The notes under the pieces were generated by a model. The model was not told where the DNA came from. It ran no database searches and saw only the letters and a list, made by a program, of their open reading frames with translations. DNA of 64,000 bases from Rhodococcus sp. SGAir0479 (lineage in GTDB: Bacteria > Actinomycetota > Actinomycetes > Mycobacteriales > Mycobacteriaceae), in contig NZ_CP039432.1 of the NCBI RefSeq assembly GCF_005484805.1, forward strand, positions 2,604,001 to 2,668,000, read 5' to 3'. Both the position numbers and the translations under genes were made by a program. Shown one piece after another: positions 1-64,000 of this stretch. Within the stretch, counting starts at the first letter, position 1, and each line of letters opens with the position of its first letter.

Positions 1-863
1 CCGTTGTCCCCGTGGAGGACACGGAGACAGTCGACGACAAGGTCACGATCCGTCGGTCCCGCGCGGTGGGCGACTACGTCCGCGAGCGTGGCAGCGACGT
101 GCGGACCGGGACGCTGCTGCTGTCCGCCGGAACCGAGCTGGGCCCGCGCCACCTGGGCGTCCTGGCCGCCGTCGGGCTGGCCTCGGTGGCCGTGCGGACC
201 CGGCCCCGGGTCGCGGTGATCACCACCGGCGCCGAACTCGTCGAGCCGGGCGCCGTGGTGAGGCCGGGCCAGATCTACGACTCCAACGGGCCCACGCTCG
301 CGGCGAGCCTGCGTGCCGCCGGCGCCGAAGTGGCGATCGTCGACCGCAGCAGCGACGAGCCCGACGCCTTCCGCGCGGCGCTGCGGCGCGCGGTGGCGCG
401 CACGGAACTGGTCGTCACCTCCGGCGGCGTGTCGATGGGCGACTACGAGGTCGTCAAGGACGTGCTGCTCGAACTCGGTGCCCGCTTCGGGCCCGTCGCG
501 ATGCAGCCGGGCGGCCCGCAGGGCCTGGCGCTGGTCGACGAAATGCCGATCCTCACGTTCCCCGGCAACCCGGTCAGCACGCTGGTCTCGTTCGAGGTGT
601 TCCTGCGGCCGCTGCTGCGGCGCGCCGCCGGTCTGCCACCGGTCCCCCACGCCGAGTCCGTCCTCGACCACGCGGTGACGTCGGTGCCCGGCAAGCGGCA
701 GTTCCTGCGCGGCCGCCGCACCGGCTCCGGCGTCGAAGTCGTCGCGGGACCGGGGTCGCACCTGGTGGCGGCGCTGGCCTGGGCAGACGTGCTGATAGAC
801 GTTCCGGCCGCCGTCACGTCCCTGGCGGCGGGTGATCGAGTGAAGGTGTGGCCCCTGCAGTGA
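1..863 (+). CDS. moeA: Molybdopterin molybdenumtransferase MoeA, 5' partial
   Basis: MoeA inserts molybdate into adenylylated molybdopterin, the last common step of molybdenum cofactor synthesis, in the cytoplasm. The frame is open to the left window edge, so the N-terminus is missing; the visible part begins in the VVPVEDT motif that precedes the MoeA domain II region. About 286 residues remain. They contain the MoCF-binding fold with VVTSGGVSMGDY, the FPGNPVST loop that contacts molybdopterin, and a C-terminal domain containing GKRQFLRGRR. It ends in a GTGA overlap with the next gene, so it is translationally coupled to the MoaC-MogA fusion. A second MoeA domain lies at 57905-59674, so the genome has at least two. 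Confidence 0.95.
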   Translation, partial: VVPVEDTETVDDKVTIRRSRAVGDYVRERGSDVRTGTLLLSAGTELGPRHLGVLAAVGLASVAVRTRPRVAVITTGAELVEPGAVVRPGQIYDSNGPTLAASLRAAGAEVAIVDRSSDEPDAFRAALRRAVARTELVVTSGGVSMGDYEVVKDVLLELGARFGPVAMQPGGPQGLALVDEMPILTFPGNPVSTLVSFEVFLRPLLRRAAGLPPVPHAESVLDHAVTSVPGKRQFLRGRRTGSGVEVVAGPGSHLVAALAWADVLIDVPAAVTSLAAGDRVKVWPLQ

Positions 864-1876
864 GTGACCCGAACATGACCGAACTGAGCCACCTCGACGG
901 TGAGGGCCGCGCCCGCATGGTCGACGTCAGCGCCAAGACCGACACGCTGCGGATCGCGGTCGCCGCCGGCGAGCTGGTGACCACGCCCGACGTCGTGGCC
1001 CTGGTGCGCGCCGACGACATGCCCAAGGCGGACGTCCTCGCGACCGCCCGCATCGCCGGGATCGCGGGCGCGAAGAAGACGTCCGAGCTGATCCCCCTCT
1101 GCCACCAGCTGGCGCTGTCGTCGGTGAAGGTCGAGTTCGGTTTCACCGCGTCGTCGATCACCATCGAGGCGACCGCGAAGACCACCGGCCCCACCGGCGT
1201 CGAGATGGAGGCACTCACCGCGGTCGCCGTCGCCGGACTGACGCTGCACGACATGGTCAAGGCCGTCGATCCGGCCGCGACCCTCGACGGCGTGCGGTTG
1301 CTCACCAAGGAGGGCGGCAAGCGCGGCGAGTGGCGCCGCGACGATCCCGCTTCCGCGGCCGCCCCCACCCCCGTGGCCGTGGCCACGCCCGCGGTGCGGC
1401 CGGGGACGGCCACCGTGCTGGTGGCCTCGACGGGCGGCGCTCGCGGCACCCGCCCCGACACCACCGGTCCGGCGATCGTCGACTGGCTCACCGCCCGCGG
1501 CCACGCCGTCCGTGGCCCCCTGGTGTACGCCGACGCCGACATCCGCGCCGGGCTGGCGGACGCGCTCGCGGACGCACCCGCCCTCGTCGTCACCACCGGC
1601 GGCACCGGGGCGTCGCCCACCGACGCGACGCCGGAGGCGACGCTCGCCGTGCTCGACCGCGAACTGCCCGGGATCGCCGAGGAGATGCGCCGTCGCGGCA
1701 CCGAGGTGACCCCGCACGCGTCGCTGAGCCGCGGGGTGGTCGGGCTGGCCGGCCCCACGCTGGTCGTGAACCTGCCGGGCTCGCCGGGTGGGGTAAAGGA
1801 CGGGCTGGCGGTGCTCGATCCGATCCTCGACCACCTGCTCGCGCAGATCGCCGGGGGCGGTGTCCACGATGCGTGA
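860..1876 (+). CDS. MoaC-MogA/MoaB fusion protein (cyclic pyranopterin monophosphate synthase plus molybdopterin adenylyltransferase)
   Basis: Two molybdenum cofactor enzymes are joined in one chain of about 338 residues. The first 165 residues or so are MoaC, with MVDVSAK, the PLCHQ motif, TGVEMEALTA and a Lys/Gly-rich end; MoaC converts the MoaA product into cyclic pyranopterin monophosphate. After a short Ala/Pro linker comes a MogA/MoaB domain with TTGGTG and NLPGSPGGVKD, which adenylylates molybdopterin. The GTG at 860 overlaps the moeA stop and has a GAAGG about 12 bases upstream; GTG at 848 and ATG at 875 are alternatives. The stop overlaps the moaE start. The two steps are not consecutive in the pathway, because MoaD/MoaE act between them. 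Confidence 0.93.
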   Translation: MSDPNMTELSHLDGEGRARMVDVSAKTDTLRIAVAAGELVTTPDVVALVRADDMPKADVLATARIAGIAGAKKTSELIPLCHQLALSSVKVEFGFTASSITIEATAKTTGPTGVEMEALTAVAVAGLTLHDMVKAVDPAATLDGVRLLTKEGGKRGEWRRDDPASAAAPTPVAVATPAVRPGTATVLVASTGGARGTRPDTTGPAIVDWLTARGHAVRGPLVYADADIRAGLADALADAPALVVTTGGTGASPTDATPEATLAVLDRELPGIAEEMRRRGTEVTPHASLSRGVVGLAGPTLVVNLPGSPGGVKDGLAVLDPILDHLLAQIAGGGVHDA

Positions 1877-2282
1877 CGTGCTGGCCGTCATCTCCGCCGA
1901 GCCCCTCGACCCCACGGCGGTCGACGCCGCCGTCGCGGGCCCCGAGCACGGCGCCGTGGTGGTCTTCACCGGTGTGGTCCGCGACCACGACGGAGGCCGG
2001 ACGGTGTCGGCGCTCGAGTACCAGGCCCATCCCGACGCCGAGCGATTCCTCCGGCAGTGCTGCGAGGACGTGTCCGCGCGGACCGGGCTCCCCGTCGCTG
2101 CCGTCCATCGGGTGGGACAGCTCACCATCGGCGATCTGGCGCTGGTGGCCGCGGTGGCCGCACCGCACCGGGCGGAGGCGTTCGCAGCCTGCGCCGAGCT
2201 GGTCGAACGGATCAAGGCCGAGGTGCCGATCTGGAAGCGGCAACGCTTCGCCACCGGGGTCTCCGAGTGGGTGGGCCTCTGA
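1869..2282 (+). CDS. moaE: Molybdopterin synthase catalytic subunit MoaE
   Basis: MoaE is the large subunit of molybdopterin synthase and moves sulfur from thiocarboxylated MoaD onto cyclic pyranopterin monophosphate. The 137-residue product has the usual length and the family motifs VVFTGVVRDHD, LEYQAHPDA, HRVGQLTIGD and, near the end, the catalytic region EVPIWKRQ. The ATG at 1869 overlaps the previous stop and has a G-rich Shine-Dalgarno tract about 9 bases upstream; GTG at 1860 would add three residues. It is the last gene of the moeA, moaC-mogA, moaE operon. No moaD or moaA is present in the window, so the partner subunit must be encoded elsewhere. Confidence 0.95.
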   Translation: MRDVLAVISAEPLDPTAVDAAVAGPEHGAVVVFTGVVRDHDGGRTVSALEYQAHPDAERFLRQCCEDVSARTGLPVAAVHRVGQLTIGDLALVAAVAAPHRAEAFAACAELVERIKAEVPIWKRQRFATGVSEWVGL

Positions 2283-2284
2283 GC

Positions 2285-2342
2285 GTCGGGGACTCCCCGA
2301 CCGGTATGGTGACTGCACTGGGCGTCCCCGAGGGGCGTCCAG
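2285..2342 (+). promoter_or_regulatory. Possible rhlE promoter and structured 5' leader
   Basis: The region between moaE and rhlE is about 200 bases. A 7-bp stem at 2285-2301 (GTCGGGG, loop ACT, CCCCGAC) directly follows the moaE stop and may end the operon transcript, although no T-run follows. TATGGT at 2305-2310 fits an actinobacterial -10 element, with no convincing -35. An 11-bp stem with two G-U pairs and a CGA loop at 2318-2342 would then lie at the very start of the rhlE message, leaving a leader of roughly 165 bases. DEAD-box helicase messages often have long leaders; the role here is inferred. Confidence 0.35.
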
Positions 2343-2483
2343 CGTCGTAGAACGCTTCCATTCCCGAGCTTGTCTTGCGGCGATCGGCCTTGCCCACCGG
2401 CAATGTCGCCACCTCGTACAGGCCCTGCGCCGGGGCTCCCCGGCCGCACCCGCCTGACGAACGCCCGAAAGGCACCCAGGATC

Positions 2484-3947
2484 TTGTCCACCAGCGTCAC
2501 CTCCCCCTCCACCGCCTCGTTCGCGTCGCTGGGCGTCCCCGCCCCGATCGTCACGGCCCTGGCCGACGGAGGGATCACCGCGCCGTTCCCCATCCAGATC
2601 GACACGCTTCCCGACACTCTCGCGGGCCGGGACGTGCTCGGGCGCGGCAAGACCGGCAGCGGCAAGACGCTCGCGTTCTCCATCCCGCTCGCGGCCCGGC
2701 TCGCCGGTGGCAAGCGCCGTCCCCGCCGGCCGCGCGGCCTGGTGCTCTCGCCCACCCGCGAACTGGCGACCCAGATCACCGCGGCCCTCGAGCCGCTCGC
2801 CGCGGCGGTCGGCCTGCGGGTCACCACGATTTTCGGTGGCGTGTCGCAGAACCGGCAGGTCAACGCCCTCGAGCACGGCGTCGACATCGTCGTCGCGTGC
2901 CCCGGCCGCCTCGAGGACCTGATGAAGCAGCGCTTCGTCTCACTCGACGGCGTCGAGATCGCGATCCTCGACGAGGCCGATCACATGGCCGACCTCGGCT
3001 TCCTGCCCGGTGTCACGCGGATCCTCGCGGCGACCCCGAAGGGCGGCCAGCGCCTGCTGTTCTCGGCCACGCTCGACAACGGGGTCGACAAGCTGGTCAA
3101 GCGGTTTCTGCAGAACGAGGTACTGCACTCGGTCGACGAGGCGAACTCGCCGGTCGCCGCGATGACGCACCACGTGTTCGACGTCGCGGGTGTCGACGTC
3201 AAGAAGGCCCTCGTCCACAAGCTCGCGTCCGGGCGTGGACGACGAATCCTGTTCATGCGCACCAAGCATCAGGCGCGCAAGCTCGCCCGCCAGCTCACCG
3301 AGGCCGGTATCCCGTCGGTGGACCTGCACGGCAACCTCTCCCAGAACGCCCGGGACCGGAATCTGGCCGCGTTCTCGGAGGGCAGCGCACGCGTCCTCGT
3401 CGCCACCGACGTCGCGGCGCGCGGCGTCCACGTCGACGACGTCGAACTCGTCGTGCACGTCGACCCGCCGGCCGAACACAAGGCGTACCTGCACCGTTCG
3501 GGTCGTACCGCGCGGGCCGGCAGCGCCGGTGACGTCGTCACGATCGTGCTACCCGAACAGCGCAAGGACCTCTCGGTGCTGATGCGCAAGGCCGCGATCT
3601 CCGTGACCCCCCTCCAGGTGACCGCCGAGTCCGAGCACGTGACCCGGTTGGTCGGCGAGCCCGCCCCGCACGTCGCCCCGCAGCCGAAGGAGGACAAGCC
3701 GGCCGCCGGCGGCGGTCAGCGCCAGGGACAGCGGACGCGCCGGGGCGGTGCGCCGTCCGCGCAGGGCCAGCGGCAGGGTCAGGGCCGCCGACAGGGGCAG
3801 GGACAGGGTCAGGCCCGCGGAACGCGCGCGGAGGGCGCCCCGGCCGGGGGCGGCCGTCGCCGCTCCGGCGCCCGGCCCAACCCGGCCGCGGGCACGTCGG
3901 GCACCGCCGCCGGGACCGGCGGCGGCTCGCGCCGCCGCCGCGGCTGA
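2484..3947 (+). CDS. rhlE: DEAD-box ATP-dependent RNA helicase, RhlE type
   Basis: This cytoplasmic RNA helicase of about 487 residues probably remodels rRNA or mRNA structure. From the TTG start the order is Q motif region (about 13-43), motif I GKTGSGKT (55-62), PTRELATQ, DEAD (about 163-166), SAT (about 193), a helicase C domain with ARGVHVDD, and motif VI HRSGRTARAG (about 337). The last 85 residues are a Gly/Gln/Arg-rich low-complexity tail, coded by short DNA repeats around 3715-3830, of the kind that binds RNA nonspecifically. The TTG at 2484 is chosen because homology begins just after it and GAAAGG lies upstream; an open frame continues upstream to 2370 without conserved sequence. 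Confidence 0.88.
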   Translation: MSTSVTSPSTASFASLGVPAPIVTALADGGITAPFPIQIDTLPDTLAGRDVLGRGKTGSGKTLAFSIPLAARLAGGKRRPRRPRGLVLSPTRELATQITAALEPLAAAVGLRVTTIFGGVSQNRQVNALEHGVDIVVACPGRLEDLMKQRFVSLDGVEIAILDEADHMADLGFLPGVTRILAATPKGGQRLLFSATLDNGVDKLVKRFLQNEVLHSVDEANSPVAAMTHHVFDVAGVDVKKALVHKLASGRGRRILFMRTKHQARKLARQLTEAGIPSVDLHGNLSQNARDRNLAAFSEGSARVLVATDVAARGVHVDDVELVVHVDPPAEHKAYLHRSGRTARAGSAGDVVTIVLPEQRKDLSVLMRKAAISVTPLQVTAESEHVTRLVGEPAPHVAPQPKEDKPAAGGGQRQGQRTRRGGAPSAQGQRQGQGRRQGQGQGQARGTRAEGAPAGGGRRRSGARPNPAAGTSGTAAGTGGGSRRRRG

Positions 3948-3976
3948 CTCGGAGACGAGTCGGATCCGGGAGCGGA

Positions 3977-4606
3977 TCAGAAACGCTCCCAATGGATCGC
4001 GTCGGCCAGGTCCCGGCGATTGCGCCAGCCGAAACGCTCGAGGTCGGGTACCTCCTGGAACTTGTCGACCTTGCCGACGCACAGCCATGCGATCGGCCGG
4101 ACCGGGGCCGGGATGCCGAGCAGATCGGTGAGATGGTCCTCGTCGTAGAACGAGACCCAGCCGACGCCGATGTTCTCGGCGGCGGCCGCGAGCCACAGGT
4201 TCTGGATGGCCAGCACCGCGGAGAACAGGCCGGTGTCGTCGATCGTGTGGCGGCCCAGGATGTTCTGGCCGCCGCGGGCCGGGTCGTACGTGACGACGAT
4301 GCCGGTGCCGCTTTCGCGGATGCCCTCGATCTTGATGGGGTCGAACGTCTTTCGACGGTCCTCGGGTAGCGAGTCGGCGAACGCCTTGCGCCGTCCGGCG
4401 ACGTGCTCGGCAAAGCTGTCGAGGGTGTCGGGGTCGCGCACGACGACGAAGTCCCACGGCTGGGTGTTGCCCACGCTCGGAGCCGCGTGTGCCGCTCCGA
4501 GGACTCGCTGCAGAATCTCGTCCGGGATCAGTTCACCGCTGAACTCGGCTCGGACGTCGCGGCGCCGACGGATGGCTTCGTACACGGAAACGAGGGATTC
4601 AGTCAC
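3977..4606 (-). CDS. bluB: 5,6-dimethylbenzimidazole synthase BluB
   Basis: BluB is an oxygen-dependent flavodestructase that breaks down FMN to make dimethylbenzimidazole, the lower ligand of cobalamin. The 209-residue product belongs to the nitroreductase fold and keeps BluB hallmarks: RRDVRAEF near the N-terminus, AAPSVGNTQPWDF that contacts the flavin phosphate region, IGVGWVSFYD, and AWLCVGKVDKF near the end. The adjacent gene in the same direction encodes a CobW-type GTPase, which fits a vitamin B12 context. A general nitroreductase is the alternative, but the RRDVR and VGWVS blocks favour BluB. Confidence 0.82.
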   Translation of the reverse strand: MTESLVSVYEAIRRRRDVRAEFSGELIPDEILQRVLGAAHAAPSVGNTQPWDFVVVRDPDTLDSFAEHVAGRRKAFADSLPEDRRKTFDPIKIEGIRESGTGIVVTYDPARGGQNILGRHTIDDTGLFSAVLAIQNLWLAAAAENIGVGWVSFYDEDHLTDLLGIPAPVRPIAWLCVGKVDKFQEVPDLERFGWRNRRDLADAIHWERF

Positions 4607-4651
4607 CGCTCCACGGTAGCCGCCCGGGTGTGGGCGCTCGCCGGGGTCCGG

Positions 4652-5722
4652 TCAGATCTCGACGGTGTACCGGTGCACGCCCATCATCGTGTCGGGCTCG
4701 AGCCCCTCGGCCTCCGGTTCGGTGCACGCGTCGAGCACGGCGTCGACGGATTCGGCGTCGAGGTCGGTGCCGATCACCACCAGTTCGGTGCGCCGGCCCT
4801 CGCCCTTCTCCCACCGTTGCGGGTGGAAGGCGATGTGGTCGCCCACCACCTGCAGCAGGTACTTCTGCTGGTGCCCTGGCACGCCGAAGTAGACGTACCC
4901 CTTGATCCGGTATACGCCGGCCGGTTGCTTCTCGAGGAACCGGACGAGCCGCCGCGGGTGCATCGGCCACTCCGACGTGAACGTCACGCTCTGGTACATC
5001 GAGTGGAAGTGCTCGTCGTGGTCGCCGCCGCACGCGCCGCACGCGCCGGCGTCGGCGTCGTCGGCGAGCAGAGCGTCGAACGAGAGTTGTTCACCGGGCC
5101 GGGGTTCCCGCCGCGGGGGGCGGTCGAACAACAGCCCCGGATCGACCCGGCCCTGGACGGTGGAGACGACGGCCGCCCGCGGGTTGATCCGGCACACGTC
5201 GCTGAGCAGCGTGTCGTGGGCGTCCTCGTCGATCCGGTCGGTCTTGTTGAGCACCACCAGGTCCGCGATCGCGATGTGCTGGTCGAGTTCGGGATGACGC
5301 CGGCGGCTCACCTGGTATTCGACGCCGTCGACGAGCATGACCAGGCCCCCGTACGTGACGAAGGGGTTCTCGCTGCCCAACACCAGACGAATCATGTTGC
5401 GGGGCTCCGCCAGACCGCTCGCCTCGACCACGATGACGTCGATCTCCGACGTGCGGTGCGCCAGTCGGTTCAGCATCTCGTCCATGTCGCTGACGTCGAC
5501 CGCGCAGCACATGCAGCCGTTGCTCAGCGCCACCATCGAGTCCACCTGACCGGCGACCATCATCGAATCGATGTTCACCGACCCGAAATCGTTGACGATC
5601 ACCCCGATCCGGGTGCCGCCGTTGTTGCGCAGCAGGTGGTTGAGCAGCGTCGTCTTCCCGGATCCCAGGAACCCGGCGACCACCACGACGGGGATCGACC
5701 GCGGACTCCGCTTCTTCGACAA
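4652..5722 (-). CDS. CobW/COG0523-family GTP-dependent metallochaperone
   Basis: This G3E GTPase of 356 residues is a metal-trafficking protein. It shows the P-loop GFLGSGKT (17-24), the metal-binding CxCC motif in GCMCC (69-73), NKTD for guanine recognition, and a Cys/His-rich loop with CGACGGDHDEHFH before the CobW C-terminal domain. Family members insert zinc or cobalt into target proteins. It precedes bluB on the same strand with a gap of 45 bases, so cobalt delivery for cobalamin is one possibility. No zinc-uptake operator was recognised upstream, so the metal is not settled by the sequence. Confidence 0.88.
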   Translation of the reverse strand: MSKKRSPRSIPVVVVAGFLGSGKTTLLNHLLRNNGGTRIGVIVNDFGSVNIDSMMVAGQVDSMVALSNGCMCCAVDVSDMDEMLNRLAHRTSEIDVIVVEASGLAEPRNMIRLVLGSENPFVTYGGLVMLVDGVEYQVSRRRHPELDQHIAIADLVVLNKTDRIDEDAHDTLLSDVCRINPRAAVVSTVQGRVDPGLLFDRPPRREPRPGEQLSFDALLADDADAGACGACGGDHDEHFHSMYQSVTFTSEWPMHPRRLVRFLEKQPAGVYRIKGYVYFGVPGHQQKYLLQVVGDHIAFHPQRWEKGEGRRTELVVIGTDLDAESVDAVLDACTEPEAEGLEPDTMMGVHRYTVEI

Positions 5723-5909
5723 CCCGACCTCCGCACCACCGATGACAACCGATCGGCCATCGTACTAGGTTCGCGTCGGCGGGGACCCCGCCCGTTTCGG
5801 CCGGTTCTGCGCCGGCGGCGGGCGTGCGAGAATTCCGCGGTCAGTCCCCGCGGCACGGGATCGAGCGAAGGCGCGCGGACAACGCGCACCGGACGGGAGC
5901 ATCGGCGTC

Positions 5910-6674
5910 GTGTCCGATTCGCAGTCAGCAGCTTTCGAGGTCGGTCTCGGCAGTCCGCGCGCCCGCACCGGCCGGCAGTCCTCGCCCGCCGCGGTCGCGT
6001 CCTGCCTCACGGAGTTGGCCGAGTTGGGCGCGTACTTCACCGTCACGACGGGCGAACCACCCCCTGGGCACTGGCGGCCGGTGCGCGACCTCCATGCCCG
6101 TCCCGCCGCCCTGGCCGCCGTCGTGGCGCACGTGGGAGCGCGGCTCGGCACCACCGAGTACCGGGTGGCCGCGTCCACGCTGTACCTCGGCTACGCGGCC
6201 CGGCTCTGGTCCGTGACGCTCGGCGCCGCCGTGCGCGCGGGGATCCTGCTCGATCTCGACGGACTGCACTGGCGGGACACGGACGGTCGCCTCGACCTGC
6301 ACCTGCACCGGCCGACGGGACGGGTGGACGCCGAGCCGGCCCGGTCGGCACGCGAGATGGTGTTGGACCGCCACCTCGCACCCCTGATCGCGGCCGTCCG
6401 GGCCGTGGAGCCGATGTCGGAGCAACTGCTGTGGGGCAACACGGCCTCCGCGTTGATCGGCGCCGCGCGGCTGCTCGACGGCGAATCCGGAAGTACAGCG
6501 GGGCAACTCGCCGAGACGCTGCTGCGTGATCCGCGACTGGCGGCCACTGTCGACCGCGAGGGCGCCGGCTACCGGCGGCGAAGTTGCTGCCTGTTCTATC
6601 GCACACCGGCTTCCGGGTACTGCGGCGACTGTGCGCTCACCCGCCCGCACCACCCCGCCCGGGACGTCGAGTAG
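5910..6674 (+). CDS. FhuF-like [2Fe-2S] protein (possible ferric-siderophore reductase)
   Basis: The 254-residue product ends with the FhuF-type cluster motif SCCLFY, ten residues, then CGDC, which in this family binds an unusual [2Fe-2S] centre used to reduce ferric siderophores. The middle region has aromatic-rich segments such as LYLGYAARLWSVTLG typical of these proteins. The GTG at 5910 is the likely start. It is divergent from the CobW gene, and no siderophore genes are nearby. I cannot see an iron-regulator box between 5723 and 5909. The function is inferred from the C-terminal cysteines. Confidence 0.75.
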   Translation: MSDSQSAAFEVGLGSPRARTGRQSSPAAVASCLTELAELGAYFTVTTGEPPPGHWRPVRDLHARPAALAAVVAHVGARLGTTEYRVAASTLYLGYAARLWSVTLGAAVRAGILLDLDGLHWRDTDGRLDLHLHRPTGRVDAEPARSAREMVLDRHLAPLIAAVRAVEPMSEQLLWGNTASALIGAARLLDGESGSTAGQLAETLLRDPRLAATVDREGAGYRRRSCCLFYRTPASGYCGDCALTRPHHPARDVE

Positions 6675-6799
6675 CGGGCCGACGGGGACACACGAGCCGG
6701 ACTACGTCAAACGCCCGACCGGACAAGCGACGTGCGACGCCCCACAAATTGCACTAAAGTACAAAAAGTTGCCCCTCCCCCCTGGGCAGCAGCGGTGCT

Positions 6800-6872
6800 C
6801 GCTCGGCGTTCCCCCCCCTGCCCGAGCGGGCCACCGGGTGGGGTGTGTGAGATGACTCCACACCCCACCCGG
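6800..6872 (+). repeat. Two consecutive GC-rich inverted repeats upstream of the monooxygenase-fold gene
   Basis: A 7-bp inverted repeat (CGCTCGG at 6800-6806 with CCGAGCG at 6822-6828) is followed by a perfect 14-bp inverted repeat (6834-6847 with 6859-6872, 11-base loop). The second ends only about 20 bases before the ATG at 6893, with the GGGAGGA ribosome binding site between. An AT-rich stretch at about 6745-6770 lies upstream and may hold the promoter. No T-run follows either stem on the plus strand, so they look more like leader structures or protein-binding sites than simple terminators. Confidence 0.6.
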
Positions 6873-6892
6873 CACCGTGGGAGGATCCGCGG

Positions 6893-7189
6893 ATGATCCT
6901 CGAACACGCGCCGCTGCAGGTGAAACCCGGTCACTCCTCGGAATTCGAGCAGGCATTCGCCCAGGCGAAGGACATCATCGCCGCGATGCCGGGGTTTCGG
7001 CGGCTCACCCTGTCGCGTTGCCTCGAACGTCCCGACGGCTATCTGTTGCTGGTGGAATGGGACAGCCTCGAGGCCCACACCGAGGGGTTCCGGGGCTCGG
7101 CCGAATACCGGGAGTGGCGACGCCTGCTGCATCATTTCTACGACCCGTTCCCCACCGTCGAGCACTATGCGGAAATCGAGCGCGCATAG
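6893..7189 (+). CDS. Antibiotic biosynthesis monooxygenase (ABM) domain protein
   Basis: A 98-residue single-domain protein of the dimeric ferredoxin-like ABM fold. The pattern of an N-terminal strand (MILEHAPLQVKPG), a helix, PGFRRLTLSRC, then YLLLVEWDSLEAH and a C-terminal histidine-rich strand is characteristic. Members include small cofactor-free monooxygenases and haem-degrading enzymes; the substrate cannot be told from sequence. It has a strong GGGAGGA ribosome binding site and sits directly after the inverted repeats at 6800-6872, which suggests controlled expression. Confidence 0.8.
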   Translation: MILEHAPLQVKPGHSSEFEQAFAQAKDIIAAMPGFRRLTLSRCLERPDGYLLLVEWDSLEAHTEGFRGSAEYREWRRLLHHFYDPFPTVEHYAEIERA

Positions 7190-7341
7190 GCGATCCGGTC
7201 CGCACAGTGGACCCCTCGACGAGACATCCACCACAGCATGGTTTACGGTCTGTCTGCCGTCATCGACCGAAAGGTCGTTTGGTTCACGGTGCCAGACACC
7301 CGGTGGAGAACGCCGGCGTGGAACACACAAGAGGAGTAAAA

Positions 7342-7470
7342 ATGGGTTCGTCTGACGCAGATCTCGCGCTGATCAAGCAGATTCAGCCGGTCGTGAGCGG
7401 CATCGGCACCGTCATCGGCGGCATCGGCGCCATCCTGAGCCTCATCGGCGCGGTGGCTGCCCTCAGCTGA
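7342..7470 (+). CDS. Small hydrophobic glycine-patterned peptide, 42 residues
   Basis: This is not a recognised gene, but it has strong signs of being real. An ATG at 7342 has GAGGAG five bases upstream and a proper rho-independent terminator begins 21 bases after its stop. The product has a short polar N-terminus with Asp5, Asp7 and Lys12, then a helix from about residue 17 to 41 in which glycines at 20, 22, 26, 27, 29 and 36 alternate with Ile/Leu/Val, so a membrane-inserting or oligomerising helix is likely. There is no cleavable signal. It may be a very small alpha-helical outer-membrane porin-type or signalling peptide; this is speculation. Confidence 0.7.
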   Translation: MGSSDADLALIKQIQPVVSGIGTVIGGIGAILSLIGAVAALS

Positions 7471-7490
7471 TTCGTCAGCCGCAGTCTCGA

Positions 7491-7526
7491 AACCCCCGAC
7501 CCGTCCCCGGACGGATCGGGGGTTTT
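7491..7526 (+). terminator. Rho-independent terminator of the 42-residue peptide gene
   Basis: CCCCCGA at 7493-7499 pairs with TCGGGGG at 7516-7522 around an inner CCGTCC/GGACGG stem, and the hairpin is followed by TTTT at 7523-7526. It lies shortly after the stop at 7470. Confidence 0.85.
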
Positions 7527-7601
7527 CTCGTTCGGTGCGACCGCGCGCCCGCCGCCCGAGATCGTAGGGAAAGACGGGACCACGAAAAGACCGGATACGA
7601 A

Positions 7602-7639
7602 AAGACCGGGCCACGATCGCATGATGGTGGCCCGGTCTT
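7602..7639 (-). terminator. Rho-independent terminator of tRNA-Ala
   Basis: A perfect 13-bp stem pairs 7602-7614 with 7627-7639 around a 12-base loop. Read on the minus strand it follows the tRNA 3' end at 7645 by five bases and continues into TTTT. The T-run side and part of the arm (ACGAAAAGACCGG) are present twice, at 7582-7594 and 7597-7609. Confidence 0.85.
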
Positions 7640-7644
7640 CGGAG

Positions 7645-7717
7645 TGGAGCTAAGGGGACTCGAACCCCTGACCCCCACACTGCCAGTGTGGTGCGCTACC
7701 AGCTGCGCCATAGCCCC
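7645..7717 (-). tRNA. tRNA-Ala, anticodon GGC
   Basis: The minus strand folds into a full cloverleaf of 73 bases. The acceptor stem GGGGCTA pairs with TAGCTCC with one G-U pair, the anticodon stem is CCACA/TGTGG around the loop CTGGCAG, and the T loop contains GTTCGAGTC. The anticodon GGC reads the GCC alanine codon. No CCA is encoded after the discriminator A. Confidence 0.97.
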
Positions 7718-7872
7718 GTGTGAAGTTGTGCTTCGCGCTTCCGGAGTGACTCCCTTGCGCTGAAAGAAAGTTACACCACCGCCGACGTGGACAACAAATC
7801 GGGTGGTCATAAGCGTTTACAGCGGCACGCCGGCGGTGGCCGACCCGTCGGGGCCGGCCACCGAGCGAATCG

Positions 7873-8622
7873 TTACTGCGACACCTGAGAGACCCAGTCC
7901 GGGTTGCCGAGGGCGTCCACCACCTGACCGTCGTGGACGACGGCCGGGGTGCCCGTCGCCCCGGACGCGGCGAGCGCGGCGCGACCGGTCTCGGCGTCCG
8001 CGGCGGCCTGCTGCACGCGTTCGCCGCTGGTGATGCAGTTGACGGCCTTCTCGTCGGCACCGGCGTCCGAGGCCAGCTTCGCGAGGTCCTCGTCGGTCAG
8101 GTCCGACTTGCCGTTCTCGGCGGGCTGGTTGTCCGGGGAGAACAGCTCGCCGTGGAACTTCGAGTACGCGATCGCGTCACCGGTCTGGGCGACGCACTGC
8201 GACGCCGCGACGGCGCGGGTGGAGTAGTCGCCGCTGGCCGAGAGCCGGTTGAGGAAGTTCAGGATGTGGTAGCGAACGGCGAACTTGCCCTCGTCGACGG
8301 CCTGCGCCACCTCCTGGCCGTGCTTCTGCTCGAGCTGCGCGCAGTACGGGCACATCGGGTCCTCGAAGAGGTCGATGGTGTTGGTGACGTCGGGCAGACC
8401 CACGCGGACCACTCCGGCGTCCTCCATCGTCACCTGCACTGCGGAGTTCTGGACCGCGCCGTAGCCCTCGTTGCGCGGCTTGTCGCTGTCCCGCGTCAGG
8501 AGGATGCCGCCGACCACCAGGGCGGCGATCACGACGATCGCGAGACCGCCGACGATGTACGTGGCCTTGCTGGAGGTCGGCTGGGGGTTGTACTTGACCG
8601 ACTTCGGGTTCTTCGAACTCAC
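7873..8622 (-). CDS. Membrane-anchored DsbA-like thiol-disulfide oxidoreductase
   Basis: The 249-residue protein has a cytoplasmic N-terminus, one transmembrane helix at about 21-43 and an extracytoplasmic thioredoxin-fold domain with CPYC at 91-94, so it probably forms or shuffles disulfides in secreted proteins. The cis-Pro loop appears as GTPAVV near residue 225, and two further cysteines (SQCVA and NCITSG) lie in the helical insert. Upstream in the same direction is a MauE/DoxX-like membrane protein, a family that supplies or relays electrons for such proteins, so the pair is probably one functional unit. Confidence 0.88.
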   Translation of the reverse strand: MSSKNPKSVKYNPQPTSSKATYIVGGLAIVVIAALVVGGILLTRDSDKPRNEGYGAVQNSAVQVTMEDAGVVRVGLPDVTNTIDLFEDPMCPYCAQLEQKHGQEVAQAVDEGKFAVRYHILNFLNRLSASGDYSTRAVAASQCVAQTGDAIAYSKFHGELFSPDNQPAENGKSDLTDEDLAKLASDAGADEKAVNCITSGERVQQAAADAETGRAALAASGATGTPAVVHDGQVVDALGNPDWVSQVSQ

Positions 8623-8643
8623 TTCTCGTCCTTCGTCATGGGG

Positions 8644-8712
8644 GTGAGATCCGTCCGGAACTGACCGAGTGCCCGCCCCGGGACCGTGTAACAGGCACTA
8701 CTCGGATCTCAC
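8644..8712. repeat. 10-bp inverted repeat spanning the gap between the MauE-like and DsbA-like genes
   Basis: GTGAGATCCG at 8644-8653 is the exact inverse of CGGATCTCAC at 8703-8712, separated by 49 bases. The right arm overlaps the stop of the MauE-like gene. In RNA it would bracket the intergenic spacer. There is no T-run, and the role is unknown. Confidence 0.4.
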
Positions 8713-9209
8713 TCTGCCACCGCAGCCTGAGCGGGCACTGAGAACGGCGGCCGGGACCGGGGACCGAGCGCGAACGGGCTGCGCGGCAGCACCACCAACC
8801 ACACCGCGAGCACGAGGAACCCGACGTCGCGGGCGATCTCGCGCGCGTAGTCCCAGCCGTCGACGTCGGCGACGCCGCCGCCGCCGAAGCATCCGCAGTC
8901 GATGGACAGCCCCCGCGCCCACACCGAGAGGATGACGCCGATGAGGACCAGCAGCGTCGCGGCCGACACCACGGCAGCGACGCGTACCGCCAGCCCGATC
9001 ACCAGGAACAGGCCGAGTGCGATCTCGAACATCGGCATCGTGTACGCCACCGGCCGCACGAGGTCCTCGGGCAGCAGTTGATATGCGCGGACCGCGACGA
9101 CGGTCTGCGTCGGGTCGGCGAACTTGATCCACCCGGAGATCAACCAGACCGCGGCCAGCCCGAACCGCGCGACGAGGCTCACGACGAGCGTCCACTTGCG
9201 TTGCGACAC
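8709..9209 (-). CDS. MauE/DoxX-family redox-associated membrane protein
   Basis: A 166-residue protein with four predicted transmembrane helices. The segment LISGWIKFADP after helix one, MFEIALGLFLVIG in helix two and the DCGCFGGGG motif after helix three are typical of the MauE/DoxX group, whose members support disulfide or electron transfer in the membrane. The GTG at 9209 is preferred because homology starts there; GTG at 9218 is possible. Same strand as the DsbA-like gene, 86 bases before it, which supports a shared pathway in envelope disulfide formation. Confidence 0.8.
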   Translation of the reverse strand: MSQRKWTLVVSLVARFGLAAVWLISGWIKFADPTQTVVAVRAYQLLPEDLVRPVAYTMPMFEIALGLFLVIGLAVRVAAVVSAATLLVLIGVILSVWARGLSIDCGCFGGGGVADVDGWDYAREIARDVGFLVLAVWLVVLPRSPFALGPRSRPPFSVPAQAAVAE

Positions 9210-9282
9210 GGCCCCCACGCTACCGAACAGGTATGCCTGCGCTGCCTGGATCGTCCGCGTCTTCCCAGCTAGGTTCGGTCTG

Positions 9283-10014
9283 GTGAACGCCGTATCCGCC
9301 GACGCCGGTTCCCTGCCGCACGACTTCGACCACACTCACGCCGACGTGTCGGGCGGCTGGCTGCGTGCCGCCGTGTTCGGTGCGATGGACGGTCTCGTCA
9401 CCAACACCTCGTTGATCGCCGGGGTGGGCGGCGCGGGCGTGGGCGCGCACACGGTGGTGCTCAGCGGCGTCGCCGGCCTGGTCGCCGGCGCCTTCTCGAT
9501 GGCGCTGGGCGAGTACACGTCCGTCAAGACCGCCAACGAGCAGATCGATGCCGAGGTGCGCGTCGAGCGGCGCGCGCTGCGCACGCACCCGGAGGCCGAG
9601 GAGGCCGAACTGGTCGACACCTTCACGTCGATGGGCATGAGCGAGGCGACGGCGCGGGTGGCGGTCGCGGAGGTCCACGCCGACGCCGACCGGGCCGTCG
9701 AGATCCACATCACCCAGGAGCTGGGGGTCAATCCCAACGAGAAGCCGTCGCCGGTCGTGGCGGCGGGGTCGTCGTTCGTGATGTTCGCGATCGGCGCAAT
9801 CATTCCGCTCATCCCCTATCTGCTGGGATTCGAGTCGCTGTTCGCCGGGCTCGGCATCGGCGGTGCGGGGCTACTGCTCGCGGGCGCGCTCGCGGCGCAC
9901 TTCACCGCCCAGTCCAAGTTCCGCGGCGCCCTCCGGCAGCTGCTGTTCGGTGCGATCGCCGTCGGCGCCACCTACCTCGTCGGTGCGCTCGTCGGCGTCG
10001 GCGTCGGTGGGTGA
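9283..10014 (+). CDS. VIT1/CCC1-family iron/manganese transporter
   Basis: The 243-residue product matches the vacuolar iron transporter family, which moves Fe2+ or Mn2+ out of the cytosol. FGAMDGLVTNTSLIAGVGGAG in the first helix, GAFSMALGEYTSVKTANEQ in the second, a charged cytoplasmic metal-binding helical domain rich in Glu (about residues 80-150), and three more C-terminal helices are visible. The GTG at 9283 is the likely start. It is divergent from the MauE-like gene with a 73-base gap, and its 3' end overlaps the end of the opposite MFS gene by 144 bases. Confidence 0.88.
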   Translation: MNAVSADAGSLPHDFDHTHADVSGGWLRAAVFGAMDGLVTNTSLIAGVGGAGVGAHTVVLSGVAGLVAGAFSMALGEYTSVKTANEQIDAEVRVERRALRTHPEAEEAELVDTFTSMGMSEATARVAVAEVHADADRAVEIHITQELGVNPNEKPSPVVAAGSSFVMFAIGAIIPLIPYLLGFESLFAGLGIGGAGLLLAGALAAHFTAQSKFRGALRQLLFGAIAVGATYLVGALVGVGVGG

Positions 10015-11223
10015 TCCCGCGTCGCGACCGAACCCCCGCGGTGCCACGATCCAGAGCACGACCGGGGCCAGCATGATCGCCCCGGTCACCGCCCACGCGG
10101 CGGTGAAGGACAGTGACTCCGCCAGTATCCCCGCGACCAGCGGACCGGCGAACGCGCCGATGTCACTGGTCATCTGGAAGGCCGCCAGGAGCGGCCCGCC
10201 CCGGCGCTCGGACCCGACGACGTCGGCCACCGCGGCCTGCTGCGCGGGCCCCATGATCCCCGACCCGATGCCCGAGACCGCGGTCGCGACGCAGAACACG
10301 ACGAAGTTGTCGGTCAGGCCCATCGTCATCGTCGAGACCCCGCAGACCAGCAGACCGGTGATGACGAACGGCCTTCGGCCGATGCGGTCGGAGAGCCGGC
10401 CGGACCGCATGAGGACCAGCGCGTTGCCGACCGCGAACACGGTCAGGGCGATGGCGGTGCCGGCGGTGTCTCCGTCGAGCGCCTCCACGACGAACAGCGG
10501 CACGAGCGCGATCCGGACGCCGAAGATCACCCACCCGGTCGCGAGGTTGGACGCCAGTGCCGCCCGGAACAGCGACGAGCGCAGTCCCTCCCGCAGCGTC
10601 ATCGTCCGCATCTCGCTGTCGCCCTCGGGTTCGGCCAGGCGGGAGTTGCGCAGCGCGACGAACACGACCGTCGCCGCGAGGACCAGCGCGACGGTGTAGA
10701 TCGCGAACGGCACCCGCAGCCCGAACCCGGCCAGCAGACCACCGAACAACGGGCCGGTGATGGTGCCGGTGAGGAAGGAGGCCGTGTAGATGCCCGACAC
10801 TCGGCCGCGTCCCCCGGGCGGGGACAGGCGGATCAGCAGGCCCAGCGCGGACACCGTGAACATCGTGGACCCGATGCCGCCGAACGCCCGGAAGACGAGC
10901 AGCTGCCAATAATCGGTGGCGACCGTGCATGCGCCCATCGACGTCGCCGTGATCAGCAGACCCGCCATGTACGTGGGCCGCTCGCCGAGCTTCTGCACCA
11001 GCGTGCCGCTCATGGGCGCGAACATCAGACGCATCAGTGCGAACACGCTGATCACCGCGCTGGCCGCGGTCAGTCCCACCCCGAAGCTGGACGCGAACTG
11101 CGGCAGGGCGGGAGCCACGATCCCGTACCCGAGCGCGACGATGAACGCCGACACGACGAGGACCCAGATCTCCCTGGGCAGCTTCGTGTCGGCGGTCGGG
11201 GAGGTATCCGGCGAGGTGCTCAT
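9871..11223 (-). CDS. MFS transporter, drug efflux type
   Basis: A 450-residue major facilitator with 12 predicted helices. The loop between helices 2 and 3 has the form GTLVQKLGERPTYMAG, the equivalent in the second half is SGRLSDRIGRRPFVITG, and helix five contains GPLFGGLLAGFG, all typical of 12-helix drug:H+ antiporters. The last 50 residues or so form an Asp/Glu-rich polar tail coded antisense to the VIT gene. The substrate is unknown. The gene upstream on this strand is pgm, 35 bases away. Confidence 0.88.
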   Translation of the reverse strand: MSTSPDTSPTADTKLPREIWVLVVSAFIVALGYGIVAPALPQFASSFGVGLTAASAVISVFALMRLMFAPMSGTLVQKLGERPTYMAGLLITATSMGACTVATDYWQLLVFRAFGGIGSTMFTVSALGLLIRLSPPGGRGRVSGIYTASFLTGTITGPLFGGLLAGFGLRVPFAIYTVALVLAATVVFVALRNSRLAEPEGDSEMRTMTLREGLRSSLFRAALASNLATGWVIFGVRIALVPLFVVEALDGDTAGTAIALTVFAVGNALVLMRSGRLSDRIGRRPFVITGLLVCGVSTMTMGLTDNFVVFCVATAVSGIGSGIMGPAQQAAVADVVGSERRGGPLLAAFQMTSDIGAFAGPLVAGILAESLSFTAAWAVTGAIMLAPVVLWIVAPRGFGRDAGSPTDADADERTDEVGGADGDRTEQQLPEGAAELGLGGEVRRERAREQ

Positions 11224-11258
11224 TGCGGACGAATGTATCGGCGCGGTAGAACCGGGGT

Positions 11259-12896
11259 TCAGGCCGATCCCAGTGCGCGGGATACGACGTCCTGCGCCGC
11301 CGCCTGCACCTCCGCGAGATGGTCAGGGCCGCGGAAGGATTCGGCGTAGATCTTGTACACGTCCTCGGTGCCGGACGGGCGCGCGGCGAACCACGCGTTC
11401 TCGGTGGTGACCTTCAGCCCGCCGATCGCCGCACCGTTACCCGGCGCGGTGGTGAGCGTCGCCGTGACCGCCTCGCCGGCCAGTTCGGTCGTGGTGACCT
11501 GTTCCGGCGACAACCGCGACAGCACCGCTTTCTGGTCCCGGGTCGCCGGCGCATCGATGCGCGCGTAGGCCGGGTCCCCGAACCGCTCGGTGAGCTCGCG
11601 GTAGCGCTCGGACGGGCTCCGTCCGGTGACGGCGGTGATCTCAGCCGCCAACAACGCCAGCAGGATTCCGTCCTTGTCGGTGGTCCACACGGAACCGTCG
11701 TGACGCAGGAACGACGCGCCGGCGCTCTCCTCACCGCCGAAGCCGAGGGACCCGTCCAGCAGGCCGGGCACGAACCACTTGAACCCGACGGGCACCTCGA
11801 CGACCTCGCGACCGAGTCCGTCCGCGACCCGGTCGATCATCGAGGAGCTGACCAGTGTCTTGCCGATCTTCGTCGTGGGCGCCCATCCGGCGCGGTGGGT
11901 GTACAGGTAGTCGATCGCGACCGCGAGGTAGTGATTGGGATTCATGAGCCCGGCATCGGGAGTGACGATGCCGTGCCGGTCGGCGTCGGCGTCGTTGCCG
12001 GTCGCGAGGTCGAATCGGTCGCGGGCGGCGATGAGCGACGCCATCGCGTGCGGCGACGAGCAGTCCATCCGGATCTTGCCGTCCCCGTCGAGGGTCATGA
12101 ACCGCCACGTCGCGTCGACGAGCGGGTTGACGACCGTGAGGTCGAGGCGGTGCCGTTCGGCGATGGCCGCCCAGTAGTCAACCGACGCGCCACCGAGCGG
12201 GTCGGCACCGATCCGCAGCCCCGACGCCCGGATCGCGTCGAGATCCAGGACTCCGGGCAGGTCGTCGACGTAGTGCTCGAGGAAGTCGTGGCGTCCGGCG
12301 GCCGCGAGTGCCCGCGCGAGCGGCACCCGCGCGATCTCCGACACACCGGCGCGGAGCAGCTCGTTGGCGCGGTCGGCGATCACCGAGGTGGCGTCGCTGT
12401 CGGCGGGCCCGCCGTGCGGCGGGTTGTACTTGAAGCCGCCGTCGCGGGGCGGGTTGTGCGAGGGCGTGACGACGATGCCGTCGGCGCGGGCGCCGGACCC
12501 GGCGGCGTTGTGCCGAAGGATCGCGTGGCTCACCGCCGGAGTGGGGGTGTACCCGTCCCGCGCGTCGACCACGACGGCGACGTCGTTGGCGACCAGCACC
12601 TCGAGGGCGGTCGCCCACGCGGGTTCGGACAGCGCGTGGGTGTCGCGTCCCAGGAACAGCGGGCCGGTGACGCCCTGTGCGGCGCGGTACTCGACGATGG
12701 CCTGCGTGGTGGCGAGGATGTGCGCCTCGTTGAACGCCGAGTCCAGGCTCGAGCCGCGATGGCCCGAGGTTCCGAACACGACCTGCTGCAACGGGTCCGC
12801 CGGATCGGGGGTGCGCGTGTAGTACGCGGACACCAGGTGCGCCAGGTCCTCGAGATCCTGCGGCTGTGCCACCTGTCCGGCTCGTTCGTGCACCAT
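11259..12896 (-). CDS. pgm: Phosphoglucomutase (alpha-D-glucose phosphate-specific)
   Basis: Interconverts glucose-1-phosphate and glucose-6-phosphate, feeding glycogen, trehalose and wall polysaccharide synthesis. The 545-residue chain has the usual length and order: [10 protein letters not shown] near residue 42, the phosphoserine loop [19 protein letters not shown], the metal loop NDADADRHG, the sugar-binding loop [15 protein letters not shown], and the phosphate-binding [16 protein letters not shown] near the C-terminus. The ATG at 12896 is well supported. Confidence 0.96.
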
Positions 12897-12969
12897 CTAC
12901 CCCTCCGACTCCGTGAACTCCTACGCGTTCATCGTGCCAGGGGCGGACGTTACCGGCGGGTCGAGCCGC

Positions 12970-13314
12970 TCAGGCGGTGAGATGGAACCCCGCCCACGCC
13001 ACGCCGATGCCGGCCGCGAGACTGGCCGCGACGTACACCGCCGACGTGACCGACCGGCCCACCCGCACCAGGCCGACGGTCTCGGTGGCGAAGGTCGAAT
13101 AGGTGGTGAGTCCGCCGCAGAAGCCCGTCCCGAGCAGCGCGAAGACCGCGGCCGGCAGCGTCGCCCCGGACAACAGCCCGAGGACGAGGCACCCCACCAC
13201 GTTGACGACGAACGTGGGCACCGGGAAGCTCGCGTACGACCGCAGGTGCCGCGCTGCGAGATAGCGCACACCGGCGCCCACACCACCCCCGAGCGCGACC
13301 AGCAGCACCGTCAT
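12970..13314 (-). CDS. crcB: Fluoride ion channel CrcB (second of a pair)
   Basis: A 114-residue, four-helix Fluc channel that releases fluoride from the cytoplasm. NVVGCLVLGLLSG and the broken-helix motif FCGGLTTYSTFATE are the conserved signatures. The start overlaps the stop of the other crcB by four bases (ATGA), so the two are co-translated. Paired small CrcB proteins often form heterodimers with opposite insertion, the likely arrangement here. Confidence 0.93.
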   Translation of the reverse strand: MTVLLVALGGGVGAGVRYLAARHLRSYASFPVPTFVVNVVGCLVLGLLSGATLPAAVFALLGTGFCGGLTTYSTFATETVGLVRVGRSVTSAVYVAASLAAGIGVAWAGFHLTA

Positions 13315-13712
13315 GCCCGCTCCGCCCGCAGCCGGACGTGCACCGCGTGGCCCACGCCCATGCCGAGACGGGCGGCCAGCAGCGCGGGCACCAGCGTCGC
13401 GACGACGTAGAGAGTGGCCTCACCCGGGTTGCGGACCGCGTCGACGGCGAACGTCGAGAAGGTCGTGAAACCGCCCAGGACACCGACGCCGAGGAACAGC
13501 CGCCACAATCGGTCGGGTCCGAGAATCGCGGCCAGGACTCCGAGCAACAGTGAGCCGACGACGTTGACGACCGCGATGACCCAGATGCCGGGAAACTGCT
13601 GCGCGAGCAGGTACCGCACGGTCGCGCCCACCGCACCGCCCACCGCCACCACGGACAGTGCCCGTCCCTCCACCACGACCGCTCCCATCCGTCCCGTCGC
13701 CAGTATCGGCAC
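13311..13712 (-). CDS. crcB: Fluoride ion channel CrcB (first of a pair)
   Basis: A 133-residue four-helix CrcB with NVVGSLLLGVLAA and LGGFTTFSTFAVDA. It has an N-terminal extension of about 20 residues relative to its partner. It is 12 bases after the end of the GyrI-like gene and overlaps the second crcB by four bases. There is no room for a fluoride riboswitch directly in front of it. Confidence 0.93.
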   Translation of the reverse strand: MPILATGRMGAVVVEGRALSVVAVGGAVGATVRYLLAQQFPGIWVIAVVNVVGSLLLGVLAAILGPDRLWRLFLGVGVLGGFTTFSTFAVDAVRNPGEATLYVVATLVPALLAARLGMGVGHAVHVRLRAERA

Positions 13713-13724
13713 GGCGATTGTCCG

Positions 13725-14198
13725 TCATCGTCCGCGACGGGGTGCGTCCGGCCGGACGGGAGGGCCCTGCAGCTGCAGGTACAGGTCGTGAGGTCCGTGC
13801 TGGTCGTGGTGGTATCCGACGTCGAGTTTGTGCGCGCCGGCCCGCAACTCGTTCGTCGCCGCCCACCGGTACATCTCGGCGAACGTGTCGGCGATCGCCG
13901 ACACGTCCCCGACGTGCCGGTGGTGCAGGTACCGGCCGGCCGGTGCCCGGCCCAGGGTCCAGCCCTCCGGCAGGGACAGCGGCGGCACGTCGACGACGGC
14001 GCCGAGCACCTCGCGGTAGTCGCCGCCACCCAGGTCGGTGCTGAAGTCGACGAGGCCGTCGTCCGGGCCGCTCGGCAGGTCGCCGCGGCGCGCGAACACC
14101 CGTGCCCACACCTGCGGCACCACCACCGCGAGTTCGGAGAACGGCGCCACCACCTCGATCCCGACGATCGTCACCTCTCGGCGCTCGACGACCTGCAC
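13725..14198 (-). CDS. GyrI-like / effector-binding domain protein
   Basis: A 157-residue single-domain protein resembling the GyrI-like small-molecule binding domain found at the end of AraC and MerR regulators. The segment APAGRYLHHRHVGD followed by a helix MYRWAATNEL and a final strand DVGYHH matches this fold. There is no DNA-binding domain. It is on the same strand as the two crcB genes, 12 bases upstream, probably in one transcript. The ligand is unknown. Confidence 0.65.
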   Translation of the reverse strand: MQVVERREVTIVGIEVVAPFSELAVVVPQVWARVFARRGDLPSGPDDGLVDFSTDLGGGDYREVLGAVVDVPPLSLPEGWTLGRAPAGRYLHHRHVGDVSAIADTFAEMYRWAATNELRAGAHKLDVGYHHDQHGPHDLYLQLQGPPVRPDAPRRGR

Positions 14199-14255
14199 GA
14201 CTGCGCTCCCTTCCGTTCACCGGCGCGCCGGCCCCCGGTCCACGACCGCACCCGA

Positions 14256-15248
14256 TCATGGCAGCCGACGAGTGTCCTGCACGTCGGAACGGACGTGGAC
14301 ATCGGCGAACGAGTCGATCGCGGCGACGAGGTGACCGGTGAAGCTGCCGCCGCCGTGTCCGGCGTCGTCGACCACGACGAGCCGGCTGCCGGGCCAGAGC
14401 CGGGACAGCTCCCACGCCGTGTCGAGCGGTCCGGACACGTCGTGGCGACCGTGCACGAGCACCGCGGGAACGTCAGCCAACGCCGCCATCCCGTCGCGGA
14501 TCGGGTTCTCGCCCAGGAAGTGGTCGTTGCCCCAGTAATGGGTGACCAGCCGCGCGAACACCATGCGGAAGGCGGGGTCGTCGTAGCGCGGGTTCCGGCT
14601 CCAGCCCGGCGCGAGTGAGACGTGGGTGTCCTCCCATTCGCACCACCGCCGGGCCGCGTCGTCCCGCACCCTCGGATCGGGATCGGCGAGAAGCCGCGCG
14701 TACGCGGCCGCGAGGTTGCCGTCGCGCTCGTCGAGCGGGACGGGTTCGACGAAGCGTTCCCATTCGCGCGGGAAGATCCGCCGCATGTCGCGGGTGATCC
14801 ACTCGACCTCCGCGCGGGTACCGGATGTGATCGCCCCGAGGGCCATGCCGATCACCCGATCGGGATGCGCCTGCGCGTAGGCCAGGCCCAGCGTGACGCC
14901 CCAGGACACCCCTACTACCACCCACCGGTCGATGCCGAGGTGCTCGCGCAGCCGTTCGATGTCGTGGACGAGGTGCGCCGTGGTGTTGGTCGAGAGATCG
15001 GCGGCGGTCTCGCTCGCCAGCGGCCGGCTGCGCCCACACCCGCGCTGGTCGAAGAGGACCGCCCGAAACGCGGACGGGTCGAAGAACCGGCGCATGCCCG
15101 GTCCGCAGCCGGACCCGGGCCCGCCGTGGAGACAGACGGCCGGCACGCCGTCGGGGCGGCCGACCGTCTCCCAGTACAAGCGATGGCCGTCGGTCACCTC
15201 CAGCAGCCCGGACGCGTACGGCTCGGCGGGCGCGTGACCGAGGACCAT
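14256..15248 (-). CDS. pip: Prolyl aminopeptidase (alpha/beta hydrolase, S33 family)
   Basis: The 330-residue enzyme removes N-terminal proline from peptides. It shows HGGPGSGCGP for the oxyanion hole, DQRGCGRSRP, the nucleophile elbow GVSWG, the acid residue in HGRHDVSGP and the catalytic His in DDAGHGGG. The LALAYAQAHP-like segment and the ITRDMRRIFPREWERF cap region are typical of Pip. The ATG at 15248 is chosen because an upstream extension has no homology and runs toward the tmRNA terminator. Confidence 0.9.
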   Translation of the reverse strand: MVLGHAPAEPYASGLLEVTDGHRLYWETVGRPDGVPAVCLHGGPGSGCGPGMRRFFDPSAFRAVLFDQRGCGRSRPLASETAADLSTNTTAHLVHDIERLREHLGIDRWVVVGVSWGVTLGLAYAQAHPDRVIGMALGAITSGTRAEVEWITRDMRRIFPREWERFVEPVPLDERDGNLAAAYARLLADPDPRVRDDAARRWCEWEDTHVSLAPGWSRNPRYDDPAFRMVFARLVTHYWGNDHFLGENPIRDGMAALADVPAVLVHGRHDVSGPLDTAWELSRLWPGSRLVVVDDAGHGGGSFTGHLVAAIDSFADVHVRSDVQDTRRLP

Positions 15249-15324
15249 GCACCGAGTGTGGCAGCCCACCGCGTCCTTCGCCGGCGGGCGGCCCGCGGGT
15301 CGACAGGTTCCGGACAACGAAAAA

Positions 15325-15358
15325 GGGGCCCGATCGGAAGGTTTTCCGATCGGGCCCC
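15325..15358 (-). terminator. Rho-independent terminator of ssrA
   Basis: A perfect 15-bp stem pairs 15325-15339 with 15344-15358 around a GGTT loop. On the minus strand it follows the tmRNA 3' end and runs into five T residues (15324-15320). Confidence 0.93.
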
Positions 15359-15365
15359 TCTCCAG

Positions 15366-15734
15366 TGGAGCTGCCGGGAATCGAACCCGGGTCCTCCGCC
15401 GCTTTGCCAGGGCTTCTCCGTGTGCAGTTCGCTATGCCTCTACTTGGATCTCCCGGTCTCGCGAACAAGCCGTGATGACGATCCCAGTCGCTGTTGGTTG
15501 TCCCGCTCCACCCCGCGACCGAGTGGAACGGTAGAGCCCTCTAGCTGATGCCAGGATCCGGGTCGAGGGCGAACCCGGGCTGACAGACACGCAGTCGCTA
15601 CTTAGGCAGCGAGGGCGTAGTCGCGCTGATTGGAATCGGCGCTTATTGGTTTGCAGCGACGCTTACGGTGGTCTCTTGCCTGCACCGACACGCTTCCCCT
15701 GACTCAACGTACGCAGTCGAAACCGTTCAGCCCC
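15366..15734 (-). ncRNA. ssrA: Transfer-messenger RNA
   Basis: tmRNA rescues stalled ribosomes with SmpB. On the minus strand the 5' end GGGGCTG pairs with CAGCTCC at the 3' end to make the tRNA-like acceptor stem, and GGTTCGATTCC forms the T arm. The tag frame at 15602-15640 encodes ADSNQRDYALAA and then TAA; with the alanine from the charged molecule the added tag has 13 residues. The tag is very close to the mycobacterial one. No CCA is encoded. smpB lies about 2.3 kb away at 18075-18548. Confidence 0.96.
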
Positions 15735-15987
15735 GTACGTCCCCACGACTCTCGTGAGGTCACCTACTGTAACTCCCCCGCCCCCGGGATTCATCCCGAT
15801 TATCGCGGTTCGACGACCCCGCTGTGCTCGAGCACACCGACGCGTCGAGATCGAGCACACCGGGCCGTGCCGCCCATCTGCGCATTTCCGCATTGGGAGG
15901 CAGCCGGTTCCGTTACTGTCGGGCCCCGACACCGCGATCCGGTGACGCAGATCACCATCGCGCAGCACGGGACATCTGGGGGGACGC

Positions 15988-17193
15988 ATGACGTCATTGG
16001 CGCGTCGACTGCTGGCCGCTGCCGCTCTGGCGCTGACCGCCGTGGTGGCCGGAACCGCGCTTCCCGCGACGGCGACCGCCGCGCCGGCGTACCCCGCTCC
16101 CCTTCCGGATCCGTTCTACTCCGCGCCGCCCGACATCGCGTCGAAGGCGCCCGGCGACATCCTCGCCACCCGACGCGCCGACACGTGGCTGGTGCCCGGC
16201 AACGAGGTGTGGCAGATCAAGTACCGCTCCACCAACTCCGCCGGTGAGCCGATTCCGGCGGTGACGACGGTCATCAAGCCCGTCAACGCGCCGGCCGACA
16301 TGCCGGTGCTGTCCTACCAGGCGATCGTCAACTCGCTCGGGATGCGCTGCGCACCGTCGGCAGCGTTGTTCACCGGCGAGATCAAGGACGTCTTCGGGTT
16401 GCCGCTGGCGCTCGCGCAGGGCTGGGCGGTCGCGATCCCGGACCATCTGGGACCGCAGAGCGCGTACGGCGCCGCCAAGCTCGGCGGCATGATCACGCTC
16501 GACGGCGTCCGCGCGGTCAAGCGGCTGCCGGAGCTGCGGCTGTCGAACAGCCCGGTCGCGCTGGCCGGGTACTCGGGCGGCGGTATGGCGACCGCGTGGG
16601 CCGCGGCCCTCAACCCGACCTACGCGCCCGACGTCCGGCTGGTCGGGGTCGCACAGGGCGGGATCCCGGCGGACATCGAGCTGATGGCACGCGGTCTCGG
16701 CCTCGCCGACCGTCACCCCGGATTCGGTCTCGGCTTCGCGGCGGCGATCGGGCTCGAGCGCGAATACCCGGACCGGCTCCCGATCGGTGATCAACTCACG
16801 CCGAGCGGGCTGGGCTTTCGCGAGGAATTGAAGGACGAGTGCCGCACGATGATCATCGCCAAGGGCCTGTTGCACAGCGTCACCGAGGTCGCGAAGTCCA
16901 CGAGCCTGATCGACGACGAGCGCACCCGGGCGGTGATGCGCGAGAACAGCCTCGTCGACTACCCCGGGGTGCCGACCGCGCCGGTATTCATGTGGCAGGG
17001 CACCACCGACGAGCTGACCCCGTATCGGTCGGTCGCGGCGACCGCCGAGCGCTATTGCCGCGCCGGCGCGACGTTGATGTTCCGCGGGTACCCGATCGCC
17101 GAACACATGACCAACGCGGTGGTGGGCCTGCCCGAGGCGTTCACGTATCTGAAGGACCGGTTCGCCGGGCTGCCGGCGCCCACGAACTGCTGA
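15988..17193 (+). CDS. Secreted lipase of the LIP family
   Basis: A 401-residue exported esterase/lipase. Residues 1-32 form a signal peptide with RR, a hydrophobic core and an ATATAAP cleavage region. The mature part matches the secretory lipase family with VIPDHLGP-like AIPDHLGPQSAYG, the nucleophile elbow GYSGGG, the acid in WQGTTDELTPY and a C-terminal His in AEHMTNAV. It probably hydrolyses acylglycerols or host/environmental esters. The ATG at 15988 follows a GGGGGGA ribosome binding site. Confidence 0.9.
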   Translation: MTSLARRLLAAAALALTAVVAGTALPATATAAPAYPAPLPDPFYSAPPDIASKAPGDILATRRADTWLVPGNEVWQIKYRSTNSAGEPIPAVTTVIKPVNAPADMPVLSYQAIVNSLGMRCAPSAALFTGEIKDVFGLPLALAQGWAVAIPDHLGPQSAYGAAKLGGMITLDGVRAVKRLPELRLSNSPVALAGYSGGGMATAWAAALNPTYAPDVRLVGVAQGGIPADIELMARGLGLADRHPGFGLGFAAAIGLEREYPDRLPIGDQLTPSGLGFREELKDECRTMIIAKGLLHSVTEVAKSTSLIDDERTRAVMRENSLVDYPGVPTAPVFMWQGTTDELTPYRSVAATAERYCRAGATLMFRGYPIAEHMTNAVVGLPEAFTYLKDRFAGLPAPTNC

Positions 17194-17208
17194 CCGAATC
17201 TCCGCCGG

Positions 17209-18054
17209 TCACACGGCGGCCACGGCGATCATCGCGACGGATGCGAGCGCCAGCAGCAGGCCGGCCTGCTGGGTGCGGCTCACCCGCTCGCCCAGCATCA
17301 CCATGGCCAGCAGCACCGTCGCCGCCGGGTACAGCGACCCGATGACGCTCACCAGGGAGAGCAGCCCGCCCTGGAACGCGAACATCATCGCGGCGTTGGC
17401 GACCACGTCGAGCAGCGCAATGTAGACCGACAGCCGCAGCACCTCCCCGTGCGGCGGGCGGACGTGCCGCGACGCGAGCGCCACCGTCCACACCACCGCG
17501 GTCGCGGCGGCCCGGGCGGCGGCGAGCGGCAACAACCCGGTGCCGTCGGGAATCTCGTGCAGACCCACGAATGCGAAAGCGAATGCCACCCCCGAGCCGA
17601 CGGTCAGCCACGCGACCGGCCGGGTGAAGCGCAGCTGCCGGCCGCCGGCGACCTCGCCGGCCACCGCGTCCGGCGATTCGCGCGACACCAGCACCACCGC
17701 CGCCAGTGCCACCACGATCCCGCCGTACGCGACCGGTCCGGGGCGCTCGCCCAGCACGACGCCGACGGCCACCGGCAGTCCCGCGACGAGGACGGCGGTG
17801 AGCGGGGAGACGACCGCCATCGGCCCCGCGGCGAGCGCCAGGTAGAACCACCACACCGCGAGACCGGAACCGACCCCGGACGCGGCACCCCACAGCAGCG
17901 CCTCGGCGCTGACGGTGCCGCCCACGAGCGGGGTGAGGGCGAGCACCAGCAGCAGGGAGAGCGGGTAGGAGACGATCACCACCCGCAGGGCCGCGACCCG
18001 GCGGGACGCCACTCCTCCCACGAAGTCGCTGACGCCGTAGCCGACCGCGGCCAC
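17209..18054 (-). CDS. EamA/DMT-family transporter
   Basis: The 281-residue protein has about ten hydrophobic helices arranged as two EamA repeats, as in drug/metabolite exporters. The repeats include LALAAGPMAVVSPLTAV and FQGGLLSLVSVIGSLYPAATVLLAMVMLGE. The GTG at 18054 is the first conventional start; eight further sense codons lie upstream (to 18078) that would complete the first helix, so a nonstandard CTG start at 18078 is possible. It follows smpB closely and may be co-transcribed with it. Confidence 0.85.
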   Translation of the reverse strand: MAAVGYGVSDFVGGVASRRVAALRVVIVSYPLSLLLVLALTPLVGGTVSAEALLWGAASGVGSGLAVWWFYLALAAGPMAVVSPLTAVLVAGLPVAVGVVLGERPGPVAYGGIVVALAAVVLVSRESPDAVAGEVAGGRQLRFTRPVAWLTVGSGVAFAFAFVGLHEIPDGTGLLPLAAARAAATAVVWTVALASRHVRPPHGEVLRLSVYIALLDVVANAAMMFAFQGGLLSLVSVIGSLYPAATVLLAMVMLGERVSRTQQAGLLLALASVAMIAVAAV

Positions 18055-18074
18055 GAGCGCGAGCAGGACTGAGG

Positions 18075-18548
18075 TCAGCGCATGCCCTTCACGCGGCGTC
18101 CGATCTCGCGGGTCACCTCCCGCTCCGCGGTGCGGCGGGCGAGATCCTGGCGTTTGTCGTAGTCCTGCTTGCCCTTCGCGAGCGCGAGTTCGACCTTGAC
18201 CTTGCCGTCGGAGAAGTACATCGACAGCGGCACCAGCGTCTGGTTGCCCTCACGGGTCTTGCCGACCAGGTGCTCGATCTCACGCTTGTGCAGCAACAAC
18301 TTGCGAGTACGGCGCGGCGCGTGGTTGGTCCACGTGCCCTGCGTGTACTCGGGGATGTGCAGCCCGCGTAGCCACACCTCGCCGTCGTCGACGGTGGCGA
18401 ATGCGTCCACCAGCGAGGCCTTGCCGTCGCGCAGGCTCTTCACCTCGGTGCCCAGCAGCGCCACACCGGCCTCGTAGGTGTCGATGATGGTGTAGTTGTG
18501 TCGCGCCTTGCGATTGGTCGCGATGACCTTGCGGCCCTTCTCTTTCAC
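18075..18548 (-). CDS. smpB: SsrA-binding protein SmpB
   Basis: SmpB binds the tRNA-like part of tmRNA and delivers it to stalled ribosomes. The 157 residues include [44 protein letters not shown] and a basic C-terminal tail from [10 protein letters not shown] to KGMR that enters the mRNA channel. The start is the GTG at 18548. It lies downstream of ftsEX and a hairpin, and near ssrA. Confidence 0.97.
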
Positions 18549-18600
18549 GTGCGGGCCCTCACTGTCCTCGATCCGCCGTCAGTTCTGTTCTGACCTGAAA

Positions 18601-18632
18601 TTGCTACGACACCAGCATAGGTGTCGTAGCAA
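18601..18632 (-). terminator. Hairpin between ftsX and smpB
   Basis: A perfect 13-bp stem (18601-18613 with 18620-18632) with a six-base loop lies between the ftsX stop and the smpB start. On the minus strand it is followed by TTT. It probably ends or reduces ftsEX transcription before smpB. Confidence 0.7.
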
Positions 18633-18654
18633 CTCGTTTACCCGCCGCCGCGGG

Positions 18655-19560
18655 TCAGTCGCGCACGTACAGGCGCAGGGCGATGTAGGAGGTGACGGCC
18701 GCCATGCCGGCACCCACGATCGCGATGAACGGTGTCACCAACAGCACGTCGCTGTCGGAGATCCGCGCGACGATGTTCGCGTCGTAGATGTCGGCGAGCA
18801 CCCTGTCGATGAACAGACTCTTGGCGCTGAAGAGTCCGACGATGGCGAGGACCGCGCCGATGAGCGCCGCGACCACCGCCTCGAGCAGGAACGGCAGCTG
18901 GGTGTACCACCGGGTGGCACCGACCAGCCGCATGATGCCGACCTCGGTGCGCCGGGTGAGCGCGGCGACCTGAACCATGTTGGCGATCAGGAAGATCGCG
19001 GCGATCGCCTGGACGATCGCGATCGCGAACGCCGCGTTCCGGATGCCGCCGAGCACGCTGAACAATCGGTCGACCAGTTCGCGCTGATTGAGGATGCTGT
19101 CGATACCGGGGCGGGCGCCGAACTCGGCGTTGATCACCCCGAACTGCTCGGGATCGCTCAACTTGACCTTGAACGACGCCGGAAAGCTCTCCGAGCTCAC
19201 GAGCGAGGCCAGCTCCGGGTTGTCCTTGAACACCCGGTCGGTGGCGTCGGCGACGGCGTCGTCCCGGTTGAGGTACTGCACCGAGACGACCGCGTCGGTG
19301 TTCTCCAGGTCGCTGCGGATGCCGCGGCAGATGTCCTGCCGGCAGTCCGGATCGGACGCCGAGACGTCCTCCGTGAGGAACAACTGCACCTCGACGCGGT
19401 CCAGGAAGATCTGCTGGGTCTTGTCGGCCATCTGCACGATCAACAGACCGCCGCCGAACAGTCCCAGCGAGATTGCGGTGGTGAGGATCATCGCGATGGT
19501 CATCGTGATGTTGCGGCGCAGGCCGGTCAGGACCTCGCTGAAGATGAAGCTGGCGCGCAT
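18655..19560 (-). CDS. ftsX: Cell division protein FtsX
   Basis: FtsX is the permease-like partner of FtsE and transmits ATPase activity across the membrane to activate peptidoglycan hydrolases at the septum. The 301-residue protein has a cytoplasmic N-terminus, a first helix near 25-45, an extracellular domain of about 110 residues with a CRQDIC disulfide-type pair, and three C-terminal helices around RTEVGIMRLVGATRW, the conserved cytoplasmic coupling segment. It follows ftsE by 58 bases. Confidence 0.96.
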   Translation of the reverse strand: MRASFIFSEVLTGLRRNITMTIAMILTTAISLGLFGGGLLIVQMADKTQQIFLDRVEVQLFLTEDVSASDPDCRQDICRGIRSDLENTDAVVSVQYLNRDDAVADATDRVFKDNPELASLVSSESFPASFKVKLSDPEQFGVINAEFGARPGIDSILNQRELVDRLFSVLGGIRNAAFAIAIVQAIAAIFLIANMVQVAALTRRTEVGIMRLVGATRWYTQLPFLLEAVVAALIGAVLAIVGLFSAKSLFIDRVLADIYDANIVARISDSDVLLVTPFIAIVGAGMAAVTSYIALRLYVRD

Positions 19561-19618
19561 CGGAGTATGCAGTCCTTGTGTCGTCTGTTCGAGAGGGTGG
19601 TGAAAGGCGTCGTCGGCG

Positions 19619-20308
19619 TCAGCGGCCGACGGCGTACACGCCTCTCGCTTCGTCGCGCACCACCCGTCCGAGGTCGAGTTCGACGACGCGGCGGCGCATC
19701 GAGTCGACGATGTGGTGGTCGTGCGTGGCCATCAGCACGGTGGTGCCCGTGCGATTGATCCGCTCGAGCAGCAGCATGATGTCGGCGCTGGTGTCCGGGT
19801 CCAGGTTGCCGGTCGGCTCGTCCGCGAGCAGCACCAGCGGCCGGTTCACGAACGCCCGCGCGATCGCCACCCGCTGCTGCTCACCGCCCGACAGCTCGTT
19901 GGGCATGCGGTCGGCCTTGCCCGACAGGCCCACCAGTTCGAGAACCTCGGGGACCGTGCGCGCGATGACCGATCGGGGCTTGCCGATCACCTCGAGCGCG
20001 AACGCGACGTTCTGCGAGACCGTCTTGTTGGGCAGCAGCCGGAAGTCCTGGAACACGTAGCCGACGCTCTGCCGCAGCTTGGGCACCTTGCGTCCGGAGA
20101 GCTTGTTGACGTGGAAATCCGCGACGTGGATGTCCCCCGAGGTGGGCGTCTCCTCCTTGAGGAGCAGCTGCATGAACGTGCTCTTGCCCGAGCCGGACGG
20201 CCCGATCAGGAAGACGAACTCCCCCTTGTCGATCTCGACGCTCACCTTGTCCAGGGCGGGCCTGGTGGAGGCCTTGTAGAACTTGGAGACATCCTTGACG
20301 CTGATCAC
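19619..20308 (-). CDS. ftsE: Cell division ATP-binding protein FtsE
   Basis: The 229-residue ABC ATPase works with FtsX in septal wall hydrolysis. Walker A is GPSGSGKST (36-44), the Q-loop lies in YVFQDFRLL, the signature is LSGGEQQR, Walker B is [13 protein letters not shown], and the switch histidine is in MATHDHHIV. Length and order are standard. The promoter is probably upstream of the neighbouring genes or in the 62-base gap after the Thr-rich protein gene. Confidence 0.97.
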
Positions 20309-20370
20309 GGAGAGCCAGTCTAGCCGTTATCGAACGGTGACCTTGGGTAGCGACGCGCCCCGACGGCGCG

Positions 20371-20847
20371 TCAGCCCTCGGGCGTGGGATTGGTCGTCGA
20401 CTCCGAGCCGGGCGTGGTGGTGACCGGATTCTGCGTGCGCTGCGGCTGCGTCGTGGTCGTCTGCTGCCGTTCCGTCGTCTCCTGCGTCACGCTCTCACGT
20501 CCGGGGACGGGAACCGTCGTGGTGGTCGACTGCCCACCCGAACGGCTCGTGGTCTCCGACGGCTCCTCCGACAGCGACGGCGCCGTCGTGGACGTCTCGG
20601 TCGGCGGTTCGGTGCTGGACGTCTGCTCCTGCGGCTGCACCGCGGGACCAGGATCCGTTCGGTGCTCGGAGCTCGTCTGCGCCGGGGGGTTCGACGCGGG
20701 CTCGGGTGCCGGGTTGAGATCGGCGTTGAGCATCGCGAGTCCCAGCCACAGCACGCACATGACGACCGTCGTGGTCCGCACCCGCCCACCGAACAGCTTG
20801 CGCGGGATGCGCTTCCACAGCAGCGACACCTTCTCCTGCGGGCTCAT
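20371..20847 (-). CDS. Single-pass membrane protein with a Thr/Ser/Pro-rich extracellular tail
   Basis: I do not recognise a family. The 158 residues have a basic cytoplasmic start, one helix at about 27-42 and then more than 110 residues made almost only of Thr, Ser, Pro, Glu and Gln, resembling the O-mannosylated linker regions of actinobacterial envelope proteins. It overlaps the MscS gene by four bases (ATGA) and lies just before ftsE, so it is probably translated with the mechanosensitive channel. A hairpin (20352-20359 with 20365-20372) overlaps its stop codon. Confidence 0.7.
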   Translation of the reverse strand: MSPQEKVSLLWKRIPRKLFGGRVRTTTVVMCVLWLGLAMLNADLNPAPEPASNPPAQTSSEHRTDPGPAVQPQEQTSSTEPPTETSTTAPSLSEEPSETTSRSGGQSTTTTVPVPGRESVTQETTERQQTTTTQPQRTQNPVTTTPGSESTTNPTPEG

Positions 20848-21746
20848 TCGATCTCACCGCCCACCGCGTCGGTCTCGAGTTCGGCCGAGACGGTGATCCC
20901 GGCGCGGCGCAGCGCCGTCACGACACGGACCCGCAGCGCTCGACCCACCTGGAACTGTTTGCCCGGCAGCGTCCGCGCGACCATGCGGATACTCACCTGA
21001 TCCACCGCGAGGCTCTCGACGCCCATCACGGACGGCGTGTCCAGCAGCAGCGGACGCAGCGCCTTGTCCTCGTACGCGTCCACGCCGACGCGATGGAGGA
21101 TGTCGTTGACGTGGTTGATGTCGGCGGTCGCCGGGATCGGCACGTCCACCACCGCACGTGCCCAGTCCTTGGAGAGGTTGACGGCCTTGACGATCTGACC
21201 GTTGGGCACCGTGATGACCTCACCGTCCGCGTTGCGCATCCGGGTCACCCGCAGCGTCACGTCCTCGATCACACCCTCCGCGTCCGTGGACGATCCGGTG
21301 ATGGCGATCTGGACGGTGTCACCGAACCCGTACTGACGTTCGGTGATGATGAAGAAGCCGGCGAGGATGTCCTGCACCACGCGCTGCGCACCGAAGCCGA
21401 GCGCCGCGCCCAGCACCGTGGCGGGGGCCACGAGGCTGCCGATCGGCAGTCCCAGCAGGTTGAGCACCTTCATCGCGGTGATGACGTAGATGATCGTGAT
21501 GACCACCCACGTGATGACCTGCGCCACCGAGTGCCGGTGCTTGGTCGCCTCGGACCGGACCAACGCGTCGCCCTGCTGGTACGTGTCGTCGATCCGCTGG
21601 GTGATCCGACCGCCGGCCCAGTTCACGAACCGGGCCAGGATCAGCGCACCGAGGATCGACAGCGCGATGGGAAGGCCGGTGACCTTCAGCCACTCCTGCA
21701 GTCGGTCGTACGGGGTGAATGTCAGGGCAAGATATGTGGTCTGCAT
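20844..21746 (-). CDS. Small-conductance mechanosensitive channel, MscS family
   Basis: The 300-residue protein releases solutes during osmotic downshock. Three helices are followed by the MscS pore-lining region APATVLGAALGFGAQRVVQDILAG, then the beta domain with FGDTVQI, VTLRVTRMRNADGEVITVPNG and a C-terminal alpha/beta domain ending in an acidic tail. The ATG at 21746 starts five bases after the prfB stop, so the genes are co-transcribed. Confidence 0.93.
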   Translation of the reverse strand: MQTTYLALTFTPYDRLQEWLKVTGLPIALSILGALILARFVNWAGGRITQRIDDTYQQGDALVRSEATKHRHSVAQVITWVVITIIYVITAMKVLNLLGLPIGSLVAPATVLGAALGFGAQRVVQDILAGFFIITERQYGFGDTVQIAITGSSTDAEGVIEDVTLRVTRMRNADGEVITVPNGQIVKAVNLSKDWARAVVDVPIPATADINHVNDILHRVGVDAYEDKALRPLLLDTPSVMGVESLAVDQVSIRMVARTLPGKQFQVGRALRVRVVTALRRAGITVSAELETDAVGGEIE

Positions 21747-21751
21747 GCGTC

Positions 21752-22861
21752 CTAGGCTTGGGCTTGGGCTTCGCTCATCCGCCAGCGAATGCCGGCCTCG
21801 ATGAATCCGTCGATCTCACCGTCGAGCACGGCCGACGGGTTGTTGACCTCGTACTCGGTGCGCAGGTCCTTGACCATCTGGTACGGGTGCAGCACGTACG
21901 AGCGCATCTGGTTGCCCCACGAGCTGCCACCGTCGCCCTTGAGCGCGTCCATCTCGGCACGCTCCTCCTGGCGCTTGCGCTCGAGCAGCTTGGCCTGCAG
22001 GACCCGCATCGCGGACACCTTGTTCTGCAGCTGCGACTTCTCGTTCTGACACGTCACGACGATGCCGGTCGGGACGTGCGTCAGCCGGACCGCCGAGTCG
22101 GTGGTGTTGACCGACTGGCCGCCGGGGCCGGACGAGCGGTAGACGTCGACGCGGACGTCGTTCTCGTCGATGTCGATGTGGTCGGTGGTCTCCACCACGG
22201 GCAGCACCTCGACCTCGGCGAACGACGTCTGCCGGCGACCCTGGTTGTCGAAGGGGCTGATCCGCACGAGGCGGTGGGTGCCCATCTCGATCGACAGGGT
22301 GCCGTAGCTGTAGGGCGCCTTGACCGCGAATGTGGCGCTCTTGATCCCGGCCTCTTCCGCGTACGACGTGTCGTACACCTCGACGCCGTAGCCGCGCTTC
22401 TCGGCCCAACGGATGTACATGCGCATGAGCATCTCGGCCCAGTCGGCGGCGTCGACGCCGCCGGCACCCGCGCGGATGTTGACGAGCGCGTCACGCTGGT
22501 CGTACTCGCCCGAGAGCATCGTCTTGACTTCCATCGCCTCGATGTCGGTGCGCAGCTGCGCCCGCTCGGTGTGGACGTCCGCGACGGCCTCCGGACCCTC
22601 CTCCTCGGCGAGCTCGTACAGCACGGCCATGTCGTCGAGCCGCGAGCGCAGCTCCTCGACCCGGCGCAGCTCGGCCTGGGCGTGCGACAGCTGGCTGGTG
22701 ACCTTCTGCGCGTGTTCCTGGTCGTTCCACAGGTCCGGGTCGGACGCCTGGTGCTCGAGTTCGTCGATGCGGCGGCGCAGTTCCTCGACATCGAGGACCT
22801 TCTCGACCGTGGTCAGAGTGGTGTCGAGCTCGGCGAGGTCAGCGGAAACATCAGGATGCAC
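21752..22861 (-). CDS. prfB: Peptide chain release factor 2
   Basis: RF2 ends translation at UGA and UAA codons. The 369-residue chain has the tripeptide recognition region in [14 protein letters not shown] (SPF), the peptidyl-hydrolysis GGQ in [10 protein letters not shown], and the long N-terminal coiled region. No programmed frameshift site is present, in contrast to Escherichia coli; the frame is continuous. The GTG at 22861 is preferred; earlier codons lack homology. The C-terminus ends in an Ala-Gln repeat coded by a GGGCTT repeat. Confidence 0.95.
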
Positions 22862-22977
22862 AGTTATCCAGGTTACCGGGTGTATCGCGTGGGCCGGAGT
22901 TGCACCGACCACACCGGCGGCTCGGCGGCCCGGATCACCGGCGGAAGGGGCCGCGGCGGTGCAGTAGCGTCGAGCGC

Positions 22978-23748
22978 GTGACCGACCTCGAACTCGCCCT
23001 GCGCCTGGCCGACGAAGCCGACTCCATCACCCGCGCCCGCTTCGGCGCGCTGGATCTGAAGGTCGATTCGAAGCCCGATCTGACGCCGGTCTCCGACGCC
23101 GACCTGGCCGTCGAGCGCGCGCTGCGGGCGGTGCTGGGAGTCGAGCGTCCGGCCGACGCGGTGCTGGGTGAGGAGTTCGGCGGCGACGCGACGTTCGAGG
23201 GACGGCAGTGGGTGATCGACCCCATCGACGGCACCAAGAACTTCGTCCGCGGCGTCCCGGTGTGGGCCAGCCTGATCGCGCTGCTCGAGGACGGCGTGCC
23301 CGTCGCCGGTGTGGTGAGCGCCCCCGCCCTGCACCGGCGCTGGTGGGCGTCGGCCGGTGCGGGCGCGTGGGCGTCTTTCGACGGCGGCGCGCCGCGTCCA
23401 CTGTCCGTGTCGGGGGTCCGGGACCTGGCCTCGGCGAGCCTGGCGTTCTCGTCGCTGTCCGGCTGGAAGGAGCGGGGCATCCGCGACCGGTTCGTCGACC
23501 TCACCGACGACGTGTGGCGCATCCGCGGCTACGGCGACTTCTTCTCCTACTGCCTGCTCGCCGAGGGCGCCCTCGAGATCGCCGCCGAGCCCGAGGTGTC
23601 GCTGTGGGACCTGGCACCGCTGGACCTGCTGGTCCGCGAGGCAGGCGGACGCTTCACCAACCTCGACGGCGTCGACGGCCCGCACGGCGGGAGCGCCGTC
23701 GCCACCAACGGTCTGCTGCACGACGAGGTCCTCGCCCGGCTCCGCTGA
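22978..23748 (+). CDS. hisN: Histidinol-phosphatase, inositol monophosphatase family
   Basis: This 256-residue magnesium-dependent phosphatase probably removes phosphate from histidinol phosphate in histidine synthesis. It shows LGEEFGG, the metal and catalytic motif [15 protein letters not shown] and the second signature [17 protein letters not shown]. The GTG at 22978 is the likely start, divergent from prfB across a 116-base gap. The HisN assignment rests on family resemblance and on synteny with the M. tuberculosis gene next to fadE24-fadE23; another inositol-type phosphatase is possible. Confidence 0.85.
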
Positions 23749-23784
23749 TTACCCTTCCCCGCGTTGTGCGCCGGAGCGATACGG

Positions 23785-24126
23785 ATGGGAGTGACAGGAA
23801 TGGACGCCGACGAGGTCGACTTCGCCCACACCGACCAGGCCGACCGCAAGCGCCGGGAGAAGGCGCTGGGGCTCGCCCGGTTCGCGTGGGAGCGCCGCGT
23901 CACGGGCGCCGAACTGCTGGACATGCCCGACGACCGTCTCCGTAAGCTCGCGCGCGCCGCCGGGGCGAACCCGCCGAGCACCCGCGAGACCTGGACGGTG
24001 GCCGCGGAGCTGATCGACGAGAAGGACCGGTGGGCAGCCCAGCATCCCGACGACCCGCGAGCGGCCCGCCCCCACGCCGACGAGAAGATCATGTGGGTCA
24101 AGCCACCGATCACCCCGTGGCACTGA
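23785..24126 (+). CDS. Conserved hypothetical protein, highly charged
   Basis: No function recognised. The 113-residue product is soluble and rich in Asp, Arg, Lys and Glu, with predicted helices (QADRKRREKALGLARFAWE, GAELLDMPDDRLRKLARAAG) and a C-terminus ending KPPITPWH. It follows hisN by 36 bases on the same strand. The start may be ATG 23785 or ATG 23800. Its 3' end overlaps the opposite DUF4173 gene by 17 bases. Confidence 0.7.
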   Translation: MGVTGMDADEVDFAHTDQADRKRREKALGLARFAWERRVTGAELLDMPDDRLRKLARAAGANPPSTRETWTVAAELIDEKDRWAAQHPDDPRAARPHADEKIMWVKPPITPWH

Positions 24127-25609
24127 TCGTGCACGGCCCGACCGGCCGCGCCTGCAGGATGTCGTGCGCCCGCGCCCGGGCGGCGTTGTAGTCGAATCCG
24201 GTGGCTCCCGAGCCGACGTCGATCCCCGACAGCGCGCACGAACGGGCCGGCTCGGGCAGGCGGTCCAGTTCGGGCACCGCGTCGACCGAGAGCCCACGCA
24301 GGTAGGCGACGTCCAGACGGCCGGTCTCGGCATAGCGGTCGACATTGCGGCCTGCGATGTAGCCGTCCGGGTCGAGCGCGGCGAACCCCAGCACACCGAT
24401 CACCGCCGACACCAGCACCGCACGCGGAAGCCATCGACCCGACATCCGCACCCCCGCCGCGAGCAGGAGCACGAACACCACACCGAGCCACAGCTCGACC
24501 GCCATCACCGACAGGCGCAGACGGGTGTAGCCGAACTCGTTCTCGTACAGCGACATCCGATGCAGCGCCGAGGCCACCACGACGAGGCTGAGCCCGCACA
24601 ACAGCCCCAGCAGCACGCGCGCGAGCACGCGATCGCCGCGGCCCGCGCGGTCGATCCTGCGCACCACCACCGCGATGACGATCAGCGTCAGCACGGTGAC
24701 GGCCGCGAGCTGCCAGAACCCCTGCCGCGCGTAGTTCGCGTACGTGAGCCCGGCGGTGTCGCGCACGTGGTCCTCGCCGCCGAACAGCACCCGCACCTGC
24801 ACCGCCACGAAGCCGGCGAACAGCAGATCCAGCAACACCAGTGGGACCGCCCACTCCCACGATGCGAGGGGACGACCGGGCCCGGGGGCGAGCGAGTCGA
24901 ACCGTGGGGGCCGCCGGCGCAGGTAGGCCGCGGCCAGCGCGACACCCGCGACGCCGGCCCCGAGCAGCAGGCGTCCGAGAGGGTTCGTCACCCGCACGTC
25001 CGGCACGACCGCGTCGAAGAGCCGGCCGAATTCCGGGTCCGCGCTGACGAACAACGACCCGAACAGCGCCACCAGCGCGACGCTCAGCGCCGCGACGACC
25101 ACGACGCGCCCCGGGTGGACGCGCCGTCCGCCGCGCCACCGCGCCCGGCCCCGGTGCACCCATCCCGCGACTCGCACCGGCGTGAACCCCGGTGCGAGGA
25201 CCCCCAGCGCCATCCCGGTCCAGGTGCGGCCGCCGACGAGCGCGAGCGAGCCGGCGACCCAGCTCGCCACCACGCACAGCGCGACCAGCCACTCGGCCCC
25301 GCGCAGCGCGGCTACCGCGAGCAGTGCCAGCGTGGCCGCCACCGCCACCAGTCGGAGCGCGCTCGGGCGCGGACGCACCGTCGCGAACGCCGTGGTCACC
25401 ACCGCCGCGCCGGTGAGCAGGTAGGCCACGCTCGCCGCCGGGGTCTGCACGGTGAGGGTGGCGAGGGCCCCGGCCCCGAGCGCGGCCGCCACCGTCACGC
25501 GGGGCGCCAGCGACGTCCGGTCGCGGCGCCAGGCTCCGCGCGGCCAGCCCCGGAAGGCGCGGCCGGAAGCCGGAATCGCGTCCGGCGGGCTCACGGTCGA
25601 TGCAGTCAT
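24110..25609 (-). CDS. DUF4173-type polytopic membrane protein
   Basis: A 499-residue protein with about 12 predicted membrane helices. The central block, including LFVSADPEFGRLFD, a Tyr-rich region TYANYARQGFWQLAAVT and RMSLYENEFGYTRLRLSV, resembles the DUF4153/DUF4173 family, whose function is unknown. The C-terminal 90 residues contain DPDGYIAGRNVDRY and are probably outside the membrane. It is downstream of the two-component genes on the same strand with an 84-base gap, so it may be part of their output. Confidence 0.8.
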   Translation of the reverse strand: MTASTVSPPDAIPASGRAFRGWPRGAWRRDRTSLAPRVTVAAALGAGALATLTVQTPAASVAYLLTGAAVVTTAFATVRPRPSALRLVAVAATLALLAVAALRGAEWLVALCVVASWVAGSLALVGGRTWTGMALGVLAPGFTPVRVAGWVHRGRARWRGGRRVHPGRVVVVAALSVALVALFGSLFVSADPEFGRLFDAVVPDVRVTNPLGRLLLGAGVAGVALAAAYLRRRPPRFDSLAPGPGRPLASWEWAVPLVLLDLLFAGFVAVQVRVLFGGEDHVRDTAGLTYANYARQGFWQLAAVTVLTLIVIAVVVRRIDRAGRGDRVLARVLLGLLCGLSLVVVASALHRMSLYENEFGYTRLRLSVMAVELWLGVVFVLLLAAGVRMSGRWLPRAVLVSAVIGVLGFAALDPDGYIAGRNVDRYAETGRLDVAYLRGLSVDAVPELDRLPEPARSCALSGIDVGSGATGFDYNAARARAHDILQARPVGPCTISATG

Positions 25610-25693
25610 CTCTCCTCCTCCGCGCCGGCCCCGAGGGCAGGCGTCATCGCGGGACGAGCGGAAAGCGCTCGTCCCGAATCGAATTCGGTCGTT

Positions 25694-26683
25694 CTAGCTC
25701 TGCGGCAATGCCACGCGGATGCAGCAGCCGGACGCGGTGTCGAGCACCTCGATGCGGCCGGCGTGCAGTTCGACCGCCCACCGGGCGATCGCCAGCCCCA
25801 GGCCGGTGCCGCCGTCCTGGGTGCCGCCGCGGGCGAAGCGTTCGAAGACGCGGGAGCGGTCGGCGACGGCGATGCCGGGCCCGTCGTCGTGGACGTCCAG
25901 GAGCAGCTCCCCGGCGCGGGGATCGGTGCGCACCCGGATCCGAACCGGGGCGTCCGGCGAGCCGTGCCGGGCCGCGTTGTCGACCAGGTTGGTGATCACC
26001 TGGTGCAGGCGCGCGCTGTCGGCCACCGCCCGCAGCCCCGCCGGCGCGACGTCCACGTCCACCCACAGCGGCCGCGCCGGACTGGACGCTTGCCGGACGA
26101 CGTCGTCGAGGAACGGCTCGATCGCGAAATCCTCGCGACGCAACGGGACCGCGCCGCCCTCGAGCCGGGACAGGTCCAGCAGGTCGGCGACCAGCCCGCC
26201 GAGCCGCTCGGTCTGCGCCAGCGCCGACCGCATCGTCGCCGCGTCCGGCATGGCGACGCCGTCGACCACGTTCTCGAGCACCCCCTGCAACGCGGCGATG
26301 GGTGTGCGCAGCTCGTGCGAGACGTTGCCGATCAGTTCCCGGCGATAGCGGTCGTGCGCCTCGAGATCCTCGGCCATCTGGTTGAACGCCGTCGCGAGCT
26401 GGCCGATCTCGTCCCGAGACGTGGACCGCACCCGGCGCGAATAGTCGCCCCGGGCCATCGCTTTCGCCGCCGCCGTCATCTCGCGCAGCGGCGACGTCAT
26501 CCCGTGCGCGAGGATCTGCGTCACCACCAGCGCCGCGACGAGCGCGGCCAGGAGGGCATATCGGAACTGCCACTGCGCGGTGATCCAGAACGTGAGCGAC
26601 GCGAGCACCAGCGACGCGCCCACCAGCAGGCCGGTCTTGGCCTTGAACGAGCGCAGCGGGTCGAGCGGACGGGGCCAGTTCAT
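25694..26683 (-). CDS. Sensor histidine kinase
   Basis: The 329-residue membrane kinase has two close helices (about 17-37 and 40-60) with almost no extracellular loop, so it may sense the membrane itself. A HAMP domain (about 60-112) leads to the H box NVSHELRTP with His123, then N box NLVDNAARHG, G1 DDGPGIA and G2 GGTGLGLAI. The ATG at 26683 overlaps the response regulator stop by four bases, so the pair is co-translated. Confidence 0.93.
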   Translation of the reverse strand: MNWPRPLDPLRSFKAKTGLLVGASLVLASLTFWITAQWQFRYALLAALVAALVVTQILAHGMTSPLREMTAAAKAMARGDYSRRVRSTSRDEIGQLATAFNQMAEDLEAHDRYRRELIGNVSHELRTPIAALQGVLENVVDGVAMPDAATMRSALAQTERLGGLVADLLDLSRLEGGAVPLRREDFAIEPFLDDVVRQASSPARPLWVDVDVAPAGLRAVADSARLHQVITNLVDNAARHGSPDAPVRIRVRTDPRAGELLLDVHDDGPGIAVADRSRVFERFARGGTQDGGTGLGLAIARWAVELHAGRIEVLDTASGCCIRVALPQS

Positions 26684-27369
26684 CGCGGCACCTCCAGCGC
26701 ATAACCGACCCCGTGCACCGTGCGGATGACGGCGCCACCGAGCTTGCGGCGCAACGCCTTCACATGGCTGTCGACGGTACGACTGCTCGCGCCCGCGCCC
26801 CAACCCCACACCTGTTCGAGCAGCGTCTCGCGGGCGATGGCGGCCCGCGGTCGGGACGCGAGGTGCGCGAGCAGGTCGAACTCGGTACGCGTCAGATGCA
26901 CCTCCGCACCGCCACACCGGACCAGCCGGGCGCTCAGGTCGATCGACACGTCACCGAGCACCACGACGTCCGACCGCGTCGTCCGGTCGGAGCGGCGCAG
27001 CAGCGCCGCGATCCGCGCCACCAGTACCCGCATGCTGAACGGCTTGCTCAGGTAGTCGTCGGCGCCGACACCGAGTCCGATCACCATGTCGGTCTCGTCG
27101 GTCCGCGCGGTGAGCATCAGCACCGGCACCGGGCGCGCGGCCTGGATGCGCCGGCACACCTCGAGTCCGTCGAATCCCGGCAACATGACGTCGAGCACCA
27201 CCGCGTCGGGACCGAAGGCGTCGCACTCGGTCACCGCCGTGGGCCCGTCGAACGCGACGCGGACGTCGTAGCCCTCGGCCCGCAGGCGCGCGGCGATCGT
27301 GTCGGAGATCGTGCGCTCGTCGTCGACGACGAGCACGCGGCGCTGGCTACCCGGTTCGCGGTTGATCAC
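26680..27369 (-). CDS. OmpR-family response regulator
   Basis: The 229-residue DNA-binding regulator has a receiver domain with Asp16/Asp17, phosphoacceptor Asp60 in VVLDVMLPG and a conserved Lys in LSKPFS, followed by a winged-helix domain with VHLTRTEFDLLAHL and the recognition region SSRTVDSHVKALRRKLG. The GTG at 27369 is chosen; upstream sequence in frame is not conserved. It is the first gene of the pair and is divergent from fadE24 across 269 bases. Confidence 0.92.
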   Translation of the reverse strand: MINREPGSQRRVLVVDDERTISDTIAARLRAEGYDVRVAFDGPTAVTECDAFGPDAVVLDVMLPGFDGLEVCRRIQAARPVPVLMLTARTDETDMVIGLGVGADDYLSKPFSMRVLVARIAALLRRSDRTTRSDVVVLGDVSIDLSARLVRCGGAEVHLTRTEFDLLAHLASRPRAAIARETLLEQVWGWGAGASSRTVDSHVKALRRKLGGAVIRTVHGVGYALEVPR

Positions 27370-27593
27370 GGGATCGACTGTATTTCTCGGGTGTGGGGAT
27401 CCCCCGGAGAAGTTGTGAAGGTTGTGTGCAGGTTTCCCCCTCGCTCCGACCCCGGCCGCCACTCCCCCGCGTTTCGCGCACTTGTCGCGGCCCCGGGCCC
27501 GGCCCCGGCTGCCGCGCGAGAAGTGCGCGAACGCGAGGAGGGAAGGGGGCCGAGTGATGCTCGACACTTTCCGGTGGTGCTCGACTTCGTTTC

Positions 27594-27616
27594 TTACTCC
27601 GGAGTAAGGTAGGGGC
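27594..27616 (+). promoter_or_regulatory. fadE24 promoter with overlapping perfect palindromic operator
   Basis: TTACTCCGGAGTAA at 27594-27607 is a perfect 14-bp palindrome. TAAGGT at 27604-27609 fits a -10 element and overlaps its right half, so a bound regulator would block the promoter. The start codon is at 27639. The size and symmetry fit a TetR-family operator; the regulator is not identified. Confidence 0.6.
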
Positions 27617-27638
27617 GTCCGAGACCGAACCGCGAGAA

Positions 27639-29051
27639 ATGGTCATGATGAGCAACCAAGACGTTGTGAAGACGAACGGCGCCGCGCGTGAGCCCCGCGA
27701 CACTTCGGCGGTCGGCCTGAACCCGGTCAAGCGCGACGCGATGGGTGCCGCGATGCGGTTCCTGACCCGCATCACGGGATCCGACCTGGCCGAGAAGTAC
27801 AACCTGCGGCAGGTCATCGACCGCGTCACCTACGAGGGCACGAAGACGGGATTCAAGACCCTCGGCGCCGCGACCCGCACCTTCAACCGGGTCTCCGGCA
27901 ACGGTGCCCCCACCCGGTTGCCCGACGGGGCGACCCGGAACGCCGGCTACTTCGACCTGACGCCCGACGAAGACCAGCAGATGATCGTCGAGACGGTGCG
28001 CGAGTTCTCGGCCGAGATCCTGCGCCCGGCCGCACACGACGCCGACGAGGCCGCCGAGGCGCCCGCGGACCTCCTGAAGCGCTCCGCCGAACTGGGCATC
28101 ACACTCATCAACATCCCGGAGGAGCTCGAGGGCGTGGCCTCCGAGCGCGGCGCGGTCACCAACGCGCTCGTCGCCGAGGCCCTCGCCCACGGCGACATGG
28201 GTCTGGCACTGCCGATCCTGGCGCCGAGCGGTGTGGCCGTCGCCCTCACCCAGTGGGGCACCGACGCCCAGCAGAAGACGTACCTCCCGGCGTTCGCCGG
28301 CGACAACGTCCCGGCCGCCGCCGTCGTGGTGAGCGAGCCCCGCGCGTTGTTCGACCCGTTCGCGCTGCAGACCAAGGCGGTCCGCTCCCCCAGCGGCTAC
28401 AAGCTCAACGGCGTCAAGAGCCTCGTGCCCGCCGCAGGTTCGGCCGAATTGTTCGTCGTGGCCGCCGAACTCGACGGCCGTCCGGCGTTCTTCATCGTCG
28501 AGTCGGACACCGAGGGCCTGGTCGTGGAGGCCGACCCGAGCATGGGCCTGCGGGCCGCCGGGCTGGGCCGGTTGATCCTCACCGACGTCGCGGTGCCGGA
28601 ATCGGCGATCCTCGGCGACGGTGACGCCGACCAGCGCGCCCGCGAGTACGCCGACGCGGTGCGACTCGCACGCCTGGGCTGGGCGTCGCTCGCGGTGGGC
28701 ACCAGCCAGGCCGTGCTCGACTACGTGATCCCCTACGTCAACGAGCGGGAGGCGTTCGGCGAGCCCGTCAGCCACCGGCAGGCGGTGGCGTTCATGGTCG
28801 CCAACATCGGAATCGAACTCGACAGCATGCGGCTCGTGACGCTGCGGGGCGCATCCCGCGCCGAACAGGGCCTGTCGTTCGCCCGCGAGGCCGCACTGGC
28901 CCGCAAGCTCGCGGCGGACAAGGGCATGCAGATCGGGCTGGACGGCGTCCAGCTGCTGGGCGGTCACGGCTTCACCAAGGAGCACCCGGTGGAGCGCTGG
29001 TACCGCGACCTGCGAGCCGTCGGCGTGGCCGAGGGCATCGTCCTCATCTGA
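27639..29051 (+). CDS. fadE24: Acyl-CoA dehydrogenase, FadE24 type
   Basis: A FAD-dependent enzyme that oxidises acyl-CoA thioesters to enoyl-CoA. The 470-residue chain has an N-terminal extension of about 90 residues before the usual dehydrogenase fold, PAAAVVVSEPRALFD in the middle domain, and DGVQLLGGHGFTKEHPVERWYRD in the C-terminal domain. Length and gene order agree with M. tuberculosis FadE24, which is paired with FadE23. The ATG at 27639 is followed by two further ATG codons. The next gene starts 44 bases after the stop, so the pair is one operon, probably forming a heteromeric enzyme. Confidence 0.88.
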   Translation: MVMMSNQDVVKTNGAAREPRDTSAVGLNPVKRDAMGAAMRFLTRITGSDLAEKYNLRQVIDRVTYEGTKTGFKTLGAATRTFNRVSGNGAPTRLPDGATRNAGYFDLTPDEDQQMIVETVREFSAEILRPAAHDADEAAEAPADLLKRSAELGITLINIPEELEGVASERGAVTNALVAEALAHGDMGLALPILAPSGVAVALTQWGTDAQQKTYLPAFAGDNVPAAAVVVSEPRALFDPFALQTKAVRSPSGYKLNGVKSLVPAAGSAELFVVAAELDGRPAFFIVESDTEGLVVEADPSMGLRAAGLGRLILTDVAVPESAILGDGDADQRAREYADAVRLARLGWASLAVGTSQAVLDYVIPYVNEREAFGEPVSHRQAVAFMVANIGIELDSMRLVTLRGASRAEQGLSFAREAALARKLAADKGMQIGLDGVQLLGGHGFTKEHPVERWYRDLRAVGVAEGIVLI

Positions 29052-29095
29052 CGCCCACCCGATCCGTCGGACCTTTCGACCAGGAGACCTCTTCG

Positions 29096-30304
29096 ATGAT
29101 CAATCTCGAACTTCCCAAGAAGCTGAAGGCCTCTGCGAACCAGGCGCATCAGGTCGCAGCGCAGATCTTCCGTCCCATCTCCCGCAAGTACGACCTCGCC
29201 GAGCACGAGTACCCCAAGGAACTCGACACCATGGCCGCCATGGTCGAGGGTCTCAACGACTCCGGCCAGGGCGCGTCCGGCGCCGCGCTCGGCCGCGGCG
29301 ACGACAAACCCAAGGCCGTCGGCAACACCAACGGCGGCAACATGGCGTCGCTGATGAACGTGATCGAGACCTGTTGGGGTGACGTGGGTCTGACCCTGTC
29401 GATCCCGTACCAGGGTCTCGGGAACTCGGCGATCGCCGCGGTCGCCACCGACGAGCAGCTCGAACGCTTCGGCAAGGTGTGGGCCTCGATGGCGATCACC
29501 GAGTCCAGCTTCGGATCGGACTCGGCGGCGGTCACCACCACCGCGGTGCTCGACGGCGACGAGTGGGTCCTCAACGGCGAGAAGATCTTTGTCACCGCCG
29601 GCGAGCGCTCCACACACGTCGTGGTGTGGGCGACGGTCGACAAGAGCAAAGGGCGCGCGGCCATCAAGTCGTTCGTCGTACCGCGGGACGCGCCGGGACT
29701 GAGCGTCGCCCGACTCGAACACAAGCTCGGCATCAAGGCGTCCGATACCGCGGTCCTGCTCCTCGAGGACTGCCGCATTCCCAAGGACAACCTGCTGGGC
29801 GATCCGGAAGTGAACGTGGAGAAGGGCTTCGCGGGCGTCATGCAGACGTTCGACAACACCCGCCCCATCGTTGCGGGCATGGCCGTCGGGCTCGGCCGCG
29901 CGGCGCTCGAGGAGCTGCGCGCCATCCTGCAGGAGGCCGGCGTCGAGATCTCGTACGACACCCCTGCCTACAACCAGCACGCCGCGGCCGCCGAGTTCCT
30001 GGCGCTCGAAGCCGACTGGGAGGCGTCGTACCTGCTGGCACTGCGGGCGGCGTGGATGGCCGACAACAAGAAGCCGAACTCGCTCGAGGCCTCGATGTCG
30101 AAGGCCAAGGCCGGCCGCACCGGAACCGCGGTGTCGCTCAAGGCCGTCGAGCTCGCCGGCACCTACGGCTACTCGCAGCGCCCGCTGCTCGAGAAGTGGG
30201 CCCGCGACAGCAAGATTCTCGACATCTTCGAGGGCACCCAGCAGATCCAGCAGCTCATCATCGCCCGCCGCCTGCTCGGCAAGACGTCCGCCGAGCTGAA
30301 GTAG
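29096..30304 (+). CDS. fadE23: Acyl-CoA dehydrogenase, FadE23 type
   Basis: The 402-residue partner of the preceding dehydrogenase. It shows MAITESSFGSDSAAV for FAD/substrate binding, WVLNGEKIFVTAG, RLEHKLGIKASDTAVLLLEDCRIP, and the C-terminal AGTYGYSQRPLLEKWARDSKILDIFEGTQQIQQ typical of the family, including the DIFEGTQQIQ signature. Heteromeric acyl-CoA dehydrogenases made of two adjacent FadE subunits are known in mycolate bacteria for steroid side chains; whether this pair follows that model is inferred. Confidence 0.88.
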   Translation: MINLELPKKLKASANQAHQVAAQIFRPISRKYDLAEHEYPKELDTMAAMVEGLNDSGQGASGAALGRGDDKPKAVGNTNGGNMASLMNVIETCWGDVGLTLSIPYQGLGNSAIAAVATDEQLERFGKVWASMAITESSFGSDSAAVTTTAVLDGDEWVLNGEKIFVTAGERSTHVVVWATVDKSKGRAAIKSFVVPRDAPGLSVARLEHKLGIKASDTAVLLLEDCRIPKDNLLGDPEVNVEKGFAGVMQTFDNTRPIVAGMAVGLGRAALEELRAILQEAGVEISYDTPAYNQHAAAAEFLALEADWEASYLLALRAAWMADNKKPNSLEASMSKAKAGRTGTAVSLKAVELAGTYGYSQRPLLEKWARDSKILDIFEGTQQIQQLIIARRLLGKTSAELK

Positions 30305-30335
30305 GCCCGACCGCCGCTACCCGATACCCAGACAG

Positions 30336-30365
30336 GGGTGCCCGCCGCACACGCGCCGGGCACCC
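30336..30365 (+). terminator. Hairpin after fadE23
   Basis: GGGTGCCCG at 30336-30344 pairs with CGGGCACCC at 30357-30365, 32 bases after the fadE23 stop and between convergent genes. Only a weak T-rich tail follows. Confidence 0.65.
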
Positions 30366-30384
30366 TTCGTCGCATCGGCCCGGC

Positions 30385-30861
30385 TCAGCGCTCCATGAGG
30401 TTGGAGCGTCCCGCCACCACCGGGATCCACAGCACCGCCAGCAACGCCATGGCCGCCCACTCGACGAGCAGGCCGTAGCCGATGCTGCCGGCGTGGACGC
30501 CGCGGACGCTGTGCTGGGACCAGTAGGTGAGCAGCCCCAGCGCGGTGCCGACGGTGACACCGGCCATGGCGACCCACGCGAACACCCAGCGGCGGGTCCA
30601 CGCGGCCAGCGCGGACACTCCGATCCCGAACACCACGACGAACCACGTGAACACACGGGCCAGCGCCGCCACCTCGTGATGCCCACCGGCGAGGACCTGC
30701 CACGCTCGCAGTCCGTCGACCTGGGGGGCCGCGAGCGCAATCAGCAGGATCAGCACCGTGGCGGCGATGAACGGGCCCCGCCCGCGGGGATCCACCTCGC
30801 GGGCCACCCGGGCCTCGATCGACGCCAGTTCGCGGCGCAGCAGCGACAGGTCGTCCTTCAT
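30385..30861 (-). CDS. Hypothetical four-helix membrane protein
   Basis: No family recognised. The 158-residue product has a polar N-terminal helix (residues 1-28, with acidic and basic residues alternating) followed by four hydrophobic helices. RRWVFAWVAMAGVTVGTALGLLTYW in the third segment is the most distinctive part. It is transcribed toward the fadE23 terminator and away from the acyl-CoA synthetase gene. Confidence 0.72.
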   Translation of the reverse strand: MKDDLSLLRRELASIEARVAREVDPRGRGPFIAATVLILLIALAAPQVDGLRAWQVLAGGHHEVAALARVFTWFVVVFGIGVSALAAWTRRWVFAWVAMAGVTVGTALGLLTYWSQHSVRGVHAGSIGYGLLVEWAAMALLAVLWIPVVAGRSNLMER

Positions 30862-30961
30862 GAACTCAGTCCGGTCGATGCTCGTCTGCGCTGAAACACA
30901 CCGACGACCCTATCGGCGGGCGTCGATCCGGGTCGGGCAGGCCCCGCGCTCGACGCGAACC

Positions 30962-30976
30962 GTACGGCCAGTACGA
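30962..30976. promoter_or_regulatory. Candidate operator between divergent membrane protein and acyl-CoA synthetase genes
   Basis: CGTAC and GTACG flank a five-base spacer within the 180-base divergent gap. The position before the acyl-CoA synthetase start at 31042 fits a repressor site. The symmetry is short, so it may be chance. Confidence 0.3.
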
Positions 30977-31041
30977 ATTCACGTTCTGTGACCTGCATCA
31001 CCGCTAGGCTGGGGCAGCCGACATCACCGACAGGAGCCGTC

Positions 31042-32685
31042 ATGCAGGAGGTTCTGACCAAGGTCACCGACACGCTGAGCGCCATCCGGGTGATGCAGCG
31101 ATCGGGCCTCATCCCGTTCCCCCGGGTCGACGAGGGTATCGCGCTCCTGGTGGCCGTCGATCGCTACGGGCCGTTCGCGGGCGCCGTCCACGCTCATGCC
31201 CGGGCCGGGCACGGCCGGGTGGCGCTGATCGACGAGCGCGGCCCCCTCACCTACCGAGACCTCGAGGAACAGTCGAACGCCCTGGTGCGGGCCTGGCAGG
31301 ACGACGGCATCGGGGTGGGCGCGTGCGTCGGGGCGATGTGTCGCAACCATCGCGGGCTGGTGCTGACGATGCTGGCCGCGGCCAAGGCCGGGGTGCGCCT
31401 GGTCCTCATGAACACCGGGTTCGCGCGCCGCCAGCTCGCCGACGTCGCCCAACGCGAGGGTGTGGGGCACTTCGTGTACGACAGCGAGTTCAGTGACGTC
31501 GCCGACGCGCTGCCGTCGGACGTCACACCGATTCTGTCGTGGGTGGACGACGCAGTCCCCACCCCACCGGCGGAGACGCCACCCCGCACGCTCGACGACC
31601 TCATCGCCGGGCACTCGACGGACTCGGTCCCCGCCCCGAAGCAGCACGGCGTCTTCATCCTGCTGACCAGCGGCACCACCGGCGTACCCAAGGGCGCGCC
31701 CCGCGGCCGGACCTCGCCGTTCGTCACCGCACAGTTCCTCGACCGGATCCCGCTACGCACGCACCAGACGATGCTGATGGCGGCGCCGGCGTTCCACGGC
31801 ACCGGGATCTCGCAACTGGGGCTGGGCATGGCGCTCGAGAACACGGTCGTGATGCAGCGCCGGTTCGACCCCGAGACGACCGTCCGGCTGATCGCCGAGC
31901 ACCACGCCGACACGCTGGTCCTCGTACCCACCATGCTGCAGCGGATCATCGACCTGGGGCCGGAGGTGCTCGCGCAGTACGACACGTCGTCGCTGAAGGT
32001 CATCTTCGCCGCCGGTTCGGCGATCGCGCCCGAGCTGTGCGTGCGCACCCAGAAGGCATTCGGGAAGGTGCTGCACAACTTCTACGGCTCCACCGAGGTC
32101 GCGGCCGTCAGCGTCGCCACCCCGGACGATCTGGAACGGGCGCCCGGGACCGCCGGCCGGGCGCCCGCGACCTGCCACATCGCGCTGATCGACGACGCCG
32201 GCAAGCGCATCACCGAACCCGACGTCGTCGGCCGCATCTTCGCCAAGAGCGGGTTGAGCTTCGAGGGCTACACCGACGGCCGCGACAAGGAACGCCTCGG
32301 CGGCATGCTCTCCACCGGCGACGTCGGGCACTTCGATCGCGACGGCCTGTTGTTCGTCGACGGCCGCGACGACGACATGATCGTCTCGGGCGGGGAGAAC
32401 GTGTATCCGCTCGAGGTGGAGAACCTCATCGCCGAGCGCCCCGACGTCCTCGAGGTGGCGGTGATCGGGGTCGAGGACGACGAGTTCGGGCACCGGTTGC
32501 GCGCCTTCGTCGTGCCGTCGGCGGCGTCGGCACGCGATGCCGCCGAGATCCGGGCGCACGTGAAGACGAATCTGGCGCGATACAAAGTGCCGCGCGACGT
32601 CGTGTTCATCGAGGAACTGCCCCGCAATGCGACCGGCAAGCTGCTGCGCCGAGTGCTGGTCGAGATGGAGGTCGAGGCGGACTGA
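31042..32685 (+). CDS. Acyl-CoA synthetase (AMP-forming), FadD type
   Basis: The 547-residue enzyme activates carboxylic acids, probably fatty acids, to CoA esters through acyl-adenylates. It has the P-loop FILLTSGTTGVPKGAPRG, the NFYGSTEVA motif, the STGDVGHFDRDGLLFVDGRDDDMI hinge region and the C-terminal lysine in LPRNATGKLLRR. The ATG at 31042 has AGGAG seven bases upstream. The N-terminal 70 residues with an amphipathic segment VTDTLSAIRVMQRSG suggest membrane association. The preferred chain length is not evident. Confidence 0.9.
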   Translation: MQEVLTKVTDTLSAIRVMQRSGLIPFPRVDEGIALLVAVDRYGPFAGAVHAHARAGHGRVALIDERGPLTYRDLEEQSNALVRAWQDDGIGVGACVGAMCRNHRGLVLTMLAAAKAGVRLVLMNTGFARRQLADVAQREGVGHFVYDSEFSDVADALPSDVTPILSWVDDAVPTPPAETPPRTLDDLIAGHSTDSVPAPKQHGVFILLTSGTTGVPKGAPRGRTSPFVTAQFLDRIPLRTHQTMLMAAPAFHGTGISQLGLGMALENTVVMQRRFDPETTVRLIAEHHADTLVLVPTMLQRIIDLGPEVLAQYDTSSLKVIFAAGSAIAPELCVRTQKAFGKVLHNFYGSTEVAAVSVATPDDLERAPGTAGRAPATCHIALIDDAGKRITEPDVVGRIFAKSGLSFEGYTDGRDKERLGGMLSTGDVGHFDRDGLLFVDGRDDDMIVSGGENVYPLEVENLIAERPDVLEVAVIGVEDDEFGHRLRAFVVPSAASARDAAEIRAHVKTNLARYKVPRDVVFIEELPRNATGKLLRRVLVEMEVEAD

Positions 32686-32695
32686 GCGCGGCCGG

Positions 32696-33277
32696 TCAGT
32701 CGCCCTCCGGTGATCCGTTCACCGGCGCGTCGGGCGGATACGTCACCACCCCGCCCGGGCCCACCGACGGCGTCGCACCCCACTGCCCCAGCCGGTGCGG
32801 CCGCGGCGCGGCGTTGTTCACGAGGTGCACGACGGTCCAGCCGCGAGCGGTCAGCGTGTTCGCGATCAACAACCGGTGGCAGCGCCACGGCATCGGCTCG
32901 CCGCACATGATCGCGACGTGCCGATCGGTGGCCAGCGCGGTGAGTCGGTCGAGGCCCGCCCCGAAACCCGCGGTGAGCGTGTAGTCGGCGTAGTTCTTGA
33001 AGCTCGTGTTCTGCCACCCGGCGTTGAGCATCGGGTCGACGTCGCGCTGCTTGGGCCGCCGCCCGGCGAGCTCGGTGAGGTGCAGGTACCCGATGTCCGC
33101 GTCGCCCAGCCACGCGGTCATCTCGTCGGCGTCGAACTGCGGACTGCGGCGCGATCCCGGCATCTTCCGGACGTCGACGATCAGGTCGATGTCGGCCTGC
33201 GCGAGCGTGTCGAGCACGACGGCACGCGGGCACGTCCAGTGACCGATCGTCCACACTTCACCCGGGTCGGCGCTCAT
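32696..33277 (-). CDS. DUF488 family protein
   Basis: The 193-residue cytoplasmic protein matches DUF488, a family of unknown function. VWTIGHWTCP at the N-terminus, DVRKMPGSRRSPQFDAD, the long NTSFKNYADY region and MCGEPMPWRCHRLLIANTL with a conserved Cys-Glu pair and the WRCHR motif are characteristic. The ATG at 33277 is preferred over a 17-codon extension. It converges with the acyl-CoA synthetase gene, with ten bases between the stops. Confidence 0.85.
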   Translation of the reverse strand: MSADPGEVWTIGHWTCPRAVVLDTLAQADIDLIVDVRKMPGSRRSPQFDADEMTAWLGDADIGYLHLTELAGRRPKQRDVDPMLNAGWQNTSFKNYADYTLTAGFGAGLDRLTALATDRHVAIMCGEPMPWRCHRLLIANTLTARGWTVVHLVNNAAPRPHRLGQWGATPSVGPGGVVTYPPDAPVNGSPEGD

Positions 33278-33342
33278 GGCCCCATGCTCGCAGCAAAGGG
33301 CCGGTCGCACCGGGCGAGCCGAGGGCACGCCCGGACACAGCG

Positions 33343-33377
33343 AAGAACCCCCGCCCTGATCCAGGACGGGGGTTCTT
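33343..33377 (-). terminator. Rho-independent terminator of initiator tRNA
   Basis: AAGAACCCCCG at 33343-33353 pairs with CGGGGGTTCTT at 33367-33377, with an inner CCTG/CAGG stem. It begins five bases past the tRNA 3' end on the minus strand, and T-rich tracts occur on both sides. Confidence 0.85.
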
Positions 33378-33381
33378 TCTT

Positions 33382-33458
33382 TGGTAGCGGGGACAGGATT
33401 TGAACCTGCGACCTCTGGGTTATGAGCCCAGCGAGCTACCGAGCTGCTCCACCCCGCG
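33382..33458 (-). tRNA. Initiator tRNA-fMet, anticodon CAT
   Basis: The 77-base minus-strand cloverleaf has the anticodon CAT in loop CTCATAA. Two initiator features are visible: an unpaired C1-U72 at the top of the acceptor stem and three consecutive G-C pairs (GGG/CCC) at the bottom of the anticodon stem. The 3' CCA is encoded. Confidence 0.96.
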
Positions 33459-34467
<1,009 letters not shown>

Positions 34468-34501
34468 CGGCTCACCCGGTAGCCGTCCGCGGCAACCAAC
34501 G

Positions 34502-34539
34502 AAGGGACCCTCCGAGCATCGGTGCACGGAGGGTCCCTT
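34502..34539. terminator. Bidirectional terminator between rpf and UPF0182 genes
   Basis: A perfect 13-bp stem pairs 34502-34514 with 34527-34539, followed by a short T-run on the plus strand. It lies between the convergent rpf-type and UPF0182 genes and can serve both. Confidence 0.88.
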
Positions 34540-34561
34540 TCGTCACTGGCGACGGCGCCGG

Positions 34562-37504
34562 CTAGCCGCCGGCGTTCTGGTACGCCTGGACTGCCTTCTG
34601 CAACTGGTCCAGCGCGTCACCGTAGGCCTTGAAGTCACCGCGCGACTGCGCCGCCTGCAGACTGGCCAGCGCCGAGTCGAGCTGGGCCACCGCGGCGGCC
34701 TTGTCCGGCGTCTGCCCACCGACCGGAGGCGTGGGCGCCGGGGTCGTCGTCGGTGACGTCGGCGTCGTCGCCTGCCCGGTGTTCTGCTCCGACGGCGTCG
34801 GCGTGGCGCCGCTCGGCGCGGTTGCCGCGTTGCCGGTACCCGAGCCGAAGACCTGGTCGAGGGCCTCCGCCAGTGTCGGCGCGTAGCCGACGCGGATGCC
34901 CGTGGTGTCGGTGAAGCTCACCACCACCCGTGCGAGCTGCGGGAACGCGTTGGCCGAGTTCCGCTGGGTGTAGATCGGTTCGACGTAGAGGATCCCGCCG
35001 TCCGCGATCGGCAACGTGAGCAGATTGCCGAGGATGACCTTGTTGGACTGCCGCAACAGCGCCAACTCGCTGGCCACTCGCGGATCCGACGTCATGGCCG
35101 ACTGCGCCTGCTGCGGGCCCTGCGTCTGGGTGTTGGTCGGCAACTGGAGCACCCGGAACTTGCCGTAGTTCTCCGGATCCGACTGCACCGAGATGTATGC
35201 CGACAGCAGTTCCCGCTCGTAGCCCACCATCGGGCTGGTCAGCACGAACTGCGGCTTGGCGGTCTCGGGGCTACCGGACAGCACGTAGTACGGCGGCTGG
35301 TTCTTGTCGGTCTCGACCGTCGGGTCGCTCGGCACCGACCAGAAGGCGTTGTTGCTGAAGAACTCGCCCGGATCGTCCACGTGGTACTTCGCGAGCATCT
35401 CGCGCTGCACCTTGAACAGATCCTCCGGGTACCGGAAGTGCGCGTTGAGATCGGCGGACACGTCCGACTTCGGCTTGACCGTGTCGGGGAACACGCCCAT
35501 CCAGGCCTTGAGGACCGGGTCCTGCTCGTCCACCTGGTACAGCGTGACGGTGCCGTCGTACGCGTCGACGGTCGCCTTCACCGAGTTCCGGATGTACGAG
35601 ACTTCCTTCTTCGGCAGCATCCGGCCCGTCGCCTGGTTGGTGCTGTCCTGCACCAGGCCCTCGAGCGACGAGCGCTGGGCGTACGGGTAGTTGTCGAGCG
35701 TGGTGTACGCGTCGACGATCCACTGCAGTCGCCCGTCCACCACCGCGGGGTACACGGTGCCGTCGGTGGTCAGCCACGGCGCCACCTTGTTGACCCGCTC
35801 CGCCGGATCACGGTTGTAGATGATCTTGGAATCGGACCCGATCGCGCCGGAGAAGAGGATGTTGCGCTCGGTGTACTTGCCCGCGAACGCGAGCCGGTTG
35901 AACCAGTTGCCGATACCCACGCCGCCGGAACCGGTGTACGTGTACTTCTGCGAGTCGGTGTCGTACTCGCGCGGAGCGGCCCCCGCCTCGCCGCCGACGA
36001 TCGCGTAGTCGGCGTCCGACGACGCGATGACCGGACCGAAGTAGATCCGGGGGTTCTCGACCTCGAGAGCCTGGTCCGTCGGCTTCGTCTCCAGGTCACT
36101 GACGCTGTAGATCGGGTAGCCACCGGTGTTGTTCTGCGTGTCGCCGCTGACCGCGGTGACCTGGTTGGCGTACGCCGCCACGAACCCGTTGCCGTGGGTG
36201 TACACGGTGTGCTTGTTGATCCAGTCGGTCTGGTTGCCCTGCAGACTCGACGGGGAGAGCTCACGTGCCGCCACGACGAAGTCCCGCAGGTCACCGTCCA
36301 TCTGGTAGCGATCGATGTTGAGGGACTTGGGGAAGGCGTAAAAGTTCTTCAGCTGCTGCTGCGCCGTGAACGTCGGCGACAGCACGTTGGGGTCGAGCAG
36401 GCGGGTGTTCGCGATGGTCGTCACGTCCGCCGGCACCTCCCGCGGCGGCTTGCCGGTCCGGCCCGAGTAGTCCTCGTACGTCACCGACTCGTCCGTGATC
36501 CCGTACGCCTGTCTGGTGGCCGCGATGTTCCGCTCGATGTACGACCGTTCCTTGTCGGCCGCGTTCGGCTTGACCGAGAACTGCTCGACGACCAGCGGGT
36601 AGACGGCGCCGACGAGGATCGACGACAGCACCAGCAGCACCACTGCCATCGCGGGGATCCGCAGGTCGCGCAGGAAGATCGCCGCGAAGAACGCGATCGC
36701 GCAGATGATGGCGATCGCCATGAGGATCAGCTTGGCGGGCAGCACCGCGTTGATGTCGGTGTAACCGGCACCGGTGAACGTGGGCTCCTTGCGCGAGCTG
36801 AACAGCAGCGTGTACCGGTCGAACCAGTACGAGACGGCCTTGAGCAGGACGAAGGTTCCGGCCAGCACCGCAAGCTGCACCCGGGCCGAGCGCGTGAGCG
36901 CACCCTGGCGACCGCTGAGCCGCACGCCACCGAAGATGTAGTGGGTGATGAGGCTGGCGAAGAACGCGATCACGACCGCGACGAACAGCCAGTTCAGCAC
37001 GAACTGGAAGAACGGCAGGACGAAGGCGTAGAAACCGATGTCCTTGCCGAACTGGGGATCGGTGACGCCGAACGAGTCGCGGTTGAAGAACAACTGCACC
37101 GTCGCCCAGCTCGCCTGTCCCACGAGGCCGGCGAACAGGCCGATCACCACCGGGATACCGATGCCGAACAGCTTCTGCCGCGCCATCACCGCCGTGCGGT
37201 AGCGCGCCACCGGATCGTTGGTGCCGGGCGAGGGCAGGAACATCGGCCGGGAGCGGTAGGCCAGCAGCAAGCCCAGCCACACGATCGCGCCGACGACGAG
37301 TCCGACGATCAGGAACAGCGCGATCCGCGTGACCAACACCTTGGTGAAGACGCCTCGGAAGTCGACCTCACCGAACCACAACCAGTCCGTGTAGACGTCG
37401 ATGAAGCGGGGGCCGATCAGCAGCAGCGCGGCGGCGACCAACGCCAAGACCAGCAGCACGCGCGTGCGTTTCGACAACGAAGGTAAACCGGCGGGGGGCC
37501 GCAT
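34562..37504 (-). CDS. UPF0182 family large membrane protein
   Basis: A 980-residue protein of unknown function that is highly conserved in Actinobacteria. The first 330 residues hold about seven transmembrane helices; the remaining 600 form a large extracytoplasmic domain (for example YEDYSGRTGKPP, NPRIYFGPVI, YVEPIYTQ), ending with a Pro/Thr-rich stretch and a C-terminal helix of about 60 residues rich in Ala and Gln. The ATG at 37504 is preferred over GTG 37510 by ribosome-binding-site spacing. Gene order with the next genes matches M. tuberculosis Rv3193c-Rv3195. Confidence 0.93.
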   Translation of the reverse strand: MRPPAGLPSLSKRTRVLLVLALVAAALLLIGPRFIDVYTDWLWFGEVDFRGVFTKVLVTRIALFLIVGLVVGAIVWLGLLLAYRSRPMFLPSPGTNDPVARYRTAVMARQKLFGIGIPVVIGLFAGLVGQASWATVQLFFNRDSFGVTDPQFGKDIGFYAFVLPFFQFVLNWLFVAVVIAFFASLITHYIFGGVRLSGRQGALTRSARVQLAVLAGTFVLLKAVSYWFDRYTLLFSSRKEPTFTGAGYTDINAVLPAKLILMAIAIICAIAFFAAIFLRDLRIPAMAVVLLVLSSILVGAVYPLVVEQFSVKPNAADKERSYIERNIAATRQAYGITDESVTYEDYSGRTGKPPREVPADVTTIANTRLLDPNVLSPTFTAQQQLKNFYAFPKSLNIDRYQMDGDLRDFVVAARELSPSSLQGNQTDWINKHTVYTHGNGFVAAYANQVTAVSGDTQNNTGGYPIYSVSDLETKPTDQALEVENPRIYFGPVIASSDADYAIVGGEAGAAPREYDTDSQKYTYTGSGGVGIGNWFNRLAFAGKYTERNILFSGAIGSDSKIIYNRDPAERVNKVAPWLTTDGTVYPAVVDGRLQWIVDAYTTLDNYPYAQRSSLEGLVQDSTNQATGRMLPKKEVSYIRNSVKATVDAYDGTVTLYQVDEQDPVLKAWMGVFPDTVKPKSDVSADLNAHFRYPEDLFKVQREMLAKYHVDDPGEFFSNNAFWSVPSDPTVETDKNQPPYYVLSGSPETAKPQFVLTSPMVGYERELLSAYISVQSDPENYGKFRVLQLPTNTQTQGPQQAQSAMTSDPRVASELALLRQSNKVILGNLLTLPIADGGILYVEPIYTQRNSANAFPQLARVVVSFTDTTGIRVGYAPTLAEALDQVFGSGTGNAATAPSGATPTPSEQNTGQATTPTSPTTTPAPTPPVGGQTPDKAAAVAQLDSALASLQAAQSRGDFKAYGDALDQLQKAVQAYQNAGG

Positions 37505-37664
37505 GCCCACTTGCCACTCCCAACAATCCGGCGACGCCTTCGCGCCGCAGCCAATGCACCGTCCAGCGTCACCTGAGAGTGACCGTTTCGTCCCACTCTA
37601 CGTAACGAGGGAACCACCGCGACCGACGAGCACGGACCCGTCCCCCTGGTGCAAGGATAAGGAC

Positions 37665-38306
37665 GTGATCGACAAAGATGGCGAGTTCTACGGTGACGAC
37701 CTCCTCGGCGGCAACGGCGACGTGAGCCTTTCCGACGAATCCCTGCGCAGATGCGTCCACGAAGTGATCGACTTCGTCGACGCGGGCGGCTGGGGACAAC
37801 CGCCCACGATGTTCGCGATCGTGCCCACCGCCCTGGTCGCGGCGGCCGAGCCGTCACTGCTCGACCAACTCGACCAGGGGGCGGAACTCACCCCTGTCGA
37901 GCAGGGAGAACTGCCGGACGACGTCGAAGGTGGCTCCCCCGCCCTCGACGAGTTCCTGGCCACCACCAGTTGGCCCGCCGAGGTCGTCGGCTGCGCGCTG
38001 GTGCAGGAGATCGTGGTGCTGCCGCCCGAGGCGGAGTCCGACCTGGACGACGCGTCGGCCCCGACGCTGGCCGACCGTCACTCCGCCGACGAGGCCGCGC
38101 GCGTCGCGGCGCAGTCGCACCCCGACCGGCGCGAGGCCCGGCTGATCGCGGCCGTGTTGCGCGACGGACCGTCCATCGCGCTGCTGCAGCTGCGCCCCAC
38201 CGACGACGACGACCCGTTCGCCGGCATGGAACTGCGGACCTACGACAACCTCGCGCCCGGTGTCGTCGCGGCGCTGTACGCGACCCTCGAGGCGGACGAG
38301 GACTGA
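37665..38306 (+). CDS. PPA1309-family conserved actinobacterial protein
   Basis: The 213-residue acidic cytoplasmic protein matches the PPA1309 family of unknown function. Conserved parts include SLRRCVHEVIDFVDAGGWGQPPTMFAIVPTA at the N-terminus, TSWPAEVVGCALVQEIVVLPP, and HPDRREARLIAAVLRDGPSIALLQLRP. It is divergent from the UPF0182 gene and convergent with the PDZ protease gene. The GTG at 37665 has AAGGATAAGG upstream. Confidence 0.8.
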   Translation: MIDKDGEFYGDDLLGGNGDVSLSDESLRRCVHEVIDFVDAGGWGQPPTMFAIVPTALVAAAEPSLLDQLDQGAELTPVEQGELPDDVEGGSPALDEFLATTSWPAEVVGCALVQEIVVLPPEAESDLDDASAPTLADRHSADEAARVAAQSHPDRREARLIAAVLRDGPSIALLQLRPTDDDDPFAGMELRTYDNLAPGVVAALYATLEADED

Positions 38307-38325
38307 CCGCGCCCGACGCGCCGGC

Positions 38326-39387
38326 CTAGCAGCTGGGTGCGGGCTGTCCGGCGTCGATCGCCTCGAGCGCGTCGACGGCGCCGCCCAGCGTCTCCACCTT
38401 CACCAGTTGCAGGCCGTCGGGACGGTTCGCCAGCGCCTCGTCGCAGTTCTTCGCCGGGACCAGGAACGTCGTGGCCCCGGCCTCCTGCGCTGCGATCATC
38501 TTGTACGGGATGCCGCCGATCGGCCCCACGTCACCGTCGGGGTCGATCGTGCCGGTGCCGGCGACGAACCGGCCGCCGTTGAGCTCGCCCGGGCTCAGCT
38601 TGTCGACGACCGCGAGGCTGAACATCAGGCCGGCCGACGGGCCGCCGATGTCGGCGAGATTGAAGTCGATGGTGAACGGCACGTCGGGGACCTGCTTGGC
38701 GTTGACGCCGAGGTACCCCTTGCCGGCGTCCTGCTCGCCGTCGGCGGCCGGACGGGCGCCGACGGTGATCGGCGCCGTCGCTTCCACCCCGTCCCGCCGA
38801 TAGGTCACCTGCACGATCGTCCCCGGGGCGGTGGCGCCGATGAGTTCCTGCAGGCTGACCAGAGTGTCGACCGGCTTCCCGTCCACCCGCAGCAGCACGT
38901 CCCCCGGCTTCAGCACCGATGCCGCGGGGCCGTCGTCGCCGACCGTGGTCAGTTCGAGGGCGACCGGCAGCCCGAGGTACCGCAACGCGGCCAGTTCGGC
39001 GCTGTTCTCCGACTTCGTGAACTGCGCGGTGTTCTCGTCCTGGATCTCGTTCTTGGACCGGTCCGGCGGGTACACCTCCTCGCGGGGGACGAGCCCCTGC
39101 CGACCGCTCGCCCACAGCCCGAGCGCGTCGAACAGCGTCAGCTTGTCGCGGACCGCGACCGTCGTCATGTTGAGGTTGCCGCTCGTCGCATCGACGGCCG
39201 TGCCCTCGATGTCGACCACGGGCCGGCGCTGGATCTGCCCGTCCACGTCGACGTCGGCCTCACCGAGCGTGTCGACCGTGGGGCCGGGGCCGAGCGCGAC
39301 GAACGGCACCTGCACCGTCGTCCCCAACACACCCAGGGCCGCGACCGGGGCCAACGCTGCCAGGAGGGTCACCATCCGTCGATTCAC
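38326..39387 (-). CDS. Membrane-anchored PDZ and Lon-type serine protease (YlbL family)
   Basis: A 353-residue protein with one N-terminal signal-anchor helix (about 5-25), a PDZ domain around residues 125-205 (AASVLKPGDVLLRVDGKPV) and a C-terminal Lon-like S16 protease domain. The catalytic Ser is in GGPSAGLMFSLAV and the Lys in GIPYKMIAAQEAG, so the Ser-Lys dyad is intact. It acts outside the membrane, probably in quality control of envelope proteins. It is divergent from the DUF2342 gene. Confidence 0.92.
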   Translation of the reverse strand: MNRRMVTLLAALAPVAALGVLGTTVQVPFVALGPGPTVDTLGEADVDVDGQIQRRPVVDIEGTAVDATSGNLNMTTVAVRDKLTLFDALGLWASGRQGLVPREEVYPPDRSKNEIQDENTAQFTKSENSAELAALRYLGLPVALELTTVGDDGPAASVLKPGDVLLRVDGKPVDTLVSLQELIGATAPGTIVQVTYRRDGVEATAPITVGARPAADGEQDAGKGYLGVNAKQVPDVPFTIDFNLADIGGPSAGLMFSLAVVDKLSPGELNGGRFVAGTGTIDPDGDVGPIGGIPYKMIAAQEAGATTFLVPAKNCDEALANRPDGLQLVKVETLGGAVDALEAIDAGQPAPSC

Positions 39388-39523
39388 GTGGCCAGGATAG
39401 AGGCCACCGTCGGGCCCGCGCCCCGGCGCACCTCACCGGACCGGGGCTCGTGGCGGCCGATGTTCGCCGTGAGCGTGATCTCCGCACGGGCCACGGCGCG
39501 CCGCGCCTTGTACCGTTGAAACC

Positions 39524-40960
39524 ATGAGCGATCTGCCCTTCGGCTTCTCCAACTCCGACGACGACCCGGACCGTAAGAAGGACTCGGGCGGGGAACAGGG
39601 CGGGTCGTCCGGTCAGCCGTTCGGCTTCGATCCGAGCGCGTTCGGCCTCGGCGGCGCGGGTGGACCCGCCGGTGGGTTCGATCCCGCGGCGCTCGGCCAG
39701 ATGCTCACCCAGTTCGGGCAGATGCTCAGCGGCATGGGCAGCGCGATGGGTCAGGGCGGCCAGGGCGGCCCCGTCAACTACGACGTCGCGAAGAACCTCG
39801 CGCGTCAGCAGATCGGATCGGTGACCCCCATCACGGAGGGCACCACGTCCGCGGTGACCGACGCCGCCCGCCTGGCCGAGCTGTGGCTCGACGGCGCGAC
39901 CACGCTGCCGGCCGGCGCGACGCGCACCGTGGCGTGGACGGCCGAGGACTGGCTCGACGGCACGCTCGACACGTGGAAGCGGCTGTGTGATCCCGTAGCC
40001 CAGCAGGTGTCCGGCATGTGGATCGAGGGTCTGCCCGAGGAGGCGCGGAACATGATCGGCCCCATGGCCGGCATGCTGACGCAGATGGGCGGGCTCACCT
40101 TCGGCTCCCAGCTGGGCCAGGCGCTCGGCCAGCTGTCGAAGGAGGTCCTCACCTCCACCGACATCGGGCTGCCGCTGGGACCGGCGGGGACCGCCGCGCT
40201 GCTGCCGACTGCCATCGAGGCGTTCAGCGAGGGCCTCGAGCAGCCGCACCGCGAGGTGCTCGTGTTCATCGCGGCCCGCGAGGCCGCCTACCAGCGCCTC
40301 TACAGCCACGTACCGTGGCTGCGGCAGCGTCTGCTCTCCACCGTCGAGGACTACGCACGCGGCATCAAGATGGACTTCTCGGCGATCGAGGAGGCCGCGC
40401 AGGGCCTGGACCCGTCGGCGCTCACCGACCCCTCGCAGATCGAGAAGATCCTGCAGCAGGGCGCGTTCGAGCCGCAGACCACGCCCGAGCAGAAGCAGGC
40501 GCTCGAGCGCCTCGAGACGATGCTGGCGCTCGTCGAGGGCTGGGTGGAGACGGTCGTGTCCGAGGCGCTCGGCGACCGCCTCCCGGGCGCCGCGGCGCTC
40601 ACCGAGACGCTGCGCCGTCGCCGCGCGACCGGCGGGCCCGCCGAGCAGACGTTCGCGACCCTGGTCGGGTTGGAGCTGCGTCCACGCAAGGTGCGCGAGG
40701 CCGCGCACCTGTGGCGTCGCCTCACCACGGACACCGGCGTCGACGCCCGGGACGGCGTCTGGGCGCACCCGGACCTGCTGCCGGACTCCTCCGACCTGGA
40801 CAACCCGGCCGCGTTCGTCGACCGGATCCTCGGGGGCGACTCCGGCACCTTCCACGACCCGATCGCGCAGCTCGAGCAGACCGAGGCACGCGAACGCGAG
40901 GAGAAGAACCGCGGGAGCGGCGAGACCGGCGAAGGCTCCCCCGACCGGTCCGACGACTAA
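39524..40960 (+). CDS. DUF2342 family protein, putative zinc metalloprotease without HExxH
   Basis: The 478-residue protein belongs to DUF2342, usually labelled zinc-dependent metalloprotease. The N-terminus is Gly/Phe-rich and disordered (about 1-60), followed by helical domains. The place of the expected HExxH helix is occupied by HREVLVFIAAREAAYQRLYSH, in which a His and several acidic residues remain but no HExxH is present, so catalytic activity is doubtful. WPRQRLLSTVEDYARGI and LGGDSGTFHDP near the end are conserved. The stop overlaps the opposite peptidase gene by four bases. Confidence 0.8.
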   Translation: MSDLPFGFSNSDDDPDRKKDSGGEQGGSSGQPFGFDPSAFGLGGAGGPAGGFDPAALGQMLTQFGQMLSGMGSAMGQGGQGGPVNYDVAKNLARQQIGSVTPITEGTTSAVTDAARLAELWLDGATTLPAGATRTVAWTAEDWLDGTLDTWKRLCDPVAQQVSGMWIEGLPEEARNMIGPMAGMLTQMGGLTFGSQLGQALGQLSKEVLTSTDIGLPLGPAGTAALLPTAIEAFSEGLEQPHREVLVFIAAREAAYQRLYSHVPWLRQRLLSTVEDYARGIKMDFSAIEEAAQGLDPSALTDPSQIEKILQQGAFEPQTTPEQKQALERLETMLALVEGWVETVVSEALGDRLPGAAALTETLRRRRATGGPAEQTFATLVGLELRPRKVREAAHLWRRLTTDTGVDARDGVWAHPDLLPDSSDLDNPAAFVDRILGGDSGTFHDPIAQLEQTEAREREEKNRGSGETGEGSPDRSDD

Positions 40961-41568
40961 CCGACCGAATCGTCGATGTCGTCGTCGGCGCCGTCCGTAC
41001 CGTCGGCGCCGTCGACGCCTACGAGATCCGGCTGCCGCGTGACCACCGAGTACGCCTCGAGGTAGCCGATCGCGCGTTCGGTCCGCGGATAGCGGCGCAC
41101 CTCCTCCCAGAAGCAGTCGTTGTGCCCGCCCGCGACGTACAGGTGCACCAGCTCGTGGACCAGCACGTAGTCGAGCACGTACGACGGCACCGTCCGCAGC
41201 AGTTCGCTGACGCGGATGGTGCCGTCCGTCGGTGTGCACGACGCCCACCGCGTCCGCATCGACGGCACCCACCGGATCGAGACGGGCTCCGCGGCACCGC
41301 GCAGCCAGCGCGCCGACAGCCGCGCCGCGCGTTCGGTGAGTTCGATGTCGCTGCGCTCGGCGCGGGCCGCGGCGCGGCGGTCCGCGCGGTCGAGCTTGCC
41401 GATCATCTCGGCCACCAGTTCGGCCTCCGCGGCCTTCGACATCCCGGTCGGCATCAGCACGATCACCTTGTCGCCCTCGCGGCGCGCGCTGACGGTGCGC
41501 CGCCGCCGCGCGCTACGGCGAATCTCCACCTCGGGCGTCCGGTGGTCGGAGGTTCCGCTGCCAGTCAC
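40957..41568 (-). CDS. YgjP-like metallopeptidase domain protein
   Basis: A 203-residue cytoplasmic protein with the zinc motif HELVHLYVAGGHNDCFWEEV, that is HExxH plus a third His, as in the YgjP-like (DUF45, M48-related) group. RWVPSMRTRWASCTPTDGTIRVS before it is also conserved. The C-terminal 25 residues are Asp/Gly-rich. The GTG at 41568 is preferred. It is convergent with DUF2342 and divergent from the E1-like gene, as in related mycolate genomes. Substrates are unknown. Confidence 0.85.
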   Translation of the reverse strand: MTGSGTSDHRTPEVEIRRSARRRRTVSARREGDKVIVLMPTGMSKAAEAELVAEMIGKLDRADRRAAARAERSDIELTERAARLSARWLRGAAEPVSIRWVPSMRTRWASCTPTDGTIRVSELLRTVPSYVLDYVLVHELVHLYVAGGHNDCFWEEVRRYPRTERAIGYLEAYSVVTRQPDLVGVDGADGTDGADDDIDDSVG

Positions 41569-41725
41569 GGGCCACCACGCTAGCGACCCGTCCCGACAAC
41601 CCCCACCGCGGATTTGCCGGCGACTTGCCATCACCACCGAAAGCGCAGGTCGGCGCGCTGCCGTCCTGTGGACAACCGCGTCGAACCGGCTCGCCGACTC
41701 ACCGGGGTCTGCCAGGGTCGACGGC

Positions 41726-42628
41726 ATGACCCCGGCTTCCCCGGCTTCCGCCCGCACCGTGCAGCGTCCCGCGCTCGATCCTCGGCGGCCCATCCTGACC
41801 CGCCCCAGCGGCCGCGTCCAGATCGGCTGGGACCCCGACACCGCGCTGCTACTCACCCCGCCCGACGGCGTGGAGGCGGCCGCGCTCGTGTCGGTGCTCG
41901 GACTCCTCGACGGCCGCACGTCGCGGCCCACCGTGGTGTGGCGCGCCGTCGACTACGGGATCACGCCCACCGACATGTCGGCGCTGCTCAGCGAGCTCGA
42001 CGAGGCCGGACTTCTCAGCCCGGCCTCTGCTGCGCCCGACCCGGCACCGGCCGTCCGGGTGCACGGTCGCGGCCCGCTGGCCGACGCGATCGCGGCCGGG
42101 CTCACCGGAGCCCCGATCCGCCTGACCCGGTCCACCCACTTCACGAGCGACACCGACGTGCGCCGGTGGAACTGCATGTGCGTCGTGCTCACCGACGACC
42201 TGGTCCCCGATCCCCGCCTGATCGACGCGCTGTTCACCGCGGGCATCGCCCACCTGCCGGTGCGGCTGCGCGACGGGAAGGGCATCGTCGGGCCGCTCGT
42301 ACTTCCCGGACGCACCAGTTGCCTGCGGTGTGCCGACCTGACGCGATGTGCCGCGGACGAGGAGTGGCCGCACGTCGCCGCGCAGCTGCTGGGGCGGGTG
42401 GGGCACGCGGGTCCGTCCACCGTCATGGCGACCGCCGCGGTCGCGCTCGGCCAGCTCGAGAAGGTGCTCTCCGGGGTGGCCCGTCCGGTGCCGGCGAGCC
42501 TGGACGCGACCCTCGAACTCGACCTGGACCGGCACCGTCTTGCACTCCGACCGTGGCCGCGCAACCCTCGGTGTGGATGCTCACGATCGCCGATTTTCTT
42601 GGACGAACCCCAGAATCTTCCGCCATGA
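41726..42628 (+). CDS. Orphan E1-like (ThiF/TOMM cyclodehydratase-type) protein
   Basis: The 300-residue cytoplasmic protein resembles the E1-like leader-binding proteins of azole-forming RiPP pathways. The N-terminal 100 residues form a winged-helix-like leader-binding region (ALVSVLGLLDGRTS, TDMSALLSELDEAGLLS), then a Rossmann-like part with VRVHGRGPLADAIA, and GPLVLPGRTSCLRCADLTRC with CxxC, matched by a C-terminal CGC, likely making a zinc site. No YcaO partner, precursor peptide or dehydrogenase is nearby, so it is an orphan. Synteny with mycobacterial Rv3196 suggests a conserved but unknown role. Confidence 0.72.
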   Translation: MTPASPASARTVQRPALDPRRPILTRPSGRVQIGWDPDTALLLTPPDGVEAAALVSVLGLLDGRTSRPTVVWRAVDYGITPTDMSALLSELDEAGLLSPASAAPDPAPAVRVHGRGPLADAIAAGLTGAPIRLTRSTHFTSDTDVRRWNCMCVVLTDDLVPDPRLIDALFTAGIAHLPVRLRDGKGIVGPLVLPGRTSCLRCADLTRCAADEEWPHVAAQLLGRVGHAGPSTVMATAAVALGQLEKVLSGVARPVPASLDATLELDLDRHRLALRPWPRNPRCGCSRSPIFLDEPQNLPP

Positions 42629-42635
42629 TGGTCTG

Positions 42636-43979
42636 GTGTCCGACATCCCCCGCAGAAGCAGCGCCCGCACCGCCAAGCTCGCGAGCATTCCGCTGGGCAT
42701 CGCCGGGCGCGCCGCGATGGGTTTCGGTAAGAAGCTGGCCGGCGGGGACCGTGACGCGATCGACGCGGAGCTGACGTCGCGGGCGGCCGAACAGCTGTTC
42801 ACCGTGCTCGGCGAGCTCAAGGGCGGCGCGATGAAGCTCGGCCAGGCCCTCAGCGTGATGGAGGCGGCGGTCCCCGAGGAGTTCAGCGAGCCCTACCGCG
42901 AGGCGCTCACCAAGCTCCAGGCCGAAGCGCCGCCGCTACCCGCCAAGCAGGTTCACCGGGTGCTCGACCAGCAGCTCGGCACCAAGTGGCGCGAGCGCTT
43001 CGCCCACTTCGACGACGTACCCACCGCCTCGGCCAGCATCGGGCAGGTGCACCGCGCGGTGTGGTCCGACGGCCGGGACGTGGCCGTCAAGGTGCAGTAC
43101 CCCGGCGCCGACGAGGCCTTGCGTGCGGACCTGCGGACCCTGTCGCGGTTCGCGGGACTGTTCGCCTCGGTGATGCCCGGCACCGACATCAAACCGGTCC
43201 TCGACGAGCTCAGCGCGCGGACCGAGGAGGAACTCGACTACCGCATCGAGGCGAACAACCAGCGGGCGTTCGCGAAGGTCTTCGACGGCGACGACCGGTT
43301 CGTGGTTCCCCGCGTGGTCGCGAGCGCCCCCAAGGTGGTCGTCACCGAGTGGATGTCGGCGACCCCGTTGTCGGCGATCATCGCGGACGGCACCGTCGAG
43401 CAGCGCAACACCGCCGGCGCGTTGCTCGCGGAGTTCCACTTCGTCTCCCCCGCACGGGTGGGCCTGCTGCACTGCGACCCGCACCCGGGCAACTTCATGC
43501 TGCACGACGACGGCCGCCTCGGGGTCATCGACTTCGGTGCGACGGCGCCGATGCCGAACGGACTGCCGCCGGTACTGGGCAGGATGGTCCGCCTCAACCT
43601 CGAGGAGCGGTTCGACGAGCTGACGGAGTTGTTGCGGGACAACGGTTTCGTGCTGCCCGGCCGTACCGTCACCGACGAGGAGATCGCGGACTACCTACGC
43701 CCGTTCACCGACCCGATCCGCACCGAGTCGTTCCACTTCACGCGGGCGTGGCTGCAGAAGGCCGCCGGTACGGCGACCGACTTCACGAGCACCAACTTCC
43801 GCACCGCCCGGGCGCTCAACCTCCCGCCCGAGTACGTGATGATCTTCCGGGTGCTGCTGGGCTCGGTGGGCATCTGCGCACAGCTCGACGCCTACGCGCC
43901 GTACATGGGCATCCTCACGCGGTGGCTGCCCGGTTTCGCCGACGCGGACGCCGACCTGGAAACCCTCGACGGGGCGTGA
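42636..43979 (+). CDS. ABC1/UbiB-family atypical kinase
   Basis: The 447-residue protein is an ADCK/UbiB-type kinase-like ATPase. The family KxGQ motif is in MKLGQALSVME, the Ala-rich nucleotide loop in TASASIGQVH, then VAVKVQYPG with the Lys, LLHCDPHPGNFML with catalytic Asp/Asn, and GVIDFGAT as the DFG equivalent. Family members act in isoprenoid quinone synthesis or lipid handling. The GTG at 42636 begins seven bases after the E1-like stop, so the genes are co-transcribed. Confidence 0.9.
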   Translation: MSDIPRRSSARTAKLASIPLGIAGRAAMGFGKKLAGGDRDAIDAELTSRAAEQLFTVLGELKGGAMKLGQALSVMEAAVPEEFSEPYREALTKLQAEAPPLPAKQVHRVLDQQLGTKWRERFAHFDDVPTASASIGQVHRAVWSDGRDVAVKVQYPGADEALRADLRTLSRFAGLFASVMPGTDIKPVLDELSARTEEELDYRIEANNQRAFAKVFDGDDRFVVPRVVASAPKVVVTEWMSATPLSAIIADGTVEQRNTAGALLAEFHFVSPARVGLLHCDPHPGNFMLHDDGRLGVIDFGATAPMPNGLPPVLGRMVRLNLEERFDELTELLRDNGFVLPGRTVTDEEIADYLRPFTDPIRTESFHFTRAWLQKAAGTATDFTSTNFRTARALNLPPEYVMIFRVLLGSVGICAQLDAYAPYMGILTRWLPGFADADADLETLDGA

Positions 43980-43989
43980 CCGACCACGG

Positions 43990-44022
43990 GCTCGTGGACT
44001 TCCGCACGGGAAGTCCACGAGC
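43990..44022. terminator. Hairpin terminator between ABC1 kinase and whiB7
   Basis: A perfect 14-bp stem pairs 43990-44003 with 44009-44022 around a GCACG loop, ten bases past the kinase stop and six bases before the whiB7 stop codon. No T-run follows on either strand, so it is an I-shaped hairpin of the kind thought to act in high-GC bacteria. Confidence 0.75.
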
Positions 44023-44027
44023 GCCGG

Positions 44028-44366
44028 TCATGCGCACACCAGCGTTTTCTCCGGCGGCACGGGGTTCTTCCGTGGTCGCCCACGCGGCCGCTTACGGGCG
44101 ATGACGACCCCCTGTTCGATGATCTCGCCGCCCCAGACTCCCCACGGCTCCGCACGATCGAGCGCGGCGTCGAGGCACCGGCTGCGGATCGGGCAACCGC
44201 CGCACAGCGCCTTGGCTCGTTCGAGGTCGGCAGGAGTCTCGGCGAACCACAGGTCGGGGTTGTCTCCGGTCCGGCAGGGCAATTCCCGGCCTGCCGAGCG
44301 GACGACTCCCTGGCCGTTGGAAACGGTGCGGTTCGTGGTTCGTACTCGGCATGTCACGGTAGACAC
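44028..44366 (-). CDS. whiB7: Transcriptional regulator WhiB7
   Basis: WhiB7 is the iron-sulfur activator of intrinsic antibiotic resistance and acts with the primary sigma factor. The 112-residue product has the four cluster cysteines at 31, 55, 58 and 64, the GVWGGE turn at 76-81, and the AT-hook RGRPRK at 95-100 that separates WhiB7 from other WhiB proteins and binds AT-rich DNA beside the -35 element. The GTG at 44366 is chosen because AAGGAGA lies seven bases upstream; an open extension to 44396 exists. Expression is controlled by the leader at 44474-44806. Confidence 0.96.
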   Translation of the reverse strand: MSTVTCRVRTTNRTVSNGQGVVRSAGRELPCRTGDNPDLWFAETPADLERAKALCGGCPIRSRCLDAALDRAEPWGVWGGEIIEQGVVIARKRPRGRPRKNPVPPEKTLVCA

Positions 44367-44473
44367 GTCTTCTCCTTGTCGTTTCGAGTGATGCACTCGC
44401 GGCTCGTGCCGGCTTTCGGGGTTCGGGACGAACCGCGGTCGAGGGCCTGGAGCGAGAGAGCTCGAAACACGAA

Positions 44474-44503
44474 GGCCACGGTTCGCTGATGCGATCCGTG
44501 GCC
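44474..44503 (-). terminator. whiB7 leader attenuator terminator
   Basis: On the minus strand GGCCACGG (44496-44503) pairs with CCGTGGCC (44474-44481); inside, TCGC and GCGA add four pairs after one A-A mismatch, leaving an ATCA loop. A weakly T-rich tail CTTCGTGTTT follows. It sits between the upstream reading frame and whiB7 and would stop transcription early. The first arm can instead pair with 44552-44561. Confidence 0.85.
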
Positions 44504-44561
44504 TCGGGAGGACGGGCGGAGTATCTACCGAACGGTTCGGTGTCTGCTCCTGGCCACGGAT
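44494..44561 (-). promoter_or_regulatory. whiB7 leader antiterminator pairing
   Basis: The ten bases ATCCGTGGCC (minus strand, 44552-44561), inside the last codons of the upstream reading frame, are perfectly complementary to GGCCACGGAT (44494-44503), which is the first arm of the terminator. The two pairings exclude each other, giving a transcription attenuator tied to translation of the upstream frame. Confidence 0.78.
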
Positions 44562-44704
44562 GCGCGGGCTGCTGCTGCGCGCAGACGGATGGCGTGCGGT
44601 GCTGTCGCCGCGACGCTCGCGGCGGCCACTTCGGCCGCAGGGAGGTATGCGCGTGCGAACGCCGGCACCGATGCGCCTGCCGCAAATGCGTTCCAGTTGG
44701 TCAT
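44525..44704 (-). CDS. whiB7 upstream open reading frame (leader peptide), 59 residues
   Basis: An ATG at 44704 with GGAGG about eight bases upstream opens a frame of 59 codons ending in TAG, wholly inside the whiB7 leader. The peptide begins MTNWNAFAAG and is Ala- and Arg-rich with no domain. Its last codons overlap the antiterminator strand. In mycobacteria and Streptomyces the whiB7/wblC leader carries a translated upstream frame that senses ribosome-targeting antibiotics; this is the local version. The stop region also contains the inverted repeat ACCGAAC/GTTCGGT (44527-44541). Confidence 0.8.
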   Translation of the reverse strand: MTNWNAFAAGASVPAFARAYLPAAEVAAASVAATAPHAIRLRAAAARASVARSRHRTVR

Positions 44705-44813
44705 CGCTGCCACCTCCCTCTCACGTCGTCACGGGCCCGACCGAGGCTTCGGCCGAGGCATCCGTGGATCGGATATCGTCACCGCACACGAGTTTCCCCG
44801 TGGCGTGCAGTCC

Positions 44814-44851
44814 AGGGTATGGGACCCGAACAGACCGCACAAGTTATTTTT
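44814..44851 (-). promoter_or_regulatory. whiB7 autoregulated promoter
   Basis: On the minus strand TTGTGC (44837-44842) and TACCCT (44814-44819) are -35 and -10 elements with a 17-base spacer. Directly upstream of the -35 is AAAAATAAC (44843-44851), the AT-rich block that the WhiB7 AT-hook recognises. Transcription would start near 44807, giving a leader of about 440 bases. It lies between the uvrD2 stop and the upstream frame. Confidence 0.85.
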
Positions 44852-44875
44852 GACCTGCGGTTATACCGCGGGACG

Positions 44876-47038
44876 TCAGCTCGGGTCCAGCGCCGCGGCG
44901 GAGCGTTCACCGCGCACCAGCGCCAGCACGTCCGAGCCGTACTGCTCGAGCTTCTTGGCCCCGATTCCCGGGATCGCCACGAGGGCTCGCTCGTCCTGCG
45001 GCTGCTGTTCGGCTATCGCGGTCAGCGTGTTGTCACTGAACACCACATACGCCGGAACCTTCATCTCCCGGGCCCGGTCCCGGCGCCATTCCTTGAGCGT
45101 CTCGAGCAGCTCGATGTCGAGGTTGGACGGGCACGCCTCGCACCGGCCGAGCATGGTCGCCGTCGCGCCCATCAGTTGCTTACCGCAGACGCGGCACCGC
45201 GGCCGCGACCGCTTGGACTGCGCGGGGCGGGCGATCCGCGACGCCGGAGAATCGTCCGGGATGAGCCCGTTGAGGAATCGGGACCGGCGGCGGGACTTGC
45301 GTCCGCCCTCGTTGCGGGCCAGCGCCCACGACAGTGCCAGGTGCTCGCGGGCACGGGTGACCCCGACGTAGAGCAGGCGGCGCTCCTCCTCGATCCCGGC
45401 TTCGTCGTCGGGCGACTTGGAGTCGCCCAGCACGTGCGCGATGGGCAGCGTGCCCTCGTTGAGCCCGACGAGGAACACCGCGTCCCACTCCAGGCCCTTG
45501 GCGGCGTGCAGCGACGCCAGCGTGACGCCCTGGACCACCGGTGGATGCCGCGCCTCCGAGCGGGCGGCCAGTTCGCCGAGGAGGCCGCGCAGGGTCAGCT
45601 GCGCGTCCTGTGCCAGCAGTTCCTCGGTGAGCGCGACCAGCGCGGTGAGCGAGTTCCACCGTTCCCGGGCCTGCACACCGGCCGGCTCGACGTCGGTGAG
45701 CCCCAACGGGACCAGCACCGCGCGCACGAGCGTCACCAGTGCCTCCCCGGTGTCGGCGCCGTCCGGCAGATCGTCCCGCCCGGCGACCTGCCGCAGTGCG
45801 GTGATCGCCTGGCGCACCTCCTGGCGCTGGAAGAAGCCCTCACCGCCGCGCACCTGGTACGGGATGCCCGCCTCGGTGAGCGCCTGCTCGTGGACCTCGG
45901 ACTGCGCGTTGATGCGGTAGAGCACGGCGATCTCGGCGGGCTCGACCCCGCGGTCGATGAGCTTGGCGATCTGCTTCGCGACGGCCGCGGCCTCGGCCGG
46001 CTCGTCGTCGTACTCGGCGAACGTCGGCTCCGGGCCGGGGGCGCGCTGACCGATCAACTGCAGCCGGGTGCCCGCGATGCGCCCGCGCGCCGCGCCGATC
46101 ACCCGGTTCGCCAGCGACACCACCTCGGGCGTCGACCGATAGTCCCGCTCGAGCCGGACGACGGTGGCGTCCGGGAAGCGCCGCGAGAAGTCCAGCAGGA
46201 ACTTCGGGGTGGCCCCGGTGAACGAATAGATCGTCTGGTTGGCGTCGCCGACCACCGTCAGGTCGTCGCGCTCGCCCAGCCACGCGTCGAGTACGCGCTG
46301 CTGCAGCGGCGTGACGTCCTGGTACTCGTCGACCACGAAGCAGCGGTAGCGGTCCCGGAACTCCTCGGCGACGGCGGCGTTGTCCTCGAGCGCGATCGCG
46401 GTGTGCAGCAGCAGGTCGTCGAAGTCCAGCAGGATGCCGTCCGGGTCCCGCGTCTTGAGGGCCTCGTACCCGGAGTAGACGGACGCCACCTGCGCGGCGT
46501 CGGCCGGAACGTCGCGACGGGCCCGCGCGGCGGCAGCCGGGTAGTCCTCGGGCGCGACGAGCGAGCCCTTGGCCCATTCGATCTCGCTCGCGAGGTCACG
46601 GATGCTCTCGGTGCTGGTCGACAGCCCCACCCGGCTCGCAGCCTGCCCGACGAGCGCGAACTTGCGGTCCAGCAGGCGCCAGTCGGTGTCGCCGATGACC
46701 TGCGGCCAGAAGTACTTGAGCTGTCGCAGCGCCGCGGCGTGGAACGTGCGGGCCTGCACCTGCGGGCCCCCGCCACCGATGCCGAGACCGCGCAGCCGCC
46801 CGCGCATCTCGCCCGCCGCGCGCGCGGTGAACGTCACCGCCAGCACCTGGCCGGCCGACACGTGCCCGGCCGCGACCAGGTGCGCGATCCGGCGCGTGAT
46901 GGTGCGGGTCTTGCCGGTACCGGCACCGGCGAGCACGCACACCGGGCCGCGGGGAGCGAGCACGGCGGCGGACTGCTGCGGATCCAGTCCCTCCTCGAGC
47001 CTGGTCGCTACGTTCTCCGGGCTGGCATCCGCTGACAT
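44876..47038 (-). CDS. uvrD2: UvrD/PcrA-type DNA helicase UvrD2
   Basis: The 720-residue superfamily 1A 3'-5' DNA helicase acts in DNA repair. The P-loop AGAGTGKT is at 37-44, motif II is VDEYQDV, and [20 protein letters not shown] and the [14 protein letters not shown] motif VI are all present. After the motor come a tetracysteine cluster (CRVC and CEAC, separated by 14 residues) and a C-terminal HRDC domain, the hallmark of mycobacterial UvrD2. The ATG at 47038 is preferred. It is divergent from mrx1 and lies upstream of the whiB7 promoter. Confidence 0.94.
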
Positions 47039-47146
47039 GACGTCCATCCTCTCAGGGCGCACCGACAGGTGCCGTCCGCACCCGGGACCGGTGTGACGTG
47101 CGCCCACGCGGGAACAGAGGAGACCGACCGTGGTGTTATAGGCGCC

Positions 47147-47398
47147 GTGACTACCCAAGCTCCTGCTCTGACCATGTACTCGACCACGTGGTGCGGCTAC
47201 TGCCGTCGCCTCAAGAAGCAGCTCGACGAGAACGGCATCTCGTACGTCGAGATCGACATCGAGGACGATCCCGCGGCGGCGCGGTTCGTCGGCAGCGTCA
47301 ACGGCGGCAACCACGTGGTGCCCACCGTCAAGTACGCGGACGGCAGCACCGCCACCAACCCGTCACTGGCGCAGGTCAAGCAGGCGCTGGGCCTCTAG
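47147..47398 (+). CDS. mrx1: Mycoredoxin (glutaredoxin-like)
   Basis: The 83-residue thiol oxidoreductase uses mycothiol to reduce mixed disulfides. The active site is CGYC (Cys16, Cys19) in [11 protein letters not shown], followed by the cis-Pro in HVVPTV and the mycothiol-binding NGG region. The position beside uvrD2 agrees with M. tuberculosis. The GTG at 47147 has no obvious ribosome binding site and a possible -10 (GTTATA, 47135-47140) lies seven bases upstream, so the message may be leaderless. Confidence 0.9.
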
Positions 47399-47414
47399 GA
47401 CCGCCTCCGGGTCC

Positions 47415-48344
47415 TCAGTCCTGCCCCGCCCACGACTCCACCATCACCCGCGCGATGGAGATCGAGCCGGGCAGCAGTAGTTCCGCGTCCGACGACTGCC
47501 GGGTGGCGGACGCCCAGTCGCCGGCGCCGAGCGCGCGGCGGACCTGCTCACGGGTGAACCAGTGGGCCTCGGCGATCTCGCCGTCCGTGAACGTGAACGC
47601 GGCGGCGGGATCGGCGACGGCCGCGAACCCCAGCATCACCGAGCGCGGGAACGGCCACGGCTGACTGCCCAGGTACCGGACGTCGGAGACGTCGACGCCC
47701 ACCTCCTCGCGAATCTCCCGCACCACGCACGTCTCGAGCGACTCCCCCGCCTCCACGAAGCCCGCGAGTACCGAGAACATCCGCGGCGGCCACGACGGCT
47801 GCCGCGCCAACAGCACCCGGTCACCGCCGTCGTGCACCAGACAGATCACCGCCGGGTCGGTCCGCGGAAACTCCTCGTGCCCGGTGCTGGTGCTGATGCG
47901 CGACCACCCCGACATCGTCGGCTCGGTGGGGGCGCCGTCGATGGCGCTGAACCCGGCGTTGTCGTGCCAGCTCAGCAGCGCTACCGCCGTCGTGAGCAGG
48001 CCCGCGTCGGTCTCGTCGAGCCGGTGCCCCATCGCGCGCAGATCGCCCAGCTCGCCCGTCATCGCCGAGACCCGCACCGCCCACACGTGCCGGCCGCCGC
48101 GCAGCCCCAGGAACACCGCGCCCGGCACCGGCTCCGCGCCGAGCGAGGTCGCGTCGTCGAAGGCCAGGTCACCGTCGGAGATCCGGGTCTGCCCGCGACG
48201 GTCCACCCGCAGCAGCAGTGCGTCCGCCCAGCCGGCGCGCAGCGCGTCCGGGTCCGAACGCAGATGTTCGGCACGGTCGACGGCAGCTCGGGACAGCAGC
48301 GGGGGCTCGGTGAGGGTGAATCCGGACGCGGTGAAATCGGGCAC
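47415..48344 (-). CDS. nudC: NAD(+) diphosphatase / NADH pyrophosphatase NudC
   Basis: The 309-residue Nudix enzyme hydrolyses NAD(H) and related caps. The Nudix box GFVEAGESLETCVVREIREEVG is followed by the NudC-specific SQPWPFPRS motif. The segment where Escherichia coli NudC binds zinc with four cysteines (about residues 118-140 here) contains none, so zinc binding is lost. In mycobacteria NudC activity influences isoniazid sensitivity through NAD adducts. It converges with mrx1. Confidence 0.93.
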   Translation of the reverse strand: MPDFTASGFTLTEPPLLSRAAVDRAEHLRSDPDALRAGWADALLLRVDRRGQTRISDGDLAFDDATSLGAEPVPGAVFLGLRGGRHVWAVRVSAMTGELGDLRAMGHRLDETDAGLLTTAVALLSWHDNAGFSAIDGAPTEPTMSGWSRISTSTGHEEFPRTDPAVICLVHDGGDRVLLARQPSWPPRMFSVLAGFVEAGESLETCVVREIREEVGVDVSDVRYLGSQPWPFPRSVMLGFAAVADPAAAFTFTDGEIAEAHWFTREQVRRALGAGDWASATRQSSDAELLLPGSISIARVMVESWAGQD

Positions 48345-48394
48345 GGTCCGACCCTACTGTGGGCCGCGGTCGGCCACCGGCGGCCGTGCCCGCG

Positions 48395-49462
48395 TCAGTT
48401 GCCGACGCGCTTGATGTAGAGCAGGAGGTCGTTCGCCTCGACGGCGTCGACCTCGGGTGAACCCACTCGGAGCAGCTGCCCGTCCCGGACCACGCCGAGG
48501 ACGATGTCCGAGAGGTGACGCGGGGATCCGCCGATCTCCTCCGGTTCCACCTCGCGTTCGGCGATCGCGAATCCGGCCTCGGGGGTGAGCAGGTCCTCGA
48601 CCATCTCCACGACGCTCGGTGTGGTCCGCGCGATGCCGAGGAGCCGGCCCGCCGTCTCGGAGGACACCACGACGGAGTCGGCGCCCGACTGCCGCAGCAG
48701 GTGCGCGTTGTCGGTCTCCCGGATGGCCGCGACGATCTTCGCCTTGGGCGCCAGTTCGCGGGCGGTCAGCGTCACCAGCACCGCGGTGTCGTCCCGGTTC
48801 GCGGCGACGATGATCGAGGCCGCGTTCTGCACGCCCGCGAGCCGCAGTACGTCGGACTTGGTGGCCGAGCCGTGCACGGTGACCAGTCCCAGCCCCGCGG
48901 CGGTGTCGAGCACCGCCTGGTCGGTGTCGACGACGACGATGTCCGACGGCACGATGCCGTCGCCGAGCATGGCATCGATGGCGGTGCGGCCCTTGGTGCC
49001 GAACCCGACGACGACGGTGTGGTTGCGCACGCGGTGCCTCCAGCGCTGGATCTTGAAGGTCTGGCGGGAGCTCTCGGTGAGGGCAGAGAGCGTCGTACCG
49101 ACCAGGACGATGAGGAAGAAGATGCGGAGCGGGGTGATGACCAGAACGTTGATCAGCCGCGCTTCCGGGGTGATCGGGGTGATGTCGCCGTAGCCGGTGG
49201 TCGACAGCGACACCGTCGCGTAGTAGAGGCAGTCCAGGAGCGAGAGCTCGTTGTCCTGCGCGTCCTTGTAGCCGCTCCGGTCGATGTAGACCACGAGCAC
49301 CGCCAGCGCCAGCGCCGCCAGCGCGTACGAGACGCGGCGGGCGATGGCCCGGGCCGGGCTGGTCTGCATCTCGGGGACCCTGAGCACGCCGACGAGCGTG
49401 AAGTCCGGCCGATCCGTCAGCGTGTCCGAGTTCCGGAACCGCGCACTCAACCTACCGGGCAT
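48395..49462 (-). CDS. Potassium channel with RCK (TrkA-N/C) domains
   Basis: The 355-residue two-helix K+ channel has a first helix at about 45-62, the selectivity filter in TVSLSTTGYGDITP, a second helix ending near 125, a RCK/TrkA-N domain starting VVVGFGTKGRTAID with VVVDTD for nucleotide or cation binding, and a TrkA-C domain. It probably forms a tetramer gated by ligands of the RCK ring. It corresponds to Rv3200c in gene order. Confidence 0.92.
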   Translation of the reverse strand: MPGRLSARFRNSDTLTDRPDFTLVGVLRVPEMQTSPARAIARRVSYALAALALAVLVVYIDRSGYKDAQDNELSLLDCLYYATVSLSTTGYGDITPITPEARLINVLVITPLRIFFLIVLVGTTLSALTESSRQTFKIQRWRHRVRNHTVVVGFGTKGRTAIDAMLGDGIVPSDIVVVDTDQAVLDTAAGLGLVTVHGSATKSDVLRLAGVQNAASIIVAANRDDTAVLVTLTARELAPKAKIVAAIRETDNAHLLRQSGADSVVVSSETAGRLLGIARTTPSVVEMVEDLLTPEAGFAIAEREVEPEEIGGSPRHLSDIVLGVVRDGQLLRVGSPEVDAVEANDLLLYIKRVGN

Positions 49463-49596
49463 TCATTCGTTCCTGTCTCCATCTCGGCGTGCACATCGGA
49501 TGGCAGCCTAGCCGCGGATCCGACAATCGCGGAACGCCACGGCAAAACCGGCCCGCGACGGTGGCTGCCGGCGGGCGAATCGGGCAGGGTGGGGCG

Positions 49597-49989
49597 ATGA
49601 CGTCATCTTCTCCCGCCAGCCAGGCACCCGCGCTGCGCCTGGCCGCCCTGCTGGCCGGCGCCGGGGTCCTGCACTTCGCGCGCCCCCAGCCGTTCGACAC
49701 GATCGTGCCGTCGGCGCTGCCGGGCCGCGCCCGCACCTACACCTACGTCTCCGGTGCCGCGGAACTGGCCACCGCCGCGGCCCTCGCGGTTCCCCGCACC
49801 CGCCGGGCCGGGGCCGGGCTGGCGGCCGCGCTGTTCGTCGCGGTGTTCCCGGCCAACGTGCAGATGGCCGTCGACTGGCTGCGGTCGAGCCGAACGTCGT
49901 TGCCCGCGAAGGCAGTCGCGCTCGGGCGGCTCCCGATCCAGGTCCCGCTGGTGACCCAGGCCCTGAAGGCCCGCCGCAACGCGCGCTGA
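49597..49989 (+). CDS. DoxX-like small membrane protein
   Basis: A 130-residue protein with four helices. GVLHFARPQPFDTIVPSALPG after the first helix and YVSGAAELATAAAL are typical of the DoxX-like family. Its role is unknown; some members support redox partners. The ATG at 49597 is supported by GGGCAGGGTGGGG upstream. It is divergent from the K+ channel gene and ends five bases before the adnB stop on the other strand. Confidence 0.8.
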   Translation: MTSSSPASQAPALRLAALLAGAGVLHFARPQPFDTIVPSALPGRARTYTYVSGAAELATAAALAVPRTRRAGAGLAAALFVAVFPANVQMAVDWLRSSRTSLPAKAVALGRLPIQVPLVTQALKARRNAR

Positions 49990-49994
49990 CCCGG

Positions 49995-52900
49995 TCAGTC
50001 CTCGGGCCGGTCCCCGGCGTTGCGGATCAGCCGGGCGAGCCGCTCCGCGTCGGGCAGGTCCGAGGGTGCGATGGTTCGTCCGGTGCGGACGTAGTGGAAC
50101 GCGGCCCGCACCTTGTCCATCGGCGGCGCGGCGGGCCGGCCCGTGGCCTGCGACTCGCGCGCCGCTATCAGTTCCGCCCACGCCAGCCGGTACGCCGCCA
50201 ACTGCATCACGACGGCCCGCTCGTTCGCCGCCGACGGCTCCGCGCCGGTCTTCCAGTCGATCACCGTCCAGCCGCCGTCGGGGTCGGCGAACACCGCGTC
50301 GATCCGTCCGCGCAGAACGGTGCCGGCCACGGAGGTCTCGAACGGCACCTCCACCTCGACGGGGTTGCGGTCCGCCCACGGCGACCGCAGGAACGCGTCC
50401 TGCAGCAGCGCCAGTTCGGTCTCGGTACCGACGCCGGTGTCCGCGGCGCCCGGCAGCTCGTCGAAGTCCAACAGCCGCGTCGCGCCGAACCGGCGTTCCA
50501 CCCATGCGTGGAACGCGGTTCCGCGGCGGGCCAACGGGTTCGGTGGGAACGGCAGCGGTCGGCGGAGCCGCGCGGCCAGCTCGTCCGGGTCGGCCGCCAG
50601 ATCCACGAGCTGACTCACCGACATCTGCGCCGGCAGCTCGACGTCCGCGGTGCCCGCGCCCCGCGCGGCGCGCTCGGCGAGCAGGGCGTCGACGTCCGCC
50701 GCCCAGTTGTCGGGATCCTCGCCGGGCTCCTCGCCGCCGTGCTCCTCCCCCGCACCCGCGCGCAGCGCTGCCAGCGCGTCGCGGACCAGACGGGCACCCT
50801 GTTCGACGTCGGCGCGCCGCCGGCCCAGCGGATCCCGCGGCCACTGCGCCGTCCGCGGTGTCGCGGTCAACGGGTTCTCGCTGCCGTCGTCCGGTGCGGG
50901 CGCCCACTCGTCGATGACGCCGAGGGGCGCGCCCTCCCACGTCGAGACCAGGTCGTGGAGTTCCGACAGGAACGGCGACGGCCCCTTGGGTGTGGGTCCG
51001 GACTCGGTCCAGTGGTGCCCGGAGACGAACAGCGCCCGTTCGGTCCGGGTGAGTGCGACGTAGAACAGCCGTCGGTCCTCGTCGAGCCGGCGACGCGCCA
51101 ACGCCTTCTTGTGCGCGTCGATCTCGTTCTCGAGGTCCTTGCGGTCGTAGACGTTCTCGAGGTCGAGAACGGGGACGCCGTCGGCGGATTCACCGGGCAC
51201 GGCGCGATCACCGCGCAGCGTCGGCGGCAGTTCGGCGACCGATCCGAGCCACGTCGCCGACGCCTGAGTCGACGGGAACACCCCCCCGGTCAGGTGGGGC
51301 ACCGCGACCACCTCCCATTCGAGGCCCTTCGCCGAGTGCACCGTCAGCACCTGCACCCGGTCGGGCGCCACCTCCACCTCGCCCGGCGTCAGGCCGTTCT
51401 CGACGTGCTCGGCGGCCGCGAGGAACGACAGCAGACCGGTGAGGGTGGCCGACGAACGGTTCGCGTAACCGGCCACCACGTCGGCGAACGCGTCGAGGTG
51501 CTCCCGGCCGGCGCCGCCCACGTCACCGATCCGGGTCCGCGCCTGCGCCTCGATGCCGATACCGATGACCCGCTCGACCTCGGCCACCAGCTCGGTGAGG
51601 GGCTGGCCCAGGCGTTCACGCAGCGACGCCAACTCCGCCGCGAGGGCGCAGATGCGCACGTAGCCGGATTCCGAATACCGCTGCGCAGGGCCGGGATCGG
51701 CGAGGGCGTCGGCCAGGCCTGCCTGCTCGGCGTGTTCTCCCGGCAGCGCACTGCCGAGGGCGTCGCCGAGCGCCGCGGCGTCGGTGACCGCACCCGACGT
51801 GCCGTACCCGGTCCGGATGCCGAGCTCGCCGGCGCGGCGCCACAGCGCGCGTAGATCCGCGGCACCGATCTGCCAGCGGGCGCCGGTGAGCACGCGGACC
51901 GCGGCGCTGCCGGCCATGGGGTCGGCCACCAGCCGCAGCATCGCGACGACGTCCGCGACCTCGGGCGTGTGCAGCAGTCCGCCGAGGCCGACGACCTCGA
52001 CGGCCAGTCCCCGCGCCCGCAGTTCCTCCGCGACGGGCGCGGCGTCGGCGTTGCGGCGCACCAGGACCGCCGCGGTGGGCGGTTTCCCGCTCTCCGCGCG
52101 CGCTGCCGCGTATTCGGCAGCGATCCGGTCGGCCACCCACGCCCGCTCCCCCGCGACGGTGTCGAGCAGCGCCAGGCGGACATCGCCCGGGACGGCGCCC
52201 GGACGGGCCCGCAGCATGCTGACCGCGACGCCGCGGTCCCGCAAGGGATCGGACACCATGTTGGCCAACTCGAGCGCCTCCGGCGGGTTGCGCCAGCTGG
52301 TGAGCAGTTCCAGGGTGGGCGCCGGGGTGCCGTCGGGGAGCGGGAAGTCGGTCGCGAAGCGCGGCAGATTGGCGGCCGAGGCGCCGCGCCAGCCGTAGAT
52401 CGACTGCATCGGGTCGCCGACCGCCGTGAGCGCGAGGCCCGCGTCCGCCCCGCCGCCGAACAGGGACGATAGCAGCACGCGCTGCGCGTGACCGGTGTCC
52501 TGGTACTCGTCGAGCAGCACCACCCGGAAGCGGGACCGTTCGCACCGGCCCACCTCGGGATGTTCGGCGGCCACGCGCGCGGCGAGCGACATCTGGCTCC
52601 CGAAGTCGAGCGATCCCTCCCGGCGCAGCGTCTCGGCCAGCCGCTGCACCAACGGCAGCAGGTCCAGGCGCTGGTGCTGCACCTCGAGCAGGTTCAGCAG
52701 CGGCTTGGACGGTCCGCCCTTCTGTCTGGGGCCGGCCGGCAGCGTGTGGATCAACTTGTCGAGTTCGGTGTGCGCCTCGCGCAGATCCGCGGGCTCGACG
52801 AGGTGCTCGGCCAGCTGTCCCGACAACGCGAGCACCGACTCGGTGATCGACGCCGGACTGCGGTCGGTGTCGAGGTCGCCGTCCCACGCGCTCACCACCC

Positions 52901-53393
52901 GGTACGCGAGCTGCCACAGCTCGGTCTCGGACAGCAACGTCGCGGACGGTTCGATGGGCAGCAGCAGGCCGTGCTCGGACAGCAGCCGGCCGGCGTACGA
53001 GTGGTAGGTGCTCACCTCGGGTTCGCTGCCGAGGATGCGCGACCGCAGCCCACCGCCGGGATCGAGGTCCCGCACCAGCGCCGAGCCGGCAAGTTTCGCG
53101 AGCCGCTTCCGGATCCGGCTGGTGAGCTGCTGCGCCGCCTTGCGGGTGAACGTCAACCCCAGGACCTGTTCGGGTTCCACCAGCCCGTTGGCAACCAGCC
53201 ACACGACCCGCGCGGCCATCGTCTCGGTCTTGCCGGCCCCGGCCCCGGCCACGACGAGCGTCGGCCCGAGCGGCGCCTCGATGACCGCGGCCTGCTCGGG
53301 GGTCGGCGGGAACTGGCCGAGGGCCTCGGCCAGTTCGGCGGGGCTGACGAATCGGCGAACCCGGCCACCGTCGTTGCGTTCGTGCGTGGTCAC
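49995..53393 (-). CDS. adnB: Helicase-nuclease subunit AdnB
   Basis: AdnB forms with AdnA the end-resection machine of mycolate bacteria, which processes DNA double-strand breaks. The 1132-residue chain has the P-loop AGAGAGKT (49-56), motif II LLDEYQDT, GDPMQSIYGWRG, motif VI FYVALTRTERALFV and a C-terminal RecB-type nuclease domain with VIDWKTGAEPS and QLAAYRLAW. All motor motifs are intact, fitting the known role of AdnB as the leading motor. The GTG start overlaps the adnA stop (GTGA). Confidence 0.94.
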   Translation of the reverse strand: MTTHERNDGGRVRRFVSPAELAEALGQFPPTPEQAAVIEAPLGPTLVVAGAGAGKTETMAARVVWLVANGLVEPEQVLGLTFTRKAAQQLTSRIRKRLAKLAGSALVRDLDPGGGLRSRILGSEPEVSTYHSYAGRLLSEHGLLLPIEPSATLLSETELWQLAYRVVSAWDGDLDTDRSPASITESVLALSGQLAEHLVEPADLREAHTELDKLIHTLPAGPRQKGGPSKPLLNLLEVQHQRLDLLPLVQRLAETLRREGSLDFGSQMSLAARVAAEHPEVGRCERSRFRVVLLDEYQDTGHAQRVLLSSLFGGGADAGLALTAVGDPMQSIYGWRGASAANLPRFATDFPLPDGTPAPTLELLTSWRNPPEALELANMVSDPLRDRGVAVSMLRARPGAVPGDVRLALLDTVAGERAWVADRIAAEYAAARAESGKPPTAAVLVRRNADAAPVAEELRARGLAVEVVGLGGLLHTPEVADVVAMLRLVADPMAGSAAVRVLTGARWQIGAADLRALWRRAGELGIRTGYGTSGAVTDAAALGDALGSALPGEHAEQAGLADALADPGPAQRYSESGYVRICALAAELASLRERLGQPLTELVAEVERVIGIGIEAQARTRIGDVGGAGREHLDAFADVVAGYANRSSATLTGLLSFLAAAEHVENGLTPGEVEVAPDRVQVLTVHSAKGLEWEVVAVPHLTGGVFPSTQASATWLGSVAELPPTLRGDRAVPGESADGVPVLDLENVYDRKDLENEIDAHKKALARRRLDEDRRLFYVALTRTERALFVSGHHWTESGPTPKGPSPFLSELHDLVSTWEGAPLGVIDEWAPAPDDGSENPLTATPRTAQWPRDPLGRRRADVEQGARLVRDALAALRAGAGEEHGGEEPGEDPDNWAADVDALLAERAARGAGTADVELPAQMSVSQLVDLAADPDELAARLRRPLPFPPNPLARRGTAFHAWVERRFGATRLLDFDELPGAADTGVGTETELALLQDAFLRSPWADRNPVEVEVPFETSVAGTVLRGRIDAVFADPDGGWTVIDWKTGAEPSAANERAVVMQLAAYRLAWAELIAARESQATGRPAAPPMDKVRAAFHYVRTGRTIAPSDLPDAERLARLIRNAGDRPED

Positions 53394-56300
53394 TCCGACG
53401 TCACCTGCCGTCCCTCGTCGTGTGCCGGACAACTGGCGAGTACGGGGCAGTGCCGGCAACCGTCGTTGATCCGCGCCGTGAACGTGGGACCCCGAGTCGC
53501 CGCCGCCGCATCGTGGATCACGTTCTCCCACAGCTCGAGTCCCTCGTCGTCGAGCGCGAGTTGCATCCGTTGCGTCGCACCCTCCTTGTTGTGCGGCTTG
53601 GCCACGAACACGAGCCGGGCACCCCCCGGTGTCGCCGCCGGCTCGCCCTCGACGAGGCCGCGCGCCGCCGCCACCTGGTACGCCGCGAGCTGTGCGTGTT
53701 CGTGCGCCTGTTCCTTCGTCACCGGGTTCTTGGCGGTCTTGACGTCGATGATCACCGGCCGTCCCTCGGCGTCCCGTTCGAGCCGGTCGATCCGGCCCCG
53801 GATCCGCACCGCCGCCTCGCCGTCGGCGCGCGGTTCGAGCACTCCGTCCACCGACACCTCGACACCCACCTCGGTGAGCTCGGAGCGGGTACTGCGCAGC
53901 CAGTTCGCGAAGTTGTCGAGCATCCCGCGGGTGCGTTCGAGCTCGCGTCGCGAGTACCACTCCGACCCCAGATCCACCGCGTCCCAGGCAGTTTCGAGCG
54001 CCTGGTCGATCCGGTCCGGCGGGATGTGCCCGGCGAGCGCCTGCACCAGCGTGTGCACGAGCGTCCCGGCGATCGCGTGCGTGGTGTCGCCGTCCGTGCC
54101 ACCGTGTCGTTCGAGCATCCACCGCAACGGGCAGTTGTCGATCAGCTCGATCGTGGACGGCGACAGCGGAACGGGGCCGTCGGCCGGGTCCCACAGCGCC
54201 GCCTCCGAGCTGGGTTCGCCGGTGCCGTACCAGTGCTCCGGGTGTGCACCGCGGACCCCGGCCGCGGCCAATCGCGCGAGCTGCTGCGCGGCCCGGCGTT
54301 GCCGGCCCGGGTCGGACTCGGCGACCGCGGGGTCGCACACGACGCTGCGGAGTTCGGCGACCAGCGCCGGCAGTGCCAGCACGCGAGGGTTCTCCTGCTC
54401 CGGTGCCACCTCGGCGTTCTCGGCATCGGCGTCCTCGCCGCCGAGCAGGTCGTCGACGAAGCGGGACCGGACCAGTTCGTTGTCGCCGCTCGACGAGTCG
54501 ACTGCCGTGACGAGCAGCGACGACCGGGCCCGGCTGCACGCCACCAGGAACAGGCGACGTTCCTCGGCCAGCAGCGGCGCGGTCCGCGACAGCGTGCCCG
54601 GTGTCACGGTGTCCGCGTGTCCCACCCCGCTGGTGAGGTCGATCAGTTCCTCGGTGCCCAGCAGCGTCCCGCGTGCGCCCAGACTCGGCCACAGTCCTTC
54701 CTGGACGCCGACGACCGCGACCACCTGCCACTGCCGCCCCGCCGCCGAGTGGGCACTGAGGATGGTCACGGTCTCCTGCTCGGCCACCGCGCGGGCGCGT
54801 GCCGTCCCGGGGATCTCCTGCTCGACCAAGAAGTCGACGAACCCCGCCAACTGGGCGCGGGGCAGCCGGTCGACGTAGTCGGCGGCCGCGTCGAACAACG
54901 CGACGACGGCGTCGAGGTCGCGATCCGCCTGCGCTCCGATCGGGCCTCCGTACGCCGACGCCGCCGCCCAGCGACGTTCGAGACCGGTGGCCTGCCACGC
55001 CGCCCACAGCACCTCCTCGATCCCGCGGCCCCGCTCGAGCGGGATGCGGGCGCGACGGAGCACCTGGAGAACCCTTCGCAGCGCGACGGATTCGACGTCG
55101 GTGAGGCCGGGCAGCAGGTGCGTGAGCCCGTCGGCGTCGGGGCCGTCGACGACGAGCGCCCGCAGCAGCTCCGCCGAGTCCCGGTCACCGCCGGCGGCGA
55201 GTTCCACGCGGCGCAGGCCGCGGCGCAACCGCCGCAGGCTCACCGGTTCGGCGCCGCCGATCGGCCCCGACAGCAACGCGAGGGCGTCCTCGCCGGTGAA
55301 CTCGTCGCCCGACAGCGCGCGCAGCACCGCCAGCAAGCCGGCGACGCCGTGCTGCCGGGCGAGCGGCAGCTCGCTGGCGGCGGTCGCGACGGGAACACCG
55401 GCGGCGAGCAGCGCCCGGCGCAGCGGCGGCAGCACCCGCGGCACCGACCTCGCGACGATGGCCATCTCCGACCACGGCACCCCGTCGACCAGGTGCGCGC
55501 GCCGGAGCGTGTCCGCGACCAGCGCCGCCTCCTTGGCCGGCGACGTCAGTACCCGCACCACCGCGCGCCCGGTGTCGGCGCCGTCGCCGGCGTCGACCGG
55601 CACGCTCACCCCGCGCTGCGGCGGATTGCCCGGCAGCCGGCCGGCGACGCGGGCCGCGACGGCCGCCACGTCGGGGGCCGCGCGGTAATTCGTGTCGAGG
55701 ATCACCTGCGCCGGGTCGTCGCGGTCGGCGATCTCGGTGAGGAACCGCGCGTCCGCACCGCGGAACGCGAAGATCGACTGGTCGGGGTCGCCCACGATCG
55801 CGGTCATCGTGGTCCCGGTGCCGATCGCCCGCACCAGCTGCGCGGCATGCGGGTCGAGGTGCTGCGCGTCGTCGACCAGCAGGTGACGGACGCGACGGCG
55901 CTCCCGCTGCAACAGCTCCGGATCGGTGGCGAAGGCGGTGAGCGCGGCGCTGATCAGTTCGGCCGCGTCGAGCGCCGGGGCCGTCGCCTCGGGCGCCTCC
56001 ACCCCGACGGACGCGCGCAACAGCATCGACTGCTCGTAGTGCAGCGCGAACCGGCCCGCCGCCACCCACTCGGGCTTGCCGTGGGCGCGTCCGAGCTCCA
56101 TCAGGTCTTCCGGCCCCAGTCCCCGCTCGTTGGCGCGCAGCATCAGGTTGCGCAGCTCTACCGCGAAGCCGGTCATGCCCAGTGCCGGGCGCAGCCGTTC
56201 GGGCCAGTGCTCGGCGCCGTCGGCAATGTCGCCGCGCAGCATCTCGCGCAGCACCGAGTCCTGTTCGGAGCCGGTGATCAGCCGTGGCGGCGGGTTGCCG

Positions 56301-56719
56301 TGCGCGGCCGCCTGCAGGCGCAGTACTGCGAAGGCGTACGAGTGCACGGTGCGCACGAGCGGCTCCCGCGTCGCCCGTGGACGGCCCACCGCAGCGGCAC
56401 CGGACTCGGCGCCGAGGAGCCCCGCGGTGATCTGTTCCCGCACCGCGTTCGCCGCGCGCCGCGACTGCGTCAGCACCAGCACCGATTCGGGGTCGGCGCC
56501 CGCGGTGATCCGCGCCACCGCGGCGTCGACGACGAGCGAGGTCTTCCCCGTGCCGGGGCCACCCAGGATCTGCCACGGATGCCAGCCACGACCCGGCGGT
56601 GCACCGGTCAGCACCCGCGCCGGTGCGGGCGCCCACGTCCGCGCCTCGGCCTCGGTGACCGTGCGCCCGACGAGCCGCGCGGACGGAGCCGGCCTGGTGG
56701 ATGCGCCCGCTGCTGTCAT
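53390..56719 (-). CDS. adnA: Helicase-nuclease subunit AdnA
   Basis: The 1109-residue partner of AdnB, with a UvrD-like motor and a RecB-like nuclease. The P-loop is GGPGTGKT (53-60). Motif II reads LLVDDAQHLD instead of DExQ, so the ATPase may be weak, as known for AdnA. The nuclease site is PVIIDVKTAKNPV with AQLAAYQVA, and a cysteine cluster (CRHCPVLASC) near the C-terminus probably joins an iron-sulfur site. The ATG at 56719 is chosen. Translation couples to adnB. Confidence 0.94.
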   Translation of the reverse strand: MTAAGASTRPAPSARLVGRTVTEAEARTWAPAPARVLTGAPPGRGWHPWQILGGPGTGKTSLVVDAAVARITAGADPESVLVLTQSRRAANAVREQITAGLLGAESGAAAVGRPRATREPLVRTVHSYAFAVLRLQAAAHGNPPPRLITGSEQDSVLREMLRGDIADGAEHWPERLRPALGMTGFAVELRNLMLRANERGLGPEDLMELGRAHGKPEWVAAGRFALHYEQSMLLRASVGVEAPEATAPALDAAELISAALTAFATDPELLQRERRRVRHLLVDDAQHLDPHAAQLVRAIGTGTTMTAIVGDPDQSIFAFRGADARFLTEIADRDDPAQVILDTNYRAAPDVAAVAARVAGRLPGNPPQRGVSVPVDAGDGADTGRAVVRVLTSPAKEAALVADTLRRAHLVDGVPWSEMAIVARSVPRVLPPLRRALLAAGVPVATAASELPLARQHGVAGLLAVLRALSGDEFTGEDALALLSGPIGGAEPVSLRRLRRGLRRVELAAGGDRDSAELLRALVVDGPDADGLTHLLPGLTDVESVALRRVLQVLRRARIPLERGRGIEEVLWAAWQATGLERRWAAASAYGGPIGAQADRDLDAVVALFDAAADYVDRLPRAQLAGFVDFLVEQEIPGTARARAVAEQETVTILSAHSAAGRQWQVVAVVGVQEGLWPSLGARGTLLGTEELIDLTSGVGHADTVTPGTLSRTAPLLAEERRLFLVACSRARSSLLVTAVDSSSGDNELVRSRFVDDLLGGEDADAENAEVAPEQENPRVLALPALVAELRSVVCDPAVAESDPGRQRRAAQQLARLAAAGVRGAHPEHWYGTGEPSSEAALWDPADGPVPLSPSTIELIDNCPLRWMLERHGGTDGDTTHAIAGTLVHTLVQALAGHIPPDRIDQALETAWDAVDLGSEWYSRRELERTRGMLDNFANWLRSTRSELTEVGVEVSVDGVLEPRADGEAAVRIRGRIDRLERDAEGRPVIIDVKTAKNPVTKEQAHEHAQLAAYQVAAARGLVEGEPAATPGGARLVFVAKPHNKEGATQRMQLALDDEGLELWENVIHDAAAATRGPTFTARINDGCRHCPVLASCPAHDEGRQVTSE

Positions 56720-56766
56720 GCCGAGAATCTCACCAGAGACCTCCGACATCGCCCGCATCCGGCATC

Positions 56767-57552
56767 ATGAAGACCATGCGCGGTCTCCACACGTACCTGT
56801 TCGGCACCCCCGGAGGACCCGAGGTGCTCGCGCTCCACGGGCTCACCGGACACGGCCGCCGGTGGGAGGCGCTAGGCGCCGACCAGCTGCGCGACACCCG
56901 CATCATCGCCCCCGATCTGCGCGGTCACGGCCGGTCGCCGTGGACGCCGCCGTGGGGTCTCGACACGCACGTCGCCGACCTCGTCCGGGTGCTCGACGAG
57001 CACGCCACCGGACCGGTCGTCGTCATGGCCCACTCGTTCGGCGGCGCGATCGCGCTGCACCTCGCGCGGACGGTGCCCGACCGGATCCGCGGGCTCGTCC
57101 TGCTCGACCCGGCGCTCGGGCTGGACCCGGAGACGATGAGCCGGGTCGCCGGGCTCGTCGTCGCCCACCCGGACTACACCGACGCGGCCGAGGCCCGGTC
57201 GGAGAAGATCCACGGCTCGTGGGCCGACGTGCCGGCCGAGGCCCTGGACGCGGACCTCGCCGAGCATCTGGTTCGGCTGGACAACGGGCGGGTCGGCTGG
57301 CGCATGTCGGTCCCGGCGGTCGTCGCCTCGTGGGGCGAGATGGCCCGCGGCTACGTGCTGCCGCCGAAGGGCACCCCGACGGTGCTCGTGCAGGCCCTGC
57401 GGGTGCAGCCGCCGTACGTGACTCCGCAGTTCCGGGCCGCGCTCGCCGAACACCTGGGCGCGGACCTGACGATCGCCGACCTCGACTGCGACCACATGGT
57501 CCCGCACGCCCGGCCGGACGACGTCGCCGCCCTGGTCCGGAAGCTTCTCTGA
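56767..57552 (+). CDS. lipV: Alpha/beta hydrolase, LipV type
   Basis: The 261-residue esterase shows HGLTGHGRRWE, DLRGHGRS, the nucleophile elbow MAHSFGG and a final DLDCDHMVPH with the catalytic His. The position next to adnA and the Atl-like gene matches M. tuberculosis lipV (Rv3203). The ATG at 56767 or 56776 may be used. The gene is divergent from adnA and nearly touches the next gene, so the two are probably co-transcribed. Confidence 0.82.
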   Translation: MKTMRGLHTYLFGTPGGPEVLALHGLTGHGRRWEALGADQLRDTRIIAPDLRGHGRSPWTPPWGLDTHVADLVRVLDEHATGPVVVMAHSFGGAIALHLARTVPDRIRGLVLLDPALGLDPETMSRVAGLVVAHPDYTDAAEARSEKIHGSWADVPAEALDADLAEHLVRLDNGRVGWRMSVPAVVASWGEMARGYVLPPKGTPTVLVQALRVQPPYVTPQFRAALAEHLGADLTIADLDCDHMVPHARPDDVAALVRKLL

Positions 57553-57559
57553 GGGCGTC

Positions 57560-57856
57560 GTGGCCGCCACCACGGACGCACAGGTCGAACACGTCCGGGA
57601 ACTGGTCGCGTCGATCCCGGCCGGCAGCGTGGCCACCTACGGTGACATCGCCTCGGCCGCAGGGCTTTCCAGTCCACGGACGGTCGGGTGGATCATGCGG
57701 ACCGATTCCGCGGACCTGCCGTGGCACCGGGTCCTGGGCGCCTCCGGCCGGCCGAGCCCGCATCTGGCGCACCGGCAGCTGGCGAGGCTCGAACTGGAGG
57801 GGGTCCCGATCCGCGACGGGCGGGTGGACCTGGCACGGGCACGCCACCGCTTCTGA
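57560..57856 (+). CDS. Alkyltransferase-like protein (Atl)
   Basis: A 98-residue DNA-binding homologue of O6-alkylguanine transferase. In place of the catalytic PCHR the sequence is PWHRV, so the reactive cysteine is replaced by tryptophan and the protein cannot accept alkyl groups. Such Atl proteins flip alkylated bases and recruit nucleotide excision repair. TYGDIASAAGLSSPRTVGWIM forms the winged helix. It starts seven bases after lipV. Confidence 0.92.
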   Translation: MAATTDAQVEHVRELVASIPAGSVATYGDIASAAGLSSPRTVGWIMRTDSADLPWHRVLGASGRPSPHLAHRQLARLELEGVPIRDGRVDLARARHRF

Positions 57857-57904
57857 CCCGGGCGCGCCCGCGCGCGGGTACCGCACATGCGGCAGCATGA
57901 GGCC

Positions 57905-59674
57905 ATGCGCACATTCGGCCTCCCCGGCGGTCCCGTCGACGCGATCGTGCTCGCCGGAGGGCGCGCGACGCGGATGGGCGGTGTGGACAAGCCGGCGGTG
58001 GTCGTGGGCGACCGCCGGATGCTCGACACGGTCCTCGACGCCGTGGCGGACTGCGCGCGGATCGCGGTCGTCGGCCCGCGTCGCGGCGATCTCGACGGCC
58101 GCGTCGTGCAGACGCAGGAGTCGCCGGCCGGTGCCGGTCCGGTCGCCGCGCTCGCCGCGGGGCTGGCCGCGCTCGCGGGCCCCGACGACGGCGCGGTCGT
58201 GGTGGTGGCGTCCGATCTGCCCACGCTCGACCGTGGCATCGTGGCCGATCTGGCCGCCCGGCTCGCCGCGGAACCGAAGGCCGAGGCGGCGTTCGCCGTG
58301 GACGAGTGCGGCCGCACGCAGTTCCTGCTGGCCGCGTGGCGACGACGGTCGTTGGCGGCCCGGCTGGCCGGCCTCGACCGGCTCACCGATCGCCCGATGC
58401 GCGCCCTGGTGCCGGACCGGCACACGACCGTCGCGGTGTCCGGGGTGTACGACTGCGACACCCCCGCCGATCTCGCGCGGGCCCGCGCCGCACACGTCCC
58501 GCAACCGATGGACCTCGACGAGGCCCGCGCGGCGATCCGAAAGACGGTGCCGCCCCTCCCGATCCGCACCGTCCCGCTCGTGTCGGCACGGGGCGCCACC
58601 CTCGCGGCCCCCCTCGTGGCCGCGGAAGCGCTTCCCCGCTTCGACATCTCCGCGATGGACGGGTACGCGGTGTCCGGGCCGGGACCGTGGCGGCTGCTGG
58701 ACGTGATCCGGTACGCCGGAGCGCGCTCCGCACTCTCGCTGACCGCGGGGCAGGCCGTCCGGATCGCCACCGGGGCGCAGGTGCCCGCCGGCGCGACGGG
58801 GGTGGTCCGCGACGAGTTCGTCGCCGTCACCGGTGACGGCGACGCAGCGGTGCTGCACCGTCGCGCCGACGCCCCCGTGCGGGACGACACCCGCCGCCGC
58901 GGCGAGGACTGGCAACCCAGCCACCATCTGGCGGAGGCGGGGACCGCGGTCACCGCGGCGGTGCTGTCGGCGGCCACGAGCGCCGAAGTCGCCGAGCTCG
59001 CCGTGCGCGGTCCGGTCCGGGCGCACATCGCGCTCACCGGCGACGAGATCCGCCGCGACGGCCCGCTCCAGGACGGGCAGACGCGGGACTCGCTGGGACC
59101 GGTGCTGCCGGACCTCCTGTGGCACTGCGGCGTCCGGGCCGTCGCCGACACCCATGTGCCGGACACCGCGGCCGGCTTCGACACTCTGTTGGGCGGCGCC
59201 GACGACGCCGACGTGATCGTGGTCGTGGGCGCGACCGGCGGCGGCGCCGCCGATCAGCTCCGCGCCGCCCTGGCCCGCGCGGGCGCCCGGATCGTCGTCG
59301 GCCGGGTGCGGTGCCGGCCCGGCGGGTCGCAGGTGACCGCGCTGCTGCCGGACGGGCGCGTGGTGCTGGGCCTGCCGGGCAATCCGCTGGCGGCGGTGGC
59401 CACGCTGCTGACGATGCTGCCGGCGGTGGTCGACGGGCTGACCGCGCGGACCCCGGCCGTGGCGGTGACGGGCGCGGTGTGCAATGCCGCCGACGCCGGG
59501 ACGGCCGTCACCCGGATCGTGCCGGTCGGACGTCGGGCGAACGGCACGTGGGCCGCCGACACCGTCGTCCGCACGGCCCACCTGGCGGGGCTGATCGGCC
59601 GGGAGGCGCTGGCACTCCTGCCGCCCGACCCGGTGGACGGCCAGACCGTCGAGTTGCTGCCGCTGCCGCGCTGA
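57905..59674 (+). CDS. MobA-MoeA fusion protein
   Basis: Two molybdenum cofactor activities share one chain of 589 residues. The first 195 or so are MobA-like: AIVLAGGRATRMGGVDKP for GTP, VASDLPTLDRG and a C-terminal DCDTPADLARA, which would add GMP to the cofactor. The rest is MoeA-like: ISAMDGYAV, TGAQVPAGATGVV, VVVGATGGGAADQL in place of the usual TSGGVSxGxxD, and VVLGLPGNPLAAVATL. The altered TSGG-like motif suggests a changed molybdate step. Start ATG 57887 is also possible. A more typical moeA is at the left edge. Confidence 0.88.
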   Translation: MRTFGLPGGPVDAIVLAGGRATRMGGVDKPAVVVGDRRMLDTVLDAVADCARIAVVGPRRGDLDGRVVQTQESPAGAGPVAALAAGLAALAGPDDGAVVVVASDLPTLDRGIVADLAARLAAEPKAEAAFAVDECGRTQFLLAAWRRRSLAARLAGLDRLTDRPMRALVPDRHTTVAVSGVYDCDTPADLARARAAHVPQPMDLDEARAAIRKTVPPLPIRTVPLVSARGATLAAPLVAAEALPRFDISAMDGYAVSGPGPWRLLDVIRYAGARSALSLTAGQAVRIATGAQVPAGATGVVRDEFVAVTGDGDAAVLHRRADAPVRDDTRRRGEDWQPSHHLAEAGTAVTAAVLSAATSAEVAELAVRGPVRAHIALTGDEIRRDGPLQDGQTRDSLGPVLPDLLWHCGVRAVADTHVPDTAAGFDTLLGGADDADVIVVVGATGGGAADQLRAALARAGARIVVGRVRCRPGGSQVTALLPDGRVVLGLPGNPLAAVATLLTMLPAVVDGLTARTPAVAVTGAVCNAADAGTAVTRIVPVGRRANGTWAADTVVRTAHLAGLIGREALALLPPDPVDGQTVELLPLPR

Positions 59675-59689
59675 CCGCCGGCGGACCGG

Positions 59690-60043
59690 TCAGTCGTCGG
59701 ACTGGGCGCGGCGTTGCTCGCGCGCGATGCGCCGCTGCTCCTCCGCGCGCTCACGGCAGCGCCGCAGGAACTCCTCGTCGTCCGCGCTCGTCTGGGCGAT
59801 GTGCCGCCCGGGACGCTCGTACTCCGGGAACGGGGTGGACTGCGCGGGCCGCCGCGCCGGTGCGCTCCCGGATTCGGGGCGACCGACCACCAGCCACAGC
59901 ACCGACCCGACCAGCGGCAGCAGGAGCACCACGACGACCCATGCCACCTTGGGGATGTTCCGCACGGCGTACTCGTCGGCGACGATGACGTCCACCAGAC
60001 AGAAGACCCACAGAACCATCACGATCAAACCCAGATACGGCAT
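59690..60043 (-). CDS. PLDc_N-domain small membrane protein
   Basis: A 117-residue protein with two helices at the N-terminus (MPYLGLIVMVLWVFCLVDVI and KVAWVVVVLLLPLVGSVLWLVVG), matching the phospholipase D nuclease N-terminal (PLDc_N) domain, then a polar tail of 65 residues rich in Glu and Arg that may form a coiled coil. No nuclease domain follows. The function is unknown. The ATG at 60043 is preferred. Confidence 0.85.
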   Translation of the reverse strand: MPYLGLIVMVLWVFCLVDVIVADEYAVRNIPKVAWVVVVLLLPLVGSVLWLVVGRPESGSAPARRPAQSTPFPEYERPGRHIAQTSADDEEFLRRCRERAEEQRRIAREQRRAQSDD

Positions 60044-60134
60044 GGACGCCGCCCCTCCCCGTGTCCTCCCGACGACCGTGGCCACGCGGCCACGTGCGCC
60101 GTAGATGAAACCAACCCGGAGGTATTTCGCGCAA

Positions 60135-61175
60135 CTATCGACCGTTCGCCGACCGCCGGCCCCATACGAACGCGCCTCGGACGAGACCGACGATCACCAG
60201 CAGAGCAACCGCGCCCGCCGCGAACACCCAGCCGGGCGTGCCGCCGCCGTCGACGTCCGCGGCGGCCTGCGGAATCCGGTCCGCGTCCGTCGCCGGCGTC
60301 CGGGCGCCGGGGAGCGCCTTCGATGCGTCCGTCACGCTCGTCGAGAGCCCCTGCACCACATGGGTGATCGGCCCAGTGCCGTCGACCAGCTGACCGGTCC
60401 CGTCGGCCAGGGCCCTGCCGCCGTCGTCGAGGAGCACCAGCCCCTCGCTCAACTGGCGGGCACCCTCGGCGACCTGGCCGACGCCACCGACGAATGCCGC
60501 GGACGGATCGTTCAGCTCGTGCGAGAGCTGACGGGCACCGTCCTTCAGTGTCGCGAGTCGACTCAGCGTGTCGGGTCCGAGACCCTCGGTGTCGATTCGC
60601 GCCACCAGGTCGTCCACCCGTCCGGCCGCGCCCTGCGCCACCGGATCGGCGGACGCCGAGAGCGTCGAGGCCACCTGACGCAGGGCCCCGGTGACCTCGG
60701 CCTGCATCCGGCCGAAGCCGGTGAGCCGGTCCACCACCTCGTCCACGCCGCCGCTGATCTGCTGCGCCCCGTCACCGAGCCGGCCCACGCCACCGTTCAG
60801 TTCGCCCACCCCGTCCGACAATTGCTGCGCGCCCGCGCGCGCCTGGCCGAGGCCGTCCGAGAGCTGCCGAGCGCCGTCGTCGAGCCGGCGTCCCCCGTCG
60901 ACCAGCTGGTCGACGCCACCGCCCAGCATCGACAGCGGCAGGTTCGCCTGCTGCAGGCTGCGCCGCGCGCGGGCGAGCGCGTCGGCGGCGGGATCGTCGG
61001 CGGGACCGGCCTCGAGCGAGGTGTCGGGGTCCGTGCTCCGGGGAGCGTCGTCGGTGACCACGGCGAAGTAGGCGACCACACCGACGACGGCGACGGCGAG
61101 CACGCCCAGGACGGCGAGGATCTGGCGCACGGAGCGGGTACGGAGTCTGCGGCGGGGGTTCTGGTGTTCGCTCAT
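60135..61175 (-). CDS. Glycine-first heptad-repeat membrane protein (YhgE/Pip-like)
   Basis: A 346-residue protein with a helix at each end (about 20-40 and 318-336) and a long external region built on heptads of the form G-x-x-x-L-x-D/G. At least nine continuous copies (about residues 85-150) and five or more later ones (about 255-290) are visible. Similar xxxLxxG repeats occur in YhgE/Pip and related ESX- or phage-receptor-type envelope proteins. The repeats probably form a helical bundle outside the membrane. Function unknown. The ATG at 61175 is preferred over an upstream Arg-rich extension. Confidence 0.8.
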   Translation of the reverse strand: MSEHQNPRRRLRTRSVRQILAVLGVLAVAVVGVVAYFAVVTDDAPRSTDPDTSLEAGPADDPAADALARARRSLQQANLPLSMLGGGVDQLVDGGRRLDDGARQLSDGLGQARAGAQQLSDGVGELNGGVGRLGDGAQQISGGVDEVVDRLTGFGRMQAEVTGALRQVASTLSASADPVAQGAAGRVDDLVARIDTEGLGPDTLSRLATLKDGARQLSHELNDPSAAFVGGVGQVAEGARQLSEGLVLLDDGGRALADGTGQLVDGTGPITHVVQGLSTSVTDASKALPGARTPATDADRIPQAAADVDGGGTPGWVFAAGAVALLVIVGLVRGAFVWGRRSANGR

Positions 61176-61230
61176 AGAGCCGCGAACGGTAGCCGCCCGA
61201 ATTAAGCGATCTCTGAGATCGAGACCCCGA

Positions 61231-62202
61231 TCACGTCGTCGCCGGATCCGCCGTGACCTCCGCGAGCGCGGCCTCGTCCTCGGCGCCGAACGTGTCCTCG
61301 AGGGTCTCGGGCGAGTAGTCCAGGTCGATCTCCGCGAGCGGCCGGCCCCGCGCCGATTCGATCGCGCCGAGCCGGCGTTGCGCCCGGTCGGCCGCATACA
61401 CGAGGTAGTCCTGCGGATCGATACCGAACGGCGGCTCTTCGAACTGGTCGTTGACCCACTGGATCATGTTCAGCGCGTGCGGCATCAGCTCCGTCATCCG
61501 CTGCTGGACGAGATCCCAGTTGCTGTCGTCGGCCGCGACGTGCCGGCGACACGTGAAGGTGCCCCATGCCATGTGCCGGCGCTCGTCGTCCCCGATGCGG
61601 CGGACGAGTTCCTGCATGCCCGGCAGGATTGCGCGTTCGGTGCACACCCGCTGCCACGCGTAGTAGCCGGTGAGCGCGAGGCTGCCCTCGATGACGTGGT
61701 TGTACGTGACCGACGCTCGGATCTGGTTCGCCGGGCTCGGATCCGATTCGAGAATGCTCAGCGACCGGGGCAGCTCCTCGTAGAACAGCGTCCGGTAGTG
61801 CGGGTTCTCGGCGACGAACGGGTGGAGATCGTCGGCGAGGCCGATGGTGTCCATCCAACGCCGGAACACCTCGACGTGCTTGGCTTCCTCGAAGCAGAAC
61901 TGGGTCAGGTACATCTCGTCGCCGAATCTGCCCTCGGCCGCCATCGCCTTCATGAACGGCTGGATGTCCTCGGTGACAGCCTCTTCACCGGCGATGAACT
62001 GCGTGCACAGGTAGGTCGCGCTGCGCTTCTCCTCGCTGCTGAGCGACTCCCAGTCCGCCGCGTCCTGCGTGAAGTCGATGTCGGCGGGATTCCAGAACTT
62101 CGCGTTGCCCTTCACGAAGAGGCGGAGGGGGAAGGCGTCCCAGTTGAGTCCGCCCTTCCGCAGTGAACTGAAACCCTGCCTGTCGACTGATGTCGCGGTC
62201 AT
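61231..62202 (-). CDS. R2-like ligand-binding oxidase (R2lox)
   Basis: The 323-residue ferritin-like protein has a heterodinuclear Mn/Fe site and binds a long-chain fatty acid. All six expected ligands are present with the M. tuberculosis spacing: Glu73, Glu106, His109, Glu172, Glu207 and His210. The residues that form the ether cross-link in this family, Val76 and Tyr167, are also kept, which separates it from true ribonucleotide reductase R2. The ATG at 62202 is preferred. It is divergent from an acyl-CoA thioesterase gene, consistent with lipid oxidation, though the substrate is unknown. Confidence 0.93.
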
Positions 62203-62438
62203 CCGAAGAACCTTCTTCCCGGCCTGCGCCCACGTCCCCTCGCACGCTGCGAGTCCCGGCGGCGCCGGCCGAGCGTGCCCGGTCCACTCCCACGGTAGTC
62301 CGAATCGGGTCGGTTCGGACCGGTTTTCTGCACACGGATGCGCAAGGAAACGGCGGGTCCCGGCCGGTGGTCGTATCGCCGACGTCACCGGGTGTCGTAT
62401 GTTCACCCGAACGGTCGTCACGGAGGGGGTTCGTACGC

Positions 62439-63230
62439 ATGGGGGATCAGATCGCGTTCCTGACCCGGGACGGGGACGGTTTCGCGCCGCTCGAGTTGGC
62501 CGTCAGCGGGTGGTCACCGGACATGATCACCGGCGTACTCGCGCGTGCCATCGAGAACGCCCACGGCGCCGAGGGTTTCGTGCCGGCGCGCCTGACCGTC
62601 GACCTGTTCCGGCCGGCCCGCGCGGCGCAGTTCCACGTCGTCACCCGGAGTGTGCGCGACGGCAACCGGATCCGGGTGGCGGACGCGGAGGTGCTCCAGC
62701 GCGGCGAGTCCGTGGCCCGCGGGACCGTCGTGTTCCTCCGCCGCGGAGCGCAGCCGCCGGGCGAACTGTGGACCCGGCCCGACAGCCCGCAACCGCCGCC
62801 GCCGAGCCTCCTTCCGCCGCTGCAGGCGCCCACCCATCCGTGGATCGGCAGCGACGGCCATCCCGCGGGATGGTCGCCGTCCCTGCGCGATCACGAGGGA
62901 TCGAGCCGAAAGCGTCTGTGGCAGTATCAGATTCCGATCGTGGCCGGCGAGGAACCGTCACCCTTCGTGCGCGCCGCGATGGTCGGTGAGACGACGAGCC
63001 TGATGACCAACTGGGGCAGCGCAGGTATCGGGTTCATCAACGCCGATCTGACGCTGGCCCTGTCGCGGCTACCGGAGGGACCCGAGATCGGACTCGAGGC
63101 CGACAACCACCTCAGCGTCGACGGCGTCGCCGTGGGCAGCGCCACGATGTTCGACCGGCGCGGCCCGATCGGCACGTGCATCGTCAGTGCCCTGTCGAAC
63201 GCCGAACGGCAGCTGAACTTCTCCCGCTGA
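62439..63230 (+). CDS. Acyl-CoA thioesterase-type double hotdog protein
   Basis: A 263-residue cytoplasmic protein with two hotdog domains of the TesB-like thioesterase family. [11 protein letters not shown] in the first half and [53 protein letters not shown] in the second are family signatures. It is expected to hydrolyse acyl-CoA. A GGAGGGGG ribosome binding site lies upstream of ATG 62439. It overlaps the opposite chelatase gene by 47 bases at its end. Confidence 0.85.
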
Positions 63231-63918
63231 CACCCACTCCCGTGCGGGCGAGCCGGAACCGCTCGGCGATCAGCTCCGCGATCGCGTCGTCGGCACCGAG
63301 CGGATCGGCGATCCCGTCGGCGCCCGCGTCCGCCAGTCGGGTGTGGAACAGGCCGGGCGCGAGGAGGTAGGACGCGACGAACACGCGGCGCTCCCCTGCC
63401 GCGCGCAGGCGCTGCACCACCTCCGGCACCGTCGGTGTCCCGGTCGCGATGTAGCCGACCGGGACCTCGCGGCGCACCCGCGCCGACAGCATCGCCGCCG
63501 CCCGGCGGACGTCGTGGCGCGCCCGTGGATCGGACGAGCCGGCCGCGGCGAGCACCACGGCGTCGCCCGGCCGCCGTCCGGCGGCGCGCAGCCGTCGTTC
63601 CAGGACCTGTGTCAGCACCGGATGCGGCCCCAGCGCGCGGGTCACCGTGGCCCGGCGGTGGCCGCTCTCGGCGACGCCGCGCGGCACGTCCGCGTGCACG
63701 TGGTACCCGGACGCCAGGAACGCCGGGACCAACACCACCGGCACGTCCGGGTCCCTGTCGCGCAACACCTCGGCGGGCGAGGGCCCCAGCACGTCGACGA
63801 AAGCGGTGCGCACCGGACCGACCCGCCGGCTCACCGCCTCGGCCAGCGCGGCCACGGTGTCGATGCCGGCGCGGCTACGGGTGCCGTGCGCGACCAGCAC
63901 CAGGTCGGCGCCGGTCAC
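63184..63918 (-). CDS. CbiX/SirB-like sirohydrochlorin chelatase family protein
   Basis: The 244-residue protein has two CbiX halves. LVLVAHGTRSRAG with the conserved His begins the first and PAFLASGYHVHADVP holds the second metal-binding His; the C-terminal half repeats a weaker version (FVASYLLAPGLFHTRL). These enzymes insert iron or cobalt into sirohydrochlorin for sirohaem or cobalamin. The GTG at 63918 overlaps the stop of a HemD-like gene, as in M. tuberculosis Rv0259c-Rv0260c, near nitrite reductase genes there. Confidence 0.88.
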   Translation of the reverse strand: MTGADLVLVAHGTRSRAGIDTVAALAEAVSRRVGPVRTAFVDVLGPSPAEVLRDRDPDVPVVLVPAFLASGYHVHADVPRGVAESGHRRATVTRALGPHPVLTQVLERRLRAAGRRPGDAVVLAAAGSSDPRARHDVRRAAAMLSARVRREVPVGYIATGTPTVPEVVQRLRAAGERRVFVASYLLAPGLFHTRLADAGADGIADPLGADDAIAELIAERFRLARTGVGVSGRSSAAVRRSTGH

Positions 63919-64000
63919 GACCGGCTCGCCTCGAGCAGTCGGTCGTATTCGGCCGGGTCGAGCGCCAGCCGGTACCCCCGCTTGACCACCGTCTGCACCG
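63915..64000 (-). CDS. C-terminal end of a HemD-like regulator, partial
   Basis: Only the last 28 codons lie inside the window. They read as a winged-helix end, with VVKRGYRLALDPAEYD, the pattern that ends OmpR-type DNA-binding domains. In this family an uroporphyrinogen-III synthase-like domain is fused to such a domain next to a CbiX gene. The GTGA overlap with the chelatase gene supports this. The 5' part is outside the window. Confidence 0.65.
   Translation of the reverse strand, partial: VQTVVKRGYRLALDPAEYDRLLEASRS

Follow-up and report, generated by a model that had tools for sequence, protein, structure and literature searches.

We found that the leader of whiB7 in the Rhodococcus window (the whole stretch of DNA analyzed, 64,000 nucleotides) is very probably a transcription attenuator of the ribosome-mediated kind known from whiB7/wblC, in which ribosomes on an upstream frame (uORF) would decide between an antiterminator and an intrinsic terminator. 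The first-pass annotation had proposed such a uORF-controlled choice, and this proposal was supported by its match to the published mechanism, by two-sided base changes in the pairing arms and by the keeping of the uORF reading frame across relatives. Since the mechanism is already published for whiB7/wblC, what is new here is the Rhodococcus instance, which is well supported by sequence, and the attenuator is now placed in the Rhodococcus group and across the family with comparative evidence for each helix.

As summarized in Table 1, the leader spans about 440 nt of the minus strand between the UvrD/HRDC gene and whiB7, and its elements follow one another (5′ to 3′) as AT-rich box, −35, −10, 5′ hairpin, SD, uORF including arm B, P3, C, D, U-rich tail and whiB7. 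The product of the last of these matched the Pfam Whib domain with 55.3 bits against a cut-off of 23.6 (in a scan begun at 44396), and an NCBIfam scan of the same product gave no match. The gene at 44028-44366 is assigned to the WhiB family by Pfam, while we take its product to be of the WhiB7 subtype from two markers, namely the RGRPRK tail and the UvrD/HRDC neighbor. Convergent with whiB7 lies a gene on the plus strand (42348-43979) for an ABC1-type kinase resembling the macrolide-binding ATPase MABP-1; its product scored 638 bits with the NCBIfam model NF050082 (MABP-1), under the cut-off of 800. Rfam covariance models at gathering score gave no match in the whiB7 leader, and the window yielded only a tmRNA gene at 15363-15734 (minus strand) and two tRNAs at 7645-7717 and 33385-33458.

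Table 1. Features of the whiB7 locus, listed in the direction of transcription (coordinates are positions in the window)
Feature	Position	Strand	Remarks
Helicase gene	44876-47314	-	UvrD-type with HRDC domain (Pfam); upstream neighbor of whiB7
AT-rich WhiB7-type box	44843-44851	-	AAAAATAAC; directly 5′ of the -35 element
Promoter (predicted)	44814-44842	-	-35 TTGTGC 44842-44837, spacer 17 nt, -10 TACCCT 44819-44814; from sequence and conservation
P1	44784-44808	-	Local hairpin at predicted transcript 5′ end (CACG...CGTG); kept in genus
uORF SD	44713-44718	-	GGGAGG; GGAGGTG 44717-44711; in 14/14 genus leaders
uORF	44525-44704	-	ATG, 59 codons + TAG; 22/59 Ala
Arm B	44552-44561	-	ATCCGTGGCC; uORF codons 48-51; perfect complement of arm C
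P3	44527-44541	-	ACCGAA-CCG-TTCGGT; ends in first base of uORF stop codon
Arm C	44494-44503	-	GGCCACGGAT; common to antiterminator and terminator
Terminator stem (predicted)	44474-44503	-	C:D plus inner 4 bp TCGC/GCGA
Arm D	44474-44481	-	CCGTGGCC; 3′ arm of intrinsic terminator
Weak U-rich tail	44465-44473	-	TTCGTGTTT; 3′ end of terminator
whiB7	44028-44366	-	112 aa from GTG 44366 (start most likely); SD AAGGAG 44377-44372; C-terminal RGRPRK

The 59-codon upstream frame with a strong ribosome binding site, as described from the sequence at first pass, was confirmed. We compared it in a genus set of 14 leaders from 14 genomes, own genome included, and this revealed that all 56 gap runs within the uORF were multiples of 3, and that in codons 1 to 47 third positions were the most variable (30 of 43, versus 23 first and 18 second positions). 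These data indicated that the uORF is a conserved frame. In codons 48 to 60, where the RNA arms lie, third positions showed no excess, with 5 of 13 variable versus 6 and 5 at the first and second positions. The leader therefore holds, between promoter and terminator, an SD-led uORF whose frame is kept and which is presumably translated.

The two pairings in which arm C takes part, B:C (antiterminator) and C:D (terminator), are mutually exclusive. The placing of B in the last uORF codons, perfectly complementary to C, was borne out, "last" meaning here codons 48-51 of 59, eight before the stop; C likewise proved to be the first arm of an 8+4 bp terminator hairpin upstream of whiB7. The structure predicted between uORF and whiB7 is an intrinsic terminator with a weak U-tract. 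The leader as a whole (44810-44465) folded better than its shuffles, with a z score of −3.40 and none of 100 shuffles as good. When folded without D, the best structure contained B:C (−36.3 kcal/mol), and with B masked it contained C:D (−32.6 kcal/mol), while with the whole stretch from B to D included the terminator won (−44.5 kcal/mol). Since the terminator is favored with all arms present, antitermination would have to be kinetic, B being bare as C emerges.

From this anatomy we infer the following course of events. RNA polymerase would start near 44808, the predicted transcription start on the minus strand, and a ribosome would load on the uORF. If translation were slowed or stalled in roughly the first 43 codons, by a ribosome inhibitor or by a lack of charged alanyl-tRNA, B would stay bare and could pair with C on its exit from the polymerase, before D, whereupon the terminator would be blocked and whiB7 transcribed; WhiB7 would then activate its own promoter. 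A ribosome keeping pace would instead occupy B during the synthesis of C and D, C:D would form, and transcription would stop near 44465-44473. Because any stall in roughly the first 43 codons would leave B bare, the long uORF would serve as a broad sensor. A ribosome covers about 15 nt to either side, and one over codons 44 to 52 or so would cover B, whereas one at the stop codon would cover P3 and neither B nor C; close coupling thus seems needed, and this is the least certain step. P3 may keep the polymerase waiting for the ribosome, and would also bring B and C together.

We then determined how far these elements are kept. C, the inner stem and D were invariant in 14/14 genus leaders, and arm B kept ATCCGTG throughout; 11 leaders had the complete ATCCGTGGCC, the GGCC end of B being altered in three (L009, L010 and L012). 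With the stem invariant, no covariation was visible within the genus, and the family level was needed. There, WhiB7 was matched at E 1e-20 in 102 of 121 genomes; the 19 genomes without a match at this threshold were noted in genera g3, g4, g5 and g13. The leaders examined numbered 109 (the 14 of the genus and 95 others from 94 genomes), and the exact core hairpin was present in 99. The remaining 10, without an exact CC[ACG]CGG hairpin (L104, L110, L113, L123, L130, L142, L165, L169, L170 and L171), were excluded from later counts, and at least four of them (L104, L110, L113 and L171) carried a near version of it.

In each leader, the uORF was the ORF with the best SD and start codon among those stopping at most 80 nt from C, so that an ORF in 99/99 says little, and SD and B placement say more. 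Of the 99 core-hairpin leaders, 98 had an ORF that carries an SD-like motif (at least 4 bases) and stops 17-55 nt before the C core (the ORF of L101 lacked an SD and stopped 79 nt from C), and CCGT lay within the ORF tail in 97. The stricter [TC]CCGT occurred in 94/99, and 89 of these 94 shared a single reading frame for it; the B arms placed by this pattern are partly wrong, 5/94 being out of frame and six lying 112-311 nt from C, and they were kept in the counts.

For the covariation analysis, 86 of the 99 leaders, those with [TC]CCGT 38-75 nt from C, were reduced to 54 by near-copy removal and a maximum of 4 per genus. Selection was on the cores, and core invariance and the Ser/Pro-Val reading are hence there by construction, while columns 22 and 101 were unselected. 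On the alignment of all 54 rows (A1), RNAalifold saw just the terminator core (7 terminator pairs, with a covariation term of almost nil), and one group of rows had been put out of register by MAFFT; A1 was therefore split by eye on the C arm into A2 (36 rows) and A3 (15 rows), with L115, L116 and L126 in neither. In A2, the B:C columns 22:101 held GC in 23 rows, AU in 9, CG in 1 and GU in 1, and were unpaired in 2 (n = 36). Antiterminator and P3 together gave 29 two-sided changed cells in A2 versus 9.7 in shuffles and a covariation score of 0.177 versus 0.113, neither reached in any of 500 shuffles, and sliding the register lowered the paired cells from 86% to 27-44%. The A2 number of pairs changed on both sides was matched by 148/500 shuffles and that of additional pair types by 27/500, and on these two measures a slide of −3 beat the true register (8 and 21 versus 6 and 18); the B:C pairs 33:94 and 34:93 were unpaired in 20 and 10 A2 rows.

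As for the terminator, the inner C:D pair in A1 was CG in 24 rows, UA in 24, UG in 2 and other in 4 (n = 54), with a score reached by 0/500 shuffles. The six terminator core pairs never vary in A1 and are hence uninformative, the whole inner stem was 64% paired, and the A1 numbers of pairs changed on both sides and of additional pair types were reached by 136 and 216 of 500 shuffles. The A3 rows, which are in another register, were 79% paired with little covariation, their score being matched by 37/500 shuffles and beaten at slides −1 and −3. Related leaders are non-independent, which makes all these covariation counts overstate the number of events. In an alignment-free swap test on the 99 leaders, pairing of each uORF region with its own C averaged −20.04 kcal/mol versus −18.49 kcal/mol (sd 0.35) when permuted, and 0/5000 permutations were as good; single leaders overlap in this test, the own C being better than the swapped mean in 80/99 and not in 19/99. 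The first-pass annotation had set compensatory change of the arms across relatives as a test of its scheme, and at the family level two-sided changes were indeed seen in both B:C and C:D. These results support an antiterminator in which uORF sequence pairs with the 5′ arm of the terminator, weakly so in A3.

Other explanations of the same features were weighed against this one. One is that the three similar arms are a chance product of GC-rich sequence. In dinucleotide shuffles of the 420-nt leader, just 7/20000 gave a B-C-D set in which each exact pairing was at least 9 and the two summed to at least 19 (looser sets of at least 9 arose in 18 and of at least 8 in 120 of the same shuffles). When the window was taken as 1186 overlapping pieces of 420 nt, sets of at least 9 were present in 3, all from one place near 40951-41580, and sets of at least 8 in 29, counting these 3. 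The arms alone are thus a lead and not proof; they stand out, but in 64 kb of GC-rich DNA they do not settle the matter, and it is position, conservation and covariation that carry the case. As the arms are conserved upstream of whiB7 in many genera of the family and beyond, the probability of a chance origin appears negligible.

It could also be proposed that the uORF tail is kept for its peptide, an arrest peptide, so that stalling at its motif, and not B:C pairing, controls whiB7. The [TC]CCGT core is held in one frame in 89/94 leaders, where it reads Ser-Val in 60 or Pro-Val in 29 (the pattern permits only these two), and the basic C-terminus of the uORF is similar between genera g1 and g20. 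However, the residue before Val switches between Ser and Pro while the RNA core stays, B bases change together with C, and the third positions of codons 48-60 are no freer than the others, unlike those of codons 1-47; a ribosome stalled at the motif would moreover be expected to cover B and to favor the terminator. We regard an arrest peptide as very unlikely. Equally small, in our estimate, is the chance that the hairpin only terminates an independent short RNA (a small RNA or the mRNA of a uORF protein), with read-through set by promoter strength through WhiB7 instead of the ribosome. Such a transcript would agree with the thermodynamic preference for the terminator on the whole B-D stretch and with the WhiB7-type promoter pattern, but it accounts neither for B changing with C nor for the fact that in 97/99 core-hairpin leaders an SD-led ORF has B in its tail.

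Within the ribosome-mediated attenuator, two further features were characterized. One is P3, in which 5 of 6 pairs had two-sided changes and 79.6% of cells were paired in the 36 A2 leaders. The B-to-C segment that contains it had a mean z of −2.08 relative to shuffles over 93 leaders, below −1 in 76 and below −2 in 43 (a few of these segments are too long, owing to a misplaced B), and that of our own leader only −0.9. The trp leader has a pause hairpin, and by analogy the location of P3 at the stop codon suggests a part in ribosome-polymerase timing.

The other feature is the codon make-up of the uORF. Alanine contributes 37% of its residues (22/59), versus 14% and 11% in two neighbor genes, and 6/59 and 3/59 when the same stretch is read in either of its other frames. 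GCA makes up 10 of the 22 Ala codons versus 13/309 in six ORFs of the window taken as genes (Fisher p = 1.2e-7), an excess that was also evident against A-ending codons at the other residues of the uORF (4/37 by hand count; p = 0.004). In the 14 genus uORFs, GCA accounted for 200 of 347 Ala codons. Over the 99 leaders the mean Ala share was 26%, exceeding 20% in 73, and GCA use ranged from 0.04 to 0.67 by genus. By Ala count, the leader is rich in the codons of the amino acid that it would sense, as in trp-type systems, and alanine sensing is putative. We can only tentatively suggest, and with more doubt than confidence, that these are extra working parts, with P3, located at the uORF stop codon in most family leaders, timing the ribosome against RNA polymerase and the genus uORF acting as an alanine sensor tuned to GCA, which is rare locally. 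If true, the switch would read the charging of one alanine tRNA plus drug-stalled ribosomes.

The promoter elements form a WhiB7-type pattern, autoregulation being putative, and an A/T run followed by such −35 and −10 elements occurred in 97/99 family leaders; the AT-rich box AAAAATAAC is presumably the WhiB7 binding site. Some other genera have P1-like hairpins (CACGGG/CCCGTG) at about this position (by eye, uncounted). The minimum free energy (MFE) fold of the leader contains a long-range pairing, and an arm A that pairs with B as an anti-antiterminator was considered, with GCCACGG (44804-44798) near the 5′ end or ATCCACGGAT downstream as candidates. Arm A was dropped, since the ATCCACGGAT copy is unconserved in the genus and the 5′ copy fits a local hairpin seen by eye also in some other genera.

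A uORF-mediated attenuator of whiB7/wblC was reportedly described by Lee, Lee and Roe (2022, Mol Microbiol 117:179). In a listing-level literature search, the coverage of which did not extend to that paper, no prior account of a Rhodococcus whiB7 leader was found, in keeping with the earlier remark that the exact pairing in this organism appeared undescribed. Poulton (2024) is said to have described an alanine-starvation response through whiB7 in mycobacteria; the Rhodococcus uORF would likewise be expected to sense a lack of alanine, and GCA codon enrichment is noted here. Those parts of the literature that were covered link whiB7 to alanine starvation (PMC13236596, PMC10727445, PMC13370626) and describe for whiB7/wblC a uORF-controlled transcription attenuator with terminator and antiterminator (PMC10727445, PMC9618640, PMC11550727). 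As far as the covered parts go, that attenuator shares with ours the uORF, the intrinsic terminator, an antiterminator sharing uORF and terminator sequence, and the WhiB7 gene; it responds to ribosome inhibitors, and a like response would be expected here from the sequence. The difference lies in the organism, and in the exact arms, P3 and codon make-up, which here were read and compared across relatives.

The whiB7 5′ UTRs of M. marinum and M. bovis resemble the Rhodococcus leader in their length, SD-led uORF and conserved stem-loop, which there has a T-rich tail at which transcription fades (Dinan 2014, PMC4128351, in the parts covered); an antiterminator pairing is given here, and none in those parts of PMC4128351. 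The trp/ilv-type leader-peptide attenuators, represented by ilvB1 of M. tuberculosis in the part of PMC13236596 covered, likewise combine a translated leader with a mutually exclusive terminator and anti-terminator, whereas the uORF described here is much longer, holds the switching arm inside and is without a run of few regulatory codons. An arm-1 anti-antiterminator of the trp/ilv type was not apparent in our leader.

Finally, a covariance model was built from the 36 A2 leaders, and it now covers a leader type where Rfam had nothing in the window. A search of the own genome with this model returned one strong match, the whiB7 leader (E = 4.6e-25), all others having E-values of 0.003 or worse. 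The third match (C1:4106485-4106582, L206; E = 0.007) was considered as a second attenuator and rejected, being a plain lone hairpin downstream of another ORF; this hairpin resembles the whiB7 terminator (GAGGCCACGGACTCGAAAGTCCGTGGCCTC). The own genome also has a second whiB7-like gene (G000:C1:160077-160292; L207 1542-1820), and a second match was found in 8/14 genus genomes. The core hairpin was absent within 260 nt upstream of all eight of these second loci (L015-L022), which on this ground look unattenuated.

In the order, 66 of 101 genomes matched the model at E 0.01, 12 of them in the own family and 54 outside it. Out-of-family matches were inspected in 20 of the 54 genomes, mainly those with the lowest E-values (5.6e-6 to 7.2e-4), and 19 of the 20 adjoined a WhiB7-like gene. 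In these leaders (L186-L203 and L205) the best B-C duplex extends to the 5′ flank of the terminator, often as a CCTCGAGG block, and the antiterminator outside the family thus seems to be longer, in a layout unlike that of the own family.
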